In this document: positions 1 through 64,000 of the stretch, in pieces
How positions within the stretch are numbered: position 1 is the first letter of the stretch
Layout of the letters: every line of letters begins with the position of its first letter
DNA from: Bradymonas sediminis
GTDB lineage: Bacteria > Myxococcota_A > Bradymonadia > Bradymonadales > Bradymonadaceae
NCBI RefSeq assembly: GCF_003258315.1
Contig: NZ_CP030032.1
Coordinates: forward strand, 4,881,501 to 4,945,500
DNA length: 64,000 nucleotides
Direction: 5' to 3'
The notes under the pieces: generated by a model
Told to the model about the DNA's origin: nothing
The model's database searches: none
The model's input: only the letters and a program-made list of their open reading frames with translations
Program-made: the position numbers and the translations under genes

Positions 1-300
1 TCGGCCGTCAAAACCCCGGGCCCCGACGCGCTTGACGAGCGCGAGATGGTTGTCATGTGCGTCGAGGAAGAGTATCCGACATACGATCTATTCGTGCATG
101 ATCCGAAGACCCGGTCTTCGCGATTGCTCGACGTATCTTTTCGAGAGTATTTTGACTGTCTGCTCGCCACGCGCGGGACCTATGGATGGCAGAATTTATT
201 GTTGGAAGATAGAGAGCCGCGTCAGGGTGAACTCGAGGGGTTTTATCAGGTCGCTGAGCGATTCTTTCCGCCATCTGATTTGAATCGATGGCGGCGCTGA
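1..300 (+). CDS. SUKH (SMI1/KNR4)-like protein, 5'-truncated by window edge
   Basis: The frame is open from the first base of the window to the TGA at 298-300, so only the C-terminal ~99 residues are seen and the true start lies outside. The visible part is rich in aromatic and acidic residues, and the segment 'REYFDCLLATRGTYGWQNLL' resembles the C-terminal end of SMI1/KNR4 (SUKH) proteins. In bacteria these are often immunity proteins or small cytosolic partners. The first internal ATG codons (46 and 55) are probably not the start, because good coding sequence continues upstream. A different small-protein family is possible, since the N-terminal half cannot be inspected. Confidence 0.5.
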   Translation, partial: SAVKTPGPDALDEREMVVMCVEEEYPTYDLFVHDPKTRSSRLLDVSFREYFDCLLATRGTYGWQNLLLEDREPRQGELEGFYQVAERFFPPSDLNRWRR

Positions 301-307
301 ATTTTGG

Positions 308-327
308 GGATTGCGTTTGTGCAATCC
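308..327 (+). terminator. Short hairpin after the SUKH-like gene
   Basis: GGATTGC and GCAATCC form a perfect 7-bp stem around GTTTGT, eight bases after the stop codon. There is no T-run behind it, so it is at best a weak or factor-dependent terminator. Confidence 0.25.
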
Positions 328-434
328 GAGACAAACCTGTGTTATGGTATGGCCGAATCGCGCGGGTTTTCGATTTGTTTAGGTAATATTTTGGACAAAT
401 CCGCGCATTTGAACGACACTATATGTGATATAAA

Positions 435-887
435 ATGAATACTGAACTACCTACAGCACCGAATTTAACTATGTTTATTTCCCGGAATTCCTCCCCCGCC
501 TCCAACGCATCGCGTCGTCTGGTTGGCGCCGGGGTTTTGGCGATCTTGCTTCTTGGCATGGTGGGCTGCGGCCCGGTGCAATCGACCTCTCGCATCAGTG
601 ATGCCAAGGTCGCCTTTGAGCGCGCTCGCGTGGCGGAGGCGCATAATAAGGCGCCCTTCGAGTATTATAGCGCGCAATATTATCTGCATAAGGCCAACGA
701 GGAGTGGGGCTACTCGGACTTCGAGGCCGCCTATGATTACGCGACGCGCGCCGAGGAAGACGCGCGTGAAGCAACGATCAAGGCCAAAGAAGATCCGTGG
801 CCGGGAAGTCCGGTGGATGAGGCGCGCCAGCGTGAGGCCCTTGAGAAGGCTGATATGAAGGCCGGCCCCGGACCGACCGGATTTTGA
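435..887 (+). CDS. DUF4398-type lipoprotein
   Basis: This is a 150-residue exported lipoprotein. A hydrophobic stretch (about residues 28-41) ends in the lipobox L-G-M-V-G-C, placing the lipidated Cys near residue 45. The mature part is a short alpha-helical domain ('FERARVAEAHNKAPFEYYSAQYYLHKA') typical of DUF4398, in which Ala-, Glu- and Tyr-rich helices resemble TPR hairpins. An ATG at 471 would give a shorter and more usual signal peptide; neither start has a clear Shine-Dalgarno. The next gene encodes an OmpA lipoprotein whose N-terminus carries the same kind of helical domain. The two probably act together at the outer membrane/peptidoglycan interface. Confidence 0.75.
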   Translation: MNTELPTAPNLTMFISRNSSPASNASRRLVGAGVLAILLLGMVGCGPVQSTSRISDAKVAFERARVAEAHNKAPFEYYSAQYYLHKANEEWGYSDFEAAYDYATRAEEDAREATIKAKEDPWPGSPVDEARQREALEKADMKAGPGPTGF

Positions 888-964
888 TTGAATTTTCGGA
901 TGAGCGCCTCGACGCGCGCATTTATTGAATTGTTTTTGTATTGACGTAAAAGGGGTTCGGGTTG

Positions 965-2086
<1,122 letters not shown>

Positions 2087-2105
2087 TAGCGAATCGCCCT
2101 AAACC

Positions 2106-2136
2106 CGGCGCCGCCCTCACCCGGCGGCGCCGTTTT
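2106..2136 (+). terminator. Rho-independent terminator of the OmpA gene
   Basis: CGGCGCCGCC pairs perfectly with GGCGGCGCCG around the loop CTCACCC and is followed by TTTT. It begins 20 bp after the OmpA stop codon. Confidence 0.8.
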
Positions 2137-2169
2137 CGTATTGAATTTATTGAATGGAATGCTCCGCTT

Positions 2170-3690
2170 ATGAAGCATCTGACACGTCTTACGCTACTTT
2201 CGATTTGGATGCTGGTTGCTCCCGCCGTGACCATTATGTCGACGCCGACCGTCGTCATTGCTCAGGAGAACAGCGCGAAATACGAGGCCAAGCTGGCCTC
2301 CGCGATCGAGGATTACGACGCCTTGATGATTGATGAGGCGAAGGCGACCCTCGAGAAGGCTGCCTCCGAGGCGGAGCAAGAGGGGTCGAGCGGCCTGGCG
2401 GTCGCCAAGATCTATGTGATGCTCGGCATCGTGCAATTCGCCGAGACCCACGACCAGAGCGACGCGAAGTCGGCCTTTATCAACGCCCTGGCGCATGATT
2501 ATGGGGTCGAACTTCCCGCCGTCTACGCCAGCCCCAAGCTCAGCGAGGCCCTCGAAGAGGCGCGCAAGGTCGTTGAGCCGCCCAAAAAAGAGGCCGAGAC
2601 GCCCGTCGCGGCGGCGGAAGGTGGAAATAGCTCGGGCGCCGTCGGATTCCGCCATGACACCGTGCGCACCGCGCGCGCCGGCCAGGCCGTGGAGATTAAG
2701 ATCTCGGTGGCCTCGGATCTTCCGGTCTATCATGTCCACCTTTATCATCGTCGCTTCGGCCAAACGGACTTTGAGCGTCTCGATATGAAGGCCCAGGGCG
2801 CCACGCATTTTGTCGCTCAGATTCCGGCAGCCAAGGTCAACACCAGCCAGGTCGAGTATTATATCGAGGCCCTCAATCGCGGCGACGAGACGATCGGCAA
2901 CGCCGGCTCGAAGAGCTCGCCGCTGTCGATGACCGTGCTCGGCTCGAGCTCCGACGGCGCGGTCATCGCCCCCGGCGGTGGCGAGGGTGCCGGCGATGAG
3001 ATCCTGATTGAGACGCCCAACACGCCGCATGACCAGAATGTCTATGTGATGCTCACCGGCGGCACCGGGCTTGGTTTTCTCTTCGGCGGTGACCCCACGG
3101 CGCATCCGAACCGCGAGGTCTCCCCGGGCATCGCGCCGGCATTCGGTCACGCGATGCTCGACGCGGGTTATATGGTGACGCGAAACGCCTATGTCGGGTT
3201 GTATTTCCGCTGGCAGTTCTCGCCGTCCCAGGACTTCGACTCCGTCCCGGATGTCTCCAAAGAGCCCGGCTCGTTCTTCGACACGCGCGAGGAGTGCTTC
3301 GGCCTAGGGTTGCCGGGAGACTGCATGATCGGCGCGAAATATCGCTACTTCTTCGCCGATTTCAGCGCCCTCCGCATGTACTCGAGCATGGGCGCTGGCG
3401 TCGGCCGGGTTCGCCAATGGCTGCGGCTGAAGGAGCCTTATTATCAGGCCGACGGGATCACGCCGAGCGCGCAGTGCAGCGGCAAAGACCGCCTGCAGGG
3501 CGATGTCGCCGACTATTGCTACGTCCGTGACACCGTGCGACCCGGCTGGGCGCATATCGGGTTCGGCACGGGTTTGATGATGCCGCTTCATGAGAATATC
3601 GACCTGGTGGCCGACACCTATTTGGTCCTATTATTGCCGGAGACCGGCATCAACCTGGACCTGAGCGTGGGCATGAACTTGCGCTTCTGA
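2170..3690 (+). CDS. Outer-membrane beta-barrel protein with helical and Ig-like N-terminal domains
   Basis: This 506-residue protein has a Sec signal peptide ending near 'TPTVVIAQ'. Residues ~35-140 are an Ala/Glu-rich helical repeat resembling TPR. Residues ~165-260 look like an Ig-like beta-sandwich ('VYHVHLYHRRFG', 'VEYYIEALNRGDE'). From residue ~290 on, alternating beta-strands ending in 'LSVGMNLRF' are typical of an outer-membrane barrel with a C-terminal Phe. No enzymatic motif was recognised. Similar three-part proteins are common in Deltaproteobacteria, but their cargo is unknown. It lies between terminators and is probably expressed alone. Confidence 0.65.
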   Translation: MKHLTRLTLLSIWMLVAPAVTIMSTPTVVIAQENSAKYEAKLASAIEDYDALMIDEAKATLEKAASEAEQEGSSGLAVAKIYVMLGIVQFAETHDQSDAKSAFINALAHDYGVELPAVYASPKLSEALEEARKVVEPPKKEAETPVAAAEGGNSSGAVGFRHDTVRTARAGQAVEIKISVASDLPVYHVHLYHRRFGQTDFERLDMKAQGATHFVAQIPAAKVNTSQVEYYIEALNRGDETIGNAGSKSSPLSMTVLGSSSDGAVIAPGGGEGAGDEILIETPNTPHDQNVYVMLTGGTGLGFLFGGDPTAHPNREVSPGIAPAFGHAMLDAGYMVTRNAYVGLYFRWQFSPSQDFDSVPDVSKEPGSFFDTREECFGLGLPGDCMIGAKYRYFFADFSALRMYSSMGAGVGRVRQWLRLKEPYYQADGITPSAQCSGKDRLQGDVADYCYVRDTVRPGWAHIGFGTGLMMPLHENIDLVADTYLVLLLPETGINLDLSVGMNLRF

Positions 3691-3763
3691 CGCGGATGCG
3701 CGCGTCGCCTGGGCGTCGAAAGGCTTTGGAAAATAGTACGTTATAAAAAGTCAGGATGATTTT

Positions 3764-3791
3764 TTGACCAGAACGGTGCCCGTGCTAAACT
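3764..3791 (+). promoter_or_regulatory. Candidate sigma-70 promoter upstream of the amidase
   Basis: TTGACC (3764-3769) and TAAACT (3786-3791) are separated by 16 bp, about 80 bp before the amidase ATG. The match to the -35/-10 consensus is good, but it is assigned from sequence alone. Confidence 0.35.
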
Positions 3792-3868
3792 CCCGGCGAG
3801 CGGGCAGCCAAGGATGGTAGCCCGGAGTGACCTGGTGAGATGCCAGAATAACGCGATTACGGGTCGTC

Positions 3869-4834
3869 ATGCGCATTTTCGACAAAGCTATCCTTGGTTC
3901 GTTTGCCATCGCGCTTCTGGCGATGGGCACACCCACCACGGCCGATGCCTTTCCGCCGGCGAGCGTGACGGGCATCGACCTGCCCACCGTACTCACGCTC
4001 GATGACCAGGCGAGGCGCTTCGCCTATCTCATCGCTCAGGAGGCGGCCGAGCAGTCGCAGGATAAACAGGCCGCCGACGCGGTCGCCACGAGCCGAAAAT
4101 CCCTCAAAAAATTACGCACCATTGTTCTCGACCCCGGCCACGGCGGCGAGAACCTCGGCGCGCTCGGCGTGGTCCAGATTCAGGAGAAATACCTGACCCT
4201 GGAGCTGGCCTATCGCCTGCGAAAAGAACTCCAGCAGAAATACCCGGACGCCCGCGTTATCCTGACCCGTTATTGGGACCAGAGCCTGAGCCTGAGCGAC
4301 CGCGTCCACTTCGCCAATCGCATGGGCGCGGACATCTTCTTGTCGCTGCATTATAACGCCGCCCCGCATCAGCACGCCATTGGGTTTGAGACCTATTTTT
4401 TGGCCGCCGACGAGGTGACTCCCGGTAAGCAGGAGAAGAAGGGCAAGCCGATCGCCACCAGTCAGAACGTGGTCAGTGGCATGGAGCAGCGCGGTCTTGG
4501 CGTCGAGGAGGGCGTATATAACGACGCGCTGCTCACGCTCAAGCGCGACCTGGCCCGCGAGAACCAGAACCGCGAGAGCGGTCTGCTCGCCGAGACGATT
4601 CAGCAGAACCTGGTCAAGCGCATCGACTCCACCGACCGCGGCGTGAAGCAGGCGAATTTCGGCGTGCTTCGCGGGGCGCTGATGCCGGCGGTGGTCGTCG
4701 AGTCTGGCTTTCTGACCCACCCGGTCGAGGGCGAGAAGGTGGCGGGCGAGAAGCACCGCGAAAATACCGTAAGCGCCCTGGTCAGCGCGATCGAGGACTT
4801 CGACCAACGCCTGGCCGAGCGCGCCGCGAAATAA
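3869..4834 (+). CDS. N-acetylmuramoyl-L-alanine amidase (Amidase_3)
   Basis: The 321-residue protein is a periplasmic zinc amidase that cleaves the amide bond between MurNAc and the stem peptide. A signal peptide ends near 'TADA'. The Amidase_3 fold begins at 'RTIVLDPGHGG', with His91 as a zinc ligand. Glu106 and His161 (in 'SLHYNAA') are the likely other ligands, and Glu279 in 'VVVESGFLTH' is the catalytic Glu. There is no LysM, SPOR or AMIN domain, so it is a minimal AmiA-like form. An insertion at ~180-230, rich in Lys, Gln and Glu, may be the autoinhibitory helix of AmiA/AmiC-type enzymes; that is an inference. It is expressed alone and ends at a bidirectional terminator. Confidence 0.92.
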   Translation: MRIFDKAILGSFAIALLAMGTPTTADAFPPASVTGIDLPTVLTLDDQARRFAYLIAQEAAEQSQDKQAADAVATSRKSLKKLRTIVLDPGHGGENLGALGVVQIQEKYLTLELAYRLRKELQQKYPDARVILTRYWDQSLSLSDRVHFANRMGADIFLSLHYNAAPHQHAIGFETYFLAADEVTPGKQEKKGKPIATSQNVVSGMEQRGLGVEEGVYNDALLTLKRDLARENQNRESGLLAETIQQNLVKRIDSTDRGVKQANFGVLRGALMPAVVVESGFLTHPVEGEKVAGEKHRENTVSALVSAIEDFDQRLAERAAK

Positions 4835-4859
4835 AATTTATAAAAATAAATCAAAAAAA

Positions 4860-4890
4860 GCCCCCGCTGTTTTCGAACGGTGGGGGCTTT
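4860..4890 (+). terminator. Bidirectional terminator with TTCG tetraloop
   Basis: GCCCCC (4860-4865) pairs with GGGGGC (4882-4887), and the stem continues inward with two G-T pairs to a TTCG loop. It is flanked by A-rich sequence on the left and TTTTCTC on the right, so it can stop both the amidase gene and the convergent DUF285 gene. Confidence 0.8.
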
Positions 4891-4924
4891 TCTCTTTGGA
4901 GTCAGGACGTCGCGACCTGACATA

Positions 4925-7024
4925 TTATTGTGGACCTCCGTCCTCAATCATCCAATTATTGGGCGGGTTCGTCAGAGCGTCGCGCGCGCTCGCGGCGGCG
5001 GCAGAATAGGTCGAGTTACCCGCGCCAAATTCAACGCTCGGCGCCACTGGCTGAGCCGACCAGCCAAACAGCAGGGCATCGTAATTCGCAGTGGAAATGG
5101 CTATTTCGGAGAACATCCGCCGCATATAGGTCATGGCGCTGAGATCCCATCCGCCGAGGTCTTGGTCGAATTGAGAAGCGCGAGCAAGCATATACTCCGT
5201 GGTGCTCACCGAAGAGGTGTCCCAGGCGCCGATATCCTGGTTGAACGCAAGGGCGTCGATAAACATATACGACATATTGGTGACCGAAGATGTGTCCCAA
5301 GCGCTGATATCCTGGTTAAACGCCGGCGCATTGCCGAACGCATAGCGCATATTGGTGACCGAGGAGGTGTCCCAGGCGCCGATATCTTGGTTAAACAGCA
5401 GGGCGCTATTAAAAATGGCCAACATATTGGTGACCGAGGAGACATCCCACTCTCCGATGTCCTGGTTGAAGGAGGTATCTTGAAATAGATAGGACATATC
5501 GGTGACCGCCGAGACGTCCCAGTCGCCAATCGGCTGGTCGAAGGACTCAGCCCTGGTAAATAGATAGGACATATCGGTGACCGAGGATGTATCCCACGCG
5601 CCGATATTTTGGTTGAAGTCGATGGCCTCCAAGAACATAGAGGACATATTGGTGACCGAGGAGACGTCCCACCCTCCGATGTCCTGGTTGAAGCGACGTG
5701 CTTCGGCGAACATATAGGACATATCGGTCACCGCCGATGTATCCCAACCGCTCAGGTCCCGATTGTAATTAAGGTGCTTCTCGAACATATGGGACATATC
5801 TGTGACGGCCGAGACATCCCACCCGCTGATGTCCTGGTCGAAAGCGTACGGGGACGCTGAGGCGTCATAGGTATAGGTAAACATGCCCGACATATTGGTG
5901 ACCGAGGAGGTGTCCCAGGCGCCGATATCTTGGTTAAAATCCATCGCATTTCTGAATAGATAGGACATGTCTTGAACCGACGAGGTGTTCCACGCGCCGA
6001 TATCCTGGTTAAAGTCTTGAGCAGCGTCGAATAGATGCGACATATCCCGAACCGAGGAGGTGTCCCAGGCGCTGATATCCCCGTTAAACTTGTAGGCGCT
6101 CTCAAATAGATAGGACATATCGGTGATTGCTGAGACGTCCCACTGGGCGACGGATGGGATATCACTGAGCGCGTCGCAATTTGCGAACATCGCCCGCAAG
6201 CTCGTGGTCTCGTCCAGGTTGGGCACATCGGTCGCGGTGATGGTGAGGTGCTGAGCGCCCTTGAAATACCCGCCATCTTCCCCGTCGGCGTAGAGCGCGG
6301 AGCTGCCGAGGTGGAGGTTGCCCCATTGCGTGATTTCGAGCAGCTTTGGGGCGTCGTTTTCCGGCTCTTGCTGCGCCTCGAAGGACCACCCTTGCAGCCG
6401 GCCCTCGATGCTCACCGTATACTCGCCGGGTTGATCGTAGCGATGCGTCGCCTCCGGCTGGTCTCCCCGCGTGATAATATCGCGCGTGTCGTCGCCCCAG
6501 TCGACCCGGATTCGGTAGTTTCCCTGATCAACCAGCGGTAGATGGATGGTGTTGCTGTCGGTTCCGCCCTCGAGCGTGGTGCTCCAGACCGTCTCGAACG
6601 GGTTTGGGATGCACTGGCCTTGCTCGCATTGTCCGGACTCGCAATCCTGGTCAACACCGCACGATTGCCCGCCCCAGCAGCTCTCACAATTCGAGCCGCC
6701 ACAATCGACGTCGCCTTCATCGCCATTTTTAAGCCCATCGTCGCAGGTGATCACCTCGACGCAGGCCCCGTCTTCGCAGACCTCATTGGGCGAGCACTCG
6801 ACGTTGGCGCAGGGGGAGATATCTGGCGAGATGTCTGAGGTGTCCGTGGTGTCGAACGTGGCGTCCGGAGGCTCCGCATCCGCATGGGCGTCTTGGCCTG
6901 CGTCGACCGTCGTGGCGTCCTGGCCTGCGTCGGCGGCCTCGGAGCCCGGGGCGTCATCGCTGCATGCCCCCATGGTGCTCAGCAGACCCAAGACCAAAAA
7001 ATAATACCCATATTGTTTCATCAT
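4925..7024 (-). CDS. BspA-type DUF285 repeat surface lipoprotein
   Basis: This 699-residue lipoprotein has a signal peptide ending in 'TMGAC' (Cys21). An Asp/Ala-rich linker (~22-70) follows, then a Cys-rich head (~72-140, with '[17 protein letters not shown]') and a PKD-like segment with 'VDWGDDTRD'. The rest is mostly 14 tandem 25-residue DUF285 units of the pattern F-N-Q-D-I-G-x-W-D-T/V-S-S-V-T-x-M-S-x-M/L-F. DUF285/BspA repeats form an elongated solenoid involved in adhesion or surface contact in other bacteria. The protein should sit on the outer membrane. Because the repeats are so alike, copy number could vary by recombination. It is monocistronic, between a terminator and a 138-bp spacer. 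Confidence 0.88.
5096..6160 (-). repeat. 14 tandem ~75-bp units encoding DUF285 repeats
   Basis: Fourteen consecutive units of about 25 codons are seen. One unit carries a seven-residue insertion ('ASASPYA') and one is a residue short. The DNA of neighbouring units is highly similar (for example repeated 'GATATCCTGGTTAAA' on the + strand), as expected for recent expansion or gene conversion. Confidence 0.85.
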
Positions 7025-7162
7025 CTATTCTTCCCTATATGCGAAGATTCGCTTGACCTCTATAGCACCTAGCTATCGCCAATCGCCGGCGGCGATGCGA
7101 CCTAGGCGTGCTCCGCTCCCGCGCTTGGACGGCTCTGAGTGATTTATATTCAATAGAAGCAC

Positions 7163-8542
7163 TCAAAGCGAGCGCAAAAACGCGACCAACGCATCGCGTT
7201 GCGCGGCGCTCAGCTCCGCACGAAACGCCTCACGCGACCGCTCCGCCTCGCCGCCGTGCCAGAGGATGGCCTCCTCCAGGGTGCGCGCGCGGCCGTCGTG
7301 CAAGTACCCTGCGCCCGAGGCGACCGTCTGGGTGAGCCCGATGCCCCACAGCGGGGCGGTGCGCCACTCGCGCCCGTCGGCCTCGAAGTCCGGGCGCCCA
7401 TCGGCCAGGCCCTCGCCCATATCGTGCAAGAGCAGGTCGGTATAGGGGTGGAAGACCTGGTTTGCGACCACCGCGACCTCGTGCGGGCCGCTCTTGAGGG
7501 TCGGGGTATGACAGTCGGCGCAGCCGATCTGCGCAAAGACGCGCTCGCCGCGTTGAACCTGCGGGTTACTGATGTCGCGGCGGGCGGGAACGCCGAGCGA
7601 GACCGAGTAGAATTCGGCCGCCCGAAGGACGGTTGCGTCGATATCCGAGCTGCCGTCGGCCTCGGGGAAGAGCGGGTTGCTCACGCCCATATCATCGAAA
7701 TACGCGCCGGCGCTCTGCTGCAGGATATTGGGCTGGTTGGCCTTGTGGCCAAAGCGCCCAAGGGTGGATGCCTGGTCGACGACATTCCACACCAGGTTGG
7801 TGCGCCCGGAGATGCCGTCGCCGTCGGCGTCGTCCGGGTCGGCGGCGTCGAGCAAGGCCGCGTCGGGCACCGCCTCCAGCAGCCCGAGTCCGAAGATGGG
7901 CGGCGGTTGGCGAAGCGACGTCATCGCCTCGGCAGGCAGCGCCTCACCGCCGGCCAGCTCGATGTCGAGCACCGGGCGGCGCAGGCTAAAGGGCGTGCCG
8001 TCGGCGTAGGCGCCGGGCTCTTCGACCCAGCTCAACTCGATGCTCGCCTCGGGCTCGACCCCAAAGATCGCGTGGTCGCCCAATTGAGTCCCCACGCCCG
8101 CCAGCGGCACCGCGCCGCCCGGGACCTGCGGGTCGCCAAATTCCGCCGGCAGGCTCACGCGCACCAGCATCTGTGAGCGCAACCCCTCGTGCCCGATGAC
8201 CGGCATCCCGCGGCCGTTGCGGATATGGCAACCGTTGCAGGAATTGTTGTTGAATTGCGGTCCCAGCCCGGCGTTGACGGTCGCGGGCGCGGTGACAAAG
8301 CGGGCCTCAAACGCAACATCGCCCTCATTATGGAGGGCGAGTTGGGCGTCGGTGAGCCCCGGCGCGGGCAGTTGGTAGGCGAAGGTGGTCTGCTCGAAGA
8401 CGGTCGTCTGGCCGCCGGAGAGCGCGCGGTCCGAGAGGTCGAGGTCAGTGCCCTCGGTTTGATCGGCGCAGCCGGCGAGCGCGAGGCCGACGAATAGACC
8501 CGCGACATAGAGGCGAGCTGGCGTGGGATATCTCTTATTCAT
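7163..8542 (-). CDS. Di-heme DUF1111 oxidoreductase (peroxidase-like) lipoprotein
   Basis: The 459-residue protein starts at the ATG reading 'MNKRYPTPAR'; the longer upstream frame is out of context. The lipobox L-A-G-C gives Cys25. Two c-type heme sites are visible: CNGCH at ~102-106 and CADCH at ~341-345. The C-terminal 'APLWGIGL...YLHDGRARTLEEA' is the DUF1111 signature of di-heme 'thiol oxidoreductase' proteins, relatives of di-heme peroxidases. Family members often sit beside imelysins in iron-regulated loci, as here. It would act in the periplasm or at the outer membrane, perhaps on iron redox state; the substrate is unknown. It is the last gene of the porin-imelysin operon, 85 bp after the imelysin stop. 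Confidence 0.9.
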   Translation of the reverse strand: MNKRYPTPARLYVAGLFVGLALAGCADQTEGTDLDLSDRALSGGQTTVFEQTTFAYQLPAPGLTDAQLALHNEGDVAFEARFVTAPATVNAGLGPQFNNNSCNGCHIRNGRGMPVIGHEGLRSQMLVRVSLPAEFGDPQVPGGAVPLAGVGTQLGDHAIFGVEPEASIELSWVEEPGAYADGTPFSLRRPVLDIELAGGEALPAEAMTSLRQPPPIFGLGLLEAVPDAALLDAADPDDADGDGISGRTNLVWNVVDQASTLGRFGHKANQPNILQQSAGAYFDDMGVSNPLFPEADGSSDIDATVLRAAEFYSVSLGVPARRDISNPQVQRGERVFAQIGCADCHTPTLKSGPHEVAVVANQVFHPYTDLLLHDMGEGLADGRPDFEADGREWRTAPLWGIGLTQTVASGAGYLHDGRARTLEEAILWHGGEAERSREAFRAELSAAQRDALVAFLRSL

Positions 8543-8578
8543 GGCGATCTCTGTGCGAGTCAACGCGGGGCAATTGGG

Positions 8579-8622
8579 GCGAGCGCCTATTCGCTGCGCG
8601 GTCGCAGCGAATAGGCGCTCGC
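8579..8622 (-). promoter_or_regulatory. 20-bp perfect hairpin between imelysin and DUF1111 genes
   Basis: The arms at 8579-8598 and 8603-8622 are exact reverse complements over 20 bases and leave only a CGGT loop. There is no T-run on the transcribed (-) strand. It may be an mRNA-stability or partial-termination element that sets the ratio of the two products. Confidence 0.6.
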
Positions 8623-8627
8623 TGGGA

Positions 8628-9719
8628 TTAGAGCAGCTCCAAGACGTCCGTTTGGAATGTCGCCTCGAGGGTCGCGATGGCGTCGATCGCGGCCTGGATC
8701 TTCGCGCGCACCTGGGCGTCGTCGCTGAGCACGGCGTCGCGGAAGGGCGGCGGAATCTCGCCGAGCGCGGCGATCGCCGCCTCGATCTCGGCCTCAACGC
8801 GCGCGTTGAGCTCGGCGTCCTGAGCGGCGACGTATTGGTTCAGACCTTTGCCGGAGGTGCCCGCCTCGGGGACGCGTCCCATATAGCTATTCTGCACGCT
8901 CTTGAGGTTGTCGGTGAAGTCCTGCAGGGAGTTGAAGCTGAATTGGCTCTCGACCAGGGTGGTGTCGCGGGCCTCGAAGGGGCCGCCGATCTTGCCTTCG
9001 CCGACTTCCTGGAGGATGCCGACGATGCCGGCGACGATCTGCTGGGCCGCGGCCGACTGCGACGGGAATTTGTCGTTGCCCGGCTCGCCTGCGGTCACGA
9101 ACACGTCGCGGTAGGCCTGGTTGCCGTCGACGCCGACGGTCCAGCTTTTGGCGAGCAGACCGGTGATGCGCACCATCTCGGCGGTGGTGGCTTTGAGGTA
9201 CTCAAGCTCGCGCGGGGTGAGGTCTTCGGCGACTTTGTCGTTGGCCTCGCCGAAGAGCAAATACTCGATGGTGTGGAAGCCCTTGAGGTTCTCGCCGAGC
9301 GATTTGACATAGGGCTGGTCGAGGGTGGCCTCGCCGGCGAGCACGCCGTCGAGGTCGGTCTTATTCAGCGGCCAGGAGTCCATCGCCGGGTCATACCCGT
9401 TGGTGTCGACCGGGCCAAAGAGCATGCCTTCGCTCTGCTCCCAGGGCAGGCGCATATCGACCCATGCCTTCTTCGCGGCGGTCAGGTTCGCGTCGGTGGG
9501 CGCCGCGGCGAGCGCGTCGACCGCCACCTGCATTTCGCCGGCGCGGGTGTCGAGCAGCTCATAGGTCGGCACGACCACCTCGTCGGCGTAGTCGAGGATG
9601 ATCTGGCTGTCGGCGAAGCCGGTGCTCTGCACGGCGTCGTTCGTGTCGTCGCCGCAGGCGCTCGCGAAGGTGAAGGTGAGCAGAATGATGAGAAATGTCA
9701 GTAGGTTACGGGTCTTCAT
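8628..9719 (-). CDS. Imelysin (M75-like) iron-regulated lipoprotein
   Basis: This 363-residue lipoprotein has the lipobox A-S-A-C at Cys22. The start was placed at the ATG of 'MKTRNLL', which gives a normal signal peptide; a further in-frame codon upstream adds ten atypical residues. The imelysin motif GxHxxE is present as G147-F-H-T-I-E152. The preceding 'W..MR.PWEQSE' helix and the later 'EYLKATTAEM' helix also fit. Imelysin-like proteins (IrpA, ICMP, EfeO relatives) are periplasmic or outer-membrane proteins induced by iron limitation. They are thought to bind or deliver iron, without proven peptidase activity. It lies between a porin and a di-heme DUF1111 gene, behind a Fur-like box. Confidence 0.92.
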   Translation of the reverse strand: MKTRNLLTFLIILLTFTFASACGDDTNDAVQSTGFADSQIILDYADEVVVPTYELLDTRAGEMQVAVDALAAAPTDANLTAAKKAWVDMRLPWEQSEGMLFGPVDTNGYDPAMDSWPLNKTDLDGVLAGEATLDQPYVKSLGENLKGFHTIEYLLFGEANDKVAEDLTPRELEYLKATTAEMVRITGLLAKSWTVGVDGNQAYRDVFVTAGEPGNDKFPSQSAAAQQIVAGIVGILQEVGEGKIGGPFEARDTTLVESQFSFNSLQDFTDNLKSVQNSYMGRVPEAGTSGKGLNQYVAAQDAELNARVEAEIEAAIAALGEIPPPFRDAVLSDDAQVRAKIQAAIDAIATLEATFQTDVLELL

Positions 9720-9739
9720 TATACAGCTCCGAAGCAATA

Positions 9740-9759
9740 ACTTCTTCATACGAAGAAGT
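9740..9759 (-). promoter_or_regulatory. Short hairpin before the imelysin gene
   Basis: ACTTCTTC (9740-9747) and GAAGAAGT (9752-9759) form a perfect 8-bp stem with an ATAC loop, 20 bases upstream of the imelysin ATG. It is inside the operon, close enough to affect ribosome access or RNA processing. Confidence 0.35.
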
Positions 9760-9832
9760 GGATAGTGAAATCAGTCATGGGCGTGCCCCGTTGGGCCCGC
9801 GAGAACTGAAGGGTGAAAAACAACTCAATAAT

Positions 9833-11215
9833 TTAGAAGACGAAGCCTAGCCCCATGCGCACGGTATTCTCGCTGGCGATGGCGTCGGTGCCGTGGCGGC
9901 GATGGGTCCAGTCGAGCTTGGCGGTGATGGTGTCGTGCAGCGCGTAGCCGACGCCCCCGGAGACCAGCTGGGTCTCAAAACGCGGGTTGTCGAAGCTGGT
10001 GTCGGGCGGGTTGAGCATGGTGTCGTAATACTCAACGCGCACGAAGGGTTCGACGCGGTGGTGGGGCTGAAGCGAGGTGAAGTGGGCGATGTCCACGCCC
10101 AACTCACCCCAGGCGGCCAGGGCCTGCTCGGCGACCTCGCTGCGCAATACGCCCAGCTTATTGGAGAGCACGCGGTTTTTGCTCGAGATGAGCTCCGCGT
10201 TGTTAAGGTGCCCCCAGATAACCGCGGCCCGCGCGCGCACCGGCGCAAGGTCCACCGCAGCGTGGGCGTCGATGATGAGCAGCGGGGCGCTGATATAGCC
10301 GCAGGGGGCGACGTCGCGCTTGTTGGTGATGCTCGGGTCCGCGCATTGTTTGGCGAGGTCGGCCGACGGGCGGTTTCGCGTGGTGTTGCCGTAATAGGCG
10401 GAGGCGCCGACGAGCACGCCTTCGAGGGGGCGCGCGTCGGCGCGAAGCACGCCGGCCAGGTCGCTCGCGCGGATAAATTCGAAGCGGGTCTGCTGCCCGG
10501 AGGCGACCCAGCGCTGCGAGCTAAACCCGGTCGAGTCCAGGCCGTTAACGACCTGCGCGGTCAGCTCGAAGATTCCGAGGTTTGCGCGGAACTCGGCGCC
10601 CATTTCGCTCCACACCGCGGGCAGCAGGGTCGACTCGGACTCGGGGCGCGCGGAGCCCAGATATTGCGTGGGCTTGTGATAATCTGGGAGCAATCCGACC
10701 GCGACATAGAGGCGGCCGGCGCGCAGGCGATATTTGCCGCCGCCAAAGCCTTTGCCCAGGTATAATTCCTCGAGGAGCACCTCGCCGCCCTTGCCGATCT
10801 CGGTGTCGAATTCGCCGAACTCCTCGTATTCGATCTCCATCGCGGTGCCGGTTCCGCCGTGCTCAAATTCGACCTCGGCGCCGAACTCGATCTCGTAGGG
10901 GAACTCGCCCTCGAGCTCGATCACGAAGCGGGTCTGGTCGAAGACCAGGCGCGAATCGCTGCGTGACCCGCCCTCGCGGGTGGGGTCCGGGCCGTGGTCG
11001 AGCCAGGAAAATTGCAGCTCGCCGTAGCCTGACATCTCGAATTCCCACAGCGACTCATCAGACTTGTGTGCCTGCTCATGCGCCTCTTCCAGCGGCGACA
11101 CCGCCGGGGCGGGTGTATCGGCAGAGATGGGCGGAGCCGGTGATTGGGCCAGGGCCGTCGCCGGGAGAAGTAGAAGCGCCGAGGCGAGAATGGACTGGGT
11201 ATTAATAAAATTCAC
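9833..11215 (-). CDS. Outer-membrane porin of the iron-regulated operon
   Basis: The start was set at the GTG whose product begins with the signal peptide 'VNFINTQSILASALLLLPA', cleaved after 'TALAQ'; upstream codons are not coding-like. The mature ~435-residue protein begins with a His/Ala/Pro-rich linker. It continues as a beta-barrel ('GYGELQFSWLD', 'KYRLRAGRLYVAVGLLPDYHKP', 'FVRVEYYDT') ending in 'MGLGFVF' with C-terminal Phe. It resembles OprP/O-type porins and other periplasm-facing channels linked with imelysins. It is the first gene of a three-gene (-) operon, with a Fur-like box 32 bp upstream. The substrate is probably an iron form, but this is inferred from context. Confidence 0.75.
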   Translation of the reverse strand: MNFINTQSILASALLLLPATALAQSPAPPISADTPAPAVSPLEEAHEQAHKSDESLWEFEMSGYGELQFSWLDHGPDPTREGGSRSDSRLVFDQTRFVIELEGEFPYEIEFGAEVEFEHGGTGTAMEIEYEEFGEFDTEIGKGGEVLLEELYLGKGFGGGKYRLRAGRLYVAVGLLPDYHKPTQYLGSARPESESTLLPAVWSEMGAEFRANLGIFELTAQVVNGLDSTGFSSQRWVASGQQTRFEFIRASDLAGVLRADARPLEGVLVGASAYYGNTTRNRPSADLAKQCADPSITNKRDVAPCGYISAPLLIIDAHAAVDLAPVRARAAVIWGHLNNAELISSKNRVLSNKLGVLRSEVAEQALAAWGELGVDIAHFTSLQPHHRVEPFVRVEYYDTMLNPPDTSFDNPRFETQLVSGGVGYALHDTITAKLDWTHRRHGTDAIASENTVRMGLGFVF

Positions 11216-11246
11216 TTGCGAAGACTCATTCGAATTGGCTCGATAT

Positions 11247-11261
11247 TGATAATCGTTTTCA
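11247..11261 (-). promoter_or_regulatory. Fur-like operator of the porin-imelysin-DUF1111 operon
   Basis: Read on the + strand, the site is TGATAAT-C-GTTTTCA. This matches the 7-1-7 Fur consensus TGATAAT-N-ATTATCA at 7 of 7 positions in one half and 5 of 7 in the other. It lies 32 bp before the porin GTG, where a promoter overlap is expected. Confidence 0.65.
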
Positions 11262-11350
11262 ATTGCGTTTTTCTGCCGCGGCCCGAATAACTTGTTTTTT
11301 TTCGCAGCGCAAGCTCTTTTTTTTAGGGCGGCTGGTATTTTGGGTGCCCA

Positions 11351-11397
11351 AAAAACAAGCGCCCCGCCGAGCATTTCTGCTGGGCGAGGCGACGGGG
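11351..11397 (-). terminator. Terminator of the egtB-egtD operon
   Basis: On the - strand a GC-rich hairpin (GCCCCGCC against GGCGAGGC, one mismatch) is followed by CGCTTGTTTTTTGGG. It lies about 40 bp after the egtD stop. Its core closely matches the terminator at 13724-13764. Confidence 0.6.
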
Positions 11398-11435
11398 AGA
11401 AGAAGATGTGAGGGAATGGCTTTGGTTGCGAGGTG

Positions 11436-12413
11436 TTAAATCACGAGCGAGTTTCGGAAGATATAGTTTCGGTAATCGCTATTCGCGTCGCTGAATACCT
11501 CGGTGACGACCAGCCCGGCCTGCTGGGCCAGCTGGCGAATCGAGGGGTCATCGAATTTCTGAGAGTTCTCGGTGTGGATGCTCTCCCAGGGTTGGAAGCA
11601 GGCCTTGAAGTCGAGGGCTTCGATATAGACTTGTTGGGCGATCTTGCTCACCAGGTAGCTCTTGATGACGCTCTCTTCGGGCTGGTAAACCGGCCAATAG
11701 ACGAAGGTGTCGGGGTCGAAGTGCGCGCCGAGTTCGCGGTTCATTCGGCGCAGCAGATTTTTGTTAAATGCCTCGGTGACGCCGGCCTTGTCGCGGTAGG
11801 CGTCCAGTATTCTCTGGGGGTGTTTTTTCTGGTCGAAGCCGACGAGGAGGCGGTCGTCGCGCCCCATGCTCGCGCGAATCTGCTGCAAAAAGGAAACCGC
11901 GGCGTCCAGGGTGAAGTTGCCGATATTGGAGCCCAGAAAGAGGATGAGCTTTTTGCGCTCTCGGTAGTCTGCGAGTTTTGTGAGCACCTGGGCGTAGGTG
12001 CCGATATGGGGCTCAACGCGCAGGTCGGGCAGCGTTTGCTTGAGGCTGTCGCAGAGTTGCTGGACTGCGTTCTCGCTGATGTCGACTGGGCAATATTTGA
12101 AGTCGACCTGGCGCGCGTGCAGGTGGCGGAGCAGGACCTTCGTTTTTTTGCCGTCTCCGGCCCCAAATTCCACGAGATCAAAGCCGCCGCCGGCGCTGAA
12201 TAATTCGGCCATCTTGCGTTTATTCGCCTCGATGATGTCGAACTCGCGCGCGCAAAGATAATACTCCGAGAGCGCCATGATTTTCTGAAAGAGGGCGTCG
12301 CCCTGGGCGTCATAAAAGTATTTTGAATTCAGGTGTTTAGGGTTGGCGTTGAGGCCGGCAAAGACGTCTGCCTCGAAGTCATTGTTGAACGAGCGTCGGC
12401 GTGCATTTTTCAT
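11436..12413 (-). CDS. egtD: L-histidine N(alpha)-methyltransferase EgtD
   Basis: EgtD trimethylates L-histidine with SAM to hercynine, the first step of ergothioneine synthesis. The chosen ATG (product 'MKNARRRSFNND') gives 325 residues, close to the usual ~320; the longer open frame upstream overlaps egtB antisense-like sequence and is not real. The SAM-binding motif 'LVEFGAGDGKKTKVLL' and 'PVDISENAV' are typical of Methyltransf_33. 'LILFLGSNIGNF' and 'DDRLLVGFDQKK' are further conserved blocks. It starts 22 bp after the egtB stop, so both are one transcript. egtA, egtC and egtE are absent nearby. Confidence 0.96.
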   Translation of the reverse strand: MKNARRRSFNNDFEADVFAGLNANPKHLNSKYFYDAQGDALFQKIMALSEYYLCAREFDIIEANKRKMAELFSAGGGFDLVEFGAGDGKKTKVLLRHLHARQVDFKYCPVDISENAVQQLCDSLKQTLPDLRVEPHIGTYAQVLTKLADYRERKKLILFLGSNIGNFTLDAAVSFLQQIRASMGRDDRLLVGFDQKKHPQRILDAYRDKAGVTEAFNKNLLRRMNRELGAHFDPDTFVYWPVYQPEESVIKSYLVSKIAQQVYIEALDFKACFQPWESIHTENSQKFDDPSIRQLAQQAGLVVTEVFSDANSDYRNYIFRNSLVI

Positions 12414-12435
12414 GGCGTATTGTCTTCGGGGTGGA

Positions 12436-13605
12436 CTAGTTTGCGAGACGAATTCCGGTGAATTGCCAGCGCATCGGTGGATGAAAATAGTTTCGATACG
12501 TTGGGCGCTGGTGGGTGGCGGGGGTGGCGACGGAGGCCCCGCGCAGGACCTTCTGGTTGACCATAAATTTGGCGTTATATTCGCCCAGCGCGCCCGGGGC
12601 TTTTTGGAAGCCGGGATAGGGCGTGTAGGCGCTCTCGGTCCACTCCCAGCGAGCGCCCCAGTCCAGCTTGGCCTGAGCGGCTTCCCACTCGAATTCGGTG
12701 GGAAGGCGCATGCCCTTCCACCGAGCAAACGCCGCCGCCTCATAAAAAGAGATATGGCTTAAGGGGGCGTCGAGTTGGAGTTTTTGCAGACCCCCCAGGG
12801 TATATTGGAACCATTGGCCGTCGATCTGCTGCCAATAAAGCGGCGCGTCGATCTCATTTTGTGTGCGCCACTGCCATCCCTCGGCGTGCCATAGCAGGCT
12901 GTCGGCGTAGCCGCCGTCTTGGATGAACGCGAGGTAGTCCTGGTTTTGGACCAGTTGCGTCGAGATCGTGAAGTCTTCCAAGAATACGCGGTGGCGCGCG
13001 CGCTCATTGTCGTAGCAAAAGCGCTCGGGATCAGCGTGGCCGATCTCGTAGATTCCTGCGGGCACCTCTACCCATTTGGGCCCCTGTGAGGGAGGGGCTG
13101 GATTCTCGCCGAGGCTCTCCGTGTAGTAGGGGACGAGGGGATTGTGTCCGAGGATATATTTGATATCCGTCCACAAGAGTTCCTGATGTTGCTGCTCGTG
13201 GTGAACGCCGACCTCGAGGATGCTCTTTTGAGCCGGCGACAATCCCGACCAGTCCTCCAGGAGCCCCAGGGTCGCCTCGGTGACCGCGGCGCGGTATGCC
13301 AGGACGCGCGCGACGGTTGGGCGCGACAGATTGCCGCGCTCCCGGCGCGGCACACGCTCGCCGACGCTCTCGTAATAGCTATTGAAGATGAAGCCAAAGC
13401 GCGGGTCGAAGACCGTATATCCCGGGCATTTTTTGAGCACTAATTCTTCGAAGAACCAGCTCGTATGCCCGAGGTGCCACTTCGGCGGGGAGACGTGCTC
13501 GACCGGCTGCACGCCGAAATCTTCGGTCTGAAGGTGGGCGCAGATTTCTTCGCTTCGACGACGCGTTTCGGCAAATATCTTGCGAAACTCTCGGGCAGTC
13601 ATCAT
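12436..13605 (-). CDS. egtB: Ergothioneine sulfoxide synthase EgtB
   Basis: EgtB is a non-heme iron enzyme that couples hercynine to a thiol (gamma-glutamylcysteine or cysteine) with O2. The 389-residue product starts at 'MMTAREF'. The N-terminal DinB_2 part carries the iron ligands: His47 in 'KWHLGH', and His136/His140 in the HxxxHxE motif 'HHEQQHQE'. The C-terminal half is the FGE-sulfatase domain, with 'AAAFARWKGMRLPTEFEWEAA', 'EWTESAYTPYPGF', 'VLRGASVATP' and a final 'RWQFTGIRLAN'. Together with egtD it forms a minimal two-gene pathway. Which thiol donor it uses cannot be read with certainty from sequence. No strong Shine-Dalgarno precedes the start. Confidence 0.95.
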   Translation of the reverse strand: MMTAREFRKIFAETRRRSEEICAHLQTEDFGVQPVEHVSPPKWHLGHTSWFFEELVLKKCPGYTVFDPRFGFIFNSYYESVGERVPRRERGNLSRPTVARVLAYRAAVTEATLGLLEDWSGLSPAQKSILEVGVHHEQQHQELLWTDIKYILGHNPLVPYYTESLGENPAPPSQGPKWVEVPAGIYEIGHADPERFCYDNERARHRVFLEDFTISTQLVQNQDYLAFIQDGGYADSLLWHAEGWQWRTQNEIDAPLYWQQIDGQWFQYTLGGLQKLQLDAPLSHISFYEAAAFARWKGMRLPTEFEWEAAQAKLDWGARWEWTESAYTPYPGFQKAPGALGEYNAKFMVNQKVLRGASVATPATHQRPTYRNYFHPPMRWQFTGIRLAN

Positions 13606-13723
13606 GGTTCGATGCCGTCTTTGAATGAGCGGTGAGACTACTTGGTGATTGGTAGCAAAATTAGGAGCGACAGCGGAAAAGAAAAGCAAATAGTCGGGGG
13701 CGTCAACTTCAACACGTCAAAAA

Positions 13724-13770
13724 GCCACCGCCTCGCCGAGCATTGCTGCTGGCGAGGCGGTGGCTTTTTT
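13724..13770 (-). terminator. Strong bidirectional terminator between egtB and the Cys-rich lipoprotein
   Basis: GCCACCGCCTCGCC (13724-13737) pairs perfectly with GGCGAGGCGGTGGC (13751-13764). TTTTTT follows on the + strand and TTTTTG on the - strand. It terminates the Cys-rich lipoprotein gene ending at 13801. Confidence 0.88.
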
Positions 13771-13800
13771 GGGCGGCCTCTTAGCGGCCAGAGGCGATGA

Positions 13801-15915
13801 TCAGTTGCCGGTCGGCGAGCACATCGAGACGGTCTCGCTGCCGCCGTTGCCGACGTCGACGCGCACGGCCGGGCTGCAGCTCAGTCCGGTTCCGCTGCCG
13901 CAGTCAGCGTCGCTGTCGCACAGGGCGGAGCAGACAAACGCCTGGTCGCCGCACTGCTTTGCGCCGCCGCTGGCCGGGACCTCGCAGACCTGGCCGGGGT
14001 CGCAATCCGACGCGCTCGAGCAGGTGATATTGCCGACGAAGACCGTGTTGGTCAGGCAGAGGTTGCTCTTGCACAGGCTGCTGTCGCCGCCGGTGCCCGC
14101 GGCGTTGGCGCAGCTGTCGCCAAGCTCGCCGGGGGCGGCTGCGTCGCGGCGGAAGCAGGTCTGGTCGACCTCATTTTGGCGCCGGTCGATATTGATGCCG
14201 CAGCCGTGCTCGATCATCTGGGTTCCGTCGTGGAAGTCCAGGCTGCTGCAGTCGTCATCGTTGACGCAGCCGCGCATGCAATGGCCCATTTGCGTGGTGC
14301 CGTTGAGCAAAAAGGAGGTGCAGACCTGGCCGGCGCCGCATTGGCTGTCGTTGTCGCAATACACCGAGCAATCATCGCTCAATCCGGTCAAGCAGATGGT
14401 CGAGCGGCAGTCATCGTGCGAGGTGCAGTTGCCGCCGAGCCCCTGCGGGGCGCTCGCGTCGCGCAGGCCACAGAAGGCTTCGCGCTCGTCGGCGTTGGTG
14501 GCGCCGGTGCGCAGCTCGTTGCACATTTGGGCGCTGTCGGAGCAGATGCCGTCCTGGTCGCAACGCTCGTCGACCAGGGTTTCGCACATATCGAAGGTCC
14601 CCGACAGGCCGTCTTTGCTGACGCTATTGGCGCGGCAAAGCTGGTCGGCGCCGCATTGATTGCGGTTGGTGCAAGGGTCGCTGCAGGTGTCGTTGAGGCA
14701 GACCAGGCTTGCGCATTCGCTGTCGGCGCTACACGCCGTGCCGACGCCTTTTCCGTTGGCCGGGATGCAGGCGGTTTCGAGCGCGGTGTCGGCGGCGTTC
14801 GAGATCACCGCGCAGCGCAGACCGCTGGCGCAATCGTCGTTGGAAGAGCAGGCGTTGGGGTCTTTGGGCACGCAGATCTGCATCGAGTTGCTGCCGCCCG
14901 AGCCGTCGGCGACGTCGGCGGTCGCGCAGTGGTAGCCGGGGCTTGCGCAGTCGCTATCGCTGGTGCAGGCCGGGGTGCAGACTTCGCGGAAGCGCCCGTC
15001 GAAGCACAGGTTCTCGGCGCAGCCGCTGTCGTCGGTGCACAGGTCGCCCAGCGAGCCGCCGCCGGTGTTTTGCGGGCCGCAGAAGGAGTCGCCGGTTTCG
15101 CGGTCGTTCAGGCAGACTTCGCCGACGCGGCATTCGGCGTTTCGCTCACAGGCGCGCGGCGGGGCGCAGAGTTGGCCGGAGGCGGTTTGCCCGCCGTCGA
15201 GCTCCACGCGGGTGAGCTCACAGGCGAAGTTGTCGCCGGCGCGGCAATCGCCGGTGGAGGCGCACGGGCCCGAGCAGACGTCGCTTAAGCAGAGGTTTTG
15301 GGCGCAATCGGCGTCGCCGGCGCAGGTGTCGCCGATCTCGGCGCCGCCGGCGTTGGGCGTGCGGCACTCAAAGACCAGGTCGGTCGCGCTCTTGACCGCC
15401 ACGCAGCGCTCAGGCGAGGCGCAATCGGCGTCGGAGCTGCACTGCTCGGGCGGGCGAGGCACGCAGATATTGATGGTCTCGCCGTTGATCTCGGTCGGGT
15501 CGCAGATGAAGCTGCCATCGTCGGAGCAGTCAATGGGGCGCTGGCAGGGCTGGGCGCATTGGTCGTCGACGCACAGGTTCGACGCGCACTCGGCGTCCGC
15601 GCTGCACGCGTCTCCGAGGTCTCCGCCGCTGCCGGCGTCCTGGCAGGTCATCTCGATGGGCGACGCGGAGCGGTCCACCTTGCAGATCTGGCCGTTCGCG
15701 CAGTCTTCGTTGGCCAGGCAGGTGGTCGAGGACGTGGTGTCGTCCCCGGTCGAGTCCTCGCCAGTGGTGTCTTCAGAGGTCGTGTCCGAGCCGCTGTCCG
15801 AGATCGCGTCGTTATTATTCGCGATGATATCTTTGAGTCCTGCATCATCGCCGGCGCAGGCTGCAAGCAGCCCAAAGACCACGACAATTAGGAAGAATCT
15901 GCTTAAATTTCGCAT
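13801..15915 (-). CDS. Cys-rich tandem-repeat lipoprotein (Dickkopf-like repeats)
   Basis: The ATG at 15915 was chosen because GGAG lies nine bases upstream; an in-frame TTG four codons earlier is less likely. The 704-residue product has the lipobox L-L-A-A-C at Cys20 and an Asn/Asp/Ser/Thr-rich linker. Many Cys-rich repeats of ~40 residues follow, of the type 'GDxCxxDxDCASxLCLxDxC', with 'GQICKVDRSASP' and 'RCAVISNAAD' spacers. Every unit carries several cysteines, so disulfide-stabilised rods outside the cytoplasm are expected. Such proteins are frequent in Bradymonadales and myxobacteria; function is unknown. An operator-like palindrome lies 64-103 bp upstream. Confidence 0.75.
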   Translation of the reverse strand: MRNLSRFFLIVVVFGLLAACAGDDAGLKDIIANNNDAISDSGSDTTSEDTTGEDSTGDDTTSSTTCLANEDCANGQICKVDRSASPIEMTCQDAGSGGDLGDACSADAECASNLCVDDQCAQPCQRPIDCSDDGSFICDPTEINGETINICVPRPPEQCSSDADCASPERCVAVKSATDLVFECRTPNAGGAEIGDTCAGDADCAQNLCLSDVCSGPCASTGDCRAGDNFACELTRVELDGGQTASGQLCAPPRACERNAECRVGEVCLNDRETGDSFCGPQNTGGGSLGDLCTDDSGCAENLCFDGRFREVCTPACTSDSDCASPGYHCATADVADGSGGSNSMQICVPKDPNACSSNDDCASGLRCAVISNAADTALETACIPANGKGVGTACSADSECASLVCLNDTCSDPCTNRNQCGADQLCRANSVSKDGLSGTFDMCETLVDERCDQDGICSDSAQMCNELRTGATNADEREAFCGLRDASAPQGLGGNCTSHDDCRSTICLTGLSDDCSVYCDNDSQCGAGQVCTSFLLNGTTQMGHCMRGCVNDDDCSSLDFHDGTQMIEHGCGINIDRRQNEVDQTCFRRDAAAPGELGDSCANAAGTGGDSSLCKSNLCLTNTVFVGNITCSSASDCDPGQVCEVPASGGAKQCGDQAFVCSALCDSDADCGSGTGLSCSPAVRVDVGNGGSETVSMCSPTGN

Positions 15916-15978
15916 TATTAGCTCCAATCAATTTTGTTGGTCCCTGATAGTCCGACGCAGCGACGCCGTCGTCTATTC

Positions 15979-16018
15979 AATTTCTAATCATAACGCAGTG
16001 CGTTATAGATTGGAAATC
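15979..16018. promoter_or_regulatory. Operator-like palindrome upstream of the Cys-rich lipoprotein
   Basis: The core ATAACGCA-G-TGCGTTAT (15990-16006) is a perfect 17-base palindrome. The flanks continue as an imperfect inverted repeat (TTTCTAATC against AGATTGGAAA). It has no T-run and lies between the msrB stop and the Cys-rich lipoprotein start, which favours a dimeric regulator site over a terminator. Confidence 0.45.
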
Positions 16019-16077
16019 GACGCAACTCAATCAACTTACGCGATTTTTGTCATCAAATGCGCGTCTGGAGCGATCTT

Positions 16078-16485
16078 TTATTCTTCGGCGTCGCCTTCCT
16101 CGAAGGTCATCGCCACGGAGTTGATGCAATAGCGAAGCCCGGTGGGTGGGGGGCCGTCGTTGAAGACGTGGCCGAGGTGGGAGTCGCAATTGGCGCAGCG
16201 AATCTCGGTGCGCCGCCGGCCGAAGCTCAGGTCCTCGACCTCGTCGAGCCCGTCCGGGTCGTGCGGGGCGCTGAAGCTAGGCCAGCCGCAGCCGGAATGG
16301 AATTTCGCGCCGGACTCGAAGATCGGCGCATTGCACGCCGCGCAGCGGTACACGCCGGTCGCCTCGGTGTCGCAATACTCGCCGGTGAAGGGGCGCTCGG
16401 TGCCGGCTTCGCGCAGGATGTTGAATTGCTCGGGGGTGAGCTTTTCGCGCCAATAGGATTCGGGTTTATTTTTCAGGTCGCTCAA
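16078..16485 (-). CDS. msrB: Peptide-methionine (R)-S-oxide reductase MsrB
   Basis: MsrB reduces methionine-R-sulfoxide in proteins. The 135-residue product is full length and has no signal peptide, so it is cytosolic. Zinc ligands are Cys48/Cys51 (in 'RCAAC') and Cys97/Cys100 (in '[13 protein letters not shown]'). The catalytic Cys120 lies in 'RYCINSVAM', and Cys66 in 'HSGCGWPSF' is a possible resolving Cys. It begins 20 bp inside the end of the upstream glycosyltransferase gene, implying translational coupling. No msrA is adjacent. Confidence 0.96.
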
Positions 16486-18352
16486 TCTTTTCTCCGTTTT
16501 TTTTCAGGGGTTTGCTGGCCTTCTTCTTCGGGCGCTCATAGACGGTGACCAGCGGGACGCCGTCGATATCGACCACGTGCGAAGGCGTGCGGGTGCCGTA
16601 GGCAGTCCACAACTTCTCACGCTCCCAGGTAAACGCGCGTTGGTGGTGATATATGCCGATCTGGCTGGCATTTATCGAAGTCGGGCGCAGATCTTTGCGG
16701 GCGATGCCGTCTTTTTTATACATATTCCACGCCCAACTGGTGGTGTTGTGGGTCCAGACGCGCCCGTTTTTGGGCGCGTGCTCGTTGACCCAGGGCAGGC
16801 TCTGGCGCGAGGCGTAGCCCCAATATTGGCGCATCATGCCGGCGTCGGCGGCGCCGCGGTACGAGCCGATAAGCTCGTTATAATAACTGGTGCCGAAGGG
16901 GTGGTTATACCAGGTGGCGTAGGCCGCCGGGCCAAGCACCGCCAGCGAGAGGACCACGGCCAGCAGCGCGCGCGTGGCGGGTCGCGGGGGCGGAGTGTCT
17001 GCGTCGGCGTCAGGCGTTTCGCCGCGCTCGTTGAGCGCCCGAAGCGCCATCTCAACGGCCATCGAGACCCCGGCGCCCACCAGGATCGACAAGAAGACCA
17101 TCGAGGCGATCCAATGCTTGGTGCCGCCAAAGACCGGCGTGCTCGGCATGCTGATAAGCGCGATGGGGAAGATGAAGTTGATGGCGATGAGCAGGCCGGT
17201 GGCGCGCGGGTCAAAGCCCGCCTCGGGCGCGCGGGTGGCCGGGAGTTTTCGCTCGCGCAGCGCCGCGATCCACTGGCGCGCCCAGTCCACGAAGCGCCAT
17301 TGGCGCATCGCCGCCCACACCCCAAACCCGAAGGTTAGGAGCAGCGTCGCCGGCACGGTCACCAGCGTCATCACCCAGGGGAACCCGATCGGGAAGGGCG
17401 GGTCGTCGAGGCGCTCGGCGAAATACCACACGAAATAATGCACGTGTTTGAGGTGGAAGTTCAGGTACCACTCCACCCGCGGCCAGGTGTCATACCAGTG
17501 GTAGGGCCACAGCACGTGGAAGAGGATCGGCCCGAGGATCGCCATGGCGACCAGGCCCCAGGGGATCGGCGGGAGGCGGAATTTTCCCAGGGTCCATTGC
17601 CCGGCGACCGCGGCCTCTTCGCCGCCCTCGCCGGCGTCGCCTTCGCCCGACTCTTTCACGCGCCCAAAGCCTCGCCAATAGAGCAAAAACCAATGCCCAC
17701 ACAGCACGATCGGCAAAAAGAAGGCGTTGAGCTTGGCCGACAGCGCCAGCCCAAATAAGACGCCCGTGACCCACGCCCACCGCTTGCTCTCAAGGCTTCG
17801 CCAATAGGCGTAGACGACCATCACCCACAGCGCGGCGATCGGCACGTCGAAGCAGGTCAGGTGCGCGTTGAAGAAGAAGCGCGGCTGGAAGATCAGCGCG
17901 CCGACCGCCACCACCCCGGCCAGCCGGCCGAAGCATTGGCGCCCAAAGGCGTAGGCGCACAGGAGCGCCATCGAGCCGAAGGCCGCCCCCGGCAGGCGCA
18001 GCGCGTCGGACTCGCTCAGCCACCCGAGCTTGTCGAAGAAGAGCTTGTGGCTCAGCGCGAAGAGCGTCTTCACCAGCACCGGATGCTCGGGGTTATAATT
18101 CCAATGCTTGTCGATATTCTCTTTGCTAAAACTCTCGGCCAGGCTGCTGGGGAAATCGGGATTCCACAGGTTTTTCCACAGGTCTTCGAACCAGCCGATA
18201 TACTCGGCGGCGGCGTGGAAATAGAAGCTCTCATCTCGGGTATAACCGATCTCGAGCGTCGCCATGAACAGCCAGAAGGTGCCCAGCAGCACGGCGGCGC
18301 CGATGAGGGCATCCCAGCGGTCGAGTTCTTGGGGTTTCCAATGCGTTTTCAT
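16466..18352 (-). CDS. GT39-family membrane glycosyltransferase
   Basis: This 628-residue integral membrane protein has about nine to eleven predicted helices. The acidic motif '[10 protein letters not shown]' in the first periplasmic loop is the catalytic Asp/Glu pair of the PMT/ArnT (GT39) superfamily, which uses lipid-phosphate sugars. Conserved '[14 protein letters not shown]' and '[14 protein letters not shown]'-type segments also fit. The last ~100 residues form a soluble tail rich in charged residues. The acceptor (lipid, protein or glycan) cannot be told. It is coupled to msrB and lies 74 bp after an outer-membrane protein gene on the same strand. Confidence 0.82.
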
Positions 18353-18426
18353 AGGCGTCGAGCTGCGCCGCGGAGCTTTCGTCGAGCGGCAATCGTGCGG
18401 CGGTTAGGTGGAGCGTGCGACTCGCC

Positions 18427-19986
18427 TCACCACATCGCGGCGAGGCGTACACGAACGAGGCTTTGAGGGTCGGCCAGGTCGCCTTCTTGGTCGGCGAAGG
18501 CCTCGCCGGGGAAGAAGATACCGTATTCGCCCTTGATTTCTAGCGTCAGCGGGTCGACCGGGCTGAAGCGATAGCGCGCGGCGGCGTCCAATTCAACGCC
18601 AAGATCATCGGAGGCCGGCGCGACGCCGTTGATGCCCACCAGATCGCCGCCGTTGGCGAAGCTGGCGTAGGGGTCCGAGATGGGCTGGGCGGCCTGGGCC
18701 CACAGCAGGCTCGCGGCGGCCATGAATCCGTCTTCGCCGCCGTAGCTCAGGCGCGGGCTGAGGTAATAGGCGTTCTCGACGCCGCCGTCGCTGATGAGCC
18801 CGTCGATGCCCTTGGGCGCGTAGCCGCTGCGCTCGGGGTCGAAGATCCCGTCGACGCTCGCCCGACTGACCGCCGGCATATAATGGTCGAAGAGCACCAT
18901 GCCGACCTGATAATTCGGGTCGAAGCGGAATCGATAGAGCGTGTCGTCGTCGCTATTGGCGTCGCCGGAGGCGTAGCCTGCGTGAAGTTGCACGCCGAGG
19001 TCCAGGGGTTTGTAGAGCGCCTCGAGCTCGGCGGCCGCCCCCAGCGCCATGACCCCGATCGGGTCGGCGTTAGGCGCCCAGGTGCGGCTGGTCTCGCCGT
19101 GCATCAGCGCGACCTCGGCGGCGGCGCGAAAGCGAAAATCCTCGCCCGCCGAGAAGACGTGGTCGGCGTAGGCATCAAAGACCCAGACCTGCAGGAAGTC
19201 GCCGCTGCGGTCGTCCTGGTCGCGGTAGGCCGCGTAGACTCCGCCCTGGGTATCTTCGTCGCGGTAGAAGAGCGCGCTCATGCCCTGTACCGCGCGGTCG
19301 CCGGCGATAAAGTCGGCGTTCTCATCGCGCCAGACAAGGTCTGCGCCGAGGACCCAATAGATATTTTCGGCCACGCTGCTGTCGAGCAGGGGGCGCAGCG
19401 GGGCGGTGGCGAAGACGGCGCGCACCACGCGGTCGCCGCCGAATCGCTGGTTGAAGATGTCTTCGTTTTGCAGGGAGCCGGAGTTCGCGACGAGCCCGAG
19501 GCCCCATTGGCTGGTCTGCAGGCCGGCGCGCAATTCGCCGACTTCGGTGCGCCACCGGGCGTAAAATTCGCGCGGGTCGACGACCTGTCCGCGGCCGAAG
19601 GGGTCGCGGTTGGCCTGGGTCTCGGTGTCGGCGCGATTCGGCACGCGCGGGCCCCAATCGCCGGCGAGTTGGCCGGAGAGAAGATCGGCCTCGACGTGCA
19701 TCCCGAAGGTCTTGTTGCCCAGGTCCAGGCGCCCGCGCATCAGTTGGCGCAGCGCCAGTTGCTCGTCGGTATTATCGGGGTAGCCGGAGGCGTCCAGGCG
19801 ATCGCCCCATATCTGATAGGTCAATCGGGCGGGCTTTGGCTTGTCTGCTTGGTGTGCCGCGGCGTTCGCTGCGGTAGCTGAGTCGACCGCCTCGCTGGAG
19901 TCGGCCGGCGATTGCGCGTGGGCGAGCGCGGGCCAGAGCGACAGCGCGGCGAATAATGCGAGGGCGGGACGGCGGATGATACTCAT
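18427..19986 (-). CDS. Putative outer-membrane beta-barrel protein
   Basis: The 519-residue protein has a Sec signal peptide cleaved after 'PALAHAQ'. Repeated amphipathic strands ('GLQTSQWGLGLVANSGS', 'YYLSPRLSYGGEDGFM', 'LTLEIKGEYGIFFPGEAF') and the terminal 'RVRLAAMW' with an aromatic last residue indicate an outer-membrane barrel. No enzymatic motif is visible. It may be a porin or sugar channel, given the GT39 gene that follows in the same direction, but that link is only positional. Confidence 0.6.
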   Translation of the reverse strand: MSIIRRPALALFAALSLWPALAHAQSPADSSEAVDSATAANAAAHQADKPKPARLTYQIWGDRLDASGYPDNTDEQLALRQLMRGRLDLGNKTFGMHVEADLLSGQLAGDWGPRVPNRADTETQANRDPFGRGQVVDPREFYARWRTEVGELRAGLQTSQWGLGLVANSGSLQNEDIFNQRFGGDRVVRAVFATAPLRPLLDSSVAENIYWVLGADLVWRDENADFIAGDRAVQGMSALFYRDEDTQGGVYAAYRDQDDRSGDFLQVWVFDAYADHVFSAGEDFRFRAAAEVALMHGETSRTWAPNADPIGVMALGAAAELEALYKPLDLGVQLHAGYASGDANSDDDTLYRFRFDPNYQVGMVLFDHYMPAVSRASVDGIFDPERSGYAPKGIDGLISDGGVENAYYLSPRLSYGGEDGFMAAASLLWAQAAQPISDPYASFANGGDLVGINGVAPASDDLGVELDAAARYRFSPVDPLTLEIKGEYGIFFPGEAFADQEGDLADPQSLVRVRLAAMW

Positions 19987-20091
19987 CGATTTACGACCGC
20001 AGCGAGGATAATGTGGAATTCAAAGCACACAAAATTATCATGCCTTGGTGTAGCGCGCGCAGGGCGCAGAGACAAGATCAACCCCCCAAAA

Positions 20092-20130
20092 AGAAAGAGG
20101 CACGCCGGGCGGTTTTCGCCCGGCGTGCCT
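20092..20130 (-). terminator. Terminator of the 20158-21510 gene
   Basis: AGGCACGCCGGGC (20098-20110) pairs perfectly with GCCCGGCGTGCCT (20118-20130). On the - strand the hairpin is followed by TCTTTCTTTTTGG. It lies 28 bp after the stop codon. Confidence 0.85.
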
Positions 20131-20157
20131 CGTCGGCGACGCGCGGCTCAGGCGTGC

Positions 20158-21510
20158 TTAGAAGTCATAGCCGAGCAACACATGGCCGACGTGGAAGTTG
20201 TCGTTGGTGCTGACCGACTCGCCGCGAAGTTGGGCCAGACGCGGGGACTCGAAGGAGCCCTGGTAATATTTGAATTGATAGCCAAGGGATGCGCGAACCG
20301 GCCCAAAGGCCGTGACGTCGACGCGCAGGGCGACGTCGCCGCCGAAGGACACGCTCGAGTCGCCCATTTTCCCGTCGGAGACGTCGGCGTTGAGGATCGG
20401 CAACGCCGCGGCGTTGAGGTGCATCTCGGCGAGCTCGCCGAATTGGTAGATGACGCCCAGGCCGGCGCGCAGGTTGAAATAATCGTTGCCCGAGTAGATC
20501 GCGTTGGGCTCGATGCTCACGCCCATATACTCCAGGCCCACGCCGCCCTTGACGATGAAGTCGGAGCTCAGACCTTTCATATAATAGACGTCCAGGCGCA
20601 GGTCGGTGAAGGAGCTGGACTTTTCTTCGGGGCCGTTGGGGCCGGCGAAGACGGTGGTGAAGGGGGCGTAGGCGGCGAAGGCAGAGGCGCCGACGGCGCT
20701 GGTCTCGGCGTCGAAGAGGGCCAGGACCGCGTCGAACTGCACGCCCACGCCGACGAAGGGGCTGGAGTGGCTGACGTCGTAATTGGCGTCGGTCTCCAGG
20801 GCGAAGTTGCGCGCGCCGAAGATCGCGCCGACCTGCGGGTTGAGGCCGCGGGTCAGGTTTGCGTGCTTGGCGCGGTGCTCGGCGATGACGCGGGCTTTGA
20901 TGGTGTCGTCTTCATTGGGCTCATCGAGGCCGACCAGGCCGACGTCGGGGCTCGCGGCTTCGAGCTTGGCTTGCTCCTCGCGATACTCACGGATGCGGGG
21001 GACCAGCGCTTTGAACGCTTTTTTAAGGGCGGTGACGCTCTCGTTCTGAGTGGGCACGGAGCCGCCGATGCGCTGGCGAATATCGGCGAGTTGCTCGCCG
21101 GCCGGGCCGATGACGACCAGTTGCATGGTGCGCCCGCCGCCGAAGACGTCGAGGGCGATGACCGTCTCGGCGTTGGCGCCAGCGAGCATGCGCGAGAACG
21201 CGCCGACGGCTTCCTGGCGCTTGTCGCCGCTGCGGAAGGTCTCCAACTTCACGCCGTGTTTGGTGCCGGCGGAGAGCAAATCGTCGGGGTCGATGAGGTC
21301 GAGATCTTTGCTTAAATGAAGAACCTCTTTGACCGAATTATAGACGCCCATGCCGTCGGAGGGGTCGGTGTTGAGGAATACGAGACGGATCGGCGCTTCA
21401 TCCTGGGCGTGGGCGCTCGGGGCGAGCGCCGTGAGGCCGATGAATAGAATGAAGAGGACGCTAAATGAGTGACAAATTAGAGACGGTGCCGTCTTTGGTA
21501 GCTTAAACAT
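20158..21510 (-). CDS. Exported protein with predicted C-terminal outer-membrane barrel, unknown function
   Basis: The 450-residue protein begins with a signal peptide ending at 'PSAHAQ'. Residues ~38-190 form a mixed alpha/beta domain ('IRLVFLNTDPSDGMGVYN', 'ETVIALDVFGGG') with a predicted helical end. Residues ~220-450 look like a beta-barrel ('VGVGVQFDAVLALFD', 'GGVGLEYMGVSIEP', 'LRAGLGVIYQFGEL') ending 'GHVLLGYDF' with Phe. I do not recognise the family. It is a monocistronic gene with its own terminator. Confidence 0.6.
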   Translation of the reverse strand: MFKLPKTAPSLICHSFSVLFILFIGLTALAPSAHAQDEAPIRLVFLNTDPSDGMGVYNSVKEVLHLSKDLDLIDPDDLLSAGTKHGVKLETFRSGDKRQEAVGAFSRMLAGANAETVIALDVFGGGRTMQLVVIGPAGEQLADIRQRIGGSVPTQNESVTALKKAFKALVPRIREYREEQAKLEAASPDVGLVGLDEPNEDDTIKARVIAEHRAKHANLTRGLNPQVGAIFGARNFALETDANYDVSHSSPFVGVGVQFDAVLALFDAETSAVGASAFAAYAPFTTVFAGPNGPEEKSSSFTDLRLDVYYMKGLSSDFIVKGGVGLEYMGVSIEPNAIYSGNDYFNLRAGLGVIYQFGELAEMHLNAAALPILNADVSDGKMGDSSVSFGGDVALRVDVTAFGPVRASLGYQFKYYQGSFESPRLAQLRGESVSTNDNFHVGHVLLGYDF

Positions 21511-21640
21511 TTAAGGACTCGCGTACATAAAAATATAGGGGCCGTATCACCCGGTAATTCTTGCCACGCGAGCCCAAATGGGGCAAGGGCGCGTGGTCGT
21601 GGTCGTGGGGGCGGGAGCGCCGGTGGCGAAATTGAGGGGC

Positions 21641-22870
21641 TTAGCTGGCCGATAGCGCCCATTGCAGCTCGTCGCGCAGGGTGTCGACTTCTTGGTTGAG
21701 CACGCGCTGGTCGGCGGCGCCCAGGACCACGCCGTGCATGCCGATAAAGGTGAGGTCGAGCTCATAGACATCGGCGCCCTCGGGGAGTTGGCGCAGTTGC
21801 ACGTCGAGCTCCACCGGCTCCTGCTGGATGGTGGAGCGGCCCATCAGATATAAAAAGAGATAGACAAAAAGGGGCAGCACCAGCACGAAGAGCGGGATCA
21901 GCGCGAGGATAAAGGTCACGCTGCCGCGCTCGAAGCGCAGGCGCTGCTGGTTGACCTGGACGGGCTGGTAGCCCAGGGAGGTGAAGAGGCGCTCGACGTG
22001 GGCGCGCAAGGCCTCTTCGGAGGGGACCCCGTAGACCTTGAGCTGGCGCATAAAGATGGTCTTTGAGGGGTCCGAGTAGGTGTCGAGGTTGGTCTCCACG
22101 CGGGCCGGGAAGTGCTCGGGCGCGCGGGTGCTGACCAGCTGGCCGCCGTCGGAGTCGGCCTTGACCAATTGGCGCCCGACCATGACCGGCGCGTCGTCGT
22201 GGACGCTGGCGTGGCGGTCCAACACGGCGACCACGCCGGAGCGCTCAAGGGCGCTGAGGGAGCCGTCCTCGCTGGATTGGCGGGCCTGAATATGGGCGCG
22301 CAGCGACGAAGGCATCTGGCTGCGGTAGGCGCCGCGGGCGGCGACAGAGGCGCGTCGGGTATGCGCAGAGAAGTCAATGCCGCCGTCGGTGGGGGCGCTG
22401 GGCGGGCGTGATTGGGCGGCATCGGCCGCCGCGAATGCCTGGCGGTCCGGCGGGCGATAGGGCTCCACGCCATCTTCGCCGGAGTCTTCGGCGCTGACAA
22501 ACCCGTCGGTGGGCATCGGCGGGGCGGCGGGAAGTTGGGGTTGAGCCGCCAGGATCAGCCCGTCATGGTCGGTGGCGTTTTGGGCGGCTTCGCGCTGTCC
22601 AGATTCGTCGTCGCTGCCGCCGAATTCGCGCTTCCAAACCGGCTCGGGCAGCGCGGTGTCGGGGTCGATGCCGGGGATAAAATACTCAAGGCGCCCGTCG
22701 TCGGTGATGTCCATCTCAAGCAGACCGGCCTGGGCGGCTTGCTCCAGATAGGCGGTGACAACCTCATGGGGCAATCCCAGGGTATACGCCACAAAAGATG
22801 GCTGAAAACGCTTGAGCCCATCCTCATAGGCGAGCTTGAGCAGATTCCATTCGAATTCCTCATAGGTCAT
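21641..22870 (-). CDS. Single-pass membrane protein with N-terminal winged-helix-like domain
   Basis: The start was set at the ATG giving 'MTYEEFEWNLLK' (409 residues); the longer frame adds 15 residues without support. Residues ~1-65 look like a small helical/winged domain ('FVAYTLGLPHEVVTAYLEQA'). A long low-complexity, Pro/Ala/Asp-rich middle section (~80-250) follows. Near residues ~310-345 is one strong transmembrane helix ('FVLVLPLFVYLFLYL'). The last ~60 residues form a small alpha/beta domain. No family was recognised; it could be a membrane sensor or regulator. Confidence 0.6.
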   Translation of the reverse strand: MTYEEFEWNLLKLAYEDGLKRFQPSFVAYTLGLPHEVVTAYLEQAAQAGLLEMDITDDGRLEYFIPGIDPDTALPEPVWKREFGGSDDESGQREAAQNATDHDGLILAAQPQLPAAPPMPTDGFVSAEDSGEDGVEPYRPPDRQAFAAADAAQSRPPSAPTDGGIDFSAHTRRASVAARGAYRSQMPSSLRAHIQARQSSEDGSLSALERSGVVAVLDRHASVHDDAPVMVGRQLVKADSDGGQLVSTRAPEHFPARVETNLDTYSDPSKTIFMRQLKVYGVPSEEALRAHVERLFTSLGYQPVQVNQQRLRFERGSVTFILALIPLFVLVLPLFVYLFLYLMGRSTIQQEPVELDVQLRQLPEGADVYELDLTFIGMHGVVLGAADQRVLNQEVDTLRDELQWALSAS

Positions 22871-23380
22871 TGTGGTCACGCGCGCTGCAAATTTAGGGAG
22901 GTTCCTTACGGGCACTTACACAAGACAAACATGCGGCAGCTACCGTTCCATTCCTGAAGAAGTCGCATCCCAGGACACACCCCTTAATAGTAGATCCACG
23001 CGCACTTCGAATCAACGTCCCTTATTGGACGAGGTGAGGTGGTCGGGGCGAGGAGGGGGCGAAAGCTCATAATTTTCTTGTAGCCAAAGTTAGCGGTGTT
23101 TAGGTTTCGAGACAGTTCAGAATTGTAGGCCTCGGGTGTGCCCGCGGCGGACTTGTTTTGCGTGGGTCGAGTTCTTCGGCTCGCTGGAGTCTGCGCATTC
23201 GCCGGACATTTTTGTGGGGACGGGAGACGACGTTATCGCCGGGACTTGCCCGGGGTTTAGGCGTTCGAAGCGGTTGAGTTTTAACGCATTTTTGGAGCTT
23301 CTGGCTGCGGGGTGCGCGCTGTTTTTTTTCTGGAGTGCGACGCGTTGTATTCACTTGTTTTCATCGAAGGAGCAAAGCTT
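22871..23380. other. 510-bp non-coding divergent region
   Basis: This is the intergenic space between the (-) gene starting at 22870 and the (+) DUF3015 gene at 23381. It is AT-richer than the genes. Short open frames exist but show no coding bias and no ribosome sites. Both promoters should lie here; no clear operator, RNA or repeat was found. Confidence 0.5.
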
Positions 23381-23890
23381 ATGAAATACGTAAAAATGAT
23401 GATTGCTATTGGGGTGGTTTTCTTCGGCGTGTCGGTCTTTGGCGCGACGTCTGCTCAGGCGCAGAGCTACGGCACCGCCGGCTGCGGGCTGGGCTCGATG
23501 CTCTTTGGCGAGGACGAGGGGATGATCCAGATCTTCGCGGCGACGACCAACGGGCTCTTTGCCACGCAGACCTTCGGCATCACCTCGGGCACCTCGAATT
23601 GTGTCGACCGCGGCGTCATCAGCCAAAATAGTGAGCAGGAGGCGTTCTTCGAGATGAATTACGACGCGCTGCGCCAGGATATGGCCGCCGGTCAGGGCGA
23701 GCATCTTTTGGCGATGGGCTCGCTTCTGGGGTGCTCGGCCGAGGTGCAGAGCGAGCTGGGGAGCTTCTCACAGGCTCATTATGAGCAGATCTTCCCCAGC
23801 GACCATACCACCGCGAACCAGGCGCTCTATAGCTATAAGATGCAGCTCAGCCAGCAGGAGGGCTTCGCGCAGGCTTGCGCGCGCCTTTAA
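23381..23890 (+). CDS. DUF3015 exported protein
   Basis: The true start is the ATG preceded by GAAGGA at a good distance; a longer open frame upstream is not coding-like. The 169-residue product has a signal peptide cleaved near 'SAQAQ'. It matches DUF3015: 'YGTAGCGLGSMLFGE', 'IFAATTNG...TFGITSGTSNC' and a C-terminal helical part with 'FFEMNYDALRQDMAAGQGE'. DUF3015 proteins are periplasmic proteins of unknown function in many Proteobacteria. Two to four Cys suggest disulfides. It stands alone and ends at a hairpin. Confidence 0.9.
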   Translation: MKYVKMMIAIGVVFFGVSVFGATSAQAQSYGTAGCGLGSMLFGEDEGMIQIFAATTNGLFATQTFGITSGTSNCVDRGVISQNSEQEAFFEMNYDALRQDMAAGQGEHLLAMGSLLGCSAEVQSELGSFSQAHYEQIFPSDHTTANQALYSYKMQLSQQEGFAQACARL

Positions 23891-23941
23891 AAGACATGCT
23901 GCCCGATGAATCTTGCTGATTTTTTGTCGATAAATCGAATA

Positions 23942-23968
23942 CTCGCCGCCTGACTGGGCGGCGAGTTT
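23942..23968 (+). terminator. Terminator of the DUF3015 gene
   Basis: CTCGCCGCC (23942-23950) pairs with GGCGGCGAG (23957-23965) around TGACTG and is followed by TTTCGG and a T-rich stretch. It begins about 50 bp after the stop codon. Confidence 0.65.
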
Positions 23969-24032
23969 CGGTGTTTGTGCTTCTGCTCGATATCTCGCGC
24001 GATCATCGAAAATCACTCCCTGTGGTGACCTC

Positions 24033-26033
24033 ATGACGCACTATCTGGGTTGTATCGCCGCGATTTTGCTGGTTATTAGCCTCCCGTTCTCCGCCGGTGC
24101 GCAGGCCCCTGAGAGCGAGCGGCTCGACGGGCCGCGCGCGAGTTATCTGCGCCATCTTCAGCTGGACGCCGACCGCCTCGAGCTCGACCAGCGCCGTCAG
24201 TGGCGAACGCTGATGCATTATCAGTCCCGGTATTTCGGCGGGGTAAAGAGTCATTTCGACTCGCCGAGCTTCTTCCTCAGCGAAGACGGCAAGGTCGACG
24301 CGCGTGCTGAGCTGCAGGCCACGCTCGCCGCGTTCTTTGAGCCGGCGCGCGCGGTGCCCCCGGGCGAGAGGTATGACCCGAAGAACGAACATCCCCAATG
24401 TCGATTTCGCGCACGTTATCAATGGCTTAAGGAAGTTCTGGCGTTCGACGCTGAGCGACTCCCCGAGCAAGACTGTCCTGATTATAAGGAGTGGTCGAAG
24501 ACCCTTGGGGCAGAGTCGGCCACGCTTATCTTTGCGGCATCTTATATCAATAACCCCGCCTCGATGTTTGGGCATACGATGCTGCGCCTGGACCGCCGGC
24601 CCGACGCCGGCAGCATCCTGACCTCCTATGTGGTGAGCTTCGCCGCCGAACCCTGGACGACCAACCCCTTTATCTACAGCGTCCTTGGCTTGAGCGGAGG
24701 GTTCGACGCCCAATTCTCGGTGCTCCCCTTTTATGTGAAGACCCACGAATATTCGTCGATGGAGAACCGTGACCTTTGGGAATATCACCTCAATTTTGAG
24801 CCCGAGGAGTTCGAGCGCCTGATCGCACATATCTGGGAGGTTCAGGGCAATACGATTGACTATTATTATCTCGATGAGAATTGCTCCTTTCATCTGCTGA
24901 CGCTTCTGGAGGTCGCGAAGCCGTCGTTGAGGTTGAGCGATAACTTTCCAGGAGCGGTGATTCCGACCGATACCCTGCGCCAGGTTTTGGACGCGAGCGG
25001 ACTGAGCGACCGGCGCAATTTTCGCCCCGCGCAGCGCCGACAGATGCTCGCTCGCCGCGCGGCGCTGACTGTCGAAGAGGTGAAGCTCGCCGGGCAACTC
25101 GGCCAGGCGGCCAAGGGGAAGGCCGAGGTCTTAGCGGCGCTCCAGGACGCGCCGCCAGCGCGCCAGGTCGAGGTCCTCGACGCCGCGATTGCGCTGTGGA
25201 GCTTTAATTATGGCAGCGACGAACAGGCCGATAAATCTTGGAAATACAAGCTCTTAGCCGCTCGTGGTGGTCTGAAGACGACCTCTTCGGAGGTTGAAAT
25301 CGTCGCGCCGACGCCTCCCGAGGTGGGGCATAAGACGGCGCGCGTGAGCGTCGCGGGGGGCATCGCGGGCGCTCAGGACGGCTTTTTGGAGTTGGGCGTT
25401 CGGCCGGCCTTGCACGACCTGTTGACCTCCGATGTGGGCTATTCGCCGCTGGCGCAGATCGAGTTTTTGGATCTTCGGCTGCGCGTCGAGAATTTCGACA
25501 CCGGCATCGCCGACACCGATATCATTCTGCAGCATTTTGATTTGCTGGAGATCATTTCGCTCTCGCCGTTGGACGCCTGGATCAAGAAGTGGTCCTGGGG
25601 CGTCAAGACGGGCTTTGATCGCACGTACCGGGCGCAATGCCCCGACTATGGTTGTTTGGTCTACGATCTGGCGGTGGGCTTTGGCGGGACGCTCGAATTT
25701 GGGCCGCTGGCGCTCTATTCGTTGCTCGATGGCGAGGTCGCGCTGGGGTCAACGTTTGAGAATAATGTGAGGCTTTCGGCGGGGCCGCGAGTGGGTGGGT
25801 TGCTCGCGCTGGGGTCGCTCGCGCGGGTGCACCTTGAAGGGCGCTATCGCTACCCATTTTTGGGGGAGGAGCGATGGATGAATCCGATTCCCTGGCAGGG
25901 CACCGCGCAGCCGCCCTGGTCGGCGAGGGTGACGGTATCTTTTCAGATAAGCCGAAATTTTGAGGCTCGGCTCAACGCCGTGGAGGGGCGGCGTCGAGCC
26001 GAGGCCGGCGCGTCTTTTCATGTCTATTGGTAG
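24033..26033 (+). CDS. DUF4105 (Lnb N-terminal-like) exported protein
   Basis: The 666-residue protein has a signal peptide ending at 'PFSAGAQ'. Residues ~150-310 form the DUF4105 domain with the conserved 'ASYINNPASMFGHTMLRLD' and 'LDENCSFHLL'. This family is related to the N-terminal domain of lacto-N-biosidase and is predicted to be a papain-like fold (His in 'FGHT', Cys in 'NCSF'). The C-terminal half (~420-666) has beta-barrel-like strands ('VRLSAGPRVGGLLALG', 'SFHVYW'), so it may be anchored in the outer membrane. Function is unknown. It is monocistronic. Confidence 0.88.
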   Translation: MTHYLGCIAAILLVISLPFSAGAQAPESERLDGPRASYLRHLQLDADRLELDQRRQWRTLMHYQSRYFGGVKSHFDSPSFFLSEDGKVDARAELQATLAAFFEPARAVPPGERYDPKNEHPQCRFRARYQWLKEVLAFDAERLPEQDCPDYKEWSKTLGAESATLIFAASYINNPASMFGHTMLRLDRRPDAGSILTSYVVSFAAEPWTTNPFIYSVLGLSGGFDAQFSVLPFYVKTHEYSSMENRDLWEYHLNFEPEEFERLIAHIWEVQGNTIDYYYLDENCSFHLLTLLEVAKPSLRLSDNFPGAVIPTDTLRQVLDASGLSDRRNFRPAQRRQMLARRAALTVEEVKLAGQLGQAAKGKAEVLAALQDAPPARQVEVLDAAIALWSFNYGSDEQADKSWKYKLLAARGGLKTTSSEVEIVAPTPPEVGHKTARVSVAGGIAGAQDGFLELGVRPALHDLLTSDVGYSPLAQIEFLDLRLRVENFDTGIADTDIILQHFDLLEIISLSPLDAWIKKWSWGVKTGFDRTYRAQCPDYGCLVYDLAVGFGGTLEFGPLALYSLLDGEVALGSTFENNVRLSAGPRVGGLLALGSLARVHLEGRYRYPFLGEERWMNPIPWQGTAQPPWSARVTVSFQISRNFEARLNAVEGRRRAEAGASFHVYW

Positions 26034-26070
26034 AGATAAAAGTGGACGCGTCAACTGGAGAGCAGCCGAC

Positions 26071-28041
<1,971 letters not shown>

Positions 28042-28157
28042 CGTTGGACTCCTGCGAAGGGTGGTTGGGCACTACGACGCCAAGAAATAAATACTTGAGC
28101 GGTCGCGCGCTTGGATCAGGGTTTAGGCTTCAGACTGTGTTTTATGAAATTTGGGCG

Positions 28158-28206
28158 GCTTTCGCAACCTCGTCCGGTTGGCGAAGTTGCGAAAGCGCTG
28201 GTGCTT
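28158..28206. promoter_or_regulatory. 11-bp inverted repeat upstream of acs
   Basis: GCTTTCGCAAC (28158-28168) and GTTGCGAAAGC (28196-28206) are exact reverse complements separated by 27 bp. They lie between the hydrolase stop and acs, 117-165 bp before the acs start, without T-run. Operator or transcript-structure roles are possible. Confidence 0.4.
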
Positions 28207-28222
28207 TGGGGCTCAGCGGGGG

Positions 28223-29113
28223 TTATTGGTGCGCCAAGAAGTCGAAGAGAAGATCGCAAAATTCGGCGGGGCAATCCTCGGGCGGTGAGTGCCCGGAGGT
28301 GGGGATAATGTCGAGGCGCGTGGCCTGCAGGCGGTCGGCGATGGCGTCGGCCTGGTCGACGGCGACGACATTGTCGCGGGCGCCAAAGATCAGGTGGGTG
28401 GGGTGGCTCACCGGGGCGATGGCGTCGCCGCGCTCGGCTTCGCGCAGCAGGTCGGCGCCCAGGCGCAGCGCGTATTCGAGGCGGTCGACGTCCTTAAACG
28501 GGTCGATATAGGCGTCGAGTTCGTCGTCCTCCATGCGCCAGCCTTCCCAGCGCAGCGGCTCGACCAGGCGCAAGCCGCAGCGGGTCATCCCAAGGCGGGC
28601 GAGCGGGGCGGGGAGGTATTCGAGCACTTTTTTGGCCCCCGGCGGCACATGCGCGCAAAAGCCGGGGCTGACCAGCGTGAGCGAGAGCACATGCTGGGGC
28701 GCGCGGCGCGCGACCTCGTAGGCGACGCTGGCCCCCAGCGAATGCGCGACGAGGTGCACCGGATGGTTGGCCGGGCGGCCCAGGGCGAGGTTATTCGCGA
28801 CCAGAAGGTCGAAGAGCCAATCGGCGACCGCGTCGATCTTCGCCGGCAGGTTGAGGCTTCGAAAGCTGCGATCCGCGCCGTGCCCGGGCAAATCTGGGAT
28901 CAACAGGTGATAGCGGGTCGCCAGGCGCCCCCAGACGCGCCGAAACGCGGTCGAATTCGCCATATGCCCGTGCATCAACACCAGCGTGGGCGTCGCCGGG
29001 TCGCCGGCGGTTCGGCAATAAAAGGGGGCCTGGTATTTTGTGGAGTCAAACTCAACGGATTCTATCAACGGATATTCCTTCGGGGCGCGGCGCTTCGGCA
29101 GGTCCCGACTCAC
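28223..29113 (-). CDS. Alpha/beta hydrolase
   Basis: The 296-residue hydrolase has the oxyanion 'LMHGHMAN', the nucleophile elbow 'LVAHSLGASVAYEVA' (Ser), the acid Asp in 'IFGARDNVV' and the catalytic His in 'PTSGHSPPED'. No signal peptide is seen, so it is cytosolic. It follows the FabG4-like reductase by 43 bp and precedes acs; in this context it is a candidate thioesterase or ester hydrolase acting on acyl products. The specific substrate is not visible. Confidence 0.85.
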   Translation of the reverse strand: MSRDLPKRRAPKEYPLIESVEFDSTKYQAPFYCRTAGDPATPTLVLMHGHMANSTAFRRVWGRLATRYHLLIPDLPGHGADRSFRSLNLPAKIDAVADWLFDLLVANNLALGRPANHPVHLVAHSLGASVAYEVARRAPQHVLSLTLVSPGFCAHVPPGAKKVLEYLPAPLARLGMTRCGLRLVEPLRWEGWRMEDDELDAYIDPFKDVDRLEYALRLGADLLREAERGDAIAPVSHPTHLIFGARDNVVAVDQADAIADRLQATRLDIIPTSGHSPPEDCPAEFCDLLFDFLAHQ

Positions 29114-29156
29114 AGCAAAGTCTCGGTTTTACGGGCGATTTGCATCGCCCGCTTGA

Positions 29157-30560
29157 TTAGCGGCCGATCAATGTGCCGCCGCAGACGCGCAATACCTGGG
29201 CGTTGACGCCCTGGGATTGCGGCATCGCGAGGAACGCGACGGTCTGGGCGATGTCGGTCGGTTGGCCGCCCTGGCGCAGGTTATTGAGCCGGCGGGCGGC
29301 CTCGCGAATCGCCACGGGCATCGCGTCGGTCATGCGGGTTTCGATAAAGCCCGGCGCGATGGCGTTGGCGGTGATCTTGCGGCGCGCGAATTCGCGCGAC
29401 CAATGCTCCACCAGGCCCATGACGCCGGCTTTGGAGGTCGCGTAATTGGTCTGGCCGAGGTTGCCCGCGACGCCGGCGATCGACGACAGGCAGATGATGC
29501 GCCCGCCGGTGTTGAGCGTCTTATCGTCGGCCAATCGGCGCGTGATGCGCTCGATGGCGCCCAGGTTGATGTCGAGGGTGGAATCCCAGGCCGCGGGCTT
29601 CATGCGCTTGAGCGTCTTATCGCGGGTGATGCCGGCGTTGTGCACGATGATGTCGACGCCGCCGTAATTCTCTTTGAGCTCGCGCGACAGCCGCTCCGGG
29701 GTGTCCGCGGCGCTGACGTCGGCCAGGAACACGCCGCCGTTGACTTCGCTGGCCAGGGCTTCGGTCGCCTCCTGGTCGCCGGGCAGGTCGACGCAGACCA
29801 CGCGCGCGCCTTCGGCCGCCAGGGCCAGGACGGTGGCGCGCCCGAGCCCGCGCGCGGCGCCGGTGACCACCGCGACCTTCCCCGCCAGCGAGCCGACCCA
29901 ATTCTCTTCCAACATTTCGCCCTTGCCGTAGGGTTTGCTCACGCGCATGGATTGCCCGTCGACATAGGCCGAGCGCTTGGAGAGCAAGAAGCGCAAGGGG
30001 CTGCTGACCGCTTCCTCGGCCTCGTCGTCGACATAGAGCAGGTTCGCGGTGATGCCGTCTTTGGCGACCTCTTTGGCGAGGCTGCGCATAAAGCCCTCAA
30101 GCGAGGCCTGGGTAGCGTTGGCCGCGGCGTCTTTCTGGGTTTCGGCCGGCCGGCCGATGATCACGACGCGTCCGCCGCGCCGAATTAGCCCAACGCGCGG
30201 GTGGAAGAAGTCGTAGAGTTCGCGCAACTCCTCGGGCGTCGTCAGCGAGGTCGCGTCGAACACGAGCGCCGAAAATTCCATGCTCGGGTCGGCCTCCAGC
30301 GGCATCGACTCGTCGATCTCGCTGCCCGCAGGGGCGTAGATCTGAGCGCCCGCGCCCCGAAGCGTCGCGCCGATGGCCTGGGCCATTTTGCCCGCGCCAT
30401 CGCCGGTCCAAAAACCAACGCTCTGGCCGACCAACGGGCGGGTCTGGCGAGGCTTATCGCTGCGCTGAAGCTCCTGCGGCATGGGCACGGGGAGGCCGAG
30501 GTTTTTGATGACTTTGCGCGCGGTCGCGTTCTTTGCGAGTTCAACGAGGTAATCGCTCAT
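29157..30560 (-). CDS. FabG4-type high-molecular-weight 3-oxoacyl reductase
   Basis: The 467-residue protein is longer than ordinary FabG (~245). It has the two-domain layout of mycobacterial FabG4: a flavodoxin-like N-terminal half and a C-terminal SDR domain from ~residue 225. The SDR domain has the NAD(P)-binding 'VVTGAARGLGRA', 'VHNAGITRDKTL', the Ser in 'CLSSIAGVAG' and the catalytic 'YATSK'. FabG4 reduces 3-oxoacyl-CoA/ACP of long chains with NADH. The gene is downstream of an HtdX-like dehydratase (96 bp), the same pairing as Rv0242c/Rv0241c. The first ~40 residues ('NLGLPVPMPQEL') are family-typical. Confidence 0.9.
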   Translation of the reverse strand: MSDYLVELAKNATARKVIKNLGLPVPMPQELQRSDKPRQTRPLVGQSVGFWTGDGAGKMAQAIGATLRGAGAQIYAPAGSEIDESMPLEADPSMEFSALVFDATSLTTPEELRELYDFFHPRVGLIRRGGRVVIIGRPAETQKDAAANATQASLEGFMRSLAKEVAKDGITANLLYVDDEAEEAVSSPLRFLLSKRSAYVDGQSMRVSKPYGKGEMLEENWVGSLAGKVAVVTGAARGLGRATVLALAAEGARVVCVDLPGDQEATEALASEVNGGVFLADVSAADTPERLSRELKENYGGVDIIVHNAGITRDKTLKRMKPAAWDSTLDINLGAIERITRRLADDKTLNTGGRIICLSSIAGVAGNLGQTNYATSKAGVMGLVEHWSREFARRKITANAIAPGFIETRMTDAMPVAIREAARRLNNLRQGGQPTDIAQTVAFLAMPQSQGVNAQVLRVCGGTLIGR

Positions 30561-30656
30561 GGGTCGTGTCCTTGAAATCGAGATGCAAAAAATAAATAGG
30601 TATCGAAGCTATAAGAATTTCTAAATTATCGTTTAATCCGAAGCCATTCATTTGGC

Positions 30657-31574
30657 CTAGGCGCCCTGCTCGCGCGCGGCACGCTCAAATGTCCCGACCA
30701 AATAGGCACGGGCGCCGGGGGCTCGGCCGAGATAGACGCTATCGCTGTCGATATAAAGACCGACTTCGGCTGGCAGCGTCAGCGGTCGGGTGAAGCGAAG
30801 GTCGAGCACGGCGAGGCGCTCGTTGGTTTTGGCTAACTCTCGGGAGAGCGCTTCGAAAGCCCGGCCCTGGGCCTCGAATCCGTGGAGGATGACATTGTCG
30901 AAGCCAAACGCCCGCGCGTGCGGGGCGAGCCAATGGATGGGGTTAAAGTCTCCGGTGAGGCGGGCGAAGTTCAGGCCGGAGTCTTTCGGCAGGTACCAGC
31001 GCTCAAGCTCGCGTGCCTGGTCGGGGATCGATTGTTTCTGGGTTGGGCGTGTGTCGCCGGAGGATTTTGCCCCGGCGACGATCCAATAAAAATGCCCGAC
31101 GAGCGCCTCGGGCGCTGTGGCGGTGCCGGTGACAACTTTGGTGTGCATCACGGCGCGCCGCCCGTTGTCGTCGATGTCCAGAAGTTGGGCGCTCACGTCC
31201 AGCGGCTTATTCGCCGGCAGCGCGGCGTTGATCTCCAGGCGGCACCCGCCGTTGACGATGCGCATCAGCGGGTAGGGGATCTCGGCCAGCGTCTCCATCG
31301 CCAGCGGGAGCGCCCATTGGGGCAAGAGGTGGGGCGGCAAAATACGGCGATAATCCGCCCCGTCCGCGCCCATATGCGCGATATAGCTGGCCACGACCTC
31401 GCTGGGCAGCGCCTTGACGGTGTGTCGCAGCACCGGTCCGGGCAGCAGCGGCGGGTTCTGGCCGGCGCGAAAGTCGGAGCCCGGCAGGCGCTGCTTGAGC
31501 GCGCGGGCTGCGGTCTTAAGCAAGCCCGCGATCACCGGGGCCTGGTGCCATATATATCGATTCGGAACCGCCAT
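30657..31574 (-). CDS. HtdX-like MaoC double-hotdog (R)-hydratase
   Basis: The 305-residue protein lies just upstream of the FabG4-like gene. The C-terminal half holds the MaoC hydratase motif 'LTGDFNPIHW' (Asp, Asn, His) followed by 'NVILHGFEAQG'. The N-terminal half is a second, degenerate hotdog. This resembles HtdX of Mycobacterium (280 aa), which hydrates trans-2-enoyl thioesters to (R)-3-hydroxyacyl ones. With FabG4 it could form the reductive half of an acyl chain cycle, or a PHA- or lipid-related branch. It is cytosolic. The first ~50 residues are positively charged. Confidence 0.88.
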   Translation of the reverse strand: MAVPNRYIWHQAPVIAGLLKTAARALKQRLPGSDFRAGQNPPLLPGPVLRHTVKALPSEVVASYIAHMGADGADYRRILPPHLLPQWALPLAMETLAEIPYPLMRIVNGGCRLEINAALPANKPLDVSAQLLDIDDNGRRAVMHTKVVTGTATAPEALVGHFYWIVAGAKSSGDTRPTQKQSIPDQARELERWYLPKDSGLNFARLTGDFNPIHWLAPHARAFGFDNVILHGFEAQGRAFEALSRELAKTNERLAVLDLRFTRPLTLPAEVGLYIDSDSVYLGRAPGARAYLVGTFERAAREQGA

Positions 31575-31683
31575 CGCGTCGCCTATGATGAAGATATTCT
31601 GAGCAGCAACTTGCCTATTTTACGCGCGTAATATGGCGAGAAGCTACCCAAGGGCAGGATTGGGCGCAAGCCTCTACGAAAAA

Positions 31684-31710
31684 AGCCCCGAGGCCACAGG
31701 CCACGGGGCT
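31684..31710 (-). terminator. Terminator of the small lipoprotein gene
   Basis: AGCCCCG (31684-31690) pairs with CGGGGCT (31704-31710), with an inner GGCC/GGCC pairing. On the - strand it is followed by TTTTTTCG. Confidence 0.75.
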
Positions 31711-31730
31711 TTCGAGCGTTTCAAATGCGC

Positions 31731-32303
31731 TTAGTTTCCGGGGGCTTGGGATTCGCGGACCAGCTTGACCGGCAGGTCGAGGTCCACATTTTGCACTGCA
31801 GTGACTGTGCCGCTGAAGGTATCCTCGTCGACCTGGGTCGCGTTGAGCGTCAACATCTCGACATCCTGGGTGGTCGGGTTCCATTGGATCTTGAGCGTGC
31901 TTCCCTCGTAGCTCGACTCGGCCAGGACCCCCACGCCGCCTTCGAGCAGCCCGTCATAGAGGCCGGCGCCGGTGAGGAATCCGCCCTTTACGTCGGTGTT
32001 TCCCTCGAGGTGGGTCAGGTCGAAATAGGCGATGACCGCGTCGTCGGAGGTGTCGGTGAGCTTCCACGCGCCGTTCATAAAGCCCGGGGTGATCGTGGCG
32101 TCGGGCTCCTCGGTGATATCGGGCCCGGCATCCTTGTCCGGGTTGGTCGAGGTCGTGTCTTCGTCTTTTTGGGTGTCGGCGACGTCTGCTTTGTCGCCGC
32201 CGGAGTCCACCTTCGAGTTGTCGCCATCACAGGCGGATACCGCCAAACCGAAGGCCAGAAATCCACAGAGCATGAGCAGCCGGTATTTTGATATTTTATG
32301 CAT
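31731..32303 (-). CDS. Small lipoprotein of unknown function
   Basis: The start was set at the ATG encoding 'MHKISKYRLLMLCG'; an earlier in-frame codon adds 15 atypical residues. The 190-residue product has the lipobox A-V-S-A-C. An Asp/Thr/Lys-rich linker (~25-75) of the kind seen across the window's lipoproteins follows. The C-terminal ~100 residues form a lipocalin- or beta-sandwich-like domain ('GAWKLTDTSDDAVIAYFDL', 'FSGTVTAVQNVDLDLPVKLV'). No enzymatic motif is seen. Confidence 0.7.
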   Translation of the reverse strand: MHKISKYRLLMLCGFLAFGLAVSACDGDNSKVDSGGDKADVADTQKDEDTTSTNPDKDAGPDITEEPDATITPGFMNGAWKLTDTSDDAVIAYFDLTHLEGNTDVKGGFLTGAGLYDGLLEGGVGVLAESSYEGSTLKIQWNPTTQDVEMLTLNATQVDEDTFSGTVTAVQNVDLDLPVKLVRESQAPGN

Positions 32304-32419
32304 AATATTGCCTTTACGATTGCCGATGCTGCGCGTGGTAGCGAGCATCTATCGGAGATATTTTGAGCCTCATATCTGGCGTAAGTCCGACGCGAGGCCC
32401 GAGGATCCAACCCTGACAT

Positions 32420-32434
32420 CCCATAAGTTATGGG
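32420..32434. promoter_or_regulatory. Perfect palindrome CCCATAA-G-TTATGGG
   Basis: A 7-1-7 inverted repeat lies between divergent genes: 117 bp from the lipoprotein start and 231 bp from the Svf1-like start. It has the form of a dimeric repressor or activator site. Confidence 0.45.
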
Positions 32435-32451
32435 CATTGGAGCGCCGGCGC

Positions 32452-32484
32452 AACCCGCGAGGCATGCGCGGCCCGGCGGGTTTT
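32452..32484 (+). terminator. Hairpin with T-run in the divergent region
   Basis: AACCCGC (32452-32458) pairs with GCGGGTT (32476-32482) and is followed by TTGG. It could attenuate a + strand leader transcript. Confidence 0.35.
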
Positions 32485-32664
32485 GGAACAAACACCGGAA
32501 GTTAGGGGTTTTATGCGCACCCGAAACCGGGTAGTTCAGCGGTGATTGTACGCCAGAAGCGTTGGGCATATGGTGGTTGATTGAATAACCATAGCTACAA
32601 CGCGTCTACCATTGTGTCGCAGAAGTCGACTAAAATGCTTATAAATTCGCGCCTCTACGGGTCC

Positions 32665-33777
32665 ATGATAATGAAAAAACCAATCCAGAAGTTTGCAACT
32701 TTCGCGGCCTCGCTGCTGCTCTTCGCCGCGCTGGCGGGCGTGTCCTCGGCGCATGCTCAGACAAGGGGCTGGGCGCATGGGGGCAAAAAATCCGCGCCCA
32801 GCACGTCGGATTTGGTCCCGAAGATGAGCAGCAATATGGCCTATACCGAGCGCTACGGGTTCGCCGTGGACCTCGATGGCGGTGGGCATATTGGCGTGGA
32901 TTGGACCATCTCAAACCTGGGGTGGGGCAACGGCAAAGGCGGCGCGGATGTGCGCGTGAACCTGCCAAAGCATAAGAATTATCGGTTTAAGAAAGAGCTC
33001 GGCGAGGGCGAGTGGCAATATTCGACGAAGCAATTTGCGATGAATATCGCCGATACGAGCGTGCACGCGCGGGGCAAAAATAGCTTCCTGGTGACCCATA
33101 AGGGCGAGGATATCAGTTTTAGCCTTACCTTCACCAACACCACGCCGATGTGGCAGCCGGGCAACGGCGAGATTCGGGTCAAGGACGGGTATTATAAATT
33201 TAATATCCTGGCCCCGCGCGCCAACGTGAAGGGGCATGTGACCATTGGCGGCAAAAAGATCAACGTGAAGGGCACTCAGAGCGGCTACGCCGACCACGTC
33301 GCCACCGACATCGCGCCCTTCGACTTCGCGCACCGATTCTCGCGCCTGCGCACCACGAAGGACGACGTCTCCGTGATGTGGCGCGAGATCAAATTGCACC
33401 CGAATTACGGCGGCCAGACCTTCACCTGGGTGATGGTCGGCTATAAAGACAAGATTGTCTTCTCGGACGCCGACGCCCAGATTCGCTTCGCGAAGATGCG
33501 CAAAGACCCCAAGAGCGGCTATGAATTCCCGATGGCCATTCAGATCGACGCCAAGTCCGGAAAAGACTCCATTAAGTTGGTGATGGACGGGTCCAAATTC
33601 AAGCGCACCGACCTGCTCGCCAGCTACGGCACGGCGGCCAAAGTGGTCGCCTCGGCGGTGAGTAATCCGTACCGATACGACGTCAGCTGCGACTATACTT
33701 TGGAGATGGTGATCGGGGGCGCGAAGGCCCAGGTCTCGGGGAAATCGCATTATGTCATGGATTATATCAACAAATGA
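32665..33777 (+). CDS. Svf1/CrtC lipocalin-like exported protein
   Basis: The start was taken at 'MIMKKPIQKF' (an ATG two codons later is equally good); upstream codons do not look coding. The 370-residue product has a signal peptide ending at 'SSAHAQ'. It is a double beta-barrel/lipocalin-like fold: 'GFAVDLDGGGHIGVDWTISNLG', 'FSLTFTNTTPMWQPG', and 'GYADHVATDIAPFDFAHRF', which resembles the 'Y.DHN.G' region of Svf1/CrtC proteins. These often bind lipids or isoprenoids, though no substrate is identified here. It is monocistronic and periplasmic. Confidence 0.6.
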   Translation: MIMKKPIQKFATFAASLLLFAALAGVSSAHAQTRGWAHGGKKSAPSTSDLVPKMSSNMAYTERYGFAVDLDGGGHIGVDWTISNLGWGNGKGGADVRVNLPKHKNYRFKKELGEGEWQYSTKQFAMNIADTSVHARGKNSFLVTHKGEDISFSLTFTNTTPMWQPGNGEIRVKDGYYKFNILAPRANVKGHVTIGGKKINVKGTQSGYADHVATDIAPFDFAHRFSRLRTTKDDVSVMWREIKLHPNYGGQTFTWVMVGYKDKIVFSDADAQIRFAKMRKDPKSGYEFPMAIQIDAKSGKDSIKLVMDGSKFKRTDLLASYGTAAKVVASAVSNPYRYDVSCDYTLEMVIGGAKAQVSGKSHYVMDYINK

Positions 33778-33789
33778 TGCGGGGGCGCG

Positions 33790-33809
33790 CGAGGCGGGAA
33801 TCCGCCTCG
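33790..33809. terminator. Hairpin between convergent genes
   Basis: CGAGGCGG (33790-33797) pairs with CCGCCTCG (33802-33809) around GAAT. There is no T-run, so it is a weak or Rho-assisted terminator shared by the lipocalin-like gene and the receiver gene. Confidence 0.35.
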
Positions 33810-33828
33810 GAGTCTGTCGCCGCCGCTG

Positions 33829-34218
33829 TTAAATCGTGTCGAGGATCTCCTGAATCTGCGCCATCCTCGCCGGCTTGAGCAGGTAGGTGTCAAAGCCGGC
33901 GGCGGCCACCTTCTTCTGCACCACGCTCTCACCATAGCCGGTCAGCGCCACCAGCCTCAGCGGCCAGTCGGGGTGGGTGTTGAGGATCTCACGGGCGGCC
34001 TGATAGCCGCTCATCCCCGGCAATCCCAGGTCCATAAAGATCAGCCTGGGTTTGAACGTCGCCGCGATCTCCACGCCGGCCTCTCCGCTGTGGGCCACCC
34101 GAACCTCACACCCGTGCAATTCGAGCAACGAACCCAGGGCGTCGGCGATGTCGCTATTGTCATCGACGACGAGAACGCGCGGTGGCTGCTCGCTCGAGTG
34201 GTTAGTCGTATCTGGCAT
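33829..34218 (-). CDS. Stand-alone response-regulator receiver protein
   Basis: The 129-residue product starts at 'MPDTTNHSSEQPP' and consists of one receiver domain. The acidic pocket is 'VLVVDDN', the phosphorylated Asp is in 'FMDLGLPGMSG', the switch Thr is in 'ALTGYG' and the Lys is in 'LLKPA'. No output domain follows, so it resembles CheY- or Spo0F-type relays or an ATPase/phosphorelay regulator. No kinase is nearby. It is convergent with the lipocalin-like gene and on its own transcript. Confidence 0.9.
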   Translation of the reverse strand: MPDTTNHSSEQPPRVLVVDDNSDIADALGSLLELHGCEVRVAHSGEAGVEIAATFKPRLIFMDLGLPGMSGYQAAREILNTHPDWPLRLVALTGYGESVVQKKVAAAGFDTYLLKPARMAQIQEILDTI

Positions 34219-34327
34219 GTTTAATACCCTGCAAAGATCGTACGAGTGGGGTCGCGCGTATGGGACGCTGCTGTCCTCCTTTGAGAATATAATCACGATA
34301 TCATCGCTTCGCGCGAAACCCGTGACT

Positions 34328-35260
34328 TCAAGTCTGGTCGGCGTCTTCGGGGCTTTGCAGGTGGGCGCTCAAAAACGCGGGCGTCGTGGCGCGGTGAAAG
34401 CCATTAAAGGCCAGTGAATTTGAGTGGGCGGGGATAGGGAATTGGTTTGGGTAGAGCGGCGCGCCGCCGTCGACGCTCAGGGTCTGACCGGTCATAAACG
34501 CGGCCGCCGGCGAGAGCAGAAAACACACCGCGGCGCTGACCTCGGACTCGGTGCCCAGGCGTTTGAGCGGCACCGATTTGTGCAGGTGGGTGATGGTGGT
34601 CTTCATCGGCTCGTCATAGGTCTCCATCCCCGCCGACGCGATCCAGCCGGGCGCGACCGCGTTGACGCGGATGCCGAAGCGGGCCCACTCGACCGCCGCG
34701 GTCATCGTCAGGTTTTGCATGCCGGCGCGCGCCGCCCCCGAATGCGCCATGCCCGGCATGCCGCGCCACATATCGGCGATGATATTGACGATCGCCGGGC
34801 CCGGGCGCCCCTGTGCGCGGTGCTCCCGGCGCGAAAAGGTCTGCATCGACTGCTCGAAGACCTCGCGGGCCATCAAAAAGCCGCCGGTCAGGTTGGTCGC
34901 GACCACGGCCTCCCAGCCCTTTTTTGACAGATGCGCCAGCGGCGAGGGGTATTGCCCGCCCGCATTATTGACCAGCATGTCGACGCGGCCGTGGGCGGCG
35001 ACGATCTCGGCGACCATCGCCTTGACCCCGGCTTCATCGCGGATATCGCAGGCCCACCAGCTCGCCGAGCCGCCGTCCTCCGCGATCTCGGCGGCCACGC
35101 GCTCGAGCTTCTCGACGGTGCGCCCGACCAGCACGACATGCGCGCCCAGGCGCGCCATCTCATGGGCGATGCACCGGCCGATCCCGCTGCCGCCGCCGGT
35201 TACCAGGCCGACCTGGCCGGCGAAGAGGGCGTCTCGGAATATACTTTCATAGCAGGACAT
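34328..35260 (-). CDS. PECR-like short-chain dehydrogenase (enoyl-CoA reductase type)
   Basis: The 310-residue SDR has 'GLVTGGGSGIGRC', 'VDMLVNNAGGQYPSP', a segment 'HSGAARAGMQNLTMTAAVEWA' and 'FLLSPAAAFMTGQTLSVDGG'. These match human peroxisomal trans-2-enoyl-CoA reductase (PECR) much more closely than FabG. In this family the usual SDR Tyr is replaced where 'YSxxK' would stand (here 'AHSGAAR'), so it may reduce enoyl-CoA. The C-terminal ~40 residues are an extension. It is monocistronic and cytosolic; it may work with the acyl genes 3 kb away. Confidence 0.85.
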   Translation of the reverse strand: MSCYESIFRDALFAGQVGLVTGGGSGIGRCIAHEMARLGAHVVLVGRTVEKLERVAAEIAEDGGSASWWACDIRDEAGVKAMVAEIVAAHGRVDMLVNNAGGQYPSPLAHLSKKGWEAVVATNLTGGFLMAREVFEQSMQTFSRREHRAQGRPGPAIVNIIADMWRGMPGMAHSGAARAGMQNLTMTAAVEWARFGIRVNAVAPGWIASAGMETYDEPMKTTITHLHKSVPLKRLGTESEVSAAVCFLLSPAAAFMTGQTLSVDGGAPLYPNQFPIPAHSNSLAFNGFHRATTPAFLSAHLQSPEDADQT

Positions 35261-35549
35261 TGCTTGCTCCGGGGGTGTGCGAGGGTGTCTAGAAGGTACT
35301 CATATTACAGGCGCGCGGGCGCTCTGCATACCAGAAAGTAGGCATTTCTTCTCGCGGCGGCGCGTCCCCGGGCGCGCGGCGCACTCTGTCGCCGGGTTGT
35401 GGCCTGCTTTTGAAGACGCGCGCCGGAAAATCTCAGGCTTTGCTGTACCTATGCGCGCATTCCCGATAGATTCCCCGCCGGCGCGAGGGTGCATTTTTGC
35501 GCGTCGATTATTCGTTCATTCAATAGTGCGTCGAGCATAGGAAGATGTG

Positions 35550-36911
35550 ATGGGTTCAACTGCCTGGGCAAAAAAGACACTTCAGGGTTGGGGACGGTTT
35601 CCGCGGGTGGAGACCGAATGCGCGCGGCCGGAGCGGCGCACCGAGTTATTGCGCGCGTTTCAGGAGCGCGGCGCAGCGCCGGTGCTGGCCTATGGGTTGG
35701 GGCGAAGCTACGGCGACGCGCCGCTTCTTCGCGAAGGGCGCCAAATCCTGACCAGTCGACTCAACCGGATGTTGGCGTTTGACCCCGAGACGGGCTGGCT
35801 GCGCTGCGAGGCGGGGGTGTCGCTGGTCGATATCATCGACGTCTTTTTGCCGCGCGGGTTCTTCCCGCCGGTGGTCCCCGGGACCCAATTTGTGACGGTG
35901 GGCGGGGCGCTATGCAATAATATTCATGGCAAAAACCACCACCTCGAAGGGTGCTGGGGGGACCATGTGCGCCGGGTGGAGGTGCTGCTGGGCAGCGGGG
36001 AGATCGTGTTCTGCGACGCGCAGACCAATCCCGAGCTCTTCTGGGCGACCACCGGCGGGCTCGGGCTCACCGGGATCATCCTGAGCATGGAAGTTCAGCT
36101 GTACCCTGTGGCCAACGCCTCCATCGAGATGGAGACGGTGCGGGTCAATAACCTGGACGAGTTCTTTGAGGTCAGCAAGGAGAGCGCCGACTATAGCCAC
36201 ACGGTGTCCTGGATCGATTGCGTGCAGTCCGGGCCGACGATGGGGCGCGGGATCTTTATGCGCGGCGGGCACGCGCGCCAGGGCGTCGACGCGGGCTCCT
36301 CGGTGATGGATGAGCTGGCGGGCTTTGCGCAAAAGCATGTGGACGGGCGGCTCTTTGAGTCGAATTTGCTGCTCAATAAGGCGACGATTCGCGCGTTTAA
36401 TGAGGCCTATTTCCACAAGACCCCGGCGGGCGTGCAGAAGGTCGTCAGCGATTATATGCCGTTCTTTTTCCCGCTGGATGCGGTGCAAAATTGGAATTAT
36501 GCCTACGGGAGTCGCGGGTTTTTGCAGTATCAGATGGTGGTGCCGGAGCGGGAGGCGTGCCGCGAGATTCTCGAGATCGTGTCGAAGTCGGGGATGGCCT
36601 CCTTCCTGGCGATCATCAAGGAATTTGGCGAGCAAACCCACGGGGGCTTGAGCTTTCCGGAGCCGGGGGTGACGCTCGCGCTGGACTTCCCGAATTTTGG
36701 CGCGCCCCTGCTCGAGATGCTCGACCGCCTCGACGAGATCGTGGTCGACGTGGGCGGGCGAATTTATCTGGGCAAAGACGCGCGATTGAGCAGGGAGAAC
36801 TTCCGCAAGATGTATCCCGAGTGGGAGAAGTGGAAGGCGGTTCGCGACGAGTGGGACCCCGAGCAGGTCTTCCAATCGGAGCTGGGCCGACGCCTTGGCC
36901 TGGTGGGCTAG
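35550..36911 (+). CDS. DprE1-like FAD-dependent oxidoreductase
   Basis: The 453-residue protein is close to DprE1 (461), the oxidase half of decaprenylphosphoryl-ribose 2'-epimerase. Its FAD-binding domain has 'YGLGRSYGDAPL' and 'GTQFVTVGGALCNNIHGKNH', almost the DprE1 signature, with 'GGLGLTGIILSMEVQL'. The C-terminal ALO-type substrate domain has 'LSFPEPGVTLALDFPNF' and 'IYLGKDARLS'. The start was set at the ATG after the in-frame GTG, with AGGAAG upstream. The next gene (67 bp downstream) is DprE2-like, so the pair probably epimerises a polyprenyl-phospho-sugar. Confidence 0.85.
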   Translation: MGSTAWAKKTLQGWGRFPRVETECARPERRTELLRAFQERGAAPVLAYGLGRSYGDAPLLREGRQILTSRLNRMLAFDPETGWLRCEAGVSLVDIIDVFLPRGFFPPVVPGTQFVTVGGALCNNIHGKNHHLEGCWGDHVRRVEVLLGSGEIVFCDAQTNPELFWATTGGLGLTGIILSMEVQLYPVANASIEMETVRVNNLDEFFEVSKESADYSHTVSWIDCVQSGPTMGRGIFMRGGHARQGVDAGSSVMDELAGFAQKHVDGRLFESNLLLNKATIRAFNEAYFHKTPAGVQKVVSDYMPFFFPLDAVQNWNYAYGSRGFLQYQMVVPEREACREILEIVSKSGMASFLAIIKEFGEQTHGGLSFPEPGVTLALDFPNFGAPLLEMLDRLDEIVVDVGGRIYLGKDARLSRENFRKMYPEWEKWKAVRDEWDPEQVFQSELGRRLGLVG

Positions 36912-36978
36912 GTCGGTCGTTTGAGCGTAAATTAGTCTTTTTGGCGAATCGATTCTTTTGTGAGCTGGAGCATAGATA

Positions 36979-37713
36979 ATGGTTATTTTGATACTTGGAG
37001 CCACCTCGGCGATCGCGCGTTCGGTCGCCGAGCAATACGCTGGCGCGGGGCACCCAATTGTGCTGGGAGCGCGCGACATCGAGGCCGCCGAGGCGGTGGC
37101 CGCCGACATTCAGATTCGCTTTGAGGTGGACACCTGGGCGAAGCAATTTGACGCCCTGGATACGGAGAGTCACGCCGATTTCGTGGCCGATATCGAGGCC
37201 GAGGCCGGCGCCATCGACGTGGTGCTTTTGGCCTTCGGCGATATGGGCGACCAGGAGGAGTCGGAGCGCGACTTCGCCCAGGCAAAGCGCGTGATCGACA
37301 TCAATTATACCGGCGCGGCCTCGCTGGCCGAGGCGGTCGCCAGCCGGATGAGTGAGCGCGGCGAGGGCTCGATCATCGGGATCTCGTCGGTGGCCGGGGA
37401 TCGCGGGCGAAAGTCGAATTATTTTTATGGCAGCGCCAAGGGGGCCTTTAGCCTGTATTTGCAGGGGCTACGCAACCGCCTGAGCGAGCACGGGGTGCAC
37501 GTGATGACGGCTAAGCTTGGGTTCGTCGACACGCGTATGACCTTCGGCATGGAGACCCCGATTCCGATCGCGTCGCCCGACGCGGTGGGCAAGGCGATTA
37601 TGCGCGCGCAGCAGGCCGGGGTGGAGGTTCTCTACTATCCGCATTTCTGGCGAGGCGTGATGGGGATCATTAAGGCGATCCCCGAAAAGGTATTTAAACG
37701 CCTGTCAATCTAG
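36979..37713 (+). CDS. DprE2-like short-chain reductase
   Basis: The 244-residue SDR has 'ILILGATSAIAR', 'VDTWAKQFDALD', 'INYTGAASLAEAV', 'GISSVAGDRGRKSNYFYGSAKGA' (catalytic Tyr/Lys) and 'VMTAKLGFVDTRM'. This is the pattern of DprE2, which reduces the keto intermediate made by DprE1. Directly following the DprE1-like gene on the same strand, it completes the two-step 2'-epimerisation. Such pairs are best known in Actinobacteria for arabinan precursor DPA. The end product in this organism is unknown. Confidence 0.85.
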   Translation: MVILILGATSAIARSVAEQYAGAGHPIVLGARDIEAAEAVAADIQIRFEVDTWAKQFDALDTESHADFVADIEAEAGAIDVVLLAFGDMGDQEESERDFAQAKRVIDINYTGAASLAEAVASRMSERGEGSIIGISSVAGDRGRKSNYFYGSAKGAFSLYLQGLRNRLSEHGVHVMTAKLGFVDTRMTFGMETPIPIASPDAVGKAIMRAQQAGVEVLYYPHFWRGVMGIIKAIPEKVFKRLSI

Positions 37714-37766
37714 TCTTGTTGCACAAATCCAGTGTCAAGAAAATTAAAAGTTCGTATTAAAGACAA

Positions 37767-37811
37767 AAACGCCCCGCGAAATCTTTTTTGATGATTTCGG
37801 GGGGCGTTTGC
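37767..37811 (+). terminator. Bidirectional terminator after the DprE2-like gene
   Basis: AAACGCCCC (37767-37775) pairs with GGGGCGTTT (37801-37809), with an inner CGAAATC/GATTTCG stem. It stands between convergent genes and has T- and A-rich flanks. Confidence 0.75.
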
Positions 37812-37885
37812 CGTTTTTGGCTATCGCAGCCGTGCAAAATGGGGTTAAGTTCTAATCATCTTGCGAATGATGCAATCTACCTTTC

Positions 37886-40783
37886 CTAATTATCCCGGTG
37901 GGATTTCAGGGGGCGACGGCGCACAAGGCCAATGAGTCCGGCGATGACGCCGAGAATCAAGCCTTCGGCCGGCAGCCCTGTGCCGGTTGAGGCGCAGCCG
38001 CACCCGCTGTTGACCGTCGCACTTCGGGGTTTTTGAAGATCGGTGTCACCCGCGCTTCCGCCGTCGGGGAGCATACCTGCGTCCGCGTTGGAATCCGAGG
38101 TGTCGGGCGTGGTGCCCCCATCGGCGCTCTCTCCTGCGTCCGGGGTGCCGCTGTCGCCGCCGTTACCCGCATCCTCAGGATCTTCGGGCTCGCCCGGATC
38201 GCTGGCCGGACATTGGCCGGCGCTATTTCCAGAGTCTTTCAGAAGTCGGTCGACCAGCGCGCTGATCACCTCTTGACGTTTGTCCGCGTTGGCGATGGTC
38301 TCCAGCGGGAACCCCACCAGGATCGAGTTTCCATTGGCGGACTCAACGCCCGCCTCGCCCGCAGCGTACGAGAGCAGCACCGTGCCGCCAGCTTCGGCCG
38401 CCAGGACGTCGGGCCAGCGGATGCAGGCCGCGTCGGCCGAGCAGTCGCCAAACTCCATCGAACCCAGACCCAGCGCGCTCGCGTTCACCGTCGTGGTGTC
38501 GGCGTCGTCAGACACGAAGCTTGCGCCCAGCGCGTCCTTGAAAAACGCCTTATCGGCCGCGTTGCCCTTCTCGACCAGGTCCCAGCCAATCTCGGCGCCC
38601 GAAACCAGCACGCGTCCCCCGCGCGCCAGCACCTCGCTGAGGACCTGCTGGTCCGCCAACGAGAAAGTGTCGTTGCGGGTGCTGGTCTCGCCGAGCGCCC
38701 AGACCACCACGTCATAGTCGGCCCCGGTAATCGCGTCACCCGCGGCATCTTTGGTGGTCATATCAAAGCCCGCGCCCGCGCGCGCCTCGCGGATCGACGG
38801 CCCATAAATGCGCGCGTAAGTGCGCGGGTTATTCGGCGAATAGACGTCTTTTAACTCGCGCTCAACCCCGTCGACATAGAGCACGCGCGCGCCGCTCTCA
38901 AACGCCTGGGCGCCGCCGACCACCGGGCTGTCCAGGCTCTCGCCGGCCGCGTTCACCGCCGTGACCCGAACATAGAGCGGCTCGCAGCCGTCCAGCGGCA
39001 GGCTCACGCTGGTCCCCGAGGCCTCGAGCGGCGTCGGGTCAAAGAGCAGCCCGTCTTTGGAGGTGTAGACCCGGTAGCTCGCCGCGTCGGAGTTCGTGTA
39101 GATGGTGTCCGCTTTGGGCTTCCAATTCACCTCGAGCGTGTCGCCGTTGACGCGCGCGCGGACCGACTTCGGGGCCAGCGGCGGAAGTTGGGCGTTGCCG
39201 CCTTTGAAATGATAGATGATCCCCGCCATCATGCCGCGGGCGACGTCATGGCGAAACTCCATTTCGCGCACATATCGCCCGTCGGAGTCCGAGTCATGAA
39301 AGACCAACTCGACCAGCGCCGCGGGGATGGTCAGCGGGTTGGAGCGCCCGGCATCCCGGTCATTCTTCCACCCCTGGCGAAACGGGCGTAGCTCGCCAAA
39401 ATTCGAGCTGATCCGGCCGCGGTCAATCCAATCGGACTTCCAGCGCGTCTTGATCTGGCGCACGATTTCGGCGTGAATTGAGTCGCCCCATTCGACGGTG
39501 CCCGGCGGCAAATTATTATTTGCCCAGCCCGACGGCCAGTTTGAGATGCGCGTCCAAGAGCCACTATACCAAGAGAAGGTCGAGGTCCCGCTGCCGCCGC
39601 CGGCGTTGGTGTGCAGCGCGAGGTAGGCGTCGACGCCCTGGTAGACGGCGTAAAGCGGTCGCCCCGACACGTCGCCAACTTTCATCCAATCCGGCACGCC
39701 CAACCACTCAAGATAGGGTGTCGATGCTTCCTCCCAGCGTGGCCGCCCCGAGGGCTGACCGTTGCCGCCCTTCACAAATCCTTCACCCGCGCCCACGCGC
39801 AGCGCGTCGGCGATCACCACCTTGTCGGTGCTTGAGCCACTATTCTTCAACTTTACCGAGTAGGAGACGCCCTTCTTGAAGGGGAAGGTGCCGATATAAT
39901 GCCACAGGTCATTGGCCGCGCGCGTGGCGTTGCTGCCCGGCGGGTTATTCGGGTAGTCGGCCGTCGGCCAGCTCTCGACCCGGAGGTCGGCCTGGCTCAG
40001 CGTGCGGCTGGTCTGGCCGCCGACGTGCGAGACCGTATAGGTCGCGGCGTCGGTGCGGTTGGAGCTCGAAAGAAAATACGCGTAGACCGGGTATTCGCCA
40101 TCTTCGCTGACCTCGAAGGTCCAGGTCGCGCTCGCCGCGTTGCTGGCGTCGCCGCCGTCGAGCGTCGCGAAGCGGTACGTGCCGCCGAAGCCGTCGCCCC
40201 CGCCGCTCTGCCAGCTGCCGGTCTCGGCGTATCCAGAGCCCGCGTCGTTGTCGATCACCTTGGCGATTTGCCCGTAATTACGCTCGCGCACCGTCACCGT
40301 CTCGGCGCCGGCGCGCTCGAGCATATCGAGCAAAAAGTCGATCATGATCTGGTTGGTCTGGATATCTTCGCGCAGCCCGCCCCAGCTATACTCGTTGATG
40401 CCGCGCTGGAACGCCCAGCGGTTCACATTCGAGCTCCACTGGATGCCGTGCCCGGCGCTCATCCCAAGGCGCAGCCCCGACAGCGCGCCCTCGCCGGGCG
40501 TCGCGGTATAATAGCGGCGCTGGGCGAGCTTTCGCGCGCGGTGAATATCGGTTGCGTGCCGGATGATATCCGCCGGGAGTTCCTCGCCGACATGATCAAA
40601 CGCACCGATCGAATCGCCCAATAAAACCCGCGCCTGCTCCGGCTGCGCCGGGTCGAAGTCGGGGTCAGCCTGCGCGCTCAGTGGGCTTAGCAGCGCCCCA
40701 AATACCAGCAGGGAGGTGGCCAGGCGAGGACGAGCCTGTGACCGGCGTCGTCGATAGTTTAGTGCATTCACCAGCGTCTTCAT
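37886..40783 (-). CDS. Multidomain N-acetylmuramoyl-L-alanine amidase with golvesin domain and MYXO-CTERM
   Basis: The start at 'MKTLVNALNYRR' is preceded by GGAGAG; 965 residues. After a signal peptide ('PLSAQA') comes an Amidase_3 catalytic domain with the His in 'GMSAGHG', a Glu in 'WGGLRED', the His in 'ALHTNAGG' and a late Glu in 'ALVELVFHD'. A golvesin/xanthan-lyase-like beta domain ('SNAASATWTFEVSEDGEYPV') is inserted between these parts. A fibronectin III-like domain, a class I GATase-like alpha/beta domain ('YDVVVWALGET', 'GGRVLVSGAEIG') and a Pro/Asp/Gly-rich linker follow. The end is a MYXO-CTERM-type tail: Cys motif 'GCGCAST', a helix and 'RRRPLKSH'. It should be surface-sorted and act on peptidoglycan. 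Confidence 0.85.
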   Translation of the reverse strand: MKTLVNALNYRRRRSQARPRLATSLLVFGALLSPLSAQADPDFDPAQPEQARVLLGDSIGAFDHVGEELPADIIRHATDIHRARKLAQRRYYTATPGEGALSGLRLGMSAGHGIQWSSNVNRWAFQRGINEYSWGGLREDIQTNQIMIDFLLDMLERAGAETVTVRERNYGQIAKVIDNDAGSGYAETGSWQSGGGDGFGGTYRFATLDGGDASNAASATWTFEVSEDGEYPVYAYFLSSSNRTDAATYTVSHVGGQTSRTLSQADLRVESWPTADYPNNPPGSNATRAANDLWHYIGTFPFKKGVSYSVKLKNSGSSTDKVVIADALRVGAGEGFVKGGNGQPSGRPRWEEASTPYLEWLGVPDWMKVGDVSGRPLYAVYQGVDAYLALHTNAGGGSGTSTFSWYSGSWTRISNWPSGWANNNLPPGTVEWGDSIHAEIVRQIKTRWKSDWIDRGRISSNFGELRPFRQGWKNDRDAGRSNPLTIPAALVELVFHDSDSDGRYVREMEFRHDVARGMMAGIIYHFKGGNAQLPPLAPKSVRARVNGDTLEVNWKPKADTIYTNSDAASYRVYTSKDGLLFDPTPLEASGTSVSLPLDGCEPLYVRVTAVNAAGESLDSPVVGGAQAFESGARVLYVDGVERELKDVYSPNNPRTYARIYGPSIREARAGAGFDMTTKDAAGDAITGADYDVVVWALGETSTRNDTFSLADQQVLSEVLARGGRVLVSGAEIGWDLVEKGNAADKAFFKDALGASFVSDDADTTTVNASALGLGSMEFGDCSADAACIRWPDVLAAEAGGTVLLSYAAGEAGVESANGNSILVGFPLETIANADKRQEVISALVDRLLKDSGNSAGQCPASDPGEPEDPEDAGNGGDSGTPDAGESADGGTTPDTSDSNADAGMLPDGGSAGDTDLQKPRSATVNSGCGCASTGTGLPAEGLILGVIAGLIGLVRRRPLKSHRDN

Positions 40784-40895
40784 TGGGTCTCTCCAGGGCG
40801 CGCAAATACGAAAAAACAATGGTTAACGGCTCAATGGCGCAAAATATAGCAGATGGCCGTGGAAAACCATAAAGCCTGTGGTTTGGGCGGGGGGC

Positions 40896-43505
40896 TTAGC
40901 CCAGAATTTTGACGAATTTTCGGATGATCGTGCGCGCGCCGTGGCCGGGAAAATTGATGGTCAGCACGGCCTTGGGGCCGTCGCCCGACACGCCGGTGAT
41001 CTTGCCGATGCCAAAGCGCGAGTGGGACACGGTCTTGCCGGTGAGCCCCTCGGGGTCGGTCGCGCTGGGGCCGCTGGCGGCGAAGTCGCTCTCCTGCTGC
41101 CAATCCGCGCTGAGGTCGTCTTCCCAAGGGCTGAGCTGGGAGAAGGACGGGTCGAAGTCGCCCTCGGGCGGCGCGGCGTCCAGGGTCTGCTGCACCGCGC
41201 GCCCAACCTCTCCCTTGATCATCGGCGGCGACTGGTCGAACTCCCACAGGTCCTGGTCGACGCCGTCGCCAAAATAATTCGCGTCGCTGGCCTGCTGGAA
41301 CTCGTCATAGCCGCGGTCGCGCACGCGCCGGCGGTTCGGGGCGCTCGCCCGGTGGCCATATTCGATGCTCTGGCTGGTGCTTTTCGGGTCGATCTCGATG
41401 CGCTCGGGGTCGATATCGCGCAAGAATCGACTCGGCTCGGTCTGTCGGATCTGCCCGTAGATGCGCCGCGATTGGGCGTTGGTGATATAGAGCTTGTGGC
41501 GCGCGCGCGTGATGGCGACATAGGCCAGGCGGCGCTCCTCGTGGAGCTCTTCGATATCGGACATATCGCGCAGGCTCGGGAAGAGCTCGTCCTCCATGCC
41601 GACCAAAAAGACCGTGTCAAACTCCAGGCCCTTGGCCCCGTGCACCGTCATCAGCGTGGTCGTGCGGCCTTCTTCCATGCCGTCGGTGGCGTGGACCAGC
41701 GCCGAGCGCTCCAGGAACGCGCGCAGGATCTGCGAGACCACCGTGGGCTCGGATTCCCCATCAAAATCAGGGGCTTCGTCGTCTTCGCCCTGGCCGGGGA
41801 GGTCTTCGTTCAGAAGTTGGTCCGGGTCGAAGTCCTCCTCGAATTCCTCCAGCGCGTGCAGCAACTCGACCACGTTATTTCGCCGGTCTTCGGCGCGCTC
41901 CGGGTCGTCGCGGTCCAGATAATCCATATAATGGATGCGCTCGACCAGGAAATTCGCCACCTGAGACAGGCTATTTCCGTCGGCGGCGTCCGCGCCGATC
42001 TGGTCGCGCAGGGCGACCACGACCTCGCAGGCGTCGATCATGCCTTTTTTGCTGCGCCCGCCGAGTTTTTGCAGCGCCTCAAGCGCCTCTTCGTCGTCGG
42101 GGCCAAAGGGCTCCGGGACGATCGGGGTGTCGCCCAGCGCGCCCGCCTCGAGCATGCCCGCGGCGTAGCGCAGCGCGCGGTAGAAGGTGCCGACGCCCCG
42201 AATCTCGGCGACCCGCTCCAATTTGCCCAGGCTCACCTTGCCGATGCCGCGCGACGGGGTGTTGATGATGCGCAAAAAATCGACCGGGTTATCCGGGTTG
42301 AGCGCGACCTTGAGGTACCCGAGGATATCCTTGATCTCGGAGCGCTCATAGAAGCTCATGCCGCCGATCACCTGGTAGGGCACGCCGCCGTTCTGCAGTT
42401 GCTCCTCGATCTGGCGGCTCTGGGCGTTGGTGCGATAGAAGACCGCAAAGTCCCCCCAATCCGCCCCCAGCCGCGTCAGGTCGTGGATCTGGCGGGCCAC
42501 ATAGCTCGCCTCTTCGCGGTCGTCGCGGGCGGTGAAGCAGGTCACCAGATCGCCGCCCTCGCGCGCCGTCCACAGCGTCTTGTCGCGGCGCGTCGGGTTG
42601 TGCTGAATCACGTCATTGGCGGCCTTGAGGATGACCTCGGTGGAGCGGTAATTCTGCTCGAGCTTGATGATCTTCGCGTCGGGGAAGTCCTCCTCAAAGC
42701 CCATGATATTGGCCACCGTGGCGCCGCGCCACCGGTAGATCGCCTGGTCGTCGTCGCCGACCACGCACAGGTTATCGTGGGTGCGCGTCAGGAATTTGAG
42801 CAAGGCGTATTGGGCCGGGTTGGTGTCCTGGAACTCGTCGACCATCTGGTAGCGCCAGTGGCGGCTATAGCTGTCGGCGATGCGCGGGTGGGTCCTGAAG
42901 ATCGTGATGACGCCCAGGATCAGGTCGCCGAAGTCGGCGCAATTCGCCTGGACCAGCGCCTTTTGATAGGCCTCGTAGAAGGTCGCGTCCTCTTCGTCAT
43001 AGGAGTTAAACGCGTTCTCGTGGGCCAGGGCCGGGGTCCACCCCTGGTTCTTAAATTGCCCGATCGCCCCGCGCAGCCGCTTCGCCTCGCCATTATCCTT
43101 GGGCATCCCCACCTGCTCCATGACCGCCTTGATCAGCTTTAGTTGGTCGTCAGAGTCGTAGATCGTGAAGCTCGGCGTCAGCCCCAGCAGCTCGGCGTTT
43201 CGGCGCAACAGGCGCGCGCAAAAGGAGTGGAAGGTCGCGATGGTCACCCCGGCCGCGTCGGTCTCGCGCCCGTTCTCGCTGAGGATGGCGTCGACGCGCT
43301 CGCGCATCTCACCGGCCGCCTTATTGGTGAAGGTCAGCGCCAGGATCTGCTCGGGATATACCCCGTAATCCATGATGAGCTTGGCGATGCGGTACGTGAT
43401 AACCCGCGTCTTCCCGCTGCCGGCGCCGGCGAGGATGAGCAGCGGCCCGTCGCGGTGCTCGGCGGCGAGTTTTTGGGGCGGATTCAGGTGGTCAAGTAGG
43501 GTCAT
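40896..43505 (-). CDS. UvrD/PcrA superfamily 1 DNA helicase
   Basis: The 869-residue product starts at 'MTLLDHLNPPQKLA'; an upstream in-frame ATG adds 19 residues. Motifs are complete: Q-motif region 'LNPPQKLA', Walker A 'AGAGSGKTRVI', 'LTFTNKAAGEM' (Ia), Walker B 'VDEFQDTN', motif III 'GDDDQAIYRWRGA', 'QNYRST' (IV), 'TVHGAKGLEFD' (V) and 'VAITRARH' (VI). The C-terminal ~50 residues ('HSRFGIGKITGVSGDGPKAV') resemble the PcrA RNA-polymerase-binding tail. An acidic insert (~'GEDDEAPDFDG') is lineage-specific. It unwinds DNA in repair. Monocistronic. Confidence 0.95.
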   Translation of the reverse strand: MTLLDHLNPPQKLAAEHRDGPLLILAGAGSGKTRVITYRIAKLIMDYGVYPEQILALTFTNKAAGEMRERVDAILSENGRETDAAGVTIATFHSFCARLLRRNAELLGLTPSFTIYDSDDQLKLIKAVMEQVGMPKDNGEAKRLRGAIGQFKNQGWTPALAHENAFNSYDEEDATFYEAYQKALVQANCADFGDLILGVITIFRTHPRIADSYSRHWRYQMVDEFQDTNPAQYALLKFLTRTHDNLCVVGDDDQAIYRWRGATVANIMGFEEDFPDAKIIKLEQNYRSTEVILKAANDVIQHNPTRRDKTLWTAREGGDLVTCFTARDDREEASYVARQIHDLTRLGADWGDFAVFYRTNAQSRQIEEQLQNGGVPYQVIGGMSFYERSEIKDILGYLKVALNPDNPVDFLRIINTPSRGIGKVSLGKLERVAEIRGVGTFYRALRYAAGMLEAGALGDTPIVPEPFGPDDEEALEALQKLGGRSKKGMIDACEVVVALRDQIGADAADGNSLSQVANFLVERIHYMDYLDRDDPERAEDRRNNVVELLHALEEFEEDFDPDQLLNEDLPGQGEDDEAPDFDGESEPTVVSQILRAFLERSALVHATDGMEEGRTTTLMTVHGAKGLEFDTVFLVGMEDELFPSLRDMSDIEELHEERRLAYVAITRARHKLYITNAQSRRIYGQIRQTEPSRFLRDIDPERIEIDPKSTSQSIEYGHRASAPNRRRVRDRGYDEFQQASDANYFGDGVDQDLWEFDQSPPMIKGEVGRAVQQTLDAAPPEGDFDPSFSQLSPWEDDLSADWQQESDFAASGPSATDPEGLTGKTVSHSRFGIGKITGVSGDGPKAVLTINFPGHGARTIIRKFVKILG

Positions 43506-43855
43506 AATAGATCGGTCAGGCAATGGCAGTGCGAGTAGAAATACTACACGTTTGTTGCGCATAGCCTATTTCACCCGCGCCAACAAATACAAGGGCGGCG
43601 CGGCCCGCGTCGTGTCAATATCTTCAATACGTGGGTTCTCTTATCGATGAACATACTTTATAGGGGGCACCTGGGCGGGTTGGGCGCATCGCGAACGGTC
43701 AAGACGCGCTCGCCAGCGCCCTGCTTTGGGCGGTGCGCTCGGAGCCAAAACGCGGGAACAAATCGCGCGCGCCGTTGCTTAGGTTGTTCGCAAGCCCTGG
43801 CGCCTGTCGCGCGGCGGGGTTTGCGGGTCAGGCAGTCGAGCTGGCTAATTGCAAA

Positions 43856-43870
43856 TGAAAATCATTATCA
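43856..43870 (+). promoter_or_regulatory. Fur box of the HmuY-TonB receptor operon
   Basis: TGAAAAT-C-ATTATCA matches the 7-1-7 Fur consensus at 13 of 14 arm positions. It lies ~143 bp upstream of the HmuY gene and just before a candidate -35 element, so Fe-bound Fur should block transcription. Confidence 0.85.
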
Positions 43871-43876
43871 ACTAGG

Positions 43877-43905
43877 TTGACACGCAGATTCGTTTTAGGT
43901 AGCAC
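43877..43905 (+). promoter_or_regulatory. Candidate promoter next to the Fur box
   Basis: A perfect -35 TTGACA (43877-43882) is followed after 17 bp by TAGCAC (43900-43905), a poor -10. The operator sits directly upstream. Confidence 0.3.
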
Positions 43906-44013
43906 CACGGCGTTGGCAGGGCAGCACGCGTCGCCCGGCAACTTTCCAGCCCCGAATCAACTTTTTATCACTGAAATACAGTTAGGATATTTCAAACTAA
44001 GCCAAGGTATATC

Positions 44014-44826
44014 ATGCAGTTAGGACGTCTTTTGTTGAGAACGCTTCTTGTTTTTTCCCTGGTCGGTTTCGTCGCCTGCTCCGACGACGACGCGAACGAA
44101 AATAACCAGACGGATACGGGCGTCGAGACGCCGGACGCCGGCGACCATAATGACGCGTTGGGCGGCGATGACACGGTCGAAGACGACACGGTCGAAGACG
44201 ACACGGTCACGGCGGGTAATTGTGAGCCGGGAAGCGACGACCGCGCGGCGGTTGCGCGCGAGCAAGTCGCCAAAAACGAGGGCGTCAACGCCGGCGAGGT
44301 GACCTTCGCCTCTGACGCAGACCTTCAGTCGGCCAGCATCGACGCGGCCTCCGGCGGCCCCGCCCAGGCGGCGACCACTTCTTATGTCTACGTCGACCTG
44401 GACACCGCCGAGAAGTTGGAGCTCTCCGACGTCGACGCCTTTGAGGACACCGCCTGGGATATCGCCTTTAACCGCGCGATGATCCGCGTCAACAGCGGCG
44501 ACTCCGGCCCGAGCAGGTGGATGGTGGCGCGCGTCGACGCCGGCTTCGACGAAGCCGCGCCCCCCTCGCCGCAGGACACGAGCTGGAAGACCGACACCTT
44601 CATCGCCGATGATTGCGAAGTCCTGACCGAGGGCATGGGCACCCTGACCACCGCGTTCGGCGTCTGGTTCGACTACGATATGTCCACCCACACGACCGCG
44701 GTTCCCGAGAATACCACCTGGGTGCTCTATAATATGGAGTCCCACGCCATCTATAAATTCGGCGTCAACACCTATGACAGCGGCGCCTATGAGGTTCAGT
44801 GGGCTCCGATTGAAATGGGTCGCTGA
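44014..44826 (+). CDS. HmuY-family heme-binding lipoprotein
   Basis: The 270-residue lipoprotein has 'GFVAC' as lipobox (Cys22) and an Asp/Thr/Glu linker with three 'DDTVE' repeats (44167-44211). The HmuY domain at ~105-270 has 'TSYVYVDLDTAEKLEL', 'DTAWDIAFNRAMIRVNSGDS', 'FGVWFDYDMSTHTTAVPENTTWVLYNMESHAIYKF' split over strands, and a terminal 'YEVQWAPI'. HmuY of Porphyromonas captures heme at the cell surface for its TonB-dependent receptor HmuR. It is the first gene of an iron-regulated operon with another lipoprotein and a receptor. The heme-axial residues were not assigned. Confidence 0.85.
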   Translation: MQLGRLLLRTLLVFSLVGFVACSDDDANENNQTDTGVETPDAGDHNDALGGDDTVEDDTVEDDTVTAGNCEPGSDDRAAVAREQVAKNEGVNAGEVTFASDADLQSASIDAASGGPAQAATTSYVYVDLDTAEKLELSDVDAFEDTAWDIAFNRAMIRVNSGDSGPSRWMVARVDAGFDEAAPPSPQDTSWKTDTFIADDCEVLTEGMGTLTTAFGVWFDYDMSTHTTAVPENTTWVLYNMESHAIYKFGVNTYDSGAYEVQWAPIEMGR

Positions 44827-44851
44827 GTCGCTTAGAGGACGCTTATAAAAA

Positions 44852-44878
44852 CGCGCCGGGGTCTTTGACCTCGGCGCG
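44852..44878. promoter_or_regulatory. Intercistronic hairpin in the heme operon
   Basis: CGCGCCG (44852-44858) pairs with CGGCGCG (44872-44878), and an inner GGTC/GACC extends the stem to a TTT loop. A T-run follows it only on the - strand (TTTTTAT), so it can stop antisense transcription and shape the sense mRNA between the two lipoprotein genes. Confidence 0.5.
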
Positions 44879-44906
44879 AAAACATATCTCCCACCCCCCT
44901 TCCGAC

Positions 44907-46022
44907 ATGCTAATTGTCCCTAAAATGCTGCGCGTTTGCGCGGTATTGCTGGTCGCCGGAGCCGTGGCGGCCTGTGATATCGAGACCACCCTCTCCGACG
45001 AAGACAAATTCACCGGTGAGGCGGGCGATGACGCGGGCAGCATCGCCGAGAAGTTCATCGCCGAGCCCTACGGCATCGGCGCCTCCTGGTTCACCTATAG
45101 CGGCACGACCCACTCGCTGCTGCCCCGGGCGCGCGTTTATCGGCTGGAGCAAGGGGAGAAGACCACGCTCTTTAAGCTGGACTCCTATTATAACGAGCGC
45201 GGCGACAGCGGGCATTTTAGCCTGACCCGCCAGGTCATCGGCGAGGCGGACGCAAGGCGCTTCGAGATGACCTCGAATGTGAAAGAAGACCCGGTGTGCG
45301 TAAACCTTGGGGACGCGGTCGAGACCGACTGCGCCGCCGCCCAGCACGACCTGGTCTTTCGCGTCGAGTATCGCCAGGTCGCCCCGGCGGGCTTCGCGGT
45401 CGTCAACCCCGTGATCTACGTGGCCAGCCACTTCTCGGACGGCGACGACGTTGAGATCCTGCGCGGCGAGTTCGACTCCCTGCAAGCCGGCGTCGACGCC
45501 GTGGATGTTGCCAGCGCATGGACGCGCTATAAGGACGCGAAGACCCACCGCGATGACGCCATCCTCGGTTCGATCGTGGACGGGCTAGAGGTCGGCGACG
45601 CTTCGCCCGCGTTCCTGCAAGCCTCGTCGGCGATGCAGATGATCGGCTGGACGATGGAGAAGACCGGGGAGCGCGCGTTTAATTTTGCGGCCAATTGCGT
45701 CAAGCTGCGCATGCGCCCGGGCGACCAGACGCTGCCGCTGTCGTCGGACGCCAAGAGCGCCGCGCTCGAATTCGAGCCGAACCGTGTCACCCTTTTGAGC
45801 CTGTGCGCCGAGGATGGCCCGGCGGTCGTCGAGGTTTCTGCGCAGGCGTATCGCGGGTTGTGGCCCGCATCCGACACCTACGATCTCGCGGTCGACACCT
45901 TTGGTGGGACCCCCGTGATTCGCGTGGCCCCCGGCCACTTCGCCTGGTCCACCGGCGCCGACTCGATCGAGGCGTCTCAAGAGATTGCACCGGAATTCTG
46001 GGATAATGACGATATCTACTAA
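44907..46022 (+). CDS. Lipoprotein with HmuY-like part, second gene of the heme operon
   Basis: The start was placed at 'MLIVPKMLRVC' (an ATG six codons later is also possible); an in-frame TTG at 44865 lies in the hairpin and is unlikely. The 371-residue product has the lipobox V-A-A-C. The segment 'KTTLFKLDSYYNERGDSGHFSL' (~residues 82-103) resembles the strand pair of HmuY proteins. The remaining ~260 residues show no recognised motif. It is positioned between HmuY and the receptor and overlaps the latter by 17 bp. It may be a second heme/substrate-binding partner. Confidence 0.6.
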   Translation: MLIVPKMLRVCAVLLVAGAVAACDIETTLSDEDKFTGEAGDDAGSIAEKFIAEPYGIGASWFTYSGTTHSLLPRARVYRLEQGEKTTLFKLDSYYNERGDSGHFSLTRQVIGEADARRFEMTSNVKEDPVCVNLGDAVETDCAAAQHDLVFRVEYRQVAPAGFAVVNPVIYVASHFSDGDDVEILRGEFDSLQAGVDAVDVASAWTRYKDAKTHRDDAILGSIVDGLEVGDASPAFLQASSAMQMIGWTMEKTGERAFNFAANCVKLRMRPGDQTLPLSSDAKSAALEFEPNRVTLLSLCAEDGPAVVEVSAQAYRGLWPASDTYDLAVDTFGGTPVIRVAPGHFAWSTGADSIEASQEIAPEFWDNDDIY

Positions 46023-48180
46023 TACGCCATCGAACGCACGCGGGTTCGCCCGCAAGGCGGGACTCTGCGCACTTTTATGTGTGCCGAGTTTCGCCTTGCT
46101 GAGCGTGTTATGCCCGGCGATTGGTGATGCGCAGGTGATCATCGTCGATCCCGACGCCGAGTTTGAGGACGAAGAGCCCGAGGAGGAGCAAGACAGCGGC
46201 GAAGACGACGATGAGGTCGTTGAGATTGATGGGGTTGATGCGGACGACGAACCCTTTACGCTCAAAGAGGTCCAGGTCGAGGCGCCCGCCGAGGGCGAGG
46301 CGCCCCGGGACGCCCTGGAGGTCCGGGCAGGGCGCGAGACGATCGATAAATCCGACCTCGAGAATCACGAGGTGCGCCGCCTCTCCGAAGCCCTGCGCTG
46401 GTTGGCTTCGGCCTCGTCGGTGGACACCGACACCGGCGCGGCGGCGATGATCATCGACGGCTTGCCCGCAGCCCAACTTCAGGTGGTCCAGGACGGCATG
46501 CCGGTCACCCGCCCGGTGGGCGGCCCGGACGGCCCATCGATCGACCTCGATTCGATTCAGGTTTCGACCACCACCGTCGACTCCATCACCGTGCAGCGCG
46601 GGCTGGGCGCGCCGGGCAGCGGGCCGGCCAGCGGCGTGGTCGTCGAGATCACGCCCGCGCAGCAACCGCTCGGGTGGGCCGCCGCCGCCAAAGCCAGCGC
46701 GACGCTGCTGCCCGCGCAACACTTTTACCCCGACGAGAACGCCGCCGACGCGCCGTTCCCCTCGCAAAATAGCCTCGCCGCCGAGGTTGGCTACGGCGCA
46801 AAGAAGGCGACTATTCGCGTGAACGGGGCGTTCCAGCAGCGGGTTGGTGTTGACGTCGACGCCAACGGCGCGGTGGACTCGGCCGACCAGACTCAACTTC
46901 AATTCGGCGCGCACTCGGTCTGGCGGCCCACCGGCTCCAAGCGCAACTCCCTGGCGCTCTCGCTCAATTACGAGCGCATCAACACCGAGGGCGTCTGGGG
47001 GCCCTTTAGCGTCATGCGCGATCTGGTCGACACCGACCGCGGCGCCGGGCGGCTCAAGGGCAAATGGCAGCTCGCCCCGGGCACGACGCTGTCGCACGTG
47101 ACCCAGGCCGATATCTACCAGCATCGCTTCAGCAAACGCGTGCTCTCCAGCGGCTATGAGCGCCTCAAGGCCGACACCGGCCAATTGCGCCTCACCCAGG
47201 ATGTCCTCGTCGAGCGCCTCTTCGGCCGCCATCTTCTGGGCGTCGAGGCCTACGGCGCCTTCGAGCGCGTCAACCGCGACGGCGAGACCGGTGAGTTGCC
47301 CGCCGCCGACCGCTTTGACGGCGGCATCGGGCTCTCCGATGGGTGGATGGCCTCCTCCGATCTGGAGGTTTCGGGGCGCCTGTGGGCCGGGCTGCACAGC
47401 GAATTCGACCCCAGCCTGATGGCCGACCTCGCCGCCCAGTGGCGCGTCGCCTCGCCGCTTGTCCTGCGCGCCTCCGCCTCGCGCACCCGCCGCCTGCCGA
47501 CCGCCGAGGAGCTCTACCTCTTCTTCGACCACTCCGAGGTTGGCTACCAGATCATGGGCAACCCCGACCTTAAACCCGAAGACCTCTGGTCGGGGCGCGC
47601 CGGGCTAGTCTTCGACTTCTCAAAGGTCAGCGACCAAAATATTCAGCTTAGCCTGGGCGGCTTTTATCATAAGCTCAGCGACCTGATCACGAATGTGCTC
47701 GACGAGGACGCGCCGGGCAGGGTCGCCCAATATCGCTACGCGAATATCGACCGCGCGCAGACCGCCGGGCTCAACGCCGGCGTGGAGTCGCGCGATCTTG
47801 TGTGGGGCATCGGGGCACGCGCCAACTATAGCTGGCTGCCGCTGGCCGAAGATATGGAGACCGGCGAGCGCCTGTCGCTGCGCACCCGCCATCAGGTGAT
47901 GGTCGAGGTCAATCGCGATTGGCTCGACACGAAGATCGAAACCTCGGCCTACCTGCGCACCCGCAGCGCGCTAACGACCCCGCCGCTAAAACCCGCCGCC
48001 CCGACGGTTACGATGCTCGGCGCGCGCATCAGCTTCAAGCCGCTGGCGCAGCTTCGCATCGGCCTCAACGCCGACAACCTGCTCAACCAGACCAACGCCA
48101 CCTGGGGGCCTAAGAGCGGCTTCAGCGTGTTGGCCCATATCGCCTACCAATTTTCGCCGCCAGATGACGCGGCCGAATAG
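46006..48180 (+). CDS. TonB-dependent outer-membrane receptor
   Basis: The start ATG ('MTISTNTPSN') overlaps the preceding gene by 17 bp; the frame's earlier ATG at 45985 is less likely. The 724-residue protein has a signal peptide near 'AIGDAQ', then an unusually acidic N-terminus (~35-70, Glu/Asp-rich). A plug domain follows, with 'LSEALRWLASASSV', 'MIIDGLPAAQLQVVQDGMPV' and 'ITVQRGLGAPGSGPASGVV'. A 22-strand-type barrel ends 'FSVLAHIAYQFSPPDDAAE' with eight residues after the last Phe. With two HmuY-like lipoproteins upstream it is expected to import heme or a similar ligand. It ends at a strong terminator. Confidence 0.9.
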   Translation: MTISTNTPSNARGFARKAGLCALLCVPSFALLSVLCPAIGDAQVIIVDPDAEFEDEEPEEEQDSGEDDDEVVEIDGVDADDEPFTLKEVQVEAPAEGEAPRDALEVRAGRETIDKSDLENHEVRRLSEALRWLASASSVDTDTGAAAMIIDGLPAAQLQVVQDGMPVTRPVGGPDGPSIDLDSIQVSTTTVDSITVQRGLGAPGSGPASGVVVEITPAQQPLGWAAAAKASATLLPAQHFYPDENAADAPFPSQNSLAAEVGYGAKKATIRVNGAFQQRVGVDVDANGAVDSADQTQLQFGAHSVWRPTGSKRNSLALSLNYERINTEGVWGPFSVMRDLVDTDRGAGRLKGKWQLAPGTTLSHVTQADIYQHRFSKRVLSSGYERLKADTGQLRLTQDVLVERLFGRHLLGVEAYGAFERVNRDGETGELPAADRFDGGIGLSDGWMASSDLEVSGRLWAGLHSEFDPSLMADLAAQWRVASPLVLRASASRTRRLPTAEELYLFFDHSEVGYQIMGNPDLKPEDLWSGRAGLVFDFSKVSDQNIQLSLGGFYHKLSDLITNVLDEDAPGRVAQYRYANIDRAQTAGLNAGVESRDLVWGIGARANYSWLPLAEDMETGERLSLRTRHQVMVEVNRDWLDTKIETSAYLRTRSALTTPPLKPAAPTVTMLGARISFKPLAQLRIGLNADNLLNQTNATWGPKSGFSVLAHIAYQFSPPDDAAE

Positions 48181-48222
48181 GCGCGTCGCCGAAGTCGGCC
48201 GGCTTTCGCGCGCTCATGCGCC

Positions 48223-48270
48223 GCCCGGAGTGCTCGTGTTCCCTCGAACCGGTGCGCTCCGGGCTTTTTT
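48223..48270 (+). terminator. Terminator of the heme operon
   Basis: GCCCGGAGTGC (48223-48233) pairs with GTGCGCTCCGGGC (48252-48264), with TTTTTT behind. It begins 43 bp after the receptor stop codon. Confidence 0.85.
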
Positions 48271-48363
48271 CTAGCCGCTCTCCTTGTCTATAAATCTGGT
48301 GTTTGCTAAAACTATTGTGGACGAATCCTTCCCCAACTCCATACCAATTATGCGGTTTTTATC

Positions 48364-49878
48364 TTGAAATCGAAGCTCAAACCTTGTGTTGCGGCGGGAC
48401 TCATTGCGCTCGCCGCCGTCGTGGTTTTGGCGCTTTATGTGGGTGATTCTTGGATCGCCCCGAAGCTTCCTGCGATCATCGGCGCCGCGCTTATTCTGCC
48501 GGTCAGCGTCCTGGGCGCGCTCTTCATTTACCCCGAGGCGAATCAGGGGAAGGGGCGCATCGGGGTGCAACTGTTGACCATCCTATCGGCGGCGATCTTC
48601 GGCCTGGGCATCCCGATCCTGTGGGCCCAGCCGCAGGTGCGAAGTTACGCGGTGGAGCAGGCGCCAGAGATGGTGGTCAACCTCACCTCGGCGCTCGACG
48701 ATCCGGTGCTCGAGGTCAGCAAAAAGGCGTGCCACCGAATTTTGTTGGACCTGTCGCGCACCGAGGCGCTGGTTGACTCGCTGCGCACCCGCCATCCGCT
48801 GGCCGTGGCCTGCCTTAACACGGCAGCCGAGGGTGCCAATCGCAACGCCGTCGCCACCAAATTGCGGATTCAATGGTACCGACCGCTCGTGACCGAGAAG
48901 CAGGACGAGGAGGCCGACCTGTGCGTGAACGCGAAGATGCTCGCGGAGCTTCCCGTCGACGTTTCGCTGAAGCAGGGCGACCTTTTCGACTGCGCGCTGC
49001 GCGCCCCGGAGGGCGACACGCGCCAATGTTGCGCGATGACCCTGACCGCGCTTACCCCGAGTTGTGAGGACCTCGCCGGGCAGATCGACACCAAAAAATT
49101 GGTCGATAATAACACCGTCTCGGCCCTCGGCGCGCTGAGCTACGGCGAGAGCACCGCGGAGAGTGAGTTCCGCGAGGTCGCGAGTTTTGTGGATCTGCAA
49201 TGCCCCGAGATGCAGGCATTTGCCCTGAAGTTGGCGTGCCTCACCTACGCCAAAACCGACGGGGAAACCGACACGAATCGCTTCTTGAATTGGAAATTCG
49301 ACCAGCACCAGGGCTGCCTGAGCCCCGAGGATAAAAAAGAGGCGGCCGAGGTCCACCAGATCTGCACGACGCTCTTAGAGGCGACCGAGGAGAAGACGAC
49401 GGTCTCCGATAAGATGATCTGCGACAGCCACCGGGTGGCCATCGAGCAGGACCGCAGGACGCGCGAGAATATCAAGGGGCTGAGTTCGGCTCAGGGCGCG
49501 GCGCTGGCGACTCAGATCGCCGCCGGCAACCGCAGCGAAGCCCATCGGCGCGGCGACGTCAATCAATGGTTGGAGACCTTCCAGCAGAAGACCGGCGCGC
49601 CCGATCTTGACGCCTACTCCGAGGCGGACAAGCGCGCGCTCATGAAGAAATTCATGCTCAGCGGCCCCAACCCGGACCAGATGCGCGCCAATCCCGTCGA
49701 GGAATACGACAATATTCAGCAAGAATTTAACGCAAAGTTGGCTGCGAACCCGAAACTCAAGGCGAAACTGGAAAAAGAGATCGAGGCGGCAGAAGGCGCC
49801 CCGAGCGAAGAGGAGATGAAAGAGATCACCGAAGCCGGCAGGAAGAAGATTGAGGCCGTTCAGCAGCATTTGAAATAA
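48364..49878 (+). CDS. Multi-TM protein at the head of the pseudopilin-like cluster
   Basis: The frame starts at a TTG (48364). The 504-residue protein has three hydrophobic segments in the first ~110 residues ('LIALAAVVVLALYVG', 'ALILPVSVLGALFIYP', 'LLTILSAAIFGLGIPIL'). A soluble region with ~13 Cys then resembles HEAT/ARM-type helical repeats (~110-330). The final ~120 residues are highly charged and probably coiled-coil ('KLEKEIEAAEG'). I do not recognise the family. It precedes four TadE/TadG-like genes, separated by 250 bp. Confidence 0.55.
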   Translation: MKSKLKPCVAAGLIALAAVVVLALYVGDSWIAPKLPAIIGAALILPVSVLGALFIYPEANQGKGRIGVQLLTILSAAIFGLGIPILWAQPQVRSYAVEQAPEMVVNLTSALDDPVLEVSKKACHRILLDLSRTEALVDSLRTRHPLAVACLNTAAEGANRNAVATKLRIQWYRPLVTEKQDEEADLCVNAKMLAELPVDVSLKQGDLFDCALRAPEGDTRQCCAMTLTALTPSCEDLAGQIDTKKLVDNNTVSALGALSYGESTAESEFREVASFVDLQCPEMQAFALKLACLTYAKTDGETDTNRFLNWKFDQHQGCLSPEDKKEAAEVHQICTTLLEATEEKTTVSDKMICDSHRVAIEQDRRTRENIKGLSSAQGAALATQIAAGNRSEAHRRGDVNQWLETFQQKTGAPDLDAYSEADKRALMKKFMLSGPNPDQMRANPVEEYDNIQQEFNAKLAANPKLKAKLEKEIEAAEGAPSEEEMKEITEAGRKKIEAVQQHLK

Positions 49879-49987
49879 GCGCGCGCCGCCGGCACGCTCC
49901 GCTGCGGCGCGGGCACTCCCGCGTTTGGATGGGGCGCATCGCGGGCCTCGAATTACGATCGCTTTGAGTCGCTCTGCATAAATTGGT

Positions 49988-50015
49988 TTGCTGCACTCGC
50001 AACGCGAGATATATT
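49988..50015 (+). promoter_or_regulatory. Candidate promoter of the TadE-like operon
   Basis: TTGCTG (49988-49993), a 16-bp spacer and TATATT (50010-50015) lie 114 bp before the first TadE-like start. A small inverted repeat ATATA/TATAT follows. Confidence 0.35.
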
Positions 50016-50128
50016 CATATATGGTGTTATTTATGTTGGTGGCCGTGTTTTCTTGTGAATGAGCTAAGTTCGGACGGCCGGGTTGGACATGTGAGGAAGT
50101 TGAACTTCTTTGTTTAGGGACGAATTCG

Positions 50129-51118
50129 ATGCAACAGACGGGAAAAACACCCCTTCGCCTGGTAATTCTAGGCGCTCGGATCTGGATGCACATCATCGCG
50201 GTGTTGGTCATCAGCGTGCTGGTGGGCTTGCTCGTGGCGGATATGCACTCGATGCGCATGTTCTTCGGCGCGGCCTCGGCCGGCGCCTTCCAGATTGACT
50301 GGCTGCGCCTGGGGATTCACCTGCTCCTGTCGGCCGCGCTCTGGGGGTTTTGCGTCTACGGGTTCTCGCTGCTTCAGCAGCGCAAACGCCAGGCCGTCAA
50401 GCTGCATCGGGTTCGCGGCTCGGTCATGGTGGAGACCTTGATCGCGCTGGTTCCCTTTTTGCTGCTGACCTCCGGCATCGCCCAATACGCCATGATCAAC
50501 GTCGCCAGCCTCCTCAGCGACCTGGCGGTTTACCAGGCCGCGCGCACCGCGTGGATCTGGCAGCCCGAGGCCGACTCGCGGCGCAATGGCTCCTCGGGGT
50601 ATAACCGGGTCACCGCCGATGACGTGAAATTTCGCGCCCGCACCGCCGCCGCCCTGGCGCTGGCCCCCAGCGCGTCCTCCGATTTCACGGTCGGTCGCAA
50701 CTTCCCCGAGGGCAGCGGGCCTCCCTTCCGCCGCATTCGAACCGCGGTCGCGGCGACCTTCAATAAGACGCCGATCTCCGGGGAGAATTTCTGGACCGCG
50801 ACCGGCTCGAACTGGAGCTTCTTCCGCGAAGACATCATTCACGGTGAGCACAAAGATATGAGCGTTTCGAGGGCCTTTGACACCGGCAGCTTTTATCTGC
50901 GCGCCGGTCGCAAGGTGACCTCCGCCTGGATGGGCCTCGAGGATTTTGAGGTGGTGCACGAGGGGGACCGCGTCGGGGTGGAGTTCACGTACCAATACTC
51001 GGTCATTTTCCCCTGGTTCGCCTATCTTTTCGGCACCGAATCGCGTTTCGGCGAGCGTGACGGATATTATATTCCGATTACCCGAAAGATGACCTTGCTC
51101 AAGCAGCCTGGCATGTGA
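50129..51118 (+). CDS. TadE-like pseudopilin with N-terminal two-TM extension
   Basis: In this 329-residue protein the TadE-type helix lies inside rather than at the start: 'RGSVMVETLIALVPFLLLTSG' at ~96-116, with the +5-like Glu at 102. Two extra hydrophobic segments (~22-38 and ~62-82) come first, so the leader is very long for a prepilin peptidase substrate. The C-terminal ~200 residues ('SSDFTVGRNFPEG', 'VVHEGDRVGVEFTYQYSV') look like a beta-rich exported domain. It starts the cluster with the TadG- and TadE-like genes. Confidence 0.65.
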   Translation: MQQTGKTPLRLVILGARIWMHIIAVLVISVLVGLLVADMHSMRMFFGAASAGAFQIDWLRLGIHLLLSAALWGFCVYGFSLLQQRKRQAVKLHRVRGSVMVETLIALVPFLLLTSGIAQYAMINVASLLSDLAVYQAARTAWIWQPEADSRRNGSSGYNRVTADDVKFRARTAAALALAPSASSDFTVGRNFPEGSGPPFRRIRTAVAATFNKTPISGENFWTATGSNWSFFREDIIHGEHKDMSVSRAFDTGSFYLRAGRKVTSAWMGLEDFEVVHEGDRVGVEFTYQYSVIFPWFAYLFGTESRFGERDGYYIPITRKMTLLKQPGM

Positions 51119-51157
51119 GTCACGCCCCTTGGCGTCATATTATCTGGATAATCACCC

Positions 51158-52525
51158 ATGCGCTTATCAGTTAAAATACAAGATCTAGTCCAAGGCTGGC
51201 ACCGCGACGACAGCGGGGCGATCGTCTTATTATGCCTGGCCGCGTGCTTGTTTTTGTTCATGGTCGGGCTGTTGATGTACGACACCGGCCAGGTCGCCCG
51301 CGACAAGGTCGACGTGCAGATGGCTGCCGACACCGCCGCCTATAGCCAGGCGTCGGTGCAGGCCCGGGCGATGAACTCCATCGCATTCGCCAACGTCGGA
51401 AAGCGCACGATCACCGGCATCCGCAATATGTATTACACCCAATTTTACCACTACTTTAAGTGGTATCGCGGGCAATGTAAGCGCTGCTGTTGCGGGTTCT
51501 GGTGCGGCTGCTGGGGCGCGTGTTTGAACTGCGCCGGCAATACGCTGTCATTGGTGCCGTTTTTGGGGGCGGTCGACTCGCTCTTCTTCACCCTGGCACG
51601 CCTGCCGATCTTCGAAGATAAGATGACCAAGCACCTGAAAGCCCTGGATAAATTCCAGGCTGAGATGGCCGCCTATGCGCCGTATTGGGCGCTCGGAGAA
51701 GGGGTCGTGCGCGGCGCGCGAAACGGCGCCCACGCCGTCACCACCTATCCGCTGCCCAAGACCCCGACCTTCGGCCCCTTACCGGTCAAAAAGAGCTCCG
51801 GGTTTGGCGCGGCGATCGAAAGCTGCCTGTTCCCGACCTATTTCTTCAACCCGTCGAGCATGGGAACCATCACCGAGATGGACCGCAACTTCGCCGTGCT
51901 CAAGCGCAACAGCGTGAGCCGCCCTTATATGGCGAGCAAGGGCCCGCGTGAGGTGGTCTCTCGCTTCCGCGCCGCCGAGGGTTGCATGACCGGAATGATG
52001 CCCAGCTTCCTCTTCCCGGACAATAAATACGCCCCGCCCTATCATTTGACCGCCGATGGTAATTCGGGCTCCGACTATATGAAGCGCTCCAATATCGTCT
52101 GGACCTACCGCTATACCCCCGATATGGCGACCAAATTGCGCGATAATTATAACGCGGTGCTCTCCAAGGACTACACCACCGACATCATCGGTCTGCCCCA
52201 CTCGGGCATGTGGGCGATGTCGCGCGGCGAGATGTATTATCGGGAGAAAAATGACCCGAATTTCGTCAAGGGCCCCAACGCGATGTGGATGTTTCACCCC
52301 AGCTGGATCGGCAAGCTTCGCCCGGTGCTGCTCAAGAATGAACGTCTGCCCGTTGACCCGAGCGATATGTGGGCCGAATCCCGCGGCCTCGCCCTGCGCC
52401 AGGCGCCGCTATTTGGGGTCGACCTGAGCGACTTCGGCAAAGATCTATTGTATATGGAAAAAGCGACGCTCGGCATGGACGGCAAAATCGAAGGCAAGGA
52501 GGTGCTTGATGGAATCGCCAAATAA
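51158..52525 (+). CDS. TadG-like membrane protein with eight-cysteine cluster
   Basis: The 455-residue protein opens with 'RDDSGAIVLLCLAACLFLFMVGLLMYDTG', the TadG/Flp-assembly-type N-terminal membrane helix, and 'DVQMAADTAAYSQA', typical of TadG N-termini. Residues 107-125 contain eight cysteines (107, 110, 111, 112, 116, 118, 122, 125), a density suggestive of metal or disulfide bridging. The rest is soluble and beta-rich, without a von Willebrand domain of usual TadG. It follows the TadE-like gene by 39 bp and overlaps the next by 17 bp. Confidence 0.65.
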   Translation: MRLSVKIQDLVQGWHRDDSGAIVLLCLAACLFLFMVGLLMYDTGQVARDKVDVQMAADTAAYSQASVQARAMNSIAFANVGKRTITGIRNMYYTQFYHYFKWYRGQCKRCCCGFWCGCWGACLNCAGNTLSLVPFLGAVDSLFFTLARLPIFEDKMTKHLKALDKFQAEMAAYAPYWALGEGVVRGARNGAHAVTTYPLPKTPTFGPLPVKKSSGFGAAIESCLFPTYFFNPSSMGTITEMDRNFAVLKRNSVSRPYMASKGPREVVSRFRAAEGCMTGMMPSFLFPDNKYAPPYHLTADGNSGSDYMKRSNIVWTYRYTPDMATKLRDNYNAVLSKDYTTDIIGLPHSGMWAMSRGEMYYREKNDPNFVKGPNAMWMFHPSWIGKLRPVLLKNERLPVDPSDMWAESRGLALRQAPLFGVDLSDFGKDLLYMEKATLGMDGKIEGKEVLDGIAK

Positions 52526-53345
52526 GACACACTTTTTGTTTCGCCTGAGCCGACGCATCCTTGGATCATTTGGCGCCTTTAGCCGCAATGACCGCGGCAC
52601 GGCGTTGACCGAGTTTGTGATCATGTTGCCGGTCTTTATCCTGATTTGGGTCGGCATGATCAACCTATTTAAGCTTGAGAACGGCGGCATGCGCGCCAAG
52701 ATCAAGGCCAGCTCGCAGACCTGGGAGAAGGCCATGACGGTCGCCCACGGCGGGCATGTCCCCGAGGCCAAAGCCGGCGTTCACATCATGGCTGGCCTGG
52801 ACGCCATCGATAACGTGAACAACCGCCCCAGCGGCACCGCGGATTCCTTCGCCCACCTCAAAAATGCCCGGCTCGCCAGCCAGGGCAATCGAGGCGAGGC
52901 GCAGGGGTCGGCCACCATGGCGAGGCTGCTCGGCCAGACGCCGCCCGCGCAGCCGGCCGGCCAGGGATTGCGCAGCCATTATTCACGCGCGATGCTCGAC
53001 GACTCCCGCTCGAACTTCATCAACTCGGCCCCCGGCCCGCTCGGGATCTATGCGCCGGTTATCCCGGAGTCGATCCAATCGATTGGCTACAATCACGCCC
53101 CGGCCACCGGAAACCGCTACGGGTCGGTCTTCGGCGAGCATATCGAGCAGGTCGAGGTCTACGGTCAGATGAACGAATTGGGCGCCACCTACGACGTGCT
53201 TAACTCGCCGGTGGGCAAGCCCAAGCGAACCGATGATCTGATCTACGTCCCCGGGTTCTCGCGCTTGATGGCCGAACAAGACAAATGCCTCCGGAGCGTC
53301 TTGGAGCTTGGCCGCCGCATGAAGTACTTTAAGAATTGCCTATAA
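52509..53345 (+). CDS. TadE-like pseudopilin
   Basis: The 278-residue protein starts at an ATG with AAGGAGG in front, overlapping the previous gene by 17 bp. After a basic leader (1-28), 'RNDRGTALTEFVIMLPVFIL' (~26-45) gives the TadE motif with a Glu at ~35, followed by an exported domain of ~230 residues. Normal TadE proteins are 150-200 residues, so this one has an enlarged exported part. The other cluster genes suggest it forms a fibre or complex with them. Confidence 0.65.
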   Translation: MESPNKTHFLFRLSRRILGSFGAFSRNDRGTALTEFVIMLPVFILIWVGMINLFKLENGGMRAKIKASSQTWEKAMTVAHGGHVPEAKAGVHIMAGLDAIDNVNNRPSGTADSFAHLKNARLASQGNRGEAQGSATMARLLGQTPPAQPAGQGLRSHYSRAMLDDSRSNFINSAPGPLGIYAPVIPESIQSIGYNHAPATGNRYGSVFGEHIEQVEVYGQMNELGATYDVLNSPVGKPKRTDDLIYVPGFSRLMAEQDKCLRSVLELGRRMKYFKNCL

Positions 53346-53357
53346 TAGGAGGACCTC

Positions 53358-54710
53358 GTGACCTGGCATAGTGTTGGAAAAAATTTGGCGCGTATTCTCC
53401 TGACCTGCGCGATTATCCTGGGCATCGGCGCGGCGATCGTGGTCTTGTCGCCCGAGTCCAAGGCGACGCGCGTCGCGGTCGACACCGCCCGCGCGAATAT
53501 CTTCTGGATGACCCCGTCCACGCCGAGCAATACCCAGAAATTCACCGCCGCCCTGCGCGACCTGGGCCACGAGCCGCCGCGCGCCTACCGGCTCAATGAC
53601 AATAACGTGTATTTCTCGACCCGGGTGACCCACAAAAGCCCGGAGATGCTCGTGCACGAGTATCAGCAGGCCTTCGTGAACAGCGGGCTCAATAGTCGCG
53701 CCTGGCTGCAGAGCACCGAGGGGCTGCTCAGCCAGCCGAGCACCGCTTCGCGCATGACGCAATTCGACGAGCGCTCCGAGGCCGCCATGGCCGGTGAGGT
53801 GCTGCCGGCGAGTGTGTCGCGCAATCATTTTGTGATGACCGGGATGCTCGTCAATAATCCCGCCGATTCCCAGAGCGAAGATGATTCGCTGACCGCCTCG
53901 GTCGAGGCCATCGAGAAGGCGCGCGTGCGCCTCGCGGCAAGTTATACCCAATGCGGCGGTGACCCGGCGGCGCTCAAGCGCGCGCAGCAACGCGCCAAGA
54001 ATCAGCCGCTTCAAGAGGGCTCCGCGGCCCAGAAGCTCGACACCGCCCTGGCTCGCCAGAGCTCCTGCGACAGCGGTGGCCCGCAATATTGCTCCGACCT
54101 GCGCGAGCGGCTCAACGCCGGCAACGCCGAGCTCAAGGCCATCGAGGCCGCCATCAACGCCCAGCCCGGGCTCAAAGACTGCGAGGCGCTGCGCAAGTTT
54201 GACCGCGACACCCTCTCGATGATGTCCGAGCAGATGACCGACCGCGTCTATGCCTTCCGCTCCCTGGAGGCCACGCGCGACCCGGCTTCCGGCCAGACCA
54301 TGGTCACCGCGAGCTGGAGTGACGAGGAGTTCGACATGAACTCGGTGCTCGCCGATGAGTACCCCGTGTCGCGAAACGGCGCCGATGAGATTCCGCTGTG
54401 CGACTCCTGCAAGCGCGCGCTGAGCTTCGACGGCACCGCCGATGAGGCCCTCTACTCGACCCACTCGCTGTGGTCGACCGAGCCGGTGTCGCGCGTCGCC
54501 TCCGAGTATATCAGCTCGCTTACCCGGGATGGCTGGGACTATATCGACGGCGATTCCCTCGCCCGCCAGGTCCTCGCCCGCATCGAGACCCCCGAGCCTG
54601 ACACCGGCAGCGTGCTTCGCTTCCGCCGCGACCAACAAAGCATGACCATTAATCTGCGCAGCGACCGAAACTCCGGGCGCACGTTGATCACCGTCGGCAC
54701 CACGCAATAA
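53358..54710 (+). CDS. Exported protein with one N-terminal helix, end of the pseudopilin-like cluster
   Basis: The GTG start has an AGGAGG Shine-Dalgarno 5 bp in front. The 450-residue protein has one membrane helix ('NLARILLTCAIILGIGAAIVVL', split here as ~8-29), then a predicted helical/coiled-coil middle ('SVEAIEKARVRLAAS', ~190-270) with several Cys and a C-terminal beta part. No family was recognised. Only 12 bp separates it from the TadE-like gene before, so it is in the same operon. Confidence 0.55.
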   Translation: MTWHSVGKNLARILLTCAIILGIGAAIVVLSPESKATRVAVDTARANIFWMTPSTPSNTQKFTAALRDLGHEPPRAYRLNDNNVYFSTRVTHKSPEMLVHEYQQAFVNSGLNSRAWLQSTEGLLSQPSTASRMTQFDERSEAAMAGEVLPASVSRNHFVMTGMLVNNPADSQSEDDSLTASVEAIEKARVRLAASYTQCGGDPAALKRAQQRAKNQPLQEGSAAQKLDTALARQSSCDSGGPQYCSDLRERLNAGNAELKAIEAAINAQPGLKDCEALRKFDRDTLSMMSEQMTDRVYAFRSLEATRDPASGQTMVTASWSDEEFDMNSVLADEYPVSRNGADEIPLCDSCKRALSFDGTADEALYSTHSLWSTEPVSRVASEYISSLTRDGWDYIDGDSLARQVLARIETPEPDTGSVLRFRRDQQSMTINLRSDRNSGRTLITVGTTQ

Positions 54711-54777
54711 GCCGTGCCGTTGACTCTGCTTTGCCAACACCAAGACCGCCTCCCGGCGATCGCGCCTTGCAGGAATA

Positions 54778-54811
54778 GCGCGGCCTAGATATTCGTTCTA
54801 CGGCCGCGCTG
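54778..54811 (+). terminator. Hairpin after the pseudopilin-like operon
   Basis: AGCGCGGCC (54778-54786) pairs with GGCCGCGCT (54803-54811). There is no T-run, so termination is uncertain. Confidence 0.35.
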
Positions 54812-54869
54812 CTCGTGCGCCATCCACGAAAAATCCAAATATTTAGAACCCTCTGATAAGGTAAATACA

Positions 54870-55154
54870 ATGCGTCGTCAGATTCAAAAAGTTATCGCCG
54901 AAGAGATCAACCCGATGATCGCCAGCCACGGCGGCGAGATCGCGTTGGTCGACTATTTCGAGAAGAACCTGTCCATCGTCATGAGCGGCGGCTGCCAGGG
55001 CTGCGCCGCCTCCAGCGCCACCCTCAAGCAGGGCATCGAGCGCGTGCTTCGCGAGCGCTTTGGCGACGATATCAACGAGATCATCGACACCACCGACCAC
55101 GGCGCCGGCGAGAACCCCTTCTTCAGCGAAGACGCCGCGAGCCCGTTTGCCTGA
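54870..55154 (+). CDS. NifU C-terminal domain protein
   Basis: The 94-residue protein is a single NifU/Nfu domain that carries an Fe-S cluster for transfer to target proteins. 'MSGGCQGCAASSATLKQGIE' contains the CxxC cluster site, and 'MIASHGGEIALVDYF' is the family start. An AAGG site lies upstream. The C-terminal ~20 residues are acidic. It is probably transcribed alone and ends at a very strong terminator. Confidence 0.93.
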   Translation: MRRQIQKVIAEEINPMIASHGGEIALVDYFEKNLSIVMSGGCQGCAASSATLKQGIERVLRERFGDDINEIIDTTDHGAGENPFFSEDAASPFA

Positions 55155-55177
55155 GCGGCGCCTCGGCGCACCGATTT

Positions 55178-55210
55178 AGCCCCGCGCGATCTTCGCGCGG
55201 GGCTTTTTTT
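55178..55210 (+). terminator. Terminator of the NifU-domain gene
   Basis: AGCCCCGCGCGA (55178-55189) pairs perfectly with TCGCGCGGGGCT (55193-55204) and is followed by TTTTTT. Confidence 0.9.
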
Positions 55211-55319
55211 GCCTCGCGCGCCGCGCCAAACCCTCGGCGCCTCGACAAAACTGGGCGCATCGCCGATCCTGCGTGGACTTCCTATCCCGCTCGAATGAGT
55301 CGACGCCGAGAAAAGCTCC

Positions 55320-56588
55320 ATGAAGGACCGCGCGGACATCCCCTGGTATAAGCAACTCCATTGGCAGATCTTTCTTGGGCTTATCGCCGCCCTGATCTAC
55401 GGGCTCACGGTGCGCCAGGTCGTCGGGGTCGCCGAGGCCGAGGCCTATCGGGTGCCCTTTGATTTTATCGGCGACCTCTTCATTCGCCTGCTCAAGCTCA
55501 TCATCATTCCGCTGATTTTGACCAGCGTGGTCACCGGGATTCAGAGCCTCAAAGAGCCCGCCGAGCTCGGGCGGGTGGGGCTTATCACGATGACCTATTA
55601 TATGCTGACGACCCTGGTCGCGGTGAGCCTGGGCCTGCTGGTCGTGAACCTGCTTAAGCCCGGAAAGGGCCTGAACCTGAGCATCTCGGGCGAGGCCGAG
55701 CTCACGCCCACGCCGCTTCGCGACGTCTTTTTGGGGATCGTCCCCGAGAATATCTTCGGCGCCCTGGCCTCCGGGCAGATGCTGCCGACGATCTTCTTCG
55801 CCATCGTGCTGGGCCTGGCGATCTTGATGGCCGGCGAGCGCGTGACGCTGGTGCGAAAGCTGTTTGTCGAGGCCAATCACCTGGTCTTTATGGTGACCGA
55901 TTGGGTCATGGCCACCGCGCCGCTGGGCGTCGCGGCGCTCTTCGTCGGCACGCTGCTCAACCCCGAGTTGGTCGACGTGGGCGCGTTCTTCGAAGATATG
56001 GGCGTCTATATGCTCTCGGTGCTCGGCGGCCTCGGCCTGCACTCGGTGATCGTGCTGCCGCTGTTGCTGATCTTTGTCGCCCGCGTCCACCCGCTTCGCT
56101 ACGCCATTGCGCTCGCCCCGGCGCTCTTGACCGCGTTTTCGACCGCCTCAAGCTCCGCCACCTACCCGCTCACCCGCGATTGCGTCACCGCGCGCGCCGG
56201 CGTCGACGAGAAGGCCGCCGACTTCGTGCTGCCGCTGGGCGCGACCATCAATATGGACGGCACCGCGCTATATGAGGGCGTCGCCGCGGTCTTCATCGCC
56301 AACGCCCTGGGCATCGACCTGAGCTTCACCCAGCAGGTCATCATCGTCCTGACCGCCACGCTGGCCGCCATCGGCGCCGCCGGCGTCCCCAGCGCGGGGC
56401 TGGTCACCATGATCATCGTGCTGGAGAGCGTCGGCCTGCCCGGCGCCGGCTACGCGCTCATCGTCGCGGTCGACCGCGTCCTGGATATGGCGCGCACCAC
56501 GGTCAACGTGTGGGGCGACAGCGTGGGCGCGGCGGTGGTGGGGCGTTTTGTGGGCGACGCCGGGGAGGATGCGAGCGCGGATGCGTAG
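55320..56588 (+). CDS. Dicarboxylate/amino-acid:cation symporter (DAACS)
   Basis: The 422-residue transporter belongs to the GltP/DctA family. It has the reentrant-loop serine motif 'FSTASSSATYPLT', the conserved 'LPLGATINMDGTALYEGV' (NMDGT) and 'AIGAAGVPSAGLV' in TM8, plus 'MARTTVNVWGDSV' with the substrate-binding Asn/Arg region. About eight helices plus two hairpins are expected. It takes up glutamate or C4-dicarboxylates with protons or Na+; the choice is not clear. Monocistronic. Confidence 0.95.
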   Translation: MKDRADIPWYKQLHWQIFLGLIAALIYGLTVRQVVGVAEAEAYRVPFDFIGDLFIRLLKLIIIPLILTSVVTGIQSLKEPAELGRVGLITMTYYMLTTLVAVSLGLLVVNLLKPGKGLNLSISGEAELTPTPLRDVFLGIVPENIFGALASGQMLPTIFFAIVLGLAILMAGERVTLVRKLFVEANHLVFMVTDWVMATAPLGVAALFVGTLLNPELVDVGAFFEDMGVYMLSVLGGLGLHSVIVLPLLLIFVARVHPLRYAIALAPALLTAFSTASSSATYPLTRDCVTARAGVDEKAADFVLPLGATINMDGTALYEGVAAVFIANALGIDLSFTQQVIIVLTATLAAIGAAGVPSAGLVTMIIVLESVGLPGAGYALIVAVDRVLDMARTTVNVWGDSVGAAVVGRFVGDAGEDASADA

Positions 56589-56676
56589 AGTGATCTGCGC
56601 GAATCTCTTGAACTACGATAAATACATCGCTATATGCAGCATTTCCGACTGATTTTCTTTTCTAAGAGACGATTTG

Positions 56677-57354
56677 ATGAGTGGATTTGCGCTGATGAAG
56701 AATCTGATATTTGCGATGTTTTTTGTTTTCGCCGCGGCTGCTTGCGGGGATTCAAGCTCCGGGCATGAGGACCTGAACTGTGAGGCATTTAAGGCCGAAA
56801 ACGGCGGCGGTGATTTTTGCGACGGCATCGGCCAGTGTGCCCCGGTCGATTGCCCCTGCGCCGACGGGTCGACGGTGACGGTGAGCTCATGCGTCAACGG
56901 CTCCTGTGAGGGCGAGAGCGCGTGCGCCAGCGCCTGCGCACCGAATGAATATGTCTGTGAGGAGTCGGATAATGGCCCCATCGACACTGATGAGCCCGAC
57001 GCGGGCGGTGGGTCGGACGCGAGCGACAATAACCCGCCGGCAAAATCATGTGTCGAGAAGAAGACCTGCAGCAGCTATCGCGACCCCGACACATGCGCGC
57101 GGGTTGGCTGCGAGGTCGCCAGTACCCAATGCGTCCATATTTGCGACTCCTACGGTACCAATGACCCTAACCTGGGATGGTGCATCAACAACTTTAGTGA
57201 CAAGGAATGCCCGAATCTGGGAGCAACCTCCGAGAGTGAGTGCACCGGGTCGACCTATTGCGGCTGGGGCGCCACGTGCGTGAATCCGGTAAGCTGCTCG
57301 GATCTCGACAGCGAGTCGGCCTGCTCGGCCGAGTCCACGTGTGAGTGGAAATAA
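56677..57354 (+). CDS. Cys-rich lipoprotein
   Basis: The start was set at the ATG behind AAGAGA (a second ATG six codons on is possible). The 225-residue product has the lipobox A-A-A-C. A Cys-rich segment (~30-90), a Gly/Asp/Asn linker and a second Cys-rich part ('SSYRDPDTCARVGCEV', 'SESECTGSTYCGWGA') with internal duplication follow. The spacing resembles PSI-/EGF-like disulfide modules. No function is assigned. It is monocistronic. Confidence 0.7.
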   Translation: MSGFALMKNLIFAMFFVFAAAACGDSSSGHEDLNCEAFKAENGGGDFCDGIGQCAPVDCPCADGSTVTVSSCVNGSCEGESACASACAPNEYVCEESDNGPIDTDEPDAGGGSDASDNNPPAKSCVEKKTCSSYRDPDTCARVGCEVASTQCVHICDSYGTNDPNLGWCINNFSDKECPNLGATSESECTGSTYCGWGATCVNPVSCSDLDSESACSAESTCEWK

Positions 57355-57397
57355 GCTGCGCCGAAGCCTGCGCGCGAGGCAGGTGACTCGTTAAATA

Positions 57398-57431
57398 AAC
57401 CGCCTTCATGTCTAAATGGAGGCGGTTTTTT
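57398..57431 (+). terminator. Terminator of the Cys-rich lipoprotein gene
   Basis: AACCGCC (57398-57404) pairs with GGCGGTT (57421-57427) and is followed by TTTT. Confidence 0.8.
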
Positions 57432-57534
57432 GCACCTGACGCGCGCCACCCCCCCCAGACTCCTCGCAACTTATCCCCGTGTGTGTAACTTTACGCAGCA
57501 CACCGACCAAACGCGTTCCTTGCCGAAGAGTTCG

Positions 57535-59073
57535 ATGTCCATCTCAAACCCCACAGAGCCTAAAACCATCGTCGTCGCCGGCGCCTCTGGGTTCATTGGG
57601 CGCGCGCTGCCCGACGCCTTCGATGGGAATTATCGGCTGGTCGGGTTGAGCCGACAGGTGCTCGAAGAGGGGAAGCAGAACGAGGCGCTCGACGCGCGAG
57701 ATTATACCTGGCGTCGCTGCGATCTCTTCTCGCGCCAGCAGAGCGCGGCGGCGCTGGGGGGCGCGGACCTGGCGGTCTATCTGGTGCACTCGATGCGCCC
57801 GTCCTCGGCGCTCACGCAGGGGCATTTTAGCGATATGGATCTCATCTGCGCCGATAATTTCGCGCGTGCCGCCCGGCGCCACGGCGTCGAGCATATCGTG
57901 TATATCAGCGGGCAGCTGCCCGACCCCGAGGCGCTTGGAAACCAGCCGATCAACCAGCACCTGGCCACGCGCCTGGAGGTCGAGCAGACCCTGGCGAGCT
58001 ACGGGGCGGCGGTCACCACGCTGCGCGCGGGCATCGTGCTGGGGCCGGGCGGGGACTTAAGCGAGCTGATCTTTCGGCTGGTGGAGCGCCTGCCGGTGAT
58101 GTTGCTGCCCAAATGGGCCGAGCAGTCGGTGAGCCCCATCGCCCGCGCGGACCTGGTGGCGCTGGTGCGTTTTGTACTCGAGCACCCCGAATATGCCGGG
58201 GAGTCCTGGGATGTCGGGGGCGCCGAGACCCTCACGTGGGCCGCCTTGCTCGCCCGGGCCGCCGAGCAAATGGGCCGAAATCGCTCGTTTTACCGAGCGC
58301 CCGTGATGATGCCCGTCCTCTCGACCGCCTGGATCACCATGGTCACCGGGCTCCCCGGGGCGATGATTCGCCCGATGGTCGAAAGCCTGCGCCAGGGCGA
58401 GGTGCCCCGGGATTTTGAGCTGCAGCGCGCGGCCGGGCAGACGCCCATTTCGCTCGACGCCGCGATGCGCGCCTCGCTGGCAAGTCGCCGCAAAAGAACG
58501 GGTTCAAACGCTGCTGCCAATGACGTCAACGAAACCTCGCTTGTGCCCAGCGATGCGCCGCGCGAGGTGCGCTCGGTGCAGCGACTTCCGATGCCCGCGG
58601 GCAAAGACGCGCGCTGGATCGCGACGACCTACGCCGAGTGGCTGCCGCGTTTTTTGCGCCCGTTCATTGACGTTCGCCTGCGCGAGGGGCGCTGGCTGGA
58701 CTTCCTGATACGCCCGCTGCCCTGGCCGATCCTCTCCATGGAGCTTGCCACCGACATCAGCAAACCCGACCGCCAACTCTATTGGATTCGCGGCGGCATG
58801 CTCGCCGGCGACCAGCGCGGCGAGCGCATCGACGGGCGCCTCGAGTTTCGCGAAGCGCTCGGCGGAAAATGGGCCCTCGCGGCGATTCATAACTTTCGCC
58901 CGCGCCTGCCCTGGCCGATTTATATGCTCACCCAGGCCAAGATGCATCTCTTTGTAATGAATGCGTTTGCTCGCTACCTTGGGCGTCTAAGTTCAACGCA
59001 ACGCGTCTTCGTTGAAGGCGACACTAAGCTCGACGAAGCCCCGCACACCCAAAACCAAACGGTTCGGAAATAA
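57535..59073 (+). CDS. YbjT-like NAD(P)-binding protein with DUF2867
   Basis: The 512-residue protein starts at 'MSISNPTEPKTIVV'; a longer open frame upstream adds sequence containing the terminator region. The N-terminal Rossmann domain has 'VVAGASGFIGRAL' and 'EHIVYISGQL', the atypical SDR pattern of NmrA/YbjT relatives. The C-terminal ~130 residues ('WLDFLIRPLPWPI', 'YWIRGGMLAGDQRGER') are DUF2867. E. coli YbjT has the same two parts. Substrate unknown. The next gene encodes a second NAD(P)-binding protein and follows after one base, so both are one operon. Confidence 0.8.
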   Translation: MSISNPTEPKTIVVAGASGFIGRALPDAFDGNYRLVGLSRQVLEEGKQNEALDARDYTWRRCDLFSRQQSAAALGGADLAVYLVHSMRPSSALTQGHFSDMDLICADNFARAARRHGVEHIVYISGQLPDPEALGNQPINQHLATRLEVEQTLASYGAAVTTLRAGIVLGPGGDLSELIFRLVERLPVMLLPKWAEQSVSPIARADLVALVRFVLEHPEYAGESWDVGGAETLTWAALLARAAEQMGRNRSFYRAPVMMPVLSTAWITMVTGLPGAMIRPMVESLRQGEVPRDFELQRAAGQTPISLDAAMRASLASRRKRTGSNAAANDVNETSLVPSDAPREVRSVQRLPMPAGKDARWIATTYAEWLPRFLRPFIDVRLREGRWLDFLIRPLPWPILSMELATDISKPDRQLYWIRGGMLAGDQRGERIDGRLEFREALGGKWALAAIHNFRPRLPWPIYMLTQAKMHLFVMNAFARYLGRLSSTQRVFVEGDTKLDEAPHTQNQTVRK

Positions 59074-59074
59074 T

Positions 59075-60070
59075 ATGCAAGATTGGCTCGAAAAACCCGT
59101 CTTTCTTTCAGGCGCCACCGGCTTTATTGGCGCGAGTCTCTACCCGAAGCTGGTCGAAGAAGGCCTTGAGGTTCGCTGTGGCACGCGCAACCCGCAGCGC
59201 GCCGCGCATAGGATGCCGGGCTGTGATTGGGTTGAGTTCGACGTGGAGCGCCCCGAGACGCTCGCGGCGGCGCTCGAAGGATGTGGCTCGGCCTATTATC
59301 TGGTCCACCAGATGCAAACCGGGGAGGGGTATCGCGAGCGCGAGGTGCAGGCGGCGAAGGCGTTTTTGAAGGCCGCTGAGGACGCCGGCGTGCGCCGGGT
59401 TGTCTACCTTGGCGGCGTCGAGCCCAGCGACAACGCTGAGCCCTCCGAGCATCTGGCGAGCCGGCTGCAAACCGGGCGCATCCTGCGCTCGAGTCATTTG
59501 GATGGGGATAAAAAAGTGGTCACCGTGGAGCTGCGCGCCTCGATGATCGTGGGCGCTGGCAGCGCGAGCTGGAAGATGGTGCGCGACCTGGCCGCCCGCC
59601 TGCCCATGATGGTGCTGCCGAGCTGGACGCAGTCGCGCTCGCAACCGGTATTTATCGACGACGTGGTCAGCGCGCTGGTCGGCGCGCGCGGGCTCAAGCT
59701 CGACGACTCCGCCTGGTTCGACATCCCCGGCCCTCAGACCCTGACCGCCGAGGAGATCCTGCGCCAGGTCGCCCATATCCTCGGCCACGACTTCGTCTCA
59801 CTGCCCGTGCCGATGCTGTCGCCGCGGGTGTCCAGCTATTGGCTGCGATTCGTCACCCGCTGCGATATCTATATGGCCCGCGAGCTGGTGGACGGGCTCA
59901 AGACCGACCTCATCGCCCAGGACGGGCGCTTTTGGATGTTCATCAATCACCCCAAGCGCGTCCCCTTCGAGGAGGCGGCCCGCCGCGCCGTCCAGGCCAG
60001 CGAGCCCGGTTCGCTATTGTCGCGCGCCTACGAGGGGTTGGTGTCGAAGGTGTCGCGCTCGCGCATTTAG
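59075..60070 (+). CDS. NAD(P)-binding (NmrA/epimerase-like) protein
   Basis: The 331-residue product starts at 'MQDWLEKPVFLSGATGFIG', one base after the preceding stop. It is an atypical SDR: 'GATGFIGASL', 'GCGSAYYLVHQMQ' and 'RRVVYLGGVEPSDNA', with no YxxxK at the usual place. It is most similar to the N-terminal half of the preceding protein, so the pair looks like an old duplication with DUF2867 kept on one copy. It may act on a quinone or lipid intermediate; this is a guess from the family. Confidence 0.75.
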   Translation: MQDWLEKPVFLSGATGFIGASLYPKLVEEGLEVRCGTRNPQRAAHRMPGCDWVEFDVERPETLAAALEGCGSAYYLVHQMQTGEGYREREVQAAKAFLKAAEDAGVRRVVYLGGVEPSDNAEPSEHLASRLQTGRILRSSHLDGDKKVVTVELRASMIVGAGSASWKMVRDLAARLPMMVLPSWTQSRSQPVFIDDVVSALVGARGLKLDDSAWFDIPGPQTLTAEEILRQVAHILGHDFVSLPVPMLSPRVSSYWLRFVTRCDIYMARELVDGLKTDLIAQDGRFWMFINHPKRVPFEEAARRAVQASEPGSLLSRAYEGLVSKVSRSRI

Positions 60071-60103
60071 GAAGGCCATCGAGTTGCCAAGGCCCCGGCC
60101 AGC

Positions 60104-60745
60104 TCAATGCACCTCTACCCAGACCCATCCGCGGATATCGCCCAGCTTATAGCCCGTGGCTTTGTCCTCCGGATAATGCTTCTGAAGGGCCTCGGCGACG
60201 CCCTCGGCGAGTTGGTCGGTCTGCCCATGGCAGTTCAGGCAGTTCTGGGCGATATTTAGCGGTTTGACCACGCGAAGCGCGTCACCTTCGGTCGCGTAAT
60301 GCGCCTTGCCTTCGGCCTTCGCGATAAGCGGCGCGACCCAGTCGGGGCCGACGTTATTGGGGTTCCGTAGCCGCTCGGAGACCCGACCGATCTTCACGTT
60401 CATCTCTTCGCCGACCGCCTCCGTCATCGGCTCGGCCTCGCCGTGGCAGACGGTGACGGCGGCGACAAAACCCTCATCCTTTACGGTCTCCATGACCTTG
60501 CCCATCAGGCGCTGGCGCAGCATCAGGTCTGCCTTATCGGCCGTCTCGCGCCACGCGTCGACCGCCTCGGTCGACTTCTCTTCAGACTTCTCTTCAGACT
60601 TCACTTCGGCGTGCGCGGTCGGCGCACTCTCTTCCTGCTTCGGCGCTTCTTCGGGCGCCACCTTCTCGGGACGTTCGCAGCTGACAGCCCATGCGACTCC
60701 CACAGATAAGAGCACGGTCATCCATCGTTGATTCGAGCTAGTCAT
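60104..60745 (-). CDS. DUF3365 c-type heme lipoprotein
   Basis: The 213-residue lipoprotein has 'AVSC' as lipobox (Cys23) and a Lys/Glu-rich linker with repeated 'SEEKSEEKS'. A DUF3365 domain follows with one c-type heme motif CLNCH near residue 168 ('IAQNCLNCHGQTDQ'). DUF3365 (Tll0287-like) is a sensor- or electron-transfer-type heme domain. The protein should be on the periplasmic side of a membrane. No partner enzyme is nearby; the MopE gene is further upstream on the same strand. Confidence 0.85.
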   Translation of the reverse strand: MTSSNQRWMTVLLSVGVAWAVSCERPEKVAPEEAPKQEESAPTAHAEVKSEEKSEEKSTEAVDAWRETADKADLMLRQRLMGKVMETVKDEGFVAAVTVCHGEAEPMTEAVGEEMNVKIGRVSERLRNPNNVGPDWVAPLIAKAEGKAHYATEGDALRVVKPLNIAQNCLNCHGQTDQLAEGVAEALQKHYPEDKATGYKLGDIRGWVWVEVH

Positions 60746-60839
60746 GCTATTTCCTGGCGCTTAGTTTGACGCTTTAACCCAAGAGTCGTAGCGGTCACGA
60801 CTCGTTCCGATGATATATATTCCAACCGCCCGGCACTCC

Positions 60840-61973
60840 TCACAGCGGCTGGCAACTGCCATCCACCTGGCACACGCCGCTTCGCTGGCCGGTGGTGCAC
60901 GCAAGGCCCAGGCAATCCTCATCGGCGCAGTCGATCTTGCCGTCGCCGTCGTCATCGAGTCCGTCGTTGCACACCGATTCGCGCGCGCAGGCGTCGCCGT
61001 CCTCGGAGCAGCAATAGATCGAGCCGATCTTCTCGCAGCTCATTGAGGAGGAGAAGTGGTTGCGACACCACGCGCTCGCGCTGGTTGAGATCAATTGATA
61101 GTCATTGTCGGTATTGCCCCCGTAGGCGTTACAATTGTTATTCTCGCCGTCGCAGATCTCGGTCGCCCCGGGGTTGGTGATGGGGTTATTGTCATCGCAG
61201 TCCCCGCGCCTGGGGGCGTAGCCCGGCGTTCCCTCGCATTTCTGAACGTGCTCGTTGGAGCGGCCGGTCCCGTAGCCGTCGGCGTCGGCGTCGACCCAGG
61301 AGCGCACCGTCGGCAGGTCGTTATCAATGGCGCCGTCGCAGTCATTGTCGAGCCCGTCGCACACCTCCGCTTGCGGCCCGACGCCGCCCAGACACTCTCC
61401 CCAGTCGCCGTTGACGCAGCTCTGGTTGCCCTGCTCGCACTGGCCGACATCGCTGCCGCAGGCGCGGGTGAGCGACCTGCCGTTGGGGAGTCGGTCTACT
61501 TTTCCGTCGCAATTATTGTCGAGCCCATCGCATAGCTCGACGCCGCCGTTGGTCTCGACGCATTGATATTCGCAATGCCCGTCCCCATCGAGATCATGGG
61601 TCCCGGGCGCACATTCGGCGGGGCCTGTGTCGGGCGCGGTGTCCTGCGGGGGCGCGGTGTCCTGCGGAGGCGCGACGTCCTGCGGGGGCGCGACGTCTTG
61701 CGGAGGCGCGACGTCTTGCGGGGGCGCGGTGTCCTCGATGGTATCCTGGGCGACGTCGAAGCCGCCCGGGTCGGTGTCGTCAACGCGCCAATACCCGTCG
61801 CGGCAGATTTCGCCGGGGCGAGTCTGGCCCTCCTGAGCACACTCCAGACCACTTACTCCCGCGTCGAATGAGCACGCGCCCAAGAGCAGCACCGCCGCGA
61901 TCCCGATGGTGCCAAGCGAGAATCCCGAATAATAACCCACGCGGCGAATCGCCAAGATGCTGCGGCTCAACAT
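60840..61973 (-). CDS. MopE-type repeat lipoprotein
   Basis: The 377-residue lipoprotein has 'LLLGAC' as lipobox (~Cys34). Then come five PPQD[VT]A repeats and 'CDGLDNNCDGKVD', 'CDGLDNDCDGAID', 'DADADGYGTG' and 'GDCDDNNPITNPGATEICDGENNNC', the MopE/putative-metal-binding pattern. The end has further Cys-rich 'CNDGLDDDGDGKIDCADEDC'. MopE binds copper and calcium in methanotrophs, and this family is expanded in myxobacteria. Surface location and metal binding are likely; function is unknown. Confidence 0.85.
   Translation of the reverse strand: MLSRSILAIRRVGYYSGFSLGTIGIAAVLLLGACSFDAGVSGLECAQEGQTRPGEICRDGYWRVDDTDPGGFDVAQDTIEDTAPPQDVAPPQDVAPPQDVAPPQDTAPPQDTAPDTGPAECAPGTHDLDGDGHCEYQCVETNGGVELCDGLDNNCDGKVDRLPNGRSLTRACGSDVGQCEQGNQSCVNGDWGECLGGVGPQAEVCDGLDNDCDGAIDNDLPTVRSWVDADADGYGTGRSNEHVQKCEGTPGYAPRRGDCDDNNPITNPGATEICDGENNNCNAYGGNTDNDYQLISTSASAWCRNHFSSSMSCEKIGSIYCCSEDGDACARESVCNDGLDDDGDGKIDCADEDCLGLACTTGQRSGVCQVDGSCQPL
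61638..61727 (-). repeat. Five tandem 18-bp units (PPQD[VT]A)
   Basis: Five units of 18 bp with nearly identical bases encode PPQDVA (three) and PPQDTA (two). They form the linker between the lipid anchor and the metal-binding part, and could change in number by slippage. Confidence 0.8.
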
Positions 61974-62000
61974 GATAAAAGACCGTCAATTTGAATGGAG

Positions 62001-62046
62001 AAAAACGCGCGAAACGCGAACGCGCAGAGTGTAGCGCGTTCGCGTT
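62001..62046 (-). terminator. Terminator of the DUF4476 gene
   Basis: AACGCGAACGCGC (62013-62025) pairs perfectly with GCGCGTTCGCGTT (62034-62046) around AGAGTGTA. On the - strand a TTTTT run follows after a short GC tract. Confidence 0.75.
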
Positions 62047-62092
62047 CTATCTCCAAACACGAAGACCTTATTTTTAGCCGCGGGCGCCGCGA

Positions 62093-62680
62093 TTAGATGC
62101 CCAGGCGCGCGCGGACCTCACGCTTGGAGGACTCGAAGGTGAACGCCGCGAACACCTGATAGAACGCCTCCGGGTCCAGGACCATCGGGTGCATCAGGAC
62201 GGCGGCCTCGATCTTGTCGGAGCTAAAGGTCAGGGCCGACACCACGGAGCTGACCTGGGCGCTGGTGAAATAATTATATTGGGCGGCCAGCGAGACCAGG
62301 CCCAGCTTGCCTTCGGAGAACGGCTCGTTGTGGATCTGGGTGAGCAAATGCGAAAATTGTACGTCCGCCATGGGCAAATATATCGGCTCCGGCGGCGCCT
62401 CGGTGTGCACATGTTCGTGGACCACGACGTGCTCGTGAACGACGGTGTGGGTGGTGTGCTGGCCATGGTGCGAGTCGTGACGCTTGCTGCGCCTATTGTC
62501 GCGGCGCGACGAATCTCGCCGGTCACGCTTGCTCTTCTTATGCTTGTGTTTTTGGGCGGATTGGCTGCTCGAGGTGCCGACGTTGACCTCAATGTTCACC
62601 TGCGCCTGGGCCGAGGCGCTGGAGACCATGAAGAAGAGCAGCAGCAGGGCTAATACGGGAGTTGCTTTGCGGGAGTTCAT
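62093..62680 (-). CDS. His-rich DUF4476 exported protein
   Basis: The start ATG follows AAGGA. The 195-residue product has a signal peptide cleaved near 'SSASAQAQ'. A very basic and His-rich segment (~40-95, with 'HKHKKSKRDRR' and 'VVHEHVVVHEHVH') precedes a helical DUF4476 domain ('FSEGKLGLVSLAAQYNYF', 'EAFYQVFAAFTFES'). The His-rich region could bind Zn, Ni or Cu, or polyanions. It is a single gene with its own terminator. Confidence 0.8.
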   Translation of the reverse strand: MNSRKATPVLALLLLFFMVSSASAQAQVNIEVNVGTSSSQSAQKHKHKKSKRDRRDSSRRDNRRSKRHDSHHGQHTTHTVVHEHVVVHEHVHTEAPPEPIYLPMADVQFSHLLTQIHNEPFSEGKLGLVSLAAQYNYFTSAQVSSVVSALTFSSDKIEAAVLMHPMVLDPEAFYQVFAAFTFESSKREVRARLGI

Positions 62681-62751
62681 CGCCAATATCCTTCATCGAA
62701 ATCATGGGGTTCATGCGCATTGTGCGCTCTCACACCCTATGACGCGGCCCA

Positions 62752-62810
62752 AGGCGCGCGTATTCAAATGAATCGAAGCAAATGAATCGACTTATTTGAT
62801 TCGCGCGCCT
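62752..62810. repeat. Nested inverted and direct repeats between two (-) genes
   Basis: AGGCGCGCG (62752-62760) and CGCGCGCCT (62802-62810) are exact reverse complements. Inside them CAAATGAATCGA occurs twice (62765-62776 and 62779-62790), and ATTTGATTCG further pairs imperfectly with the repeats. The structure lies just downstream of the RCC1-like gene and upstream of the DUF4476 gene. Confidence 0.5.
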
Positions 62811-62821
62811 GGGGACGATGG

Positions 62822-63877
62822 CTACAGGTCCTCCGGCACCGTCCAGGTGGGTTCAAAGCCAGGTTGCCCCCAACAGACGACTTTTGAGGCATCCCCCGTG
62901 ACCTCAACCGCACATGTATGGTTGGCGCCGATGGCGATGGCATCAAATGCGCCATCATCTTTGGGCTGAGCCTCGGTCGGGTCCTGGTTGAGCAGGGTGG
63001 CCCCCCAACAAATGATCGCTGCGTCGTTGGTGACCCCGCAAGTGCGCAGATCGTAGCTCGAGATCGCGCTGAACTCGATATCCGGCGAAGGGTTCGGTAT
63101 GGGGCTGGCGAGGCTGGTCCAGCAACGCACCTGACTTGTCTCTAAGGCGATCGCACAGGTCGAGTTCGCGCCTACAGAGACCGCCCGATAGGTATTGGGT
63201 CCCGCTTCGGCGTCGATGGCCGTTTGGATCTTGCTGCTCACGAGCTCATGAAGGTAACCCCAGCATTGTATTTTATCGTCCGCGTCGATGGCGCAGCCGT
63301 GATTTTGGCCAACCGAGATCGCCTTGAAATTGCTCCCATCAGGCGGGAGTAATTGTCCGCGAGTCGGGTTCCAACCCCAGCACTTGATCTTGCCATCGCC
63401 GGCCGTGATACCGCAGGTATCCGACGCGCCGGATGAGATTGACTTAAAGGCATCGGACGGCACAGGCGGTTGCGCTTCAACGTCTCCCCAGCACTCCACG
63501 GTTGAGCCCACTTTTGATAGCGCGCAGGTGTGCCAGTCGCCAGCTTCTACCGATGTGTAGGCGTTGGAAGGAGCGCCGAGGCGTTTCTCGGTGCCTTCTT
63601 CTCCCCAACATTCAAAATAGGAGTCGCTTTTGCGCACGGCGCAGGTATGCGCTTGCCCGGCGGAGAGCGAGTACGCCGAGTTCAGAATTTCGGGCTCGGT
63701 ATTCCCGTCGGGCCCATCGTGGGCGTCCGGGGTATCCTGGGCGTCCGGCGTATTGGCGTTGCCATTTTGATCTGACGCGCCATTGGCTGCGTCGAGCAGC
63801 GCGCACCCGGATAGGAGCATGATGCAGGTGTAGAAGATCGGTAGTGAGAGGCGCGAGCGCACCTTTTGGATGGGCAT
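62822..63877 (-). CDS. RCC1-like repeat lipoprotein
   Basis: The start was set at 'MPIQKVRSRLSL', giving 351 residues. A signal peptide with 'LLSGC' as lipobox and an Asp/Asn/Thr linker are followed by seven repeats of the type HTCAV(x)nCWG. Each has a Cys pair ('HTCAVRKSDSYFECWG', 'HTCALSKVGSTVECWG', 'HGCAIDADDKIQCWG'). This is the Cys-bearing RCC1-like beta-propeller common on the surface of myxobacteria. The ligand is unknown. It is probably monocistronic; 123 bp of unread space to the window end holds nothing recognised. Confidence 0.85.
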   Translation of the reverse strand: MPIQKVRSRLSLPIFYTCIMLLSGCALLDAANGASDQNGNANTPDAQDTPDAHDGPDGNTEPEILNSAYSLSAGQAHTCAVRKSDSYFECWGEEGTEKRLGAPSNAYTSVEAGDWHTCALSKVGSTVECWGDVEAQPPVPSDAFKSISSGASDTCGITAGDGKIKCWGWNPTRGQLLPPDGSNFKAISVGQNHGCAIDADDKIQCWGYLHELVSSKIQTAIDAEAGPNTYRAVSVGANSTCAIALETSQVRCWTSLASPIPNPSPDIEFSAISSYDLRTCGVTNDAAIICWGATLLNQDPTEAQPKDDGAFDAIAIGANHTCAVEVTGDASKVVCWGQPGFEPTWTVPEDL

Positions 63878-64000
63878 GAGCGAACCTAAATTAAAATAAA
63901 GTCGACAATAACTTAGCGTATATAAAAGGCGCAGGACCCGAGAAGCGCCAACCGGCAATATAGGCTAGTTGGGCGAAATGAATACCGCCGTTGGGTCGAT

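Follow-up and report, generated by a model that had tools for sequence, protein, structure and literature searches.

A TadE/TadG-like gene cluster of the predator Bradymonas sediminis is probably a detachable tip cassette of a remotely encoded, Kil-like Tad pilus

The genome of Bradymonas sediminis, a cultured predator of other bacteria (PMC7460792), consisted of one contig of 5,045,683 bp, and the window analyzed here was a 64,000-nucleotide stretch of it (C1:4881501-4945500). Five adjacent genes were found on the forward strand of the window, namely W1 (48364-49878; 504 aa, TTG start), W2 (50129-51118; 329 aa), W3 (51158-52525; 455 aa), W4 (52509-53345; 278 aa) and W5 (53358-54710; 450 aa, GTG start). 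W1 was separated from W2 by 250 bp and W2 from W3 by 39 bp, W3 and W4 overlapped by 17 bp, and a gap of 12 bp lay between W4 and W5; a preliminary description of this DNA proved accurate for the positions, the lengths and the three tight junctions. Because of the 250 bp that precede W2, W1 was regarded as an accessory gene not tightly coupled to the others, the tight unit being W2 to W5. As that description had also held, no gene for a T2SSE ATPase, a T2SSF platform protein or a prepilin peptidase was found in the window, nor was a complete tad locus found immediately outside it. Rather than ATPase, platform, secretin and pilins together, the window held the minor-pilin part only.

Whole-protein scans assigned W3 to the Pfam family Tad (PF13400; 30.8 bits, cut-off 22.3), and gave weak matches to TadE (PF07811; cut-off 22.9) for W2 (18.8 bits, residues 97-139) and W4 (17.6 bits), both below the cut-off, which W2 exceeded as a translated-genome match (23.5 bits). 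W2 and W4 were thus considered TadE-like minor pilins, in KilL-like and KilM-like positions, and W3 a large TadG-like minor pilin in a KilN-like position. The TadE or Tad domain was located at the N-terminal hydrophobic helix, preceded in W2 and W4 by a class III prepilin motif (G|xxxxE). The predicted motifs were R-G97|SVMVE-TL in W2 and RG30|TALTE-F in W4, each with Glu at +5; that of W3 was SG20|AIVLL, with no Glu5. Across the four copies in this genome (see below), G97, S98, V99, E102 and T103 of W2 were invariant, as were G30, L33, T34, E35, L40 and P41 of W4. The length of W3 ranged from 450 to 722 aa among 22 members from the family of B. sediminis, with start codons left uncurated; its ends were conserved and its middle variable, the least conserved parts being residues ~91-150 and 211-300 of the window protein.

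Two transmembrane helices were present upstream of the pilin motif of W2 in all 25 modules checked in the family. Such a two-helix membrane leader is unusual for a prepilin and appears to be a new feature, and cleavage of W2 is a prediction only. With the N-terminus inside, as the inferred topology would have it, the motif would remain on the cytoplasmic side, the side on which prepilin peptidases cleave.

W5 carried no prepilin motif, and consisted of one N-terminal hydrophobic helix (an anchor or a signal peptide) followed by a body that is presumably periplasmic. It had been described as N-terminally anchored; the helix was recovered, but a small-x-Ala pattern conserved after it (e.g., ARA|N, SQA|D, AEA|D, AKA|D) resembles a signal-peptidase site, and the anchoring is therefore unproven. 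None of the 22 W5 members scanned belonged to a Pfam family, and comparison with the PDB gave nothing significant by sequence and no fold match at E ≤ 0.001. The AlphaFold model had a pLDDT of 70, and an internal repeat was matched weakly (hhalign probability 22%). Paralogs of W5 were detected by phmmer in all four modules of the genome, a profile of these four copies found it in 19 of 21 genomes of the family (1-5 copies each), and a wider W5 profile in 91 of 379 Myxococcota genomes. W5 thus appears to be a new, conserved fourth partner of the pilin trio. The window copy has an insertion of ~110 residues (~181-290), predicted to be helical, where most other W5 proteins are gapped (87%); the W5 proteins of its closest module relatives (L102 and L099) were 439 and 448 aa, lengths suggesting that these two have the insertion as well.

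W1 began with three hydrophobic helices followed by an all-helical body, and had no match in Pfam. Its AlphaFold model was of low confidence (pLDDT 58) and gave no Foldseek match at E ≤ 0.001; the ARM/HEAT-like appearance of the modeled body is a low-confidence lead only. A homolog occupied the same position in one other module of the genome (L033:11233-12882; BLASTP E 4e-10), and W1 accompanied 11-12 of about 25 modules examined in the family, in one of which (L100) it lay on the opposite strand. It appears to be a new all-helical protein attached to a subset of modules.

Searches of the genome with TadE and Tad profiles revealed four pairs of TadE matches and four Tad matches, and phmmer placed homologs of W2-W3-W4-W5, in this order, at four loci, the window and three others (L031, L032, and L033). 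The recurrence of this order four times in the genome, and throughout the family, shows that the cluster is not due to chance. Gene duplicates are common, and single-Tip deletions in Myxococcus were reported to have weak phenotypes (PMC12075869), so the modules might be relics or redundant duplicates of no distinct function. However, at only 22-37% identity to the window copy, the other copies had kept open frames, prepilin motifs and gene order, and in a W3 tree three of the four modules paired one-to-one, with starred support, with modules of a genome from another genus (G146), which makes relics extremely unlikely. The pairing implies that the tip types arose before these genera did, and that the modules are old and maintained.

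A single Tad operon was found in the genome (C1:200310-211852), at a distance of about 310 kb from W1-W5 on the assumption of a circular chromosome. Its products were RcpC/CpaB, a secretin, an FHA-T2SSE ATPase (TadA), TadB and TadC, one FHA and one TPR protein, and a pilin-like (Flp-like) protein with a GATTTE motif, but neither TadE nor TadG; Pfam confirmed RcpC, Secretin, FHA plus T2SSE, and two T2SSF proteins. Two A24 prepilin peptidase genes (1.64 and 4.81 Mb) and two weak Flp-like short frames were located away from this machine, and no part of the machinery adjoined the window cluster. The genome thus combines four paralogous minor-pilin modules with one TadB/TadC pair. Two more CpaF-like ATPases, at 3.01 and 2.65 Mb (L036:8609-9805 and L038:7213-9360), had no adjoining TadB/TadC; one adjoined a 666-aa protein, and the other carried an FHA domain itself and had a probable FHA protein as neighbor. 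A weak TadE match beside the orphan CpaF at 3.01 Mb (E 0.11), considered as a possible second tad locus, lay inside a long frame that encodes a different protein and was discounted as a chance match.

The same separation was found in the family. A TadC profile gave exactly two matches (TadB and TadC) in every family genome with any, vs. 1-5 copies of W5, indicating one machine each. Among the 21 genomes the exceptions were G087, with neither; G112 (84% complete), with W5 and no TadC match; and G214 (genus g10, 87% complete), which had a core Tad operon and no detectable W5. The tip genes of G214, if any, must be very different, and W5 cannot be an absolute requirement. In three further genomes of the family, the core operon (L144, L145, and L147) had the gene order of the B. 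sediminis operon and likewise no module. In complete genomes the module nearest to TadC was ~316 kb away in B. sediminis, 304 kb in G146, and 171 kb in G082. The family loci examined kept the order W2-W3-W4-W5, the exceptions being truncated contigs, one locus in which W5 was unmatched (L055), and one mapped for W5 only (L107).

In other Myxococcota the two halves were joined. W2-W3-W4-W5 was followed by CpaB-RcpA-FHA-TadA-TadB-TadC in one locus in four cases (L112, L118, L138, and L139), and in eight more (L113-L117, L140, L141, and L143) with one pilin undetected or rearranged. The block, or most of it, was thereby linked to tad assembly genes in five families (f11, f14, f18, f28, and f42). 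Outside the family, positions of both W5 and TadC were available for 55 genomes; the two lay on one contig 3.7-10.6 kb apart in 40 of them and on different contigs in the other 15. Since the block stands directly upstream of the machine in these families, the window cluster can be read as the minor-pilin half of a Tad locus that has been detached and multiplied, which, judging from gene order, would most simply explain the origin of the Bradymonadales modules. The W2 of the linked family f11 has the same two-helix leader, which therefore predates detachment; other distant loci mostly had an ordinary short leader. Outside the family, a further W2-W5 module was found at L142 (G193:C76:78000-97000), where the 19 kb analyzed gave no match to a machine gene; another block of this genome, L116, is linked to a machine. 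Detached tip cassettes thus occur elsewhere too.

This linkage bears on two other explanations. The cassettes could form envelope assemblies of their own, i.e., pseudopilin-like complexes, perhaps with W5 and W1, rather than tips of a Tad pilus, as would suit their detachment across the whole family, the two extra helices of W2, and the absence of a known Tad counterpart for W5 and W1. The same genes lie inside tad loci in five families, though, in one of them with the two-helix leader, and module-bearing genomes of the family keep the machine, save for the incomplete assembly G112, so that this explanation is quite unlikely. Assembly of the minor pilins by a different filament machine is very unlikely: the genome does encode a type IVa PilB/PilC (3.99 Mb), a type II secretion system (0.14 Mb) and the two CpaF-like ATPases, but TadE/TadG pilins belong to Tad systems, synteny in the loci examined tied the block to TadA/B/C and never to PilB/PilC, and the orphan ATPases lack a TadB/C partner. 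The preliminary description had offered distant machinery or a different envelope assembly; the evidence favored the former.

The arrangement resembles that published for Myxococcus xanthus, in which four paralogous kilLMN clusters are described as interchangeable Tips of one Kil pilus (Herrou et al., 2025; PMC12075869). According to that paper, the Tips are required for pilus formation and predation, any one of them is enough for pilus formation, and full loss needs all four to be gone. The same paper lists potential Tip complexes in B. sediminis, found, like the other Tips outside myxobacteria, by structure only, and a Kil machine had been noted in Bradymonadales in 2021 (Seef et al., 2021; PMC8460266). 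B. sediminis shares with M. xanthus a trio of neighboring TadE/TadG/TadE(F)-like pilin genes, its presence in four scattered paralogous clusters, a single Kil/Tad machine, a large TadG-like pilin that is variable in part, and a predatory host, a likeness to KilL, KilM and KilN drawn from the published gene layout. Like the Bradymonadales Kil system (PMC8460266), the operon at 0.2 Mb has an FHA-fused TadA, an extra FHA protein, a secretin, CpaB and two platform proteins. The differences are that each B. sediminis trio is followed by W5, that W2 has its leader, and that W1 accompanies some modules. Moreover, the core machine is in one operon, whereas that of Myxococcus is split between two clusters, and all four modules lie apart from it, whereas Tip4 is reported inside kil cluster II (PMC12075869). 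Standard tad loci encode the minor pilins TadE, TadF and TadG, and in distant Myxococcota a small, a large and a small pilin gene were likewise seen adjoining the machine, whereas the Bradymonadales trio is detached, multiplied and joined by W5. Because the architecture of four KilLMN Tips and one machine had been published, the cluster does not represent an undescribed system, as first suggested, nor was a separate envelope assembly supported.

Taken together, the window cluster very likely supplies the minor pilins for the tip of a Tad (type IVc, Kil-like) pilus, as a detachable cassette served by a remote machine, with four interchangeable tip-gene sets probably sharing that machine. Under this model, W2, W3 and W4 would be cut at G|xxxxE or SG|A by a TadV/PilD-type peptidase encoded elsewhere, and would join as a heterotrimer that starts pilus assembly and closes off the pilus end. 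Any of the four cassettes, when supplied, would be assembled by the single Tad machine, and the variable part of W3 would face whatever comes into contact with the pilus, probably prey. W5 would be a partner specific to its tip, located in the periplasm or the inner membrane, where it probably helps to load or fold the three pilins of its own cassette; W1 would be an optional accessory.

The 2025 Kil paper names as an open question how the single Tad pilus of a predator chooses its tip, and its main text makes no mention that we found of a fourth conserved gene beside the Tip trio (PMC12075869). Bradymonadales offer a clean natural case, with one machine operon, fully detached cassettes that can be sorted into old, conserved tip types, and a non-pilin W5 with each; as it travels with each cassette, W5 is a concrete candidate for tip loading. 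Tentatively, the Tad/Kil pili of myxobacteria might possess in W5 a dedicated component so far unrecognized, a periplasmic factor that is inherited along with each trio and loads or selects tips, so that one machine can choose among interchangeable ones. The waiting tip might be held in the inner membrane by the two leader helices of W2 and, in modules that have it, by W1. Three features merit follow-up in our judgement: W5, as a Tad component general to Myxococcota; the leader of W2; and W1.

Some further arrangements were observed. An uncultured Myxococcales MAG (G132) carried two W2-W5 modules in tandem (L111/L057, 4920-15387), and in a Planctomycetota MAG (L060) W2-like and W3-like genes adjoined CpaB, TadA, TadB and TadC. 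The B. sediminis genome also contained FliP- and FliR-family type III export genes (L037:13794-14603 and 14931-15749, C1 ~4.589-4.591 Mb; Pfam 229 and 189 bits). As the Tips of Myxococcus depend on a needleless type III secretion system, these genes may encode a partner system.
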